A stretch of DNA of 34,062 nt from assembly GCA_024278345.1 (NCBI GenBank), contig JAJRTK010000230.1:1-34062 (forward strand). The letters are read 5' to 3'. The DNA is from a bacterium (GTDB taxonomy: Bacteria; CSSED10-310; JAJRTK01). Below are positions 1-34,062 of the stretch, one piece after another (the first letter of the stretch is position 1; each line of letters starts with the position of its first letter). The notes below the pieces were generated by a model. It was not told where the DNA came from, searched no databases, and worked only from the letters and a program-made list of their open reading frames with translations. A program made the position numbers and the translations under genes.

Positions 1-1
1 G

Positions 2-130
2 AAGCTGAGCCTGGACAAGGGCGTCCTGGTCATCTTCGACCGCCGCCCCGAAGCGGCTCCCATCGGGGAGCGCTCCAAGATGGAGAAGCTCCGCCACGGG
101 GACCGGGAGATCACCCTCCTCCGGTTGTAG
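2..130 (+). CDS. C-terminal fragment of a probable AAA-ATPase / PD-(D/E)XK nuclease-like protein (5' end outside window)
   Basis: Only the last 42 residues and the TAG stop are in the window; the reading frame is open from base 2. The peptide contains GVLVIFDRR followed by a charged tail ending in EITLLRL. A hydrophobic strand ending in L-V-x-F-D-R-R close to the C-terminus is what I recall at the end of the large family of bacterial AAA-type ATPases that carry a C-terminal PD-(D/E)XK nuclease-like domain, many of them selfish or toxin-like and often patchily distributed. No catalytic residue of that family is in view, so the assignment rests on one short motif. The next gene is convergent (M16 peptidase), and a 156-bp interspersed repeat begins 8 bases after this stop. 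Confidence 0.45.
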   Translation, partial: KLSLDKGVLVIFDRRPEAAPIGERSKMEKLRHGDREITLLRL

Positions 131-138
131 GGGGTGCT

Positions 139-294
139 CCAGCCCTAGGGCAATGGATCGAAGGCGGCCAAAAAGGCGAGCAGCGGGCGCCGCGGGGAAC
201 TCGCGCCACAGGCGCGGGTCGAATCGATGTGAGCGGAACGCAACACAAAGAAAACAAAGGGTTTGCCAACAACTGCGCCCTAAAAGAAGCGCAC
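139..294 (-). repeat. Interspersed repeat, copy A (156 bp, near-identical to copy D)
   Basis: The reverse complement of this stretch matches 25421-25576 over its full 156 bases with about seven mismatches and no gaps by eye. It fills most of the convergent space between the truncated gene ending at 130 and the M16 gene ending at 333. It contains TTTTCTTTGTGTTGCGTTCC and a GC-rich block with a small hairpin. I see no reading frame in it that resembles a protein. Confidence 0.85.
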
Positions 295-332
295 GGCCTG
301 AATTCCGGAAATGAGCAATGTGCAACAGACTC

Positions 333-3059
333 CTAGCTGCTGGCGGCATTGCTTCTCCTGGGACTCCTGACGGCACCGTGACTCAACAACTCCTCCAAGT
401 TCCCCGTGGAACTGGTGACGGGGCCAACCCCCACCATGGTGAAATGATCGGGGTGGAGGTACTTTTGCGCCACGCGCTGGACATCGTCGGTCCCCACTTT
501 TGCCAGCGACTCCAAGAAACGCCCATGTTCATCGAAGCCCCACCCATACTGTTGGCATGTCAAGGCATAAGCAGCCAGGGCCCGGTTAGTCTGGAACATG
601 AAAGGTGATTGGTTCCTAAGATAGGACAAGACCCGCCTGATCTCACTCTTGAAAACCGGCTCACGCTGAATACGCTCCACTTCCTGTCGGATCCCCTTCA
701 AGGCCTGGGCTCCCTTTTCCGGCGAAGTCCCGATATAAGCAAGAAAAACTCCGGGGTCGATCCCCGCGGATCTCGACAGCGACGCATGAACCGTGTAGGC
801 AAGTCCTTCCCGATCCCGAAGCCGTTGAGACAGCCGATCCGTGAAGCCCGCGCCAACACCAAGGATGTTGTCCATCACCACGACTGCCGGATAGTCGGGA
901 TTCGTACGACGAATCCCAAGGTGGCCCACATAAAGATGCAATTGCTCCTTTTCCCTATGCAAAAACTTGGATCGGACCGCTCGCTGGAGTCTGGGAGACC
1001 GGGGCGGCTGCCTCTTACCGGACGATTCTTGAGCCTTCCAGTCTCCAAAAACTCTCTCCACGAGTTCCCGGACGCAAGAAATCTCAAAGTCTCCCGCAAG
1101 CGCCAATACCGCCTCGCCAGGATGAAAAGAAGCCTCGTACTCCCGCATCAGTTGCCTACGGGTAAGCCCAGAGACCGTCCTCCGATAACCCACCAATGGC
1201 CGGCGGGCTGGATGTCTAGGGAACACGAGCTCGTTGAACAAGCGGCGGCCAATTTGCCTTGGCTCCTCTTCAATGCTGGAAATAAGGCTGAGCTGCTCAC
1301 GGAGGCGGTCCTGGAGCTTCTCCTCCGGAAAAATGGAATTCCTGGCGATGTCCGCCATGAGGTCGAGCCCTTGACCCAGGTCTCTGGATAGGGTCTCCAC
1401 GGCGATCCGGGACATCATGTAGCCGCCGAAACTAATCAAATCGGCTCCCATGGATTCGGCCTCCGAAGCGAGCTGTACCGCCGTGCGCCGCTCCGTTCCC
1501 TCCAGGAGCATCTTGCCAAGAAGAAAGCTCAGTCCGGACTCTTTCTCCCCCTCGTAACGGGAGCCGGTAGGAACCATGAGCTCCGCGTAAACTCCCGGCA
1601 CCAGATGACGGGGTAGGCAAAGCACCTTCAAGCCGTTTCTCAAAGCGAAACTCTCGCAGCTCACCTCGAACCTTTGGATCGTCCGGGATAACCCCTGGGG
1701 ACGCCACTTCCGCCTGGAGGGCACAGGCTGGAGCACGGGGCCTGACACCGCTGCGCCGGAGCTGCCGGACAGACCTCTCTTCCCCCTTCCCCAAAAGATG
1801 ACACCGGGGTTTTGCGATACCGGTACCAAATGCCCCACCGTCCTGTTCAAAGGCCGAAAATACCGCCTCACAACCCCCTGAATCTCCCCGGGCGAGATCC
1901 CGGCGATGAGACTGGGCAACCGCTCAAGGCGGCTGATTCCACCACAACTCCAGGCTTCCCCGATCTCTGTCGCCTGCGCTTCGGCTGTCTGGTGCTCCAG
2001 AATCCAATCGGCCTCAAACAGCTTCTTGCATCGCTCCAGCTCTCCAAGAGTCGGCCCCTTTTCCGCCAAACGATCCAGCTCCTGGAGTATGACCTGTTCC
2101 ACGCGCTCCAAATTGGAGCCGCGGTGGAGCTCCGTGGCCACTGAAAAAAGATAGGGATCCATCGTCTCAAAATAGGACGTCTCCACCCAGCTCACTAGCT
2201 TTTCCTTGTCTACCAACCGCTTGTGCAACCGACTTGTGCGACCACTGGTCAGCAGAATGTCAAGGAGCAACAGGGCGGGAGCCTCTTGGTGAGCGGCTTC
2301 CGGAACATGGAAAGCCATGGTCAAGCGAGGCAACTGGCAATCCCGCTCCAGGACCACCCTTCTCTCGGCACGCTGAGGCGGCTCCGCGATCCCGCGACCA
2401 ACCAGGCTGACGGGCTCCAGATCACCGAACTGACGCTCCACTTCCACGTAAGCCCTATCGACATCGAAATCGCCAACCATCACAATCAGGGCGTTGTTCG
2501 GAACGTAATGACCCCTGTAAAATGCCCACATCTCCTCCGGAGTCAAGCGCTCGAGGTCTTCCATCCACCCCACCACCGGCTGGCCGTACGGATGGACAGA
2601 GAAAGCCAGCCGATTCACCTCCTCCATTAAAAGCCCCTCGGGAGAATCCATCTCGATGCTCCGCTCTTCCAGCACGACCCTTTTTTCAAGCTCGAACTCG
2701 CGGCGCTCCAAAAGAGAGTTGCGAATACGATCTCCCTCGATCCCCAGAGCGACTTTCCACCGGTCGCTAGAAAAATTGAAGTAGTAGGCTGTATAATCAA
2801 GCCAGGTAAATGCATTGTTCACACCGCCATACCGCTGCGTAATCCGATCAATCATGCCCCGGGGAAGACTCGGCGTCCCCTTGAACATCATGTGCTCCAA
2901 AAAATGCGAAATCCCCGAACAACCCGCCTTTTCGTCGCCAGAGCCCACGCGATACCAAATCATCGTGGAGGTGATGGGAAGCCCGGGAACCGACCGAGCA
3001 ATGAAACTCAAGCCGTTCTCAAGGGTTCGATGCACCAGATCGGAAGGAAAACCGAACAA
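333..3059 (-). CDS. Two-lobed M16 family zinc metallopeptidase (pitrilysin/insulinase-like)
   Basis: A 908-residue protein built of two fused M16 halves. The N-terminal half carries the inverted zinc motif HFLEH (H52, E55, H56), and the third zinc ligand is expected among the glutamates near residues 131-132 (VVLEERS). The second half starts near residue 455 (FALRNGLKVLCLP) and has the M16 fold but no HxxEH, so it should be the inactive partner lobe of the closed chamber. M16 enzymes degrade or process peptides and unfolded polypeptides. I see no clear signal peptide. The start is TTG at 3059, chosen because AAGGAG lies 7 bases upstream and the protein begins just before the conserved first strand (VHRTLENGLSFI). 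It is divergent from the secreted TPR gene. The family is certain; substrate and cellular location are not. Confidence 0.93.
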   Translation of the reverse strand: MFGFPSDLVHRTLENGLSFIARSVPGLPITSTMIWYRVGSGDEKAGCSGISHFLEHMMFKGTPSLPRGMIDRITQRYGGVNNAFTWLDYTAYYFNFSSDRWKVALGIEGDRIRNSLLERREFELEKRVVLEERSIEMDSPEGLLMEEVNRLAFSVHPYGQPVVGWMEDLERLTPEEMWAFYRGHYVPNNALIVMVGDFDVDRAYVEVERQFGDLEPVSLVGRGIAEPPQRAERRVVLERDCQLPRLTMAFHVPEAAHQEAPALLLLDILLTSGRTSRLHKRLVDKEKLVSWVETSYFETMDPYLFSVATELHRGSNLERVEQVILQELDRLAEKGPTLGELERCKKLFEADWILEHQTAEAQATEIGEAWSCGGISRLERLPSLIAGISPGEIQGVVRRYFRPLNRTVGHLVPVSQNPGVIFWGRGKRGLSGSSGAAVSGPVLQPVPSRRKWRPQGLSRTIQRFEVSCESFALRNGLKVLCLPRHLVPGVYAELMVPTGSRYEGEKESGLSFLLGKMLLEGTERRTAVQLASEAESMGADLISFGGYMMSRIAVETLSRDLGQGLDLMADIARNSIFPEEKLQDRLREQLSLISSIEEEPRQIGRRLFNELVFPRHPARRPLVGYRRTVSGLTRRQLMREYEASFHPGEAVLALAGDFEISCVRELVERVFGDWKAQESSGKRQPPRSPRLQRAVRSKFLHREKEQLHLYVGHLGIRRTNPDYPAVVVMDNILGVGAGFTDRLSQRLRDREGLAYTVHASLSRSAGIDPGVFLAYIGTSPEKGAQALKGIRQEVERIQREPVFKSEIRRVLSYLRNQSPFMFQTNRALAAYALTCQQYGWGFDEHGRFLESLAKVGTDDVQRVAQKYLHPDHFTMVGVGPVTSSTGNLEELLSHGAVRSPRRSNAASS

Positions 3060-3150
3060 CCTGTCTCTCCTTGTTTTTTCAAAGTCTACGAAACCCCACT
3101 ACAGGCGCGCCGCCAGATGGTTTTCACTCCAAGAAAAGCAGGCCGGGAGC

Positions 3151-3212
3151 CTCTTCTTTCTTTTGATTGTCTTCCGCTCCCATCGGGCGCAAGCCTGCAC
3201 CCGCTACTCGCC
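3151..3212 (+). repeat. Interspersed repeat family, short copy B
   Basis: The order TTTCTTTTGATTG, then TTCCGCTCCCATCGG, a GC-rich spacer and CTACTCGCC is shared with copies A, C, D and E. The spacer length and sequence vary between copies. This copy lies in the 217-bp divergent region between the M16 gene and the TPR gene. Confidence 0.55.
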
Positions 3213-3276
3213 TCTCACGGCGCCAAGCTGCGGCTTCGCACCGTCCACCGATCCTACCAACCAGAGGGAGGCTATC

Positions 3277-4017
3277 ATGATCCGTCGGTTTCTTGTTCTC
3301 GCCACCGCGACTCTGTTTCTTGGGATGCTTTCGAACTCTCCCGCAAAGGCCACGCAAACTGGCCACCAGGAAGCCGGAACCGCACCTCCTGAACCACCTT
3401 CGAAAATGAAAGAAGGAGCCCCGCAAGCACCGGATCCCGACGCACTTCTCCAAGAAGGCGAATCCATGCTGGAAAACGGAAACTACGGGGGGGCAAGTCG
3501 TACGGCAAAACAAGTCCTGGAAATCAAGCCCAACGACGCCCGAGGAGAACTGCTCCTTGGACGCGCACTCCTGGCGCAAGACCGAATTCTCGATTCCATC
3601 CGCCATCTCCGCCGAGCCAAGACCATCGATCCCGACGATCCCCAGTGCTTTTACTACCTTGGCAAAGCCCTGGAACTCCAGAAAAAGACCGACGAGGCCA
3701 TCCAAGCCTACAGGGCGGCGCTCGAGGCTGATCCCGATTACGCCAGGGCCCACTACTACCTAGGACAACTCCTTTACTACGAAAAAAACGAAAAAGAAGC
3801 CGCCGTCAAGCACTGGGAGAAGGCTGCGGAACTCCACCCGGAAAACGGCCTGACCTTCAAATACCTGGGAGCAGGCTACGCCTATCTGGGACAGTTTGCC
3901 AAGGCGAAAAAAGCTCTCCTCAGAGCCCAAGAACTCGAGCCCAACGACTTCCAGGTCACGTCGATGCTCCAGTGGATGGACCAAAACCTGGCGATTCGGG
4001 ACGAAACGCCCCAATAG
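3277..4017 (+). CDS. Secreted tetratricopeptide-repeat protein
   Basis: A 246-residue protein. The ATG at 3277 has GAGGGAGG about 6 bases upstream and opens a classical signal peptide: basic MIRR, a hydrophobic core, and a probable cleavage after SPAKA near residue 24. After a proline- and charge-rich linker come about five TPR units (roughly residues 55-235), with characteristic phrases such as RGELLLGRALLAQ, CFYYLGKALELQKK and ARAHYYLGQLLYYEK. TPRs are protein-protein interaction scaffolds; no enzymatic domain is present. The protein should be periplasmic. It is convergent with the UXS gene (17-bp gap) and divergent from the M16 peptidase. A specific function cannot be assigned. Confidence 0.85.
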   Translation: MIRRFLVLATATLFLGMLSNSPAKATQTGHQEAGTAPPEPPSKMKEGAPQAPDPDALLQEGESMLENGNYGGASRTAKQVLEIKPNDARGELLLGRALLAQDRILDSIRHLRRAKTIDPDDPQCFYYLGKALELQKKTDEAIQAYRAALEADPDYARAHYYLGQLLYYEKNEKEAAVKHWEKAAELHPENGLTFKYLGAGYAYLGQFAKAKKALLRAQELEPNDFQVTSMLQWMDQNLAIRDETPQ

Positions 4018-4034
4018 AGCCCTTCCAGAAAGAG

Positions 4035-4970
4035 CTACAGCTCGATCTCGCCTCTGAAATAGCCGATGGTTTTTGCAAGACCTTCATCAAGATCCACCAC
4101 AGGCTCCCAGCCTAGTAGCCGCTTGGCCTTGCCGATGTCGGGTTGCCGAACCTTGGGATCATCGACGGGCAATTCCTTGCGCACGATCTTCTCATGGCTC
4201 CCCGTTGCCAGAAGTACGCGTTCCGCGAATTCCAGGATGGTCATCTCCAACGGGTTGCCCAGGTTGACCGGCTCGAAATGTTCCGCCTGCATCAACCGGT
4301 AGATCCCTTCCACCAAATCATCGACATAACAGAAAGATCGCGTCTGGGAACCATCACCATAGACCGTGAGCGGCTCGTTTCGAAGTGCTTGGAGAATAAA
4401 GTTCGGCACTACGCGCCCATCGTTCATCCGCATCCTTGGGCCATACGTGTTGAAGATGCGTACGATCCTCGCCTTCAAATCGTGGACCCGATGGTACGCC
4501 GTGGTGATCGCTTCAGCATACCGCTTGGCCTCGTCGTAAACGCCCCGCGGGCCAATGGGGTTGACGTTGCCCCAGTAATCCTCCGGTTGCGGATGAATCA
4601 GCGGATCGCCATACACTTCCGACGTCGATGCAAGAAGAAACCCAGCGCCCTTGACCTTCGCCAGCCCCAAGGCATTGTGCGTCCCCAGGGCTCCCACCTT
4701 GAGGGTGTGGATCGAGTGAATGAGGTAATCCACCGGACTGGCGGGACTCGCAAAGTGAAGTACGAAATCCAGAGGACCATCGATGGAGATAAACTGCGTC
4801 ACATCCCCCTTGATGAACTCGCAGGCACCAGTCGATAGGGCACCTTCCAGATTCTTCAGCCGCCCCGTGAGAAGATTGTCCAGCACGATCACCTCATGCC
4901 CTTCCGCAATGAGGCGATCCGCAAGGTGCGAACCCAAAAAGCCCGCGCCTCCTGTCACCAATACCCGCAT
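4035..4970 (-). CDS. UDP-glucuronate decarboxylase (UDP-xylose synthase), extended SDR family
   Basis: A 311-residue NAD-dependent extended short-chain dehydrogenase that should convert UDP-glucuronate to UDP-xylose for surface polysaccharide synthesis. The N-terminal Rossmann motif is [10 protein letters not shown] (residues 6-15). The UXS-specific block TSEVYGDP, then [18 protein letters not shown] and the catalytic YDEAK (Y145, K149) are all present, as is [10 protein letters not shown] in the substrate-binding region. The ATG at 4970 has AAAGGAG about 9 bases upstream. It follows the nuoN stop by only 22 bp on the same strand, so it is probably the distal gene of the nuo transcript although it is functionally unrelated. 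Length is as expected for bacterial UXS. dTDP-glucose 4,6-dehydratase is the nearest alternative, but the signature favours UXS. Confidence 0.9.
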
Positions 4971-4992
4971 ACCCGGAGACTCCTTTCCCTAT

Positions 4993-6483
4993 CTAATGCC
5001 ATAGCTGCAAAACGCCTGACTGGGCTAGATGGACCCAGGTTTGCGGCAAAATCCCGAATAAAACGGTGGCCACGGCGCAGACGATAAGGGAAATCGTGAG
5101 ACCCCGGGTCGGGTAAAAGACATGCCGTTCCACCGGAGGCCGCATGTACATGTACATCCCCAGCCCCATATAGTAATAAAGTGAAATCGTCGATGTCAGC
5201 AGGCCGATCAAGGCCAACACCGTGTAACCGCTCCCGATGGCCGCTGCGAAAATGTAAAACTTCCCCACAAAACCGATGGTCGGCGGGATCCCGGTCAGCG
5301 ACAACAAAAAGATCATCATCACCGCAGCAAGCCAGGGCCGCGTCTGCGCCAAACCCGAATAATCCTCGTAAGACTCGTGCTGCCCTTCCCGGCCAAGATA
5401 GATCACCACCGCGAAAGCTCCGATATTCGCGAAGAGATAGCCAAACAGATAGAAGAGCAATGATGTCAAACCGTCGGGAAGCCCCACCACTGACCCCGGC
5501 TTCATCGAGGCGATGAGCCCAACCAACAAATAGCCCCCATGGCCGATGGCCGAATAGGCAAGCATCCTCTTGACATTATTTTGGACAACAGCCACGACGT
5601 TGCCCAAAACCATGGAACCCACTGCCAAAACGATGAGCATCGATGCCCACACAGAACTCTGCAGACCCCCGAAAGAAACCACCATGAGCCGCGCAAATGC
5701 CGCAATGGCCGCCGCCTTGGTCCCAACGCTCATAAAGGCCACAACCGGCGTCGGGGCACCCATATAAACATCCGGAGTCCACAGGTGGAAGGGCACCGCG
5801 CTCACCTTGAAGCCAAAACCGGCCACAAGCAGGACCATGGCCACCAAAAGCGGCGGGGAGACCGGCAACGAAGCAAGGGAATGCTGCAAAGCCATCAGAT
5901 TGGTCGTTCCAGTCAAACCGTAGATCAAGGAGATACCGTAAAGTAGCAAAGCCGACGAAAAACCCCCAAGAAGGAAATACTTCAAACCCGCTTCCGTCGA
6001 TCGGCGGTTGGCACGAAGAAAGGCCGCCAAAACATACAAGGGCAGCGACATCAGCTCCAGCCCAAGGTAGATCGTCAGTAAATTGGCGCCCGACGCCATC
6101 ACCATCATGCCCACTGAAGAAAAAAGCAGAAGCTCGTAAAATTCAGCAACATAGATCCCCTCGTTCCGGAGGTAACGACCGGAAATGAAGACCACCAACA
6201 AAGCTCCTAGCAGCACCACCATCTTGATGAATTGGGAATAGCCATCCACCACCAGCATCCCTGAAAACGCCTCGGACTGCGAGTCGGGCCAACCGATCCA
6301 GACGATGGCCAGAGACAGAAGCAACCCCATGACCGTAACCTGAACGATCAGTTCCCGCCGCTTGGCCGGTAGAAAAAGATCGAGCATCAGTATCAGCAGT
6401 CCGACTCCCACGAGCAACAGCTCGGGAGCTGTGCTCAGGAAATCCGAGCTGTTGACATAGTCCAGCGGATTGAAGCCGGTCAT
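4993..6483 (-). CDS. nuoN: NADH-quinone oxidoreductase subunit N
   Basis: A 496-residue, about 14-helix antiporter-like subunit of the complex I membrane arm, which couples quinone reduction to proton translocation. Diagnostic segments are [16 protein letters not shown] (the helix-5 glutamate) and [19 protein letters not shown] (the lysine helix and following loop). Its ATG overlaps the nuoM stop as ATGA, and GGAGGAG lies 7 bases upstream inside nuoM, so the two genes should be translationally coupled. It is the last complex I gene of the operon. Length and topology are typical. Confidence 0.97.
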
Positions 6484-8207
6484 CGGCTTTCTCCTCCACC
6501 AACGGAAGCACTATGTCTATCCCAATCTCCACCTTCTCGCGGCAGGCTCCAAACGACCTGGCCCGACACCCTATCGCTCCGGGAAACGGCGGCGGACTCC
6601 GGGGCCAAAAGAGAGCCCTCCTCTTTTCCGGCGACACCATGGGATTGCTGAAGAGAGGTCCGGTGCTTGTAGTTGGTGTACGCGCCATACGACGCTTCGT
6701 TTGCTTTCCGAACCCATTCCACCGTCGCTCGTGTGCTGGTATCCAATTTCTCGAACAGTGGCTTGGGATACAAACCTATCCAAAACATGAGTACGATCAA
6801 CGGAGCCAGGGTGAGAATCTCGCGGAGGTCAAGATCCTTCAGCGCCTGGTTTTCCGGCTTGTCGCAAGGACCGAACATCACCCTTTGGTAGAGCCACAAC
6901 ATGTAAGCGGCTCCCATAATAATGCCCAATGCCGCAATGGCTGCCCACACCTTTGATACCTGGAAGATACCCAAAAGAATGGTGAACTCGCCGATAAACC
7001 CGTTGAGACCAGGCATTCCGATGGAAGAAAGCGTGGCGATAAGAAACAACATCGCATAGACGGGCATCTTCGCGGAAAGACCTCCAAAGTCCGCGATGGC
7101 CTTCGTGTGGCGCCGCTCATAGATAAGGCCCACGATCAGAAAGAGAGCGCCGGTGGAGAGACCGTGGTTCACCATCTGGATGGTTCCCCCGGCGATTCCT
7201 TCGTAGTTCAGGGCAAAAATTCCCGCCGTGACAAAACCCATGTGGCTCACTGACGAATAGGCGATGAGCTTTTTCATGTCCGACTGCATCATCGCCACAA
7301 GAGCCCCATAGATGATGGCCACCAGCGACAGCGTCATGAGAAACGGCGCCCACGCAATGCTCGCTTCAGGCAACAATGGCAACGAGAATCGGAGAAAGGC
7401 GTAAGCCCCCATCTTCAGCAGGACGCCGGCAAGAATGACCGAGCCGGCCGTTGGCGCCTGAACGTGAGCATCGGGAAGCCACGTGTGGAACGGCACCATC
7501 GGTACCTTGATGGCAAACCCGACAAACAAGAGCAAGAATGCCCACCACTGAGTCGATTTGCCCAGGAAAAAATCTCCCTGAGCACTCAGCGGAAACTGCA
7601 TGAGCTTGACCAAATCGAAGGTGCTCAGTCCCCCAGACGCTTCCTTGTAATGGAAGTAGATGAGGAGGATACCAATGAGCATCAGCACGGAGCCGAAGAG
7701 CGTGTAGAGGAAAAACTTGATGGCCGCGTACAGCTTCTGCTCCCCTCCCCATACGCCGATCAGGAAGTACATGGGCACCAGCATCACTTCCCAGAAAACG
7801 TAAAACAGGAAGAGGTCCAGAGAAACGAAGGCACCGATCATTCCCGTCTCCAGAAGGAGCAGGAATGCGTAGAATTCTCTCTCCCGTTCGGTGATCCCAG
7901 AAAACGAGCAGTAGATCGAAATCAGTGACAAAAGAGCAGTCAGGATGACCAACACCATGCTCAGCCCATCGACTCCGATGTGATACTCGATCCCGAAACT
8001 CTCGATCCAGGCGACCTTCGTCTCCCACTGGAAACCCGTGGCGCCAGCGTCAAAACCGATCCACAGAGGAACTGAGCAAAGAAGCTCTATCCCCGCTGTC
8101 AAGGTCGCCAACCATTTGGCATAGCTCTTGTCCAGGCCGAATGTCGGCATCAAAGCGATGGCCGCAACCCCAACAAGAGGAAAGAAGATCAAAAAAGTCA
8201 GTAACAT
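6480..8207 (-). CDS. nuoM: NADH-quinone oxidoreductase subunit M
   Basis: A 575-residue antiporter-like proton-pumping subunit of complex I. It shows the conserved glutamate helix (YVFWEVMLVPMYFLIGVWGG) and the lysine plus HTWLPDAH block (FAIKVPMVPFHTWLPDAH). The start is the ATG at 8207, with GGAGGAAGAG directly upstream; an in-frame GTG 12 bases earlier is less likely. The protein runs roughly 65 residues past the final helix with a hydrophilic tail (from about residue 510) that typical NuoM proteins lack. The 3' end overlaps nuoN by 4 bp; the gap to nuoL upstream is 75 bp. Confidence 0.97.
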   Translation of the reverse strand: MLLTFLIFFPLVGVAAIALMPTFGLDKSYAKWLATLTAGIELLCSVPLWIGFDAGATGFQWETKVAWIESFGIEYHIGVDGLSMVLVILTALLSLISIYCSFSGITEREREFYAFLLLLETGMIGAFVSLDLFLFYVFWEVMLVPMYFLIGVWGGEQKLYAAIKFFLYTLFGSVLMLIGILLIYFHYKEASGGLSTFDLVKLMQFPLSAQGDFFLGKSTQWWAFLLLFVGFAIKVPMVPFHTWLPDAHVQAPTAGSVILAGVLLKMGAYAFLRFSLPLLPEASIAWAPFLMTLSLVAIIYGALVAMMQSDMKKLIAYSSVSHMGFVTAGIFALNYEGIAGGTIQMVNHGLSTGALFLIVGLIYERRHTKAIADFGGLSAKMPVYAMLFLIATLSSIGMPGLNGFIGEFTILLGIFQVSKVWAAIAALGIIMGAAYMLWLYQRVMFGPCDKPENQALKDLDLREILTLAPLIVLMFWIGLYPKPLFEKLDTSTRATVEWVRKANEASYGAYTNYKHRTSLQQSHGVAGKEEGSLLAPESAAVSRSDRVSGQVVWSLPREGGDWDRHSASVGGGESR

Positions 8208-8282
8208 CTCTTCCTCCACTCGAACTCTGCTGCCACTTCGGCAAGACGAGGCCGAGTTATCCCATGCGCCTCTTGAAATCCT

Positions 8283-10520
8283 CTACAAGAGCACGAAAAC
8301 CACAATCAACGCGAAAAGACCCGCTGCCATGACCACGATGTAACCCTGGGCTGATCCCATCTGGATCCGGCGAAGCACCAGGCCTGCTCGCATAATGCTC
8401 TCTCCCACCCCGTTCACGGCACTATCGATGAAATTCAAATCGCCTCTGACCGATTTCTTGGAGGTCCATACCGTGGCTTTCGCCACACCGTTGACCAGCC
8501 CGTCTATTCGGGCGAGATCGAACTTCGCCAGATTCTCCCCGAGCTTTTTCGTCCCATCTACAAAGGTCGCTTCATAAAACTCATCCACGTAAAACTTGTT
8601 GACGACCACGTCGTAGAAGCGACCCAATCGACTCCGGATCAATTCCAACACCTCCGGAGCCTTCAAATAAAGCCAACCGGCCAACACCATCCCCATGACG
8701 CCAATCGCAACAGAGAACCATATCAAACTCAATTCCTGCTTGACCTCCAGCTCTCCATGCCCACCGGCGGGAACCGTTGCCAACAACTCATGGCCAGCAC
8801 CTCGCGGCGATCGATCTCCAGAAACCTCTCCGAGACCCACTGGCCCCCCTGCACTTTCCAACTCCGCAACTCCATGATCAGACGCTCCCATTTCCAAACG
8901 ATATCGCTCGAATTGGGGCTCCAAGAAGTGATGTAACCTCTCGGTACTCTCGCTGCCAAGGACTTGCGGGATATTGATCCACCCACCGGCAACAGACAAG
9001 ACGGCCAACACCAAAACCGGCGCCAACATCGTCCATGGCAACTCGTGGACTTGGTGGAATGTTTCCCGCTTAACACGCGTAGTCCCAAGGAAGGTCATGG
9101 CCAAGAGCCGGAACATATAAAACGCCGTCATTCCCGCAACCACCCATCCAATGAGCCAAATGGCAAAGCTGCCATACTCATTGCCTGGCATGAAGGCCTT
9201 CCACAAGATTTCATCTTTCGAGAAGAATCCTGAAAGCGGCGGCAACCCGGCAATCGCCATCGTCGCCAGAAGGAAGGCCAAAAACGTCCAGGGCAGCCGA
9301 GCCCATAGTCCTCCCATATTCCGCATATCTTGGGGATCGGATTCGCCGTCGCCTGTATGGTGGTACGCGTGGTGCATGGCGTGGATCACGCAACCGGAGC
9401 CAAGAAAGAGGCACGCCTTGAAAAAGGCGTGGGTCATGAGGTGGAAGATAGCCGCCCCGAAGGCGCCGACACCGCAGGCCACGAACATGTAACCCAACTG
9501 GCTCACAGTCGAGTAGGCCAGCACCTTTTTTATATCGGTCTGGGTCATGGCGATGAGGGCCGCCATGAGGGAAGTGAGCACCCCGATCCAAGCAACTACC
9601 GCCATCGATGTCGGCGAAAGCAGAAACAAAGGGCTGCACCGCACCACCATATAGACCCCCGCGGTCACCATCGTGGCCGCATGGATCAATGCGCTCACTG
9701 GCGTCGGACCCGCCATCGCATCCGGAAGCCACACATAGAGTGGGATCTGGGCAGACTTACCCATGGCGCCAACAAACAACGACAGCGTCAAGACGGTGAT
9801 CACTGTGGGCCCCCAGCTACCCAAAAGTGGCGTCAGCAATGCCGCCTGGTGCTCCCCCACACTCTTGAGAACCGTGTCGAAATCGAGCGTTCCAAAGATC
9901 GTGGCGACGAAGAGTATGCCTATCAGAAAACCGAAGTCGCCAACTCGATTGACAACGAAAGCTTTCTTACCCGCCGTAGCCGCAAAATCCTTGGTGAAAT
10001 AGTAGCCAATCAACAGATAGGAACAGAGGCCCACGCCCTCCCAGCCCACGAACAAGAGCAGGAAATTGCCTCCCAGAACCAAGATCAACATGGAGAACAT
10101 GAAAAGATTCAGATAGGCGAAGTAACGATAATATCCTTCTTCGCCATGCATGTAGCCCACGGAATAGACGTGGATCAGAAAACCCACACCGGTGACTACA
10201 AGCACCATTACGGCTGAAAGCGGATCGAGCACGAGCTTGATGGGTACCTTGATGAGCTCGGAGACTATCCAGGTGTAAGGCTCGTAGCTCAACACCCTGT
10301 ACCCGGCTTCGTCGGCGGGAGCGTTCACCAACGCCAACACGCCCCACGTGGCCACCAGAAAAGCGGCAAAACTCGCTCCGAGGGCGATGGCGGAAACAAC
10401 CATCTCCTTATTTGGCTTGCCCCGGCGCTGGTTGACAAGCCCCAACAAACCGTTCGACACCGCACCAATCGCCGGAAACAACACGACCAACGCAAGCGGC
10501 CACCAGTTCTGAAACTCCAT
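8283..10520 (-). CDS. nuoL: NADH-quinone oxidoreductase subunit L
   Basis: A 745-residue distal antiporter-like subunit of complex I. Markers are the glutamate helix LLFVGWEGVGLCSYLLIGYYF, KSAQIPLYVWLPDAM, and the C-terminal segment YVDEFYEATFVDG that leads to the long lateral helix and last transmembrane segment. NuoL proteins are usually about 610-680 residues. Here a hydrophilic, glycine-rich insertion of about 70 residues (roughly 525-595) separates the main helix bundle from the lateral-helix region. The ATG at 10520 was chosen because the protein then begins directly at the first helix; a TTG 18 bases upstream is possible, and the ribosome-binding site is weak (AGAG). An unusual 164-bp gap separates it from nuoK. 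Confidence 0.96.
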   Translation of the reverse strand: MEFQNWWPLALVVLFPAIGAVSNGLLGLVNQRRGKPNKEMVVSAIALGASFAAFLVATWGVLALVNAPADEAGYRVLSYEPYTWIVSELIKVPIKLVLDPLSAVMVLVVTGVGFLIHVYSVGYMHGEEGYYRYFAYLNLFMFSMLILVLGGNFLLLFVGWEGVGLCSYLLIGYYFTKDFAATAGKKAFVVNRVGDFGFLIGILFVATIFGTLDFDTVLKSVGEHQAALLTPLLGSWGPTVITVLTLSLFVGAMGKSAQIPLYVWLPDAMAGPTPVSALIHAATMVTAGVYMVVRCSPLFLLSPTSMAVVAWIGVLTSLMAALIAMTQTDIKKVLAYSTVSQLGYMFVACGVGAFGAAIFHLMTHAFFKACLFLGSGCVIHAMHHAYHHTGDGESDPQDMRNMGGLWARLPWTFLAFLLATMAIAGLPPLSGFFSKDEILWKAFMPGNEYGSFAIWLIGWVVAGMTAFYMFRLLAMTFLGTTRVKRETFHQVHELPWTMLAPVLVLAVLSVAGGWINIPQVLGSESTERLHHFLEPQFERYRLEMGASDHGVAELESAGGPVGLGEVSGDRSPRGAGHELLATVPAGGHGELEVKQELSLIWFSVAIGVMGMVLAGWLYLKAPEVLELIRSRLGRFYDVVVNKFYVDEFYEATFVDGTKKLGENLAKFDLARIDGLVNGVAKATVWTSKKSVRGDLNFIDSAVNGVGESIMRAGLVLRRIQMGSAQGYIVVMAAGLFALIVVFVLL

Positions 10521-10535
10521 CTCTACTCTGCTTTC

Positions 10536-10557
10536 CAAAAAAGAGCGAACAAGCTCT
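10536..10557 (-). terminator. Short stem-loop plus T-tract in the nuoK-nuoL gap (possible attenuator)
   Basis: On the minus strand AGAGC, a 6-base loop and GCTCT are followed by a run of six T, about 16 bases before the nuoL start. The stem is only 5 bp, so termination would be partial at best. It could tune expression between the proximal (A-H-J-K) and distal (L-M-N) halves of the operon, or be chance. Confidence 0.25.
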
Positions 10558-10684
10558 CCAAACTAACTCGCCGACTACGGCGGGCTGCCCGGCGTCCCAA
10601 AGCTATCCTTCCTCACAGTTCCCTCCGCCGAGGAGAGAAGAAGAAGAAATGGAACCTCCTCAATTCAAAAGGAATCGCTTCTTC

Positions 10685-11119
10685 CTAACCGCTCAGCAGG
10701 TCCAGATCATCGACATCCACCCCGTTGACGTGGCGATAGAGAGAAATAATGATCGCCAACCCGATGGCCGCCTCACAAGCCGCGATACTCACGACGAACA
10801 GCGTGAACATCTGTCCTGTCCAATCGTTGAGCTCGTGAGAAAAAGCCATCATGTTCAAGTTCACAGCATTGAACATGAGCTCCAGGCAGATCAGCATGAC
10901 GATAAGATTGCGCCGAACCACGAAACCAACAAGCCCAACGAAGAAAAGTAGCCCGCTGAGGCTCAATACCTTGTCAATTTGCCCCAACTCGGGGGTCGGC
11001 AAAAACAGGGGAAAAACCACAAGGAAAAGTAGCAGCCCTCCCGCTACGCCAACTCCGAGCCGAGCACTCCCAGGCACGCCACCCCATTCCCCATGCGCCG
11101 ACTCATTTGCTTCCGTCAT
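10685..11119 (-). CDS. nuoK: NADH-quinone oxidoreductase subunit K with N-terminal extension
   Basis: A 144-residue protein. The last 100 residues are canonical NuoK: three helices with the two functionally important membrane glutamates in LICLELMFNAVNL and SIAACEAAIGLA. The first 45 residues are additional: a hydrophilic start, then a hydrophobic segment (GVGVAGGLLLFLVVFPLFL) that predicts an extra, fourth transmembrane helix. The ATG at 11119 is convincing because GGAGGAGTCCA precedes it, inside the end of nuoJ. The two genes overlap by 17 bp and should be translationally coupled. NuoK is usually about 100 residues, so this extension is unusual. Confidence 0.95.
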   Translation of the reverse strand: MTEANESAHGEWGGVPGSARLGVGVAGGLLLFLVVFPLFLPTPELGQIDKVLSLSGLLFFVGLVGFVVRRNLIVMLICLELMFNAVNLNMMAFSHELNDWTGQMFTLFVVSIAACEAAIGLAIIISLYRHVNGVDVDDLDLLSG

Positions 11120-11894
11120 TGGACTCCTCCTCGTAGTCGGGAAAGACCTTGAAATCGCTCCCCGGATGCCGGTGCCGTTCCAAGTTTTCCTGCTGAAACA
11201 CCTGGAGAATCTGCTCGGGATCCTCCCCGGAAGGCGGAGCGATCCGGACGCCTCGATAGACGGTCTCGGCTAACATCTTCGCCTCCTCGGTCTCGCTGTA
11301 ACTCGTGAACCGCTTTCGGCTCAGCGCGATTCCCCCGATCATCGCCACCAACAAAACCACTGACACGAGTTCGAAAGGAAACAAATACTCGCTAAAAAGC
11401 CTGGTGCCAAAAACCAGGGTATTCATCTTTTGCCCGCTCGCTTCCACGGGGCCCAAAAGCGCTGGATTCAACTGGATGGCCTCTGGCAAGGAGTCGTTCT
11501 TGGCAGCCACAGCCGCCGCCGGAGGAGGAGGACCAACTTCCGGCTCCGAAGCAACCTTCAGCCCCATGAGGAGCGTGATGAATATGGGTGCGAAAAGGAA
11601 GACCAACACGAATCCCAAAACCCGATGCAATTTAGGCTCAGGCCTTCCCTCACCTTCTTTGCTCCCTGCCACAAGAAAAATAACGAACAGATAGAGAACC
11701 ATGATCCCGCCTGCGTAGACAAAGATCTGGACGGCAAAGAGGAACTCGCCGCTCATCAACAAGTAGAGGACCGCTAACCCAAAAAGCGTTGCCACGAGCC
11801 ACAGGGCACTGTGGACCGGCTCTCTCCTTGTGACGGTCATCAGCCCCCCAACGAGAACCATCGACCAGAACAGATTGAATATGAAGTCCGTCAT
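11103..11894 (-). CDS. nuoJ: NADH-quinone oxidoreductase subunit J
   Basis: A 263-residue membrane-arm subunit of complex I. The conserved third helix is seen in VQIFVYAGGIMVLYLFVIFLV, which includes the helix with the pi-bulge known from the family. The start is the ATG at 11894 (MTDFIFNLFWS), with AAGG upstream; the open frame extends further upstream but that part does not resemble NuoJ. Compared with the usual 160-200 residues it has a proline/alanine-rich insertion near residues 128-170 and a C-terminal hydrophilic tail of about 70 residues ending in charged residues. It follows nuoH by 118 bp, with no nuoI between them. Confidence 0.95.
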   Translation of the reverse strand: MTDFIFNLFWSMVLVGGLMTVTRREPVHSALWLVATLFGLAVLYLLMSGEFLFAVQIFVYAGGIMVLYLFVIFLVAGSKEGEGRPEPKLHRVLGFVLVFLFAPIFITLLMGLKVASEPEVGPPPPAAAVAAKNDSLPEAIQLNPALLGPVEASGQKMNTLVFGTRLFSEYLFPFELVSVVLLVAMIGGIALSRKRFTSYSETEEAKMLAETVYRGVRIAPPSGEDPEQILQVFQQENLERHRHPGSDFKVFPDYEEESNDGSK

Positions 11895-12012
11895 GGAAAG
11901 AATACCTTTTTTCGCGGGGACTCCCCCTGGCGATCCCACCGCCCGGCTCGCCACCGGGACCCACCTTTCAGTTTTGGCGATCCAATACCGCCAACCGGCC
12001 CAGCCATCATGC

Positions 12013-13200
12013 CTAACCTCCCACCAAGGCATTGGCCACGAATCGGAAACAACCCGACAACATGATGTAGCCCAAGGAAAGGGGCAATAAAATTCGCCAA
12101 CACACGTTCATCAACTGATCGTAGCGGTAACGCGGATAGGTCCAACGTGCCCACATCATGGCGAACAAGCAAAGGAACACCTTCAGCAGCATCCAAAACC
12201 CGGATGACAACAGTCCAAACCCGCCTCCCGCCTTCCATCCGGCGAGATCCAGAATCATCAGGAGGCTGCCCAGGCCCACCAACGCAAGCGACATCTTCAG
12301 GAAGCGCTTTTTCCAAAATGCCAGCCGGAGCAATCCATAGCTGAAAGCGCTCCACAAAAGGATGCCCATCAACGTCCAGACAGTTGCCCAAAAACCGGCG
12401 AAGCCACCTGTCACCGGAGACCGCCAGCCTCCCAGAAAGACCACTGCGGCAATCGCCGAAACCACGATCATATTGATGTACTCGCCCATGAAGAAAAGCG
12501 CGAACTTCATGGACGAATACTCGATATGAAATCCTGCCACGAGTTCGGCTTCAGCTTCGGGAAGATCAAATGGCAAACGATTCGTCTCTGCCGTGGCCGC
12601 CACCGCATAGAGCGCAAAACCGATCCAGTGAAGCGGATTTTGAAAAACCAGCCAACCCCGCTCCTGGGCATCCACAATCCCCCCCATCGACAGCGTTCCC
12701 GTGTAAAGAATCGCCCCGATTAATGCCATCGCAAGAGGAATCTCGTAGCTAATGTTTTGAGCCGCCGAACGGAGCGAGGCAAAAAGCGCATACTTATTGT
12801 TCGAAGCCCAGCCACCCAAAACAATCCCATAGACGCCCAGAGAAGAGATGCTCAAGATGTAGAGTAAGCCGATATTGATGTCGGCCACGGTATAGCCTTG
12901 AGCCCATGGGATCACTGCCAGCACGGCCATTGCCGTAAACACCACCAACATCGGAGCCAAGTTGAAGACAGCTCGATCCGCGGCGCCTGGGACAAGGTTT
13001 TCCTTCAAAAGCAGCTTGATCCCGTCCGCTATCGGCTGCAGCAGACCCTTCCAACCCACGTGCCGTGGCCCGTGCCGAACCTGGATAAATCCGGCGACTT
13101 TCCGCTCCAGATAGGTCAAATACGCAACGCTCAACAAGACCAGGAGCATCACGAGCAGTGCCTGGATCAAGACCGATACCAACGCCGTGGCCATCGTCAT
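12013..13200 (-). CDS. nuoH: NADH-quinone oxidoreductase subunit H
   Basis: A 395-residue protein that forms part of the quinone-binding chamber and joins the peripheral and membrane arms. The first helix is followed by YLERKVAGFIQVRHGPRHVG and LLQPIADGIKLLLKE, and the acidic loop is LPEAEAELVAGFHIEYSSMKF; all are signatures of the family. The C-terminal part (from about residue 330) is longer than in the 325-residue enterobacterial protein. The ATG at 13200 has AAGGG about 10 bases upstream; a second in-frame ATG lies 6 bases later. It lies 43 bp after nuoA. Confidence 0.97.
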   Translation of the reverse strand: MTMATALVSVLIQALLVMLLVLLSVAYLTYLERKVAGFIQVRHGPRHVGWKGLLQPIADGIKLLLKENLVPGAADRAVFNLAPMLVVFTAMAVLAVIPWAQGYTVADINIGLLYILSISSLGVYGIVLGGWASNNKYALFASLRSAAQNISYEIPLAMALIGAILYTGTLSMGGIVDAQERGWLVFQNPLHWIGFALYAVAATAETNRLPFDLPEAEAELVAGFHIEYSSMKFALFFMGEYINMIVVSAIAAVVFLGGWRSPVTGGFAGFWATVWTLMGILLWSAFSYGLLRLAFWKKRFLKMSLALVGLGSLLMILDLAGWKAGGGFGLLSSGFWMLLKVFLCLFAMMWARWTYPRYRYDQLMNVCWRILLPLSLGYIMLSGCFRFVANALVGG

Positions 13201-13243
13201 GGTAGACTGCCCTTACTAATGTTGCGACGCCGTCGGGGACGCC

Positions 13244-13666
13244 TCAGTAGACCCAGTCTAGCGCTTCCTTCTTCCAAGCGTAGACATAACCAAAGATTAA
13301 AATGGCCAAAAACAGGCCCATCTCAATCAGACCAAACAACCCAAGCATGTCATATGCGACAGCCCAGGGAAACAAAAACGCCGTCTCCACGTCGAACAGC
13401 ACGAAGAGAATCGCCACGACGTAGAACCGGACCATCTGCTTTTCTCGTGCGGTTCCCACAGGCGGAACACCACACTCATAAGCCGCCTTCTTCGCCGCAC
13501 TGGGCCGAGACGGGCTCAGGCAGACCGACATCAAAATAGGAACCGCTGCTATCAAAAGCGCCAAAACCGCACCAGCTAGGGCGCCAAGGTAGACTGCCGG
13601 GTATCCCGCCTGGCCCAACCACTCATGGACTTGGGGGAAATTGAAAAGCGTCTTGATAAATTCCAT
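13244..13666 (-). CDS. nuoA: NADH-quinone oxidoreductase subunit A
   Basis: A 140-residue, three-helix membrane subunit of complex I and the first gene of the operon. The conserved loop [11 protein letters not shown] (with the cysteine and nearby glutamate found in nearly all NuoA proteins) and [23 protein letters not shown] are diagnostic. The ATG at 13666 has a modest GAG-containing ribosome-binding site. In most bacteria nuoA is followed by nuoB-C-D; here it is followed directly by nuoH. Confidence 0.97.
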
Positions 13667-13731
13667 TAGCGCTCAAGCCCTTCGACAAACGCCTCGCCAA
13701 CGTTCCGCTCGATCCCACGGAAAGAAAGCCC

Positions 13732-13745
13732 AAGAATCGATTCTT
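13732..13745. promoter_or_regulatory. 14-bp perfect palindrome in the nuo leader (operator-like)
   Basis: AAGAATCGATTCTT is perfectly symmetrical. It lies about 30 bases downstream of the candidate nuo -10 box and about 65 bases upstream of nuoA. That position suits a repressor binding site. No matching second copy was noticed in the window. Confidence 0.35.
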
Positions 13746-13775
13746 AGCTCTTTGAATTCGACTACCAGGGAGTGT

Positions 13776-13805
13776 TTCTTACTAGAGCCTTGCTCTGGCT
13801 GTCAA
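13776..13805 (-). promoter_or_regulatory. Candidate sigma-70-type promoter of the nuo operon
   Basis: On the minus strand a perfect -35 hexamer TTGACA (13800-13805) is followed after 18 bp by a poor -10, TAAGAA (13776-13781). A transcript from here would have a leader of about 100 bases before nuoA. The -35 is convincing; the -10 is weak. Confidence 0.35.
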
Positions 13806-13921
13806 AATGCCCATTAAAACTACAGCCCTCGCGCAAAAAACAAGTGCTGCTCCGGTGGCGAGAGGGCAGTGACCGACGAAAGGGGCTGAAGACCACCCGC
13901 AGCCATGGCACCATGCTCCAC

Positions 13922-13951
13922 TTGCGGCTATGACCCAAACCCCGATATATA
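13922..13951 (+). promoter_or_regulatory. Weak candidate promoter for the histidine kinase gene
   Basis: TTGCGG (13922-13927), an 18-bp spacer and TATATA (13946-13951) lie about 110 bases upstream of the kinase ATG. Only half of the -35 positions match the consensus, so this is a guess from position and the AT-rich patch. Confidence 0.25.
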
Positions 13952-14062
13952 TTTCTTGCCACGCTGACACCGTCTATCTCTTTAGCAACTTCCGCGCAAC
14001 CGGGGCAGTCGCCCCTAGCCAAAGATTCTGCGGATCGTGCGGACAAACTAGAGATTCCCGCA

Positions 14063-14902
14063 ATGCCACAGCCGCTTCTGGACCGTCATTCCGGCACGGA
14101 AAAAAGGCAGGATTCTAAACCATCGCCGGCGGATTCCTCCCTCCGGGAACGCCATGATCGCCTGAAGAATGAGCTCCGTGATCTCAAAGGAGAGCAGGCT
14201 CACCTCCTGAGCTTCATCAACATGCTCGTTCACGAGTTGCGTGCTCCACTGACGTCCATCAACGGCTTCAGTGATTACCTCGCCCAAAACGGCTCGGCCC
14301 AATCTCCGGAAAAACTTCACCGCTATTGCCAGATTCTTCAAAAAGAAAGCTCCCGGCTCTCAAGAATGGTCGATGAGCTTCTCGATTTGGGGCGGATGCG
14401 TTCCGGAAGAATCCGGCTCGACAGTCGGCCTTTCCGCCTTGAGACCATCATTACCCGGTGCGTCGAAAGTCTCCAGATCCTCGCTGAGCGGAAGAATATT
14501 TCCTTGGCCGAAGCCCTTCCACCCGCCGTGCCCTCCGTTGTTGTCGATCCAGACAAAATCCAGCAAGCTTTCGCGAACCTCGTGATCAATGCCATCCGCT
14601 ACTCCCCCGAAGGATCTGAGATTCGCGTCGGCGTAACGGGCCATCCTACCGAGGTAGAATGTTGGGTAAAGGACAACGGAATCGGCATCAACCAAGAGAA
14701 TCTTACCCGGATCTTTGAGGAATTCTATCGCGTCGAACAATCCGGAGGCTCGTCCACCAAGGGCTCAGGCCTTGGGCTCTCTATCACACGTACAATTGTC
14801 GAAATGCACGGAGGGCGGGTTCGGGTTGAAAGCAGGCCAGGCCGGGGAAGTACCTTCTTCTTTTCCCTGCCAGTGGCTCCGCCGCCACAAGACGCTCCCT
14901 AG
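14063..14902 (+). CDS. Soluble sensor histidine kinase without a visible input domain
   Basis: A 279-residue protein. A coiled coil (about residues 28-50) leads into the dimerisation/phosphoacceptor domain with H57 in FINMLVHELRAPLTSINGF. The ATPase domain follows with the N box (FANLVINAIRYSP, near 170-182), G1 box (VKDNGIGI, near 202), F box (IFEEFYRV) and G2 box (GSGLGLSIT, near 234). All boxes needed for autophosphorylation are intact. There is no transmembrane helix and no PAS or HAMP domain, only about 25 polar residues before the coiled coil. No response regulator is encoded in the window, so it is an orphan kinase. It is divergent from nuoA and convergent with pdxJ. AGAG lies a little upstream of the ATG at 14063. 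Confidence 0.93.
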   Translation: MPQPLLDRHSGTEKRQDSKPSPADSSLRERHDRLKNELRDLKGEQAHLLSFINMLVHELRAPLTSINGFSDYLAQNGSAQSPEKLHRYCQILQKESSRLSRMVDELLDLGRMRSGRIRLDSRPFRLETIITRCVESLQILAERKNISLAEALPPAVPSVVVDPDKIQQAFANLVINAIRYSPEGSEIRVGVTGHPTEVECWVKDNGIGINQENLTRIFEEFYRVEQSGGSSTKGSGLGLSITRTIVEMHGGRVRVESRPGRGSTFFFSLPVAPPPQDAP

Positions 14903-14947
14903 TCCGGATTTCGGTGGTGTTCCCCCAGGGCATGAATCGGCAAGAAC

Positions 14948-15009
14948 TCTTTTCTTTCTTTTGGTTGAGTCCGCTCACGTCGGCGGCCATCCGGCCGCCG
15001 CCATTCGCC
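14948..15009 (+). repeat. Interspersed repeat family, short copy C with GC hairpin
   Basis: It starts TTTTCTTTCTTTTGGTTGAG, then TCCGCTCACGTCGG and ends ATTCGCC, matching the layout of the other copies. The spacer is a hairpin, CGGCGGCC / GGCCGCCG (14981-14988 and 14993-15000) with a 4-base loop. It lies between the convergent kinase and pdxJ ends, where a stable hairpin could also help bidirectional termination, although there is no T-tract. Confidence 0.55.
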
Positions 15010-15054
15010 TTTCTTGCAGTCCAGGGCTCGGCTAGCCGGAACAAACTCTTACCA

Positions 15055-15822
15055 TCAGCCAACCGGCCCAAGATGGGGTATCATGTTGCATTGCCAGCTT
15101 TCCACGCAAACCTGGACCATTTCTTGGACGGCGCGCTCAAGGCCCACCAGCACAGCTCTGGCGATGATGTCGTGGCCGATGTTGAGCTCGTGGATGCCCC
15201 CAAGATGGACGATTGGACGAACGTTCCTGTAGGTCAAGCCGTGGCCGGCATTGAAGATGAGCCCCTTTTCAAGAGCTAGGTCCCGCCCCTGGCGAAGGAA
15301 CTCCAGCTCTTGGATGCCACGGTCCTTACGGTAGGTTTCGGCATACCGCCCCGTGTGCAATTCCACTGCGTCAGTGCCAACCTGGGCCGCACTTTCAATT
15401 TGCGCCGGGGTCGCTTCAATAAAAAGACTCGTACGGATCCCGCCTTCCCGGAGACGTTTTACGACACTGGCGATCCGCTCCCGATTTCCCGCCACGTCCA
15501 AGCCACCTTCCGTTGTCAATTCTTCACGCTTTTCGGGAACCAAGGTTGACCAGTCAGGGCGCACGTCAAGAGCAATCCCCACCATCTCATCTGTCGCCCC
15601 CATCTCAAGATTGAGCTGAGTCTTGACGGTTTTTCGCAGCAATCTCAAGTCTCGATCCAGGATATGCCGCCTGTCTTCTCGCAAATGCACAACAATCCCG
15701 TCGGCGCCCCCCAGCTCGCACAGAGCCGCGGCCGTCACGGGATCGGGAACATCTGTTCTCCTGGCCTGGCGGATCGTCGCCACGTGATCGATGTTGACAC
15801 AAATTCGGGGTCTATCCTTCAT
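15055..15822 (-). CDS. pdxJ: Pyridoxine 5'-phosphate synthase
   Basis: A 255-residue TIM-barrel enzyme that condenses 3-amino-2-oxopropyl phosphate (1-amino-acetone 3-phosphate) with 1-deoxy-D-xylulose 5-phosphate to pyridoxine 5'-phosphate, the last ring-forming step of DXP-dependent vitamin B6 synthesis. Typical segments are the N-terminal [49 protein letters not shown] and the C-terminal [16 protein letters not shown]. The ATG at 15822 has GGAGG about 9 bases upstream and overlaps the stop of the upstream YbbR gene as ATGA, so the two are translationally coupled. Length is normal. Its product feeds the PLP pool used by enzymes such as GlyA, encoded 10 kb away. Confidence 0.97.
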
Positions 15823-16823
15823 TGTGGAGCCTCCTTGGATCCACGATCTTCCCGCTCTAGCGACTGCCCGGTTTCGCTTTGGGAATCCGACCGCTGCACC
15901 GTGACAAGCACCGACACAGGAATAAACTTCGCAGCCAGCCGCTCCGGTTGACTTTCCAGCTCTACCGGTAAGCGGGTACTTGCCCCCTCCTTGAGCCCTT
16001 CGTCGTGTACGCTGGGCTTGAGTCTTTCAGCCGTCATCGACTGAATTAATGACTGGGGACCCTCGAGCTCAATGGACACAACCGGTGGCCGGATTTGCAG
16101 GGCAAGTCTGCCGGATGTGGCCACCACTGCGACGTCCTCAAGGGTTCGCTGCGCGATCTTCTCGCGAATCGTCACGGCGACGATTGCCCTGTGTTCTTTT
16201 GAGAGGGAGACCTGGTTCGGAATTCTGAACCCCACCCTCTGCTTGAAACTCACGGACATGCCATCCAAATCGATAGGCTCGGTTTCAATGGCTACCATTC
16301 GACTCAAGACGGATGGTGGCCCCAACACCTCGGCCACGGGGTCCAAAACACCGATGTCCACGACTTCGTAGCCGTCCTTGGCTGTTCCTTCGATCACGGG
16401 CTGGATTTTGAAGCTTTTTGCCACGATGCTTTCAAGCTTGATTGCCATGAAAGTCGGGCGAATCGACCGAACGTGGATGCCCGGCGGGACCTTTACCTGG
16501 TCTGGAGTCAGCGAGAACTCCACTTGGCCGGGCAACTGTTGCTCGTCGAGAAAGAGCGTCAACGACAATTCTTCCGCCTTAATGTGGGCCATTTTGGCGA
16601 TGGGCCCATAGACAAAAACCTCCACCTGCTTGTCACTCCAGGAAGTGACAAGCAAGGAAGGGGGCCGATTGGCAATAGAAACAGGAATCGTAAATGTTTT
16701 CTCAATATTCTCCGACGTCTGGATGTAGATAAAGAGCAAAAAAGACATGACCAGACATAGAATCTTAGTCAAGAGATTCTTCAGAAACAACCCGGAAATG
16801 AAGCCAATGAGGTTTTTCCACAC
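15819..16823 (-). CDS. YbbR-domain protein (CdaR-like), membrane-anchored
   Basis: A 334-residue protein with one N-terminal transmembrane helix (about residues 15-36, [20 protein letters not shown]) followed by several beta-rich YbbR repeats outside the membrane. Repeat features are visible in [19 protein letters not shown], then P[12 protein letters not shown] and IDLDG near residues 130-190, and again in [12 protein letters not shown]. The C-terminal 25 residues are polar. In Firmicutes and others YbbR/CdaR is encoded next to, and regulates, the diadenylate cyclase CdaA; no cyclase gene is next to it here. The start is GTG at 16823 (GAAGG upstream), giving MWKNLIGF. It is 15 bp downstream of the TetR gene and overlaps pdxJ by 4 bp. 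Confidence 0.85.
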
Positions 16824-16838
16824 TTTTTTGCCTTCAGC

Positions 16839-17471
16839 TCAGTCACCCGATTTCGTTCGAGCGCTTGGCTCTTTGACAGCGGCGATTCCTCTCAAGAAGA
16901 GATCGGTCAGCTCGTCGGCGATCTGATCGACACTCCGCCGACGGTAACCCAACAGCCAACTGAGGGAAACCATTTCGATAGCGCCAAAGATTGCTTGCGA
17001 CAAAAGCGCGGAGTCCGCGTCCTCCCGAAACCTTCCTTGCTCTTTACCCTCGAAAACAACAGCAGAAAACAACTTCAAATATTCATTGATGTGCTCAATC
17101 GCCGAAGATTTCAAGAACTTGTTCGATTGCCTAAGCTCGACGAGCAGGACTTCCGCCAGATCGCGATCCGTTTCAAGAAGGTGAATCTGAAAAGAAATCA
17201 AGCAATGAATCTTCTCCTCGACCGATTGTTTTTGCACGATCTCGGATCGTAGACTTTGAATAAACGAATCAATCTCATCTTCAAAGAGCGATATTAATAT
17301 ATCATCCTTTTTTTCAAAATATAGATAAATCGTTCCGTCAGCGACTCGAGCTTTCTTCGCAATATCGCTAATCCGAGAATGATAAAACCCATTCCGCGCA
17401 AAAACTGATTTCGCCGCACCCAAGATCCTCTTGTATTTCTCCGTTCCTTTGCGGTTCTCCCGTTTAGCCAT
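16839..17471 (-). CDS. TetR/AcrR family transcriptional regulator
   Basis: A 210-residue regulator. The DNA-binding domain occupies residues 10-57: RILGAAKSVFARNGFYHSRI, then the HTH SDIAKKARVADGTIYLYFEKKDDIL. The wording of the recognition helix resembles the fatty-acid-responsive FadR/YsiA branch of TetR regulators, but the ligand domain (residues 70-200) is not diagnostic to me. The ATG at 17471 is preceded by TTGAGGAAATC, a good ribosome-binding site; an in-frame GTG at 17495 would start inside a palindromic repeat and is less likely. It is the first gene of a group with the YbbR gene (15 bp downstream) and pdxJ. The upstream region contains the MITE-like element 17491-17581. Confidence 0.92.
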   Translation of the reverse strand: MAKRENRKGTEKYKRILGAAKSVFARNGFYHSRISDIAKKARVADGTIYLYFEKKDDILISLFEDEIDSFIQSLRSEIVQKQSVEEKIHCLISFQIHLLETDRDLAEVLLVELRQSNKFLKSSAIEHINEYLKLFSAVVFEGKEQGRFREDADSALLSQAIFGAIEMVSLSWLLGYRRRSVDQIADELTDLFLRGIAAVKEPSARTKSGD

Positions 17472-17490
17472 GATTTCCTCAACATCATCA

Positions 17491-17581
17491 GGCACTGGTC
17501 ATCGGTGGTGCCTTCGCTCTCGCTACGCTCGGACCCGGCTACCCGACAATTACGCCGAAGGCACCACCGATGACCAAGGCC
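17491..17581. repeat. MITE-like palindromic element with 26-bp inverted arms and flanking 9-bp direct repeats
   Basis: Arms 17491-17516 and 17556-17581 are inverted copies, with 24 of 26 positions matching and the inner 21 identical, around a 39-bp centre. The element is flanked on both sides by ACATCATCA (17482-17490 and 17582-17590), as expected for a target-site duplication. It has no room for a gene. On transcription it would fold into a long hairpin between the small membrane-protein gene and the TetR start codon. Confidence 0.65.
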
Positions 17582-17616
17582 ACATCATCATACCGGATTT
17601 GTCGCCACAGCTCCGA

Positions 17617-18114
17617 TTATTCTCCGCGCTTCTTCCCAATGATCTCTTCCGCAAAAGCCGAGTCCCGCCGAACCCACGTCCTCCATTTTGGGTCGAGGAA
17701 CGTCCGGCGCTCTATACGAGTCTTCTTGGAATTCCATTCAATGCGCTGGGGATAGAAAAAGCCCAAAAGCCGATCCGGTTCTTCGAGCTTCAAGTTTAGC
17801 TTGGCCATGACAGTTCCTTCCGCCTTCTGGGCGATGGTCCGAGGAAACCCTTTTCCTACCAGCATTTCCTCACCAAAGTCTCGGCGCCTCAAATACAGAT
17901 GTCGCCCTGTCCATAGGCCTGTAAAATGATAGTGGCCATTCTCCACGTAACAACGCCCCTCAACAAGCACACCTCGCTGTTCCAAGAGGATTTCCAGCCA
18001 ACCGCTCGCCTCCTCTTGCACCCAGACTCCGGCGATGCTTACACGTCGAGCCCGAAGGAATACCGCAATTCCCGTGACAAAAAGCGTTGCCGATATGAGA
18101 AGATACCCTTCCAT
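17617..18114 (-). CDS. Small membrane-anchored protein of unknown function
   Basis: A 165-residue protein I do not recognise. An N-terminal hydrophobic helix (residues 3-20, GYLLISATLFVTGIAVFL) is followed by a basic patch RARR, suggesting a membrane anchor with the rest in the cytoplasm. The body (25-120) alternates hydrophobic and polar residues with many aromatic residues (GHYHFTGLWTGRHLYLRRRDF), consistent with a beta-rich fold. The C-terminus is strongly basic. The ATG at 18114 lies 8 bp after the stop of the PP2C gene, so the two are almost certainly cotranscribed, and a role with the phosphatase is plausible but unproven. Confidence 0.7.
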   Translation of the reverse strand: MEGYLLISATLFVTGIAVFLRARRVSIAGVWVQEEASGWLEILLEQRGVLVEGRCYVENGHYHFTGLWTGRHLYLRRRDFGEEMLVGKGFPRTIAQKAEGTVMAKLNLKLEEPDRLLGFFYPQRIEWNSKKTRIERRTFLDPKWRTWVRRDSAFAEEIIGKKRGE

Positions 18115-18122
18115 AAGCCAAG

Positions 18123-20474
18123 TTACCGTCCACCAGAGTTTTCGCCTTCATCGACGACTGGTGGTGGCGGCTCCTCTCTATTCGGGTTTTCGTAGATCAC
18201 CTCGACCTCGCCTCCATTGGCGGCTGGATGTGAATTCTTTCCTGTTGCTGGAGTCTTGCCTGGTGCCTTTGAATCATGGGGGAAGATGAAGCTTGGTTCG
18301 TCCTCGCCAAAACTCATGGGGGAGTCAATCACCAACTTTGGTTCTTCGGGCTGCGGTGTTTCCTCGGTTTCTTCGCCAGCGGGTGACTGAGTATCCGCGG
18401 CTCGCCCGATTCTCTGCCGTTCGACAGAACTGATGTGGCCGACATCGACGGCCAATGACAAGAGCTCCATACCCTTGCTTGTCTGCCCGTGACTGAGGAG
18501 CTGGCGGCCAAGTATGTAGGCTGTTTTTCCAAGCCTCTTGTCTAATTCCGAGGACTGCGCTCCCAAATCGCGGGCCTCGCGGTACCGGTTCAATGCCGCA
18601 GCTATCTGTCCCTTGTCTTCCAGCTCCATTCCTTCGATGTAGTAGTCAGTCCCCAGCTCAGTACGAAACTCCGCCGCACGGAATGTTTTTTGCCCCGCAC
18701 GGTAGAGCTTGCGGGCGATAGAGTGCCGCCCCTGCCTACGGAAATGGTTGCCAAGCTCCTTGTAGAACGCGATCCCGAACTGTTTGGGGTTCTTCTGGTC
18801 AGCCTCCAGAAAAACTGGTCTCCCATTGTCCAATGCACCGCAAGACTCGCATCCTCGAACCACTTCCGCCACTTTGTCGAAGAGGATTCCATCGGGCAAT
18901 TCCAGCTCATGGGATTCCCGCGTACGCATCTCGGCCAGCAGGCTTCCGCCCACTCCCTCAAGGAATGCACGACTCATTTCCCTGTCCAGTGGCATTCCCA
19001 CCAAGCTGGCTGTCAATTGTCCTGTCTTTTCCCTGTAACGCAACATCAGAAACTGAACGGAATCGGGACCCAGAGCCAAAAAACCCAGAAAAACCGCCAA
19101 GATCAAGGCAAGGCAAGCCACCAATGGCCACAACGAATGCCGCGAGCCGGAAGTCTCGGATTTTTCCGCCTTCGGAGTTGTTGCCTTGCGCGGCGGTTCT
19201 TCGGCAGAAACCGTGGGAGGAGTTTTTTGGCGGGGCAGAGGCTGGGACTGCTTCGCCGAGGCTGGCGCGGACCGGCGCCCAAGGGTTGAACGAACCTCAT
19301 GGATTTGTCTTGCCGAAAGCCGTGTCGTGGAGTCCAGATCTTCATTGATCATTGCGCCAGATTGGAACGGCGCCGGGCTTTGTAACGAATCGCCACCGTT
19401 GCCTTGGTGCTCGGCAATCCTCTGAACGAGAGATTCCAACACGGCCATCGACTCGATTCCACTGCGCTGCAGGACTCTGTCCCCAGGATCGAGTCTTTCC
19501 ACCACGGGAGCCACAGGTTTGATGGGTATTTTTTCGTCCCCCAAACCCCCTCGTTCTTGAGCTGCGGTAGAGACGAGAGCCGTGGCGGAATCCACCGGCT
19601 TGCCCAAAATTCTATTGGTGTCGGGATAGAGCTCGAAGGTTGTCAAGACCTCGCTACCCTTCTCGGGGGGCTTGCCAAACTTGGCGCCGGTAAGAAGGAT
19701 GACCGTGACATTGTCTGGCGCGCCGTTCTCCTTGACCCGGTCCACCAGTATCCTGAGAGCGCTGTCGAGATCTCGGGCGTTTTTCTTGCAAATCTGAAAC
19801 GTCTGCTCATCGTTGATGACGCCGCAAAGACCATCGGAGCAAAGCAGATAGACTTCGTCCGTGCGAAGGTCGAGAATCTGGCAATCGACCTCCACGTGCG
19901 GACGGTTTCCCAGAGCTCGGGTGATGATATTCCGTCCAAGGATCGATTCGGCTTCTGACTCTGTCAGTTGTTTGGCATCGATGAGCTCTTGGACCCGCGA
20001 ATGGTCTTTGGTCACTCGCTGGACTCTTTCCCCGTCGAAGCGATAGAGGCGAGAATCCCCCACGTGCGCCACGAAACCCGTCTGCCCCATGATCCGCAAA
20101 GCAACGAGCGTTGTCCCCATGCCCCTCAGTTCGGCGTGTTCTTGCGCGTACTCGTAGATAGCGCGATTGGCGGCTTCCACAGCCTGCCGGAGCTTGTCCA
20201 ACTCCTCCAGCGGATCATGGGTCGGCGGCTGGGCTGCACGAGCTTCGTAGAAACTTTCCATCGTCTCTACGGCTAGACGGCTTGCGGTCTCACCGCCTGT
20301 ATGGCCACCCATCCCATCCGCGACAACGAAAAGATTGGTTTCCTCGTCGTACAGATAGCTGTCCTGGTTCGAGGAGCGCCTCAACCCAACGTCGGTGATC
20401 GCGCCTCCGGTATAGCGGAACATTCGCCAAGCGTCCCTTCTCGATTCATGAGAAAATCCCTCAGTGCTGCTCAT
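18123..20474 (-). CDS. PP2C-type Ser/Thr protein phosphatase with transmembrane helix and TPR-like C-terminal domain
   Basis: A 783-residue protein. The PP2C domain (about residues 22-265) has all metal-binding and catalytic motifs: RRSSNQDS, VVADGMGGHTGGE (D53), GMGTTLVAL, AHVGDSRLY, LLCSDGL and GAPDNVTVILL. It should dephosphorylate phosphoserine/threonine in the cytoplasm. A proline- and charge-rich linker (266-445) leads to one transmembrane helix (about 448-470), then about 310 residues that include TPR-like helices (NHFRRQGRHSIARKLYRAG, YIEGMELEDKGQIAAALNRY) and a polar tail. If the phosphatase is cytoplasmic, this tail is periplasmic. The ATG at 20474 has a weak ribosome-binding site; the ATG at 20423, just before the fold, has GAAGGGA upstream and is an alternative. 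FHA and kinase-like genes nearby suggest a phospho-signalling role. Confidence 0.93.
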   Translation of the reverse strand: MSSTEGFSHESRRDAWRMFRYTGGAITDVGLRRSSNQDSYLYDEETNLFVVADGMGGHTGGETASRLAVETMESFYEARAAQPPTHDPLEELDKLRQAVEAANRAIYEYAQEHAELRGMGTTLVALRIMGQTGFVAHVGDSRLYRFDGERVQRVTKDHSRVQELIDAKQLTESEAESILGRNIITRALGNRPHVEVDCQILDLRTDEVYLLCSDGLCGVINDEQTFQICKKNARDLDSALRILVDRVKENGAPDNVTVILLTGAKFGKPPEKGSEVLTTFELYPDTNRILGKPVDSATALVSTAAQERGGLGDEKIPIKPVAPVVERLDPGDRVLQRSGIESMAVLESLVQRIAEHQGNGGDSLQSPAPFQSGAMINEDLDSTTRLSARQIHEVRSTLGRRSAPASAKQSQPLPRQKTPPTVSAEEPPRKATTPKAEKSETSGSRHSLWPLVACLALILAVFLGFLALGPDSVQFLMLRYREKTGQLTASLVGMPLDREMSRAFLEGVGGSLLAEMRTRESHELELPDGILFDKVAEVVRGCESCGALDNGRPVFLEADQKNPKQFGIAFYKELGNHFRRQGRHSIARKLYRAGQKTFRAAEFRTELGTDYYIEGMELEDKGQIAAALNRYREARDLGAQSSELDKRLGKTAYILGRQLLSHGQTSKGMELLSLAVDVGHISSVERQRIGRAADTQSPAGEETEETPQPEEPKLVIDSPMSFGEDEPSFIFPHDSKAPGKTPATGKNSHPAANGGEVEVIYENPNREEPPPPVVDEGENSGGR

Positions 20475-20549
20475 TACCCGTCAGTCGGAAATCCCTGTAG
20501 AAAACCGCGATGGACAAATGCACCAAGGAGTTGCACTTTTTGCAAAATC

Positions 20550-20570
20550 GACTCCATGACCCATGGAGTC
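20550..20570 (-). terminator. Hairpin upstream of the PP2C gene (weak terminator or operator)
   Basis: GACTCCATG and CATGGAGTC pair perfectly around a 3-base loop. On the minus strand the hairpin is followed by GATTTTG, a poor T-tract. It lies downstream of the large regulator gene and about 75 bases upstream of the PP2C start, so it may end one transcript before the next begins. Confidence 0.3.
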
Positions 20571-20643
20571 CCACGCTACGCTCCAACCAAATCTAGCATT
20601 TCGGTCCGACATTCAAAACAACAGCCCGCAGCCAGCACTCTCA

Positions 20644-20853
20644 TCACGGATCTACCACGGTCACTGATCCATCGTCCCGACCAGCGTCCCCGGCGGTCGT
20701 CCCCTCAAAGGTTTGCTGGACTTCGCCTCCGGTAACCTCCTCCTCCTCCTTGGTGGGACCACGCCCAGTCTGCCCCGTCACAACCCGCGATGAGATCTTC
20801 GGGCTGGGACCTATCAGATCCGGTTGACAAGTCCACGCACGAAAGGAACCCAC
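20644..20853 (-). CDS. Possible small protein, unrecognised
   Basis: A 69-codon frame opening with GTG. The predicted peptide is polar, with KEEEEVTGGEVQQ and an acidic C-terminal end GRDDGSVTVVDP, and has no signal peptide or membrane helix. The only support is its position between two same-strand genes and a peptide composition that is not obviously nonsense. The ribosome-binding site is poor, and a second overlapping frame of similar length exists. It may well not be a gene. Confidence 0.2.
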   Translation of the reverse strand: MGSFRAWTCQPDLIGPSPKISSRVVTGQTGRGPTKEEEEVTGGEVQQTFEGTTAGDAGRDDGSVTVVDP

Positions 20854-20884
20854 CGTTCAATTCCGTGAATCCCGTCCAGCCCGC

Positions 20885-20903
20885 CACCGGCAAGATGCCG
20901 GTG
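20885..20903. repeat. REP-like short palindrome
   Basis: CACCGGCA, loop AGA, TGCCGGTG: an 8-bp perfect stem. On the minus strand it sits in a GGTGGCACCGGCATCTTGCC context that, as I recall, recurs as an intergenic repeat in many genomes and is often mistranslated as a TGILPV peptide. It lies about 60 bases after the stop of the sigma-54 regulator gene. Confidence 0.45.
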
Positions 20904-20966
20904 CCACCAGGGCGGCGTCGCGGAGTGTAAAGCAAAAACGCGGGGATTTGATAGGTCCCTTCGGGC

Positions 20967-23900
20967 TCAAGGTTCTTTTCCTTCCTGCAATCCGTCGATA
21001 TCATAACGTTTCATCATCCCCAATAATCCTTGACGCGTGATCCCCAAACGCCGGGCTGTTCGACTACGATTGTTTCCTTCCTTGCGAAGAGCTTCCCAGA
21101 TCATCCGTTTGTCCAGTGCTTCTCTTGCTTCCCTCAAGCTTGTGGAACGCGGTTGCACGCCGGGCGCGAAGACCTCTTGATCCTGGAACAGATGTTCTGG
21201 CTCAATCCACCCCTTCCGCGGCGCCACCAAGACGGCCCTGTGCAGGCAATTCCTCAGCTCCCGGAGATTCCCCGGCCAGGAATAGCCTGCCATCCTTGCC
21301 ACTGCCGCCGCTGAAATCCCCCGAAGTTGACGGCCTTCCGCCCGGCAAACCTCCCTGAAGAAGAACTGGCTGTAAGCCGGTATATCCGTTCTACGCTCCC
21401 TCAATGGCGGAACCTTCAAGAGTAGCCCGGAAAGCCGATAATAGAGATCTTTCCGAAACCGACCCATGGAGCTTTCTTTGGCAAGATCTCTGTTCGTCGC
21501 CAGAATGACTCGAACATTCGCCTGTTTTCTAGCGGTCGAACCCACCATGTGATAGCTCTTATTTTGCAAAAAGACCAGCAGTTTTTGCTGAACTTCAGGG
21601 CCGATATCCCCGATTTCGTCCAGGAACAAAGTTCCCCCTTCGGCGGCGGCGATAAAGCCTTCTTTTCGCTCTGCCGCGCCTGTGAAGGCGCCCTTTTCGT
21701 GGCCAAACAAGATGGAGGAGACAAGCTCTTTTGGTTCGGACGCCAGATCGACCTGCAAGAATTTCCCGCTCTTGCGCCGACTCATCTCGTGGATTTTCCG
21801 AGCCAAATGTGATTTGCCGACGCCACTCTCCCCAAGGAGCAAAACATGGTCGTCGGAACGGGCAAGAACCTCGGCCAATTCCAGGACTCGGCGCATGGCC
21901 TCGGAGCGTCCTGGCAGGAAATCTTCGTTCGCCTCAGAAGAGTTCCAAGAGGGGCTTCTCCCGGAATCAGCATCACGAGCCCGGAGAAGCGCTGTTGCGG
22001 CGAAAGCGGAATAGGTCCCGAAAAAATCCGAAAAACCATCACCAAAGGAGTATCGACCACGGAGAAACAAGTAGCCCAGAGGCACATGACCCTCGAGCAG
22101 ACCGCAGATCCACGTATGTTTTGATACCGATTCGCAGCGCCGGGGAACGCGGCCAAGCTCGGTCACGTCGATGGAGATGGGAGGGGCGGCGGGACCAGAA
22201 AGAACCTCGGCAGTAACAGGATCGAGCAGTGTCAAATGAACTTCTTCTACTCCTGGTAATTCCTCCAAACCATCGACCACCCAGCGTTGGACAGCATTCG
22301 GTTCCCAGGTTTTTTTCAGCAGCTCTCCCAGTCCTACTAGAGCTTCCAAGAAGACGACCGGCCCCAATTCTTGCGCATCCAGGTTCAATGCCGGATCCAG
22401 GCCATCTTGCAGGCTAGCCACGAGCAGAGGAGCCCGCGCAAGAAGCTCAAAGCCCTTTTGCAGGACATTTACAGCTCTGCGGCGTCGGCCGCACCTCAGC
22501 ACGGCCTTCGCCTGATGCACCATGAGCAACCCCCGCCGGTAGCTGGAGTTCAGGGGGCCCGTGAGCTTCAGTCCTTCTTGAAAACTCAGGACGGCCTTCG
22601 CGGGGTCACCTCTTTTGAGATCCAAAAGGCCAAGGGCTTCCCAATAGACGGGATCGACCGGGGAATCAAGACTTTCCAGAATACCGGCTGCAACATCGAG
22701 CTTGCCCTCCATGACCTCGGCAAGGGCGCTGGTAGATAGGTAGGCCTCTCGCCGAAATCCCGAACGAGGAGCCTCAAGCCCCTCCAAAATTTTCTTCGCG
22801 GCCTCAGGCAATCCATGATCGGCAAGGAGCAACGCTTCGTCCAACCCAATCTGGCAATGGATACTAATTTCCCGTGCATCTAGGTTTTCTCGCGCACGCA
22901 AAAACCACTTCCGTGCCTCAACCAACCGGCCTTCATCGCCGTAGATAGTGCCCATGAGCCCCATGGTCCTTGCCCGAAATGAAGAAGCCAGGGGCTGCCG
23001 CAATAATTCCTCGAGCTCGCTTCGAGCGGCTTCGATCTGCTCCATCAAAAAGAGGACGCGTGCCAGGTTGAAACGTGCTTGAGCGGCGTGGGTCCGGAGT
23101 CCTTGACGCAGGGCCAATTCAAGAGCGCGGCGGTGCGATTCCAGGGCATCATCGTAGGCGTCGCGGGCGATTTCCAGCTCGCCGAGCTTGGTCAACAAGC
23201 TCACCTGCTGTGGATCATCGGAAGACAATGATTTCAAAGTGTTTTTCAGCTTTTCAACCCCCTTTGTTCCTTTCCCCAGGCGTCTTTCGAGATCGGCTTG
23301 AATCGACATGAACCGCGTCATCGCCACGGCATCTGCATGAGTGCCCAGCGCCGTTGTGGCAGAAGAAAGCCATTTCGACGCCTCGGCAAGTCTCGATTGC
23401 TGACAACAGACCTGAACGAGGTCCAATGCCAGGGCCAAGATCTGCCGGCCGGTCAGGTTGTCACGCGACCTCCACGCCTGGCTCAACTCCGAATGTGCGT
23501 TGTCGAAAAGACTCTGACGGAAAAACACCTGGCCCAGCCGCAACCGAAGGGGTGCTATCTCTGCCTGGGCTGCTCGATCCAGGAGCTCCGAACAGAGATC
23601 TGTCGCCTTTTCGAAGAGCTCCGCGGATTCTAGGAGCTCCAGTCTTCGCTCACCGTTCAGGGTTCCCAGTTCTCTTGAATGATCGGCGATCAAAGCCCGA
23701 GCCTTCTCTAAGTCTCCCGCGGAGGCCATGCCCAGAATGACCTCAGAAAGCAATTCTGGGCGAACCTCGCCAGCTTGAAGAAGATGCTCGTTCAACGAAA
23801 AAGGCGGGTTATCATCTCCCAAAGCTCCAATTTCCAAGAGAAATGCCAGTGTTCCGTGAAGGCGTCGAAGCTCCTCTTCCGGCACATTTTGTTTGATGAG

Positions 23901-25361
23901 ATCTATCAAACGGGGGTGAAGGATGGCGTAAGATTCGGCTCCCGTGTCCGGCGCGGATTCGCAGACCAGGAGGCCCTGGCGAAGGAGCTCCCTAACCGCC
24001 TCCGCCGGAGGACGCTCCCAGGAGTCTCCACCGTTTCTATTGGCCGCCTGAAGAACGGCCAGCAGCTCTTCCAGGGAGTGTGGAGCCGATCCCAACGACA
24101 AGATCCGAAGCAAGTCTAATTCTGGCGAAGGCAACCTGTTGAAAAGCGCCGGGAGCGCCTTTTCCAGATCGCGCCCGCGATCTTTCTCCAGAGCCGGAAT
24201 CCGGGTTCTCCACCGCCAGGGTTCGCGGATCTCCTTGGCCTGGACTTTCCACCAGGTCTCCAGATGCTGACAGGAAAGCAGTAAGATGAAATCATCTCGT
24301 TGCCGTGCAAGATCCAGGAGCAACCTCTGGCTCGGGAAGTCGGCCCGGTCAAATCCAAAGACGACTGCCACCCATGGATTTTGCGCGCTGGTGTCTGAGA
24401 TTTTCTTTTCGAGATCCTCTCTGAGAAAGGCGTAGCTCGCCTTTTTTCCTGTATGCCCGTAACGTTCCCATGGCGGAAGCATGGCCTTTACCACGCCAAA
24501 CGGAGCGGTCCCATACCGATCTGCCGACAGATGGATGACTTTGTGTGAAGCAAGGCTAGAGGCGACAGCCTGGAGGGCGAATCTGGCGTCTTGGCCCACG
24601 AAGGCCAAGGGCGCCTTCTCTTTCGCCAGCCAGGAAAGGGCAAATCCGACTGCCTGCGACGACTCGGCGGGAGAAGGGCCGCTGGCACGGCCTTGAAGGG
24701 AGCTCCAAGCTGTTTTTGCACTGGGGCGAATATCGGGGTCTAGGGAGAGTAACCTCCCCAAACCCAGAAGAGAATCCAGTTGTTCCTGGGCTGTTCGTTG
24801 TGACGGATCAATTCCTGCGAGGGCACTCAGAATGGCTCCCGCGGAATAGATATCGCCACTTGGGGACCGGGGCATCCCCAAACGCATTTCCGGGGCTGTG
24901 AACTTTCCTTCCAGGCAACCGGGAGAAGCCGCGAAAGCATATAGGCCTCCGAGCTGAAATTGATCGGGCGTGGGCCGAAAGAGAAATTCCGGGCAGAGAG
25001 CACCGTGTACCAGGCCTTTCTCGTGAAGTTGGGCCAGAGTTTTCAGAAGTCCCGCCGCAACTTTCCGAAGCTCGTCTTTTTGAAAGACGGCCCCTTCCAG
25101 TGACTGTCCGCCCGGCTTCTCGACAACGTAAAAGCTTCGGTTGAACCATTTTCCCCAGTCGAGCCAGGAAAGGCAGCCTGGTGCCATCTTCCTCAAAAGG
25201 TGGGCTCTTTGCTGGAGGGCCTTCCAGCGGTCTTCCGTGGGTTCGACACTCAGGACGTGAACCAGGCATTCCTCGCCTTCCGGCGACTTTCCTTGGTAGG
25301 TCGTCCCAAACCATCTTTGGCAAAGAGCGCCAACGATTCGATGACCCTGCTTCAAGCGCAT
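20967..25361 (-). CDS. Giant regulator: degenerate protein kinase, ATPase-like region, TPRs, GAF-like region, sigma-54 AAA+ and Fis HTH
   Basis: A 1464-residue protein. Residues ~10-220 have the kinase fold (FYVVEKPGGQSLEG hinge, TAPEM, GDIYSAGAIL, DIRPSA), but the active site is lost: the HRD-K-N loop reads VHGALCPEFLF, no DFG is seen, and the usual lysine strand reads LVHVL. A degenerate STAND/AAA-like segment and many TPR-like repeats follow (about 230-950), then a probable GAF domain (about 980-1120). The C-terminal module is an intact bacterial enhancer-binding protein: Walker A GESGVGKS (~1177), GAFTGA (~1224), Walker B TLFLDE (~1244), the later block SWPGNLRELRN, and a Fis-type HTH (NNRSRTARRLGITRQGLLGM). 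It should activate sigma-54 promoters in response to an unknown signal. The ATG at 25361 has GGAG 11 bases upstream; a TTG at 25397 is an alternative. Confidence 0.9.
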   Translation of the reverse strand: MRLKQGHRIVGALCQRWFGTTYQGKSPEGEECLVHVLSVEPTEDRWKALQQRAHLLRKMAPGCLSWLDWGKWFNRSFYVVEKPGGQSLEGAVFQKDELRKVAAGLLKTLAQLHEKGLVHGALCPEFLFRPTPDQFQLGGLYAFAASPGCLEGKFTAPEMRLGMPRSPSGDIYSAGAILSALAGIDPSQRTAQEQLDSLLGLGRLLSLDPDIRPSAKTAWSSLQGRASGPSPAESSQAVGFALSWLAKEKAPLAFVGQDARFALQAVASSLASHKVIHLSADRYGTAPFGVVKAMLPPWERYGHTGKKASYAFLREDLEKKISDTSAQNPWVAVVFGFDRADFPSQRLLLDLARQRDDFILLLSCQHLETWWKVQAKEIREPWRWRTRIPALEKDRGRDLEKALPALFNRLPSPELDLLRILSLGSAPHSLEELLAVLQAANRNGGDSWERPPAEAVRELLRQGLLVCESAPDTGAESYAILHPRLIDLIKQNVPEEELRRLHGTLAFLLEIGALGDDNPPFSLNEHLLQAGEVRPELLSEVILGMASAGDLEKARALIADHSRELGTLNGERRLELLESAELFEKATDLCSELLDRAAQAEIAPLRLRLGQVFFRQSLFDNAHSELSQAWRSRDNLTGRQILALALDLVQVCCQQSRLAEASKWLSSATTALGTHADAVAMTRFMSIQADLERRLGKGTKGVEKLKNTLKSLSSDDPQQVSLLTKLGELEIARDAYDDALESHRRALELALRQGLRTHAAQARFNLARVLFLMEQIEAARSELEELLRQPLASSFRARTMGLMGTIYGDEGRLVEARKWFLRARENLDAREISIHCQIGLDEALLLADHGLPEAAKKILEGLEAPRSGFRREAYLSTSALAEVMEGKLDVAAGILESLDSPVDPVYWEALGLLDLKRGDPAKAVLSFQEGLKLTGPLNSSYRRGLLMVHQAKAVLRCGRRRRAVNVLQKGFELLARAPLLVASLQDGLDPALNLDAQELGPVVFLEALVGLGELLKKTWEPNAVQRWVVDGLEELPGVEEVHLTLLDPVTAEVLSGPAAPPISIDVTELGRVPRRCESVSKHTWICGLLEGHVPLGYLFLRGRYSFGDGFSDFFGTYSAFAATALLRARDADSGRSPSWNSSEANEDFLPGRSEAMRRVLELAEVLARSDDHVLLLGESGVGKSHLARKIHEMSRRKSGKFLQVDLASEPKELVSSILFGHEKGAFTGAAERKEGFIAAAEGGTLFLDEIGDIGPEVQQKLLVFLQNKSYHMVGSTARKQANVRVILATNRDLAKESSMGRFRKDLYYRLSGLLLKVPPLRERRTDIPAYSQFFFREVCRAEGRQLRGISAAAVARMAGYSWPGNLRELRNCLHRAVLVAPRKGWIEPEHLFQDQEVFAPGVQPRSTSLREAREALDKRMIWEALRKEGNNRSRTARRLGITRQGLLGMMKRYDIDGLQEGKEP

Positions 25362-25719
25362 TCCGGTGCATTCTCCTTCACTGCGGCAAGAAAACAACTA
25401 GCGGTTATGGTTTTCCGGTCGTGCTCTTCTTTTCGGGCGCAGTTATTGGCAAACCCTTTGTTTTCTTTGTGTTGCGTTCCGCTCACATCGGTTCGACCCG
25501 CGCCTGTGGCGCGAGTTCCCCGCGGCGCCCGCTCCTCGCCTTTGTCGCCGCCTTCGATCCATTGCCCTAGGGCTGGATCACCACCGGCGGATGGCTTTTC
25601 GACCGCCGCACTGGCGGCGGCGGAGGGAGATCTGCTTCTGAGTCAGCCGCGATTCCAAGACTCGGGTATCACAGTTTTCACAGAACCTCGCCGAACCCAA
25701 TGCGGTGGCGAATCCTGGG
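25362..25719. other. 358-bp intergenic region between glyA and the sigma-54 regulator gene
   Basis: Nearly half is repeat copy D (25421-25576). The part between the repeat and the glyA stop has a short GC hairpin (CCGCC / GGCGG near 25602-25616) without a T-tract. The 59 bases next to the regulator start show no promoter I can recognise, so its promoter may lie inside the repeat. Confidence 0.5.
25421..25576 (+). repeat. Interspersed repeat, copy D (156 bp, near-identical inverted partner of copy A)
   Basis: It matches the reverse complement of 139-294 over 156 bases with about seven mismatches, all substitutions. It contains AAACCCTTTGTTTTCTTTG, the shared core TTCCGCTCACATCGG, the hairpin CGCGCC-TGT-GGCGCG and GCTCCTCGCC, then ends CCATTGCCCTAGGGCTGG. 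It lies directly upstream of the large sigma-54 regulator gene. The match to copy A effectively ends with the repeat. Confidence 0.85.
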
Positions 25720-26955
25720 TTACAGCTCGAATGGGAATTGGCGGCAAAGCTCGACGACTTCGTTCCGCACGGCTTCGATGGTTTTGTCGTTTTCTGGGTC
25801 GGAGAGAATTCGGTCGATCATGGAAGCCAAGAGGCGCATTTCTCCTTCTTTCATGCCTCGGGTCGTCACGGTCGGCGTGCCGATGCGCAATCCGCTCGTC
25901 ACAAAAGGGCTTCGGTCGTCGAAGGGGACCATGTTTTTGTTTGCGGTGATGTGAGCGCAATCGAGGGCTTCTTCGGCGATCTTGCCGGTCATGGTGGTAT
26001 CCCGGAAGTCGAGAAGCATCAAGTGGTTATCGGTTCCTCCGGAAACAAGGGAATAGCCTCGCTCCAGGAGAGCCGAGGAGAGTGCCTTGGCGTTTTTGAG
26101 GGTCTGCTCCTGATAGTCCCGGAACTCTGGTTCTTGAGCTTCCTTCAACGCCACTGCCTTGGCCGCGATGATGTGCATCAAAGGGCCGCCTTGCATGTTG
26201 GGGAAGACGGCTTTGTTGATTTTCTTGCGCAGTGGCAGATCGCACAAGATCAGGCCCCCCCGCGGTCCTCGCAAGGTCTTGTGCGTCGTGCTGGTGACGA
26301 TTTGGCAATGGCCCACGGGCGTGGGATGGAGCTCGGCGGCAACCAGGCCGGCGATATGGGCCATGTCGGCCATCAGCAGGGCCCCGACTTCGTCGGCGAT
26401 TTCTCGGAAGGTGCCGAAGTCGATGGTTCGCGGGTAAGCGCTGGCCCCGACGACAATGAGCTTGGGATGGTATTGACGTGCCTTCGCACGAACATCGTCT
26501 AGATCGATCCGCGCATCATCCTTCCGCACCCCGTAATGAATGGCGTTGAAGTATTTGCCAGAGAAGTTGACAGGGCTTCCATGGGTCAAGTGGCCGCCTT
26601 GGGAGAGATCCAAGCCCAGGATGGTGTCGCCCATTTCCAAGGTCGCGAAGTAGGCGGCCATATTTGCCTGTGCTCCCGAATGGGGTTGGACATTCGCATG
26701 CTCGGCGCCGAACAGGCTTTTTGCTCGTTGGATTGCCAGGCGCTCTGCCGTATCTACATGCTGGCAACCACCATAGTAACGGCGTCCTGGTAGGCCTTCG
26801 GCATATTTGTTGGTCAAAACTGACGCACAAGCTTCCCTCACTGCGGTGGAAGTGTAGTTTTCGCTGGCGATCAGCTCGATGGTTTCTTCCTGTCTGCGTT
26901 GTTCCGCCAGGATCGCTTGGTGGATCTCCGGATCCCGGTCAGCCAATGACTTCAT
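25720..26955 (-). CDS. glyA: Serine hydroxymethyltransferase
   Basis: A 411-residue PLP enzyme that interconverts serine and glycine with transfer of a one-carbon unit to tetrahydrofolate. Conserved blocks include [10 protein letters not shown] near the N-terminus, [38 protein letters not shown] and the PLP-lysine motif [14 protein letters not shown] (K226). [14 protein letters not shown] lies near the C-terminus. The ATG at 26955 has GGGAG about 10 bases upstream; the TTG three bases before it is not needed. It overlaps the end of ribF by 17 bp, so the two genes are coupled. Length is typical. Confidence 0.98.
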
Positions 26956-27895
26956 CAAGTTCGTCTCCCTCGCCGTGATCGTTCGGCCAGTTCAGTTTTC
27001 GGACGGCCGCCACGTCTTTTGCGATCCGCGCCTGAAGCGCGGTGGGTCCCAAAAAACGCCGAATCGGCCTCAAATAGTCCGCAAAACGGATTCTCAGAAC
27101 TGTTCCATACAAATCAGGGTTCTGATCCAAAATATGTACTTCGATTCCGATTTCATCGACGCCAAATGTCGGTCGCGGGCCGACATGAACAGCCGCTAGG
27201 CCTTTTCCTCCCGGCCAGCACGCCATCCCCGCGTAGACGCCTTCGCGAAGCAGCAATTCCGAGATCCGTAGATTGGCCGTGGCAAAGCCGAGCTCCCGGC
27301 CTCGTGCTTCACCTTTCACGACCTTTCCCTCGACGCTGTAAAGATAGCCTAGAAGCTCGTTGGCCCAGCGAACCGCTCCATCGACCAGGGCTTGCCGAAT
27401 GCCGGTACTGGAGACTCGGTGGCCAGCGTACTCAACCGGTTCGACGACCACGAGTTGAATGCCACGGCCCGAGCAAAATCTCTCCAGAAGTTCAGTACTC
27501 CCCTTCCGATGGCGGCCAAAGCTGAAGTCATGTCCAACGACCAGGGTCCGGGGATGGAAGCGGTCGATGATCATCCGCTCCAGGAACGCCGTCGGATCCA
27601 TGGCTGCCAGTTTCTGATCGAATCGCAGAACGAGCGCGAGATCAACACCTTGCCGGGCGATGAGACGCAGCTTTTCCCCCAATGTCGTGATCCGCGCGGG
27701 AGCTATTGAGGGGTGTAGAAGGCGCAAAGGGTGGGGTTCAAATGTAACGATGGCGGAGTTTCCATCTTCATCCTTCGTGCGTCTGACAAGCTCTTGAAGC
27801 AAAAAGACATGGCCTCGGTGGACTCCGTCGAAATTCCCGATGGAGACAACTGATCCCAAGAGGGGTTCGTCGAGGACGTCAAAAAAATGTTGCAT
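26939..27895 (-). CDS. ribF: Bifunctional riboflavin kinase / FAD synthetase
   Basis: A 318-residue bifunctional enzyme making FMN from riboflavin and then FAD. The N-terminal adenylyltransferase domain has [11 protein letters not shown] (residues 20-30) and [15 protein letters not shown]. The C-terminal riboflavin kinase domain (about 185-300) has [16 protein letters not shown] and, further on, [11 protein letters not shown]. The ATG at 27895 (MQHFFDVL) is chosen because the upstream extension of the frame is encoded by repeat copy E and does not resemble RibF; the ribosome-binding site is weak. It is followed by glyA with a 17-bp overlap. FAD and FMN are cofactors of respiratory flavoproteins, including complex I (FMN). 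Confidence 0.96.
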
Positions 27896-27916
27896 CTTTG
27901 TTGCCGAAAATGCCAC

Positions 27917-27977
27917 GGGCGAGTAGCGCGCAACGGACGTGAGCGATGGGAGCGGAAGCCAACCCAAAGAAAAGAGA
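27917..27977 (-). repeat. Interspersed repeat family, short copy E
   Basis: On the minus strand it reads TTTTCTTTGGGTTGG, TTCCGCTCCCATCG, a GC-rich spacer and GCGCTACTCGCCC. This is the same order as copies A-D. It occupies the space just upstream of ribF and could contribute to its promoter or leader. Confidence 0.55.
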
Positions 27978-28019
27978 ATTTTCTTGAACCGATTCCAGCA
28001 CCCTTGGCGTGAAATGGTC

Positions 28020-28406
28020 CTAGACTAGGGCCAAATGAGTGAATTGCTTATAATACTGGACCACGGAGAAGGAAATGGACTGGATCGAAGCCTTGATTTC
28101 ATTCAGGTCCAGGTTTTCTGACTCCAAGACATCGATGAGAACGACATATTTGTCATGGATGCCGAAGGCGCCATGGGTGACATCCTGGACGTTCGCCTCT
28201 AGCAAACGGCGGTAAAAGGACGCATCCACGTCATCGGGGATCTTCATCAGTCTGACTTCGACGATGACGACGGGTTGGACGTGGCTGACAACGATGCCCT
28301 CCACCCGATCCTCCGGCACATCCACCTTCCAGATGCCTTCGTCGAGTTTTTCGTAGCGAAATTGGCATTTGTCGAGGTAGATCTCGATATCTTCGTTCCT
28401 GATCAT
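28020..28406 (-). CDS. YbjN-like small protein
   Basis: A 128-residue soluble protein with an alternating helix-strand pattern like the YbjN / type III secretion chaperone-like fold: an N-terminal helix (NEDIEIYLDKCQFRYEKL), strands with VSHVQPVVIVEVRLMKIP, a helix with ASFYRRLLEANVQD, then HGAFGIHDKYVVLIDVLES and a C-terminal helix. There is no catalytic motif. Members are thought to act as chaperone- or regulator-like proteins, but the biochemical function is unknown. The ATG at 28406 has a near-perfect GGAGGT 7 bases upstream, which rules out the longer frame starting 99 bases earlier. It is divergent from pspA. Confidence 0.7.
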   Translation of the reverse strand: MIRNEDIEIYLDKCQFRYEKLDEGIWKVDVPEDRVEGIVVSHVQPVVIVEVRLMKIPDDVDASFYRRLLEANVQDVTHGAFGIHDKYVVLIDVLESENLDLNEIKASIQSISFSVVQYYKQFTHLALV

Positions 28407-28468
28407 GCGGTTACCTCCAAACCAAGGCGCGGCCATCTGCCGCGAAAGGTCGCCTTCCAATCCTCCAC

Positions 28469-28496
28469 AGTATAGGAGTGCAAGCTCCGAGGGCAA
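28469..28496 (-). promoter_or_regulatory. Candidate sigma-70-type promoter of the YbjN-like gene
   Basis: On the minus strand TTGCCC (28491-28496), a 16-bp spacer and TATACT (28469-28474; 5 of 6 consensus positions) precede the gene with a leader of about 55 bases. The leader also holds a short hairpin (GCGG / CCGC). Confidence 0.4.
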
Positions 28497-28567
28497 TCGT
28501 CCCATTCACTGCTCGATGACGGAACACCCATCCAGCAAGGGGAGGGTTTGGATCGGGCAATCAGAGA

Positions 28568-28597
28568 TTGACACGCGCTCCCTCTCTTTTCTATCGT
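28568..28597 (+). promoter_or_regulatory. Candidate sigma-70-type promoter of pspA
   Basis: A perfect -35 TTGACA (28568-28573), an 18-bp spacer and TATCGT (28592-28597; 4 of 6 positions) lie about 60 bases upstream of the pspA ATG. I saw no -24/-12 element here, although pspA is sigma-54-dependent in enterobacteria. Confidence 0.4.
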
Positions 28598-28659
28598 TGC
28601 CCGGAGCGGTTCAATCCAGCGTACGACAAACGGTCGGCCAGTGTCGGATAGGGTGTGCC

Positions 28660-29403
28660 ATGTCGGGGTTCTTACAACGCATCATCGATCTCATTCGCGC
28701 TAGCCTGAACAGTCTCATTGACAAGGCCGAAGATCCAGAAAAGATGCTCGAGCAGATGATGCGCGACATGCAAGCCAACTACCGCCGATCCAAAATCGAA
28801 GTGGCCAAAGTTCTGGCGGAAAAGCACCGGCTTCGTGCCCAGATGGAAAGATCCGAAAAGGACAGTACGGCTTGGGAACGTAAAGCGGTTCTTGCTCTCA
28901 AGGCGGGCGACGAAGGTTTGGCCAGGAAGGCGTTGGAGCGAAAGCGAGCTTCCAAGGAGTTGGCGACGGGCCTTTCCGGTCAGTACGAAGAGCAGGCATT
29001 AGCTGCGGATCGGCTTCTCCAGGCTCTCACAGCCCTGGAGAACAAAATCGCCGAAGTGCGGGTCAAGCGTTCTCTTCTTTCGAGCCGCCATCGCCGAGCT
29101 CTGGCTCAGCAAAAGATCCAGAAGGCCTTAGAGCTTTCATGCGGCCCCACCGCATTCGATTCCATCGCCCGGCTCGAAGCGCACGTGGAAGATTTGGAAG
29201 CTGAAACTACCGCAGTTTCCGAGCTAAAGGAAGCGACTTTGGAGGGGCGCTTTCTCAAACTTGGTGAAGTCGATGTAGAAAGCGATCTCTTGGCGTTGAA
29301 GTCCCGCCTGGCGGAACCGGCTCTCCTTGCCAGCTCGAGCTCCGGCGAAGCCATGGAGCCCGGAACACAGCCAAGCGCGACGGAGAAAGCTGAACTGATC
29401 TAG
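28660..29403 (+). CDS. pspA: PspA/IM30 family membrane-stress protein
   Basis: A 247-residue protein of the PspA/Vipp1 (ESCRT-III-like) family, which binds and stabilises stressed inner membranes. The N-terminal amphipathic helix MSGFLQRIIDLIRASLNSLI is followed by the family hallmark EDPEKMLEQMMRDMQANYRR. Long coiled-coil helices run from about residue 30 to 190. The C-terminal 40 residues are serine/alanine-rich and unlike the core. The ATG at 28660 has a modest ribosome-binding site (AGGG); the frame is open further upstream but the protein clearly starts here. No pspB, pspC or pspF gene is adjacent. It is convergent with the FHA genes, and a run of nine C follows the stop. Confidence 0.93.
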   Translation: MSGFLQRIIDLIRASLNSLIDKAEDPEKMLEQMMRDMQANYRRSKIEVAKVLAEKHRLRAQMERSEKDSTAWERKAVLALKAGDEGLARKALERKRASKELATGLSGQYEEQALAADRLLQALTALENKIAEVRVKRSLLSSRHRRALAQQKIQKALELSCGPTAFDSIARLEAHVEDLEAETTAVSELKEATLEGRFLKLGEVDVESDLLALKSRLAEPALLASSSSGEAMEPGTQPSATEKAELI

Positions 29404-29582
29404 ACCCCCCCCCGAATCATGGTGCGGAATTAGCCGCGCAAGCCGCTAGGAGCCTGTTGCGCAGCCGCTCAAGCTCAAGACCCGGATTTCTCCGCCAGCC
29501 CAGTACGCCGCATATAGCGCGGGTAGACACATCGACCCCGATATCCGGACTTGAGATTTCCCAGTTCTGGCAATGTGCAACA

Positions 29583-30734
29583 CTAGTAGCCAAACATGAG
29601 GAGACCGATCAAGATCAGAATGGCTAGGAGGACAAAGCCTCCCACGGCCAAGACGACGATCCATGGATTTCCCTCTTCTTCTGGGTATTCCTCGTCTTCC
29701 TCAAGATCCTCGTCGTCTTCCTCAAGATCCTCGTCGTCTTCCGCTTCGGTTTCTTCTTCCTCCTCGTCTTCGGCGTAGTCCTCGTCTTGGGCGTAGTCCT
29801 CGTCTTGGGCGTAGTCGTCCTCGTCTTCGGCGTAGTCGTCCTCGTCTTCGGCGTAGTCGTCCTCGTTTTCGGCGGGTTCAGCCTCCTCCGGGTCACCTTC
29901 AGCACCGAGATCGCTTTCTTCGAAAAGCTCGTCGTCGCCGTAGGGATCGGGGGTATTTTCAGCGTTTTCCGGTGGCTCTTGGGCCATCCCGTCATCGAGA
30001 TCAAAAGACTCTTCTTCGTAAGGGTCTACCGTCTGGTGGCTGGCGGGAGGTTCCTCGTGGAGGATTTCGTCTTCGTGGGAATCCTGGGGTCGAGGGGAGT
30101 ACGAAGCCCCGTTGGCCTCGACGGGCTCCTGCTCTTGCTCGTAGACTCCTGGTTCCTGGTCCTGGAAGGGGGCAACATTGGGCAGATGTTGAGGGTCTCC
30201 TTGGTGGAGATCATGGGGTTCGGCGGAAACGAGTGACGACTCCTGGTAGTGGGGGTCTTGGGAAGAAATATCGGGGGATGTAGGTTCTTCGATGCGGCGG
30301 ATCTCCATCGACTCGGTTTTGCGAACGATGGTACCCTCAACATCGTCGGTTGTTTCGGAGTCGCTGGGTTTTGCCAACATGGCTGTCGGGTCGGCGAACT
30401 TGAGGCGAGTCGTCCCGAGCTGCACTTCGTCGCCCGATTGAAGGCGCTGGATCTGTTGAACCTGCTGACCGTTGATGAGGAGACCGTTTCGACTGCCCAG
30501 GTCGAGAATGTGAATACCTCCATGGTCCCAACGGATCTTTGCATGTTCCCGGGAGATACACTCATCGCTCAGGACATGGTCACAGTGGCGGCTGCGGCCA
30601 AGGAGTACTTCGGTGTTCATCGCCTTGAGCTTCAAGGCCTGACCGGCATTATTGCCGTTGAGAACCGTCAGGTAGGGAGTCTCTTCTTCTACACCGTAGG
30701 CCCCCAAAACTTTTGACAGGAAGGCGCTTGCCAC
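29583..30734 (-). CDS. Tail-anchored FHA-domain protein with long acidic repeat linker
   Basis: A 383-residue protein. The N-terminal FHA domain (about residues 22-115) has the phosphothreonine-binding residues in VLLGRSRHCDHVL (R47), CISREHAKI (S61, H64) and GSRNGLLING (N83). It should bind phosphothreonine peptides in the cytoplasm. The next 235 residues are disordered, rich in Glu, Asp, Pro and Gln, and end in tandem repeats of DDYAEDE or DYAQDE and stretches of pure Glu/Asp. The last 30 residues hold one transmembrane helix (PWIVVLAVGGFVLLAILILI), making it a tail-anchored inner-membrane protein. The start is GTG at 30734 (GGAAG upstream), 15 bp after the second FHA gene, so they form one operon. 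Confidence 0.9.
   Translation of the reverse strand: MASAFLSKVLGAYGVEEETPYLTVLNGNNAGQALKLKAMNTEVLLGRSRHCDHVLSDECISREHAKIRWDHGGIHILDLGSRNGLLINGQQVQQIQRLQSGDEVQLGTTRLKFADPTAMLAKPSDSETTDDVEGTIVRKTESMEIRRIEEPTSPDISSQDPHYQESSLVSAEPHDLHQGDPQHLPNVAPFQDQEPGVYEQEQEPVEANGASYSPRPQDSHEDEILHEEPPASHQTVDPYEEESFDLDDGMAQEPPENAENTPDPYGDDELFEESDLGAEGDPEEAEPAENEDDYAEDEDDYAEDEDDYAQDEDYAQDEDYAEDEEEEETEAEDDEDLEEDDEDLEEDEEYPEEEGNPWIVVLAVGGFVLLAILILIGLLMFGY
29761..29873. repeat. In-frame 18/21-bp tandem repeats in the FHA gene
   Basis: Repeats of the TCGTCTTCGGCGTAGTCG type (18-21 bp; minus strand coding) encode five DYAEDE/DYAQDE units. A second 21-bp repeat lies at about 29695-29745 (EEDDEDL units). Such repeats can change copy number in frame, altering linker length. 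Confidence 0.8.
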
Positions 30735-30749
30735 GACTTCCGTTTTGTC

Positions 30750-31118
30750 CTAATCAAGGTTTTGTGACGGATCGAAGCGCTGGGTTGTGAGAATGGCCTC
30801 GTCTTCTTCGATGGCTTCGAATTCGATATCGAATGGGGCAATCGTGAGGATGTCGCCTGTACTCAAATAAACGGGTTTTTCCGCCTCGAGGAGATCCCCG
30901 TTGACCGCCGTGCCCTTGGAGCTGCCAACATCCATGACGCTCCATTGCCCGTCATGAAACTGAATCTGGGCATGTTGACGCGACACGCTGTTGTCTTGCA
31001 GCGTCACATCGCATTCTTCGCGTCGGCCCAGAGCAATAACCTCCTGCCGGAACTCGAAGGTCTCCTCGTAGGGGCCGATTCCATCAACTTGTGCGCGGAC
31101 TATGAGACGTGCGGGCAT
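30750..31118 (-). CDS. Stand-alone FHA-domain protein
   Basis: A 122-residue cytoplasmic protein consisting almost entirely of one FHA domain (about residues 25-100): VIALGRREECDV (R32), SVSRQHAQI (S46, H49) and GSSKGTAVNG. The usual asparagine of the SxNG motif is replaced by lysine (SSKGT), a change seen in some FHA domains and possibly affecting phosphopeptide specificity. The C-terminal tail contains ILTTQRFDPS, whose double threonine could be a kinase target, as in the GarA-type FHA proteins where the phosphorylated tail binds its own FHA domain; that comparison is inference. The ATG at 31118 has no strong ribosome-binding site. It is the first gene of the two-gene FHA operon. Confidence 0.88.
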   Translation of the reverse strand: MPARLIVRAQVDGIGPYEETFEFRQEVIALGRREECDVTLQDNSVSRQHAQIQFHDGQWSVMDVGSSKGTAVNGDLLEAEKPVYLSTGDILTIAPFDIEFEAIEEDEAILTTQRFDPSQNLD

Positions 31119-31172
31119 GGAGATAATCGCTTGTGAGAGGCAAAAGCCTGCGAAGAATCATGAGCGAAGGCT

Positions 31173-31202
31173 ATTCTAAGAGGCTCCTGTGTAGATTGGC
31201 AA
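31173..31202 (-). promoter_or_regulatory. Candidate sigma-70-type promoter of the FHA operon
   Basis: On the minus strand TTGCCA (31197-31202; 5 of 6), an 18-bp spacer and TAGAAT (31173-31178; 5 of 6) would give a leader of about 47 bases before the first FHA gene. This is the best promoter match in the window. Confidence 0.5.
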
Positions 31203-31271
31203 ACCTAAGCTTCGGAGCAGAATTCGGATTGTTTTCCACACGGCGGCAAGGCACGGTCTGCTCGCCTTTCA

Positions 31272-33755
31272 TCAGAGGTCGGCCATGAGCTTTTCGAGGC
31301 CGGGGTCCCGGGCCGCCGCTTTCCGGAAACGGGCGCCACCTTTGGCAACACCCTGCCTCAGAGCCTTGATGGCCGCCCTTCTTTGGCCTTTCTCCAGGCG
31401 GAGCTTTGCGATGACAAGCCAGATGGCTGGTTGATACCGGCCCAGCTTCTCCAAGACTTGAATCGCTTCGTCATTTTTGCCAAGCTTCTGAAGGGTCTGG
31501 CTAAGAAACAGACCTGCTTGTTGAAAGGAGGGTCGCTTATTGAAGGCGCTACGAAGAAAGGGGAGCCCCTCTTCCGGTGAACCCTCCTCGGTGAGGAGAA
31601 CGCCAAGGTTGTAAACTGCCTCTACATTGTCAGGATCGAGCTCTGCGGCTTTTCGGATAGAGGGAATCGCCTCTTTTCGACGGCCCATTCGATCCAGAAG
31701 TGAACCAAGATTATTATAACCCGTGGAAGCCTCGGGATCGAGCACAATCGCCTGCCTGTAAAGAGCCTCGGCAGCTTTCTGGTCCCCCAAGCGCTCGCTG
31801 ACAATTCCAAGATTGTACGTGACGGCGTAGCTTGTCGTGTCCTTTCGGTGGGCGCTCCGCAAAACTTCCAAGGCTTCCTGGAGACGGTTTTGCCGGTTCA
31901 GGCAGTTGCCCAGTCCCGACGCCGCCAGCATGGAGTTGGGATCGAGCTTCACGGCCTTGCGAAACCATCTCTCCGCATCTCCGTATTTCCCTTCCTCTAG
32001 ATATGTGTCTCCCATGGAAACATAAGCCGCCGGGTTGGCCGAGTGCATGTCCAGGACGGCCTGGATGAGCTGACGCGCCTGCTTGTATTGCCGAAACTCC
32101 CGCAGAATCTTTGCCGCGCCCAGATAGGCCGTGTCCCGTGCCGGATCCATGGCGATCACCTCCCGGAACTGCTTTAATGCCTCTTCTTTGGCACCCAGGC
32201 GGACCAAGGCATTGGCCAGGGAACTCTTCGCCAACACGTTTTTGGGATCCTCCTCCAATAGCCCGGAAATCGCTTGGACCGCAGCCTCGGTCTTGCCTTG
32301 ACGGATAAGGTTTTGCGAGGCTTCGAACCGAGTCCAAAACTTCAACCGATCCTTGGGATCGGGCAGGTCTTCCGGCTTCTCCGACCAGGTGCCACCCCAC
32401 ACGTACCCCAACGCCGCCAGCTTCGCCCGGGTTTCGGGGTCCATCTCCGCCTCTCTGTGTTCCCCCTTCGTAAAAGGATCTTCCGCAATCCGGCGCCGAA
32501 GTTCCACTAAAAGACCCCTTCCCCCATCCACTTCCTCGCCAACCTTCCCATGGAGATTCCGCCGCTCCTTGGGATCGCTCTCCAGATCATAAACCTCCGG
32601 CCTGGGAGCTTCGATTACCTTGACGCTTCCCCGCTCCTCGCCACGGAGAGGCGCCCATCCGAAGTTCAGAAACGGGGCCATGGTCTCCATGTAGGCACCC
32701 CGCTCGTCAGTTTCACCGTGGATCAACGGCAAAAGAGTCTTCCCATCCATCTCGCTCACGCCTTCAAGACCCAGCAGCTCCAGAATCGTGGGCGCGATGT
32801 CAACGGTTCGGACCAGGGAATCAACGCGCATCCCAGAGGGGATGCCGGGACCGCGCAGCAGCAACGGTACCCGCATGGTTGAACGATAGATGAAAAGTCC
32901 ATGAGTCTTTTCCCCATGCTCTCCCAAGCTCTCCCCATGATCCGCTGTGAAGGCGAAGAGCGTTTCTTCCAACAGCTTCTGTTCTTTCAGTTTCTCCAGA
33001 ACCCGCCCCAGCTCCCGGTCGGCATAGTGGATTTCCCCCTTGTAAGGCTCCCCGGCAAACTCCATCGCAATCTTGTCCGGCGGCGAATAGTTGGCGTGAG
33101 GATCGAAGAAATGGAGCCAAAGGAAAAAACGTTTGTTCGGCTTCCGCTTCTCCAACCAATCGATGGCCTTGTCGGCAATCCGAGCCGCAGGAAGCTCTTT
33201 GAACATGAAAAGCGGAGCCTTGGCGCCTCCCCGCAGATCATCGTCGTATTCCTCAAACCCCTGACTTAGCCCAAACTGGCTGTCCAAAACGAAAGCCCCA
33301 ATGATCGCGTGGGTCTCAAACCCCGCCTCCCGCAAACGCTCCGCCAATGTCACGTCCGATTCGGGCACGATGTAGGTCCCGTTGTTCCGCACACCGTGGC
33401 CATCGGGAAAAAGCCCCGTCATGATAGAAGTGTGGGAGGGAAGCGTCAGCGGCTGCGTCGTCAAGCAACGGGAAAACCAAGTCCCGCCCGCCGCCATCTC
33501 GTCCAGCACCGGCGTCAGGTTTTTCTCACCCACAGCGTAACCCAGATGATCCCAACGAGTCGTATCGAAAGTCACCAAAAGAACGTTGGACGGCCTCGGA
33601 TCGCTGCAAGAGAAAACAAAGGCCAGCAGTGGGAGGCCCAGCCAGAGGCTCCGTGGAAGGACTCTCGCCGCGATCTGCCGGCGAAAACCAAAACATGGGG
33701 CAAAAGACAAGAATCCGGCCTCCAAAAAGGGGAGAACTAGAAAGAATGCGCTCAT
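31272..33755 (-). CDS. Lipoprotein with alkaline-phosphatase/sulfatase-fold domain and C-terminal TPRs
   Basis: An 827-residue protein. After an N-terminal hydrophobic region comes a lipobox-like LAFVFSC (C50), suggesting a lipoprotein. Residues about 56-420 form a sulfatase-type hydrolase: metal site VLLVTFDTTRWDHLG, nucleophile region TTQPLTLPSHTSIMTG and TADHGESLGEHG. The position normally held by the formylglycine-forming Cys/Ser (CxPSR) is Thr104 (T-L-P-S-H), so it is unlikely to be a formylglycine sulfatase; a phosphodiesterase, phosphonate hydrolase or phosphotransferase activity is more likely. Residues about 440-800 are roughly ten TPRs (YLGAAKILREFRQYKQA, TGYNNLGSLLDRMGRRKEA). Start: the ATG at 33755 lies close to a GGTAGG; a TTG at 33710 with GGAGG 8 bases upstream would give a more ordinary lipoprotein signal. 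Confidence 0.88.
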   Translation of the reverse strand: MSAFFLVLPFLEAGFLSFAPCFGFRRQIAARVLPRSLWLGLPLLAFVFSCSDPRPSNVLLVTFDTTRWDHLGYAVGEKNLTPVLDEMAAGGTWFSRCLTTQPLTLPSHTSIMTGLFPDGHGVRNNGTYIVPESDVTLAERLREAGFETHAIIGAFVLDSQFGLSQGFEEYDDDLRGGAKAPLFMFKELPAARIADKAIDWLEKRKPNKRFFLWLHFFDPHANYSPPDKIAMEFAGEPYKGEIHYADRELGRVLEKLKEQKLLEETLFAFTADHGESLGEHGEKTHGLFIYRSTMRVPLLLRGPGIPSGMRVDSLVRTVDIAPTILELLGLEGVSEMDGKTLLPLIHGETDERGAYMETMAPFLNFGWAPLRGEERGSVKVIEAPRPEVYDLESDPKERRNLHGKVGEEVDGGRGLLVELRRRIAEDPFTKGEHREAEMDPETRAKLAALGYVWGGTWSEKPEDLPDPKDRLKFWTRFEASQNLIRQGKTEAAVQAISGLLEEDPKNVLAKSSLANALVRLGAKEEALKQFREVIAMDPARDTAYLGAAKILREFRQYKQARQLIQAVLDMHSANPAAYVSMGDTYLEEGKYGDAERWFRKAVKLDPNSMLAASGLGNCLNRQNRLQEALEVLRSAHRKDTTSYAVTYNLGIVSERLGDQKAAEALYRQAIVLDPEASTGYNNLGSLLDRMGRRKEAIPSIRKAAELDPDNVEAVYNLGVLLTEEGSPEEGLPFLRSAFNKRPSFQQAGLFLSQTLQKLGKNDEAIQVLEKLGRYQPAIWLVIAKLRLEKGQRRAAIKALRQGVAKGGARFRKAAARDPGLEKLMADL

Positions 33756-33883
33756 CCTACCCGCGACGACGATTCTCCGCCAGCGCGGTCAGCAGCCCTC
33801 TTGATGAGAATCGCCAACCACCTGGTCCGACAAGAAGAACTCCAGCCTAACGGGGCACCATTCCATCAAACCGGCCTCGGTCA

Positions 33884-34062
33884 TGGTACCGGCCACGGTG
33901 CAGATTTCAGACGCCGCCCCAGGGCTTCCAGCCCTGGAACCCGGCGGAGGCTCCGCCTCCGGACCTCCGCTGGGAGCGCCGCTCCCAGACCCACGCCAGG
34001 GAGCCAGCTCCCTGGACCCACATCTTTGTGCGCTGCGCGCTTTTTTCGGGTGGCCGGTACCA
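33884..34062. repeat. Hairpin-array element bounded by 13-bp perfect inverted repeats
   Basis: TGGTACCGGCCAC (33884-33896) is repeated inverted at 34050-34062. Between them four perfect hairpins follow one another with centres near 33928, 33953, 33979 and 34005, a period of about 26 bp. Stems are 7, 7, 8 and 9 bp (33919-33937, 33945-33961, 33970-33988, 33996-34015), each followed by ACC-type spacers. The stem sequences differ but each pairs perfectly. The window ends on the last base of the right inverted repeat, so extra sequence may continue beyond it. Confidence 0.7.
34030..34046 (+). terminator. Short GC stem plus T6 at the end of the hairpin array
   Basis: GCGC-TGC-GCGC followed by TTTTTT on the plus strand, 15 bases after the fourth hairpin. 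The stem is short, so it is a weak intrinsic-terminator candidate. If real, the array would be the 3' part of a plus-strand transcript. Confidence 0.3.

Follow-up and report, generated by a model that had tools for sequence, protein, structure and literature searches.

A sigma-54 activator gene with a predicted, catalytically degenerate kinase fold at its N-terminus

The locus and its gene

The window is the whole stretch of DNA that was analysed, 34,062 nucleotides long. Its minus strand carries a gene for a 1464-aa protein in which a pseudokinase fold is followed by a degenerate STAND-type region, a winged helix, a TPR array, a GAF domain, a sigma-54 AAA+ module and a Fis-type helix-turn-helix (HTH) (Table 1). 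The boundaries agree exactly with those of a first-pass annotation, which had left the strand unstated. The 1464 codons contain no internal stop, and a GAAGGAG ribosome-binding-like site lies ∼11 nt upstream of the ATG at 25361; an in-frame TTG upstream, at 25397, is a possible alternative start. Codon-position GC was coding-like across every segment of the gene, which therefore shows no sign of decay. No transmembrane-like segment was seen in the protein (the maximum 19-residue hydropathy is 1.22).

Table 1. Features of the pseudokinase-sigma-54 gene and its downstream neighbour, in window coordinates
Feature	Residues	Position	Strand	Basis or remark
Whole gene, pseudokinase-(degenerate STAND)-WH-TPR-GAF-sigma54-HTH		20967..25361	-	1464 aa
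Predicted pseudokinase fold	1-228	24678..25361	-	Alignment A5; predicted model; PknA match
VAIK position, ECLVHVLS		25248..25271	-	Lys to His35; alignment A5, motif location
HRD loop, HGALCPEF		24984..25007	-	Asp to Ala121, Asn to Phe126; alignment A5, motif location
DFG position, QLGGLY		24939..24956	-	Asp lost; alignment A5, motif location
NTPase-like region by position	229-405	24147..24677	-	No P-loop, Walker B Asp lost; low-confidence model
Winged-helix region	406-540	23742..24146	-	BLAST to L122; hhalign against shuffles
TPR array	541-985	22407..23741	-	TPR_12 6.6e-13 and others
Shortened GAF domain (predicted)	986-1145	21927..22406	-	Predicted model pLDDT 75.8; top match Nlh1 GAF
Sigma-54 AAA+ module		21156..21923	-	PF00158 3.9e-58, motifs
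Walker A	1177-1184	21810-21833	-	Motif in sigma-54 AAA+ module
GAFTGA	1224-1229	21675-21692	-	Motif in sigma-54 AAA+ module
Fis-type HTH, NRSRTARRLGITRQGLLGMMKRYDI		20997..21071	-	HTH_8 (PF02954) 4e-8
PP2C phosphatase with TPR		18123..20474	-	Next gene downstream; PF13672 2e-17; 492 bp gap; context only

We noted a repeated intergenic element of ∼173 bp, one copy of which ends 51 bp upstream of the ATG. The two copies in the window, at 130-302 (+) and 25413-25585 (-), are 94% identical; their ends are sharply defined, and the inverted repeats at the termini (GGTGGTGCTC / GAGCACGACC) are imperfect. A first look at the genome gave 353 candidates, and the genome has at least 41 matches. The element contains no ORF and has no Rfam match; it resembles MITE- or REP-type elements.

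Also in the window, at 28405-29403 (+) and 3 kb from the activator gene, is a PspA/IM30 gene. In enterobacteria PspA is under the control of the sigma-54 activator PspF. Regulation of the nearby pspA by the 1464-aa protein was considered by this analogy and set aside as unsupported, no sigma-54 promoter standing out; the window holds 16 sigma-54 promoter-like sites where 14.8 are expected, which is the chance level. A small protein encoded at 28020-28505 (-) matches the type III chaperone-like CesT_Tir_1 profile (E 4.8e-23).

Domains of the 1464-aa protein

When the whole protein was scanned with Pfam, the TPRs, the sigma-54 AAA+ domain with its lid and the HTH were all detected. In addition to the motifs in Table 1, the protein has Walker B, arginine-finger and sensor II motifs, and the enhancer-binding module is intact, GAFTGA included, as the first-pass annotation had stated. 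With this module and a Fis-type HTH, and with rpoN encoded in the same genome (491-aa frame, E 8.8e-65), the protein has the hallmarks of a sigma-54 enhancer-binding protein. Among the ∼27 sigma-54 modules of the genome, it is the sole full-strength match in a frame of more than 700 residues.

The preceding region, earlier called GAF-like, matched no Pfam or family-HMM profile as a GAF domain, and it is ∼35-40 residues short in the middle relative to ordinary GAF domains. The predicted fold bore the name out: a model of residues 975-1150, whose input alignment held true family members and so helped the fold to appear, had GAF domains as its best matches, the first being that of Nlh1, an NtrC-like protein from Aquifex (E 1.2e-5). 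As modelled, residues 986-1145 are a GAF fold.

At the N-terminus, the Pkinase match fell below threshold, with E 0.0048 for the whole protein and 1.2e-4 for residues 1-233 alone (22 bits against a cut-off of 31.7); the genome has 129 Pkinase matches, and this protein is the weakest among the matches listed. The closest kinase domains are ordinary kinases with 25-36% identity. A predicted model of residues 1-580, built from 24 kinase-STAND rows, had pLDDT values of mostly 85-97 at residues 1-220; its confidence was low for a large part of 226-452. Its top solved-structure match was Mycobacterium tuberculosis PknA (Z 24.2, rmsd 2.4 Å, 227 residues aligned), and the model places a bilobal protein kinase fold at residues 1-228; its input alignment held true kinases, which favours the appearance of such a fold. 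The search with the 580-residue model probes the kinase part only, and missing STAND matches there carry no meaning.

The active site was read from an alignment of this domain with eleven related kinase domains (alignment A5). Besides the replacements of Table 1, where the HRD position is H119-G-A and DFG reads LGGLY with Gly for Asp, the Gly loop (GALCQRWFG) has lost two of its three glycines. None of the three residues expected of an active Ser/Thr kinase (VAIK Lys, HRD Asp, DFG Asp) is present, and no intact counterpart was found at a misread position. His119, Pro124, Pro157-Glu158, Asp170, Tyr172, Gly175 and Arg212 are kept. The first-pass annotation had named as lost the HRD Asp, DFG and probably the ATP Lys, and as kept APE, the DxYSxG block and a late Arg; both lists stood up to the alignment. 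A second alignment (A2) covered ten proteins of the same kinase-to-sigma-54 architecture and left out the 1464-aa protein; none of the ten departs from the Lys, the HxD Asp or the DFG Asp. Therefore, the loss of catalytic residues is real and specific to the 1464-aa protein. Alignment, predicted model and motifs together support a catalytically dead kinase fold joined to an intact sigma-54 activator.

Unusual kinases can nonetheless bind nucleotide or transfer other groups. An altered pocket that binds nucleotide differently and performs another transfer, as in SelO or SidJ, would have precedent among other pseudokinases (PMC12599244). SelO and SidJ, however, retain the Lys and a DFG-type Asp (table in PMC12599244), which weakens the precedent for the 1464-aa protein, where the Lys, both Asp residues, the Asn and two of three loop glycines are gone. 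We consider an active non-canonical enzyme very improbable.

The earlier domain list had overlooked residues 229-540, the positions at which kinase-STAND relatives have an AAA_16 STAND ATPase and then a winged helix. In alignment A5 the P-loop position of residues 229-405 reads GQDARFAL and the Walker B position VVFGFDRAD. The hhalign comparisons were run without the query in the profile and are read as relative scores, absolute E-values being uncalibrated (shuffled sequences look strong too). On this scale the NTPase profile signal of residues 229-405 was no better than that of shuffles, and it is from position and predicted alpha/beta elements that we infer a decayed STAND domain. The winged-helix part scored about 170, where shuffled sequence reached 133-143, and by BLAST residues 454-628 align with a relative from another phylum (L122, E 3e-8). 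A winged-helix region is common to the kinase-STAND-TPR-GAF-sigma-54 proteins.

Relatives and named systems

Direct search of genome contigs found no relatives of the whole 1464-aa protein, and among 386 genomes there was no ortholog, all matches being partial ones to the kinase, winged helix or TPRs. A family HMM matched residues 1-1145 with E 8.9e-20, and five shuffles gave no match. Searching for the same domain order, we found nine more kinase-STAND-TPR-GAF-sigma-54-HTH proteins in two other phyla, eight in one (L123, of 1488 aa, L147-L152 and L154) and L122 in the second; the Pfam scan among them covered L122 and L123, and L123 carries GAFTGA. Their domain order is that of the 1464-aa protein, but all nine keep the Lys, HxD Asp and DFG Asp that it has lost. 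L122 (1015-6519, +) has a live kinase and an intact AAA_16, but its output loop is altered and reads GTATGV where GAFTGA is expected, the opposite case to the 1464-aa protein; sigma-54 may not be the target of L122.

Within the phylum of the window's genome, L063, from another genome, has the order kinase-TPR-GAF-sigma-54 with the Lys and Asp residues kept. It was rejected as an ortholog, pairwise alignment of the N-terminal halves not being meaningful (BLAST E 0.46), and is counted as a same-architecture protein only.

A milder pseudokinase version is encoded in Deltaproteobacteria bacterium 13_1_40CM_4_68_19 (L184, 1829 aa, MNFJ01000051.1). Like the 1464-aa protein, it joins in a single frame a pseudokinase, GAF, a sigma-54 module with GAFTGA and HTH_8, with AAA_16 following the kinase. 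In contrast to the 1464-aa protein, it keeps the Lys (VLLK), a DFG-type Asp (DFS) and an intact AAA_16 P-loop; its HRD loop, HQNINPRS, has Asn for the Asp and Ser for the Asn.

The first-pass description of the architecture as uncommon thus holds in part. The domain order occurs with intact kinases in at least two other phyla, and in similar form in L063, whereas the total loss of catalytic residues is without counterpart in these relatives. In the 1464-aa protein, the design that couples a kinase to a sigma-54 activator is present in an unusually decayed form, which makes a good test case rather than a novel type of system.

Among named families, that of the CP1 pseudokinase-COG3899-FhlA proteins comes closest. 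About 40% of CP1 kinases are degraded, and the pseudokinases among them invariably carry COG3899 and frequently FhlA as well (2025 review, PMC12599244). One member, Leptospira Q8F6Y5, departs in all three motifs (KILR, Hnqigpss and WLG; PMC12599244). Like the 1464-aa protein, CP1 pseudokinases are soluble and have an N-terminal kinase fold with degraded VAIK, HRD and DFG (PMC12599244). Their kinase is joined to a STAND-type ATPase-TPR block; in our protein the presence of such a block is uncertain: the winged helix and TPRs give matches, but the NTPase region, with no P-loop and a signal within shuffles, is unrecognisable. The output also differs, being a complete sigma-54 AAA+ domain with a Fis HTH, and the 'FhlA' label of the review may not cover sigma-54 modules. 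The 1464-aa protein is like an extreme CP1 relative; because the COG3899 ATPase is unrecognisable, we treat it as a candidate for that family and not as an established member. Activators of the NorR/NifA/Nlh1 type share the C-terminal GAF-AAA+-HTH order, but lack the kinase, STAND or TPR sensor ahead of it. Literature searches found no experimental study of a pseudokinase-sigma-54 fusion.

Proposed function and alternatives

We interpret the 1464-aa protein as a sigma-54 activator that does not phosphorylate, its pseudokinase-TPR block serving as a putative binding sensor and its GAF domain as a putative gate of the AAA+ ring, a reading to which we assign a probability of about 0.6. It would be a cytosolic enhancer-binding protein that keeps the kinase-STAND-TPR-GAF-sigma-54 design minus the kinase chemistry, with the STAND NTPase chemistry most likely lost as well. 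The pseudokinase and TPR solenoid would bind a partner protein or ligand, and binding would be relayed through the GAF domain, which may otherwise keep the AAA+ ring inactive. In NorR, the GAF domain represses the AAA+ ring until the signal arrives (PMC2941729). The released hexamer would then remodel RNA polymerase-sigma-54 at those enhancers to which the Fis HTH binds, the 1464-aa protein performing no phosphotransfer. It is plausible, as suggested earlier, that the pseudokinase has a ligand or a second kinase as its binding partner and that it regulates transcription with no phosphotransfer step. The stronger proposal, that the whole ancestral front end (kinase and STAND NTPase) is now a non-catalytic binding sensor and that the pseudokinase gates transcription directly, again without phosphotransfer, is tentative.

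The main rival holds that the kinase and NTPase domains are passive evolutionary leftovers and that TPR and GAF alone sense. Three TPR-sigma-54 activators of the same phylum have no kinase match (L060, L069 and L073). In two of them, L060 and L069, the family HMM finds the winged helix and the TPRs that follow, so the design can do without its kinase; in the 1464-aa protein, the NTPase region has itself changed beyond recognition. However, the structural residues of the kinase fold are kept, the fold is confidently predicted, the frame is open and the coding signal is uniform. On this evidence a remnant seems unlikely, and the sensing role of the pseudokinase-TPR block is preferred.

Weaker still is a phospho-relay through the PP2C and FHA genes, in which the pseudokinase would be a phospho-acceptor or docking platform recruiting one of the active Ser/Thr kinases of the genome and the neighbouring PP2C would reverse the mark. 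The many Pkinase matches in the genome, the PP2C gene next downstream and an FHA gene 4 kb upstream are consistent with such a relay, but the intergenic distance to the PP2C gene is wide (Table 1), the window contains no other kinase gene, and genomes of this type commonly carry PP2C and FHA genes. We regard it as improbable beside the reading of a non-phosphorylating activator.

Bacterial pseudokinases are widespread, and very few have a known output. Where, as here, a transcription activator provides the output, the readout is simple and the signalling role of a pseudokinase becomes measurable with a reporter gene. The assembled set (intact, mildly pseudo-, fully dead and no kinase) forms a natural series in which to ask what this fold still adds after catalysis is lost.

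The window's genome encodes a second, milder pseudokinase candidate (L093, 1127-5656, -), a 1510-aa frame with the order kinase-AAA_16-TPR and no sigma-54 module; its HRD loop reads HQALKPSN, with Ala for the Asp, and VAVK and DFG are kept. The 129 Pkinase matches also include some 20 long kinase-TPR proteins (1200-1440 aa; e.g. L075-L092). In these the match falls into two parts around profile positions 90-102, which suggests a shared insert in the kinase domain.
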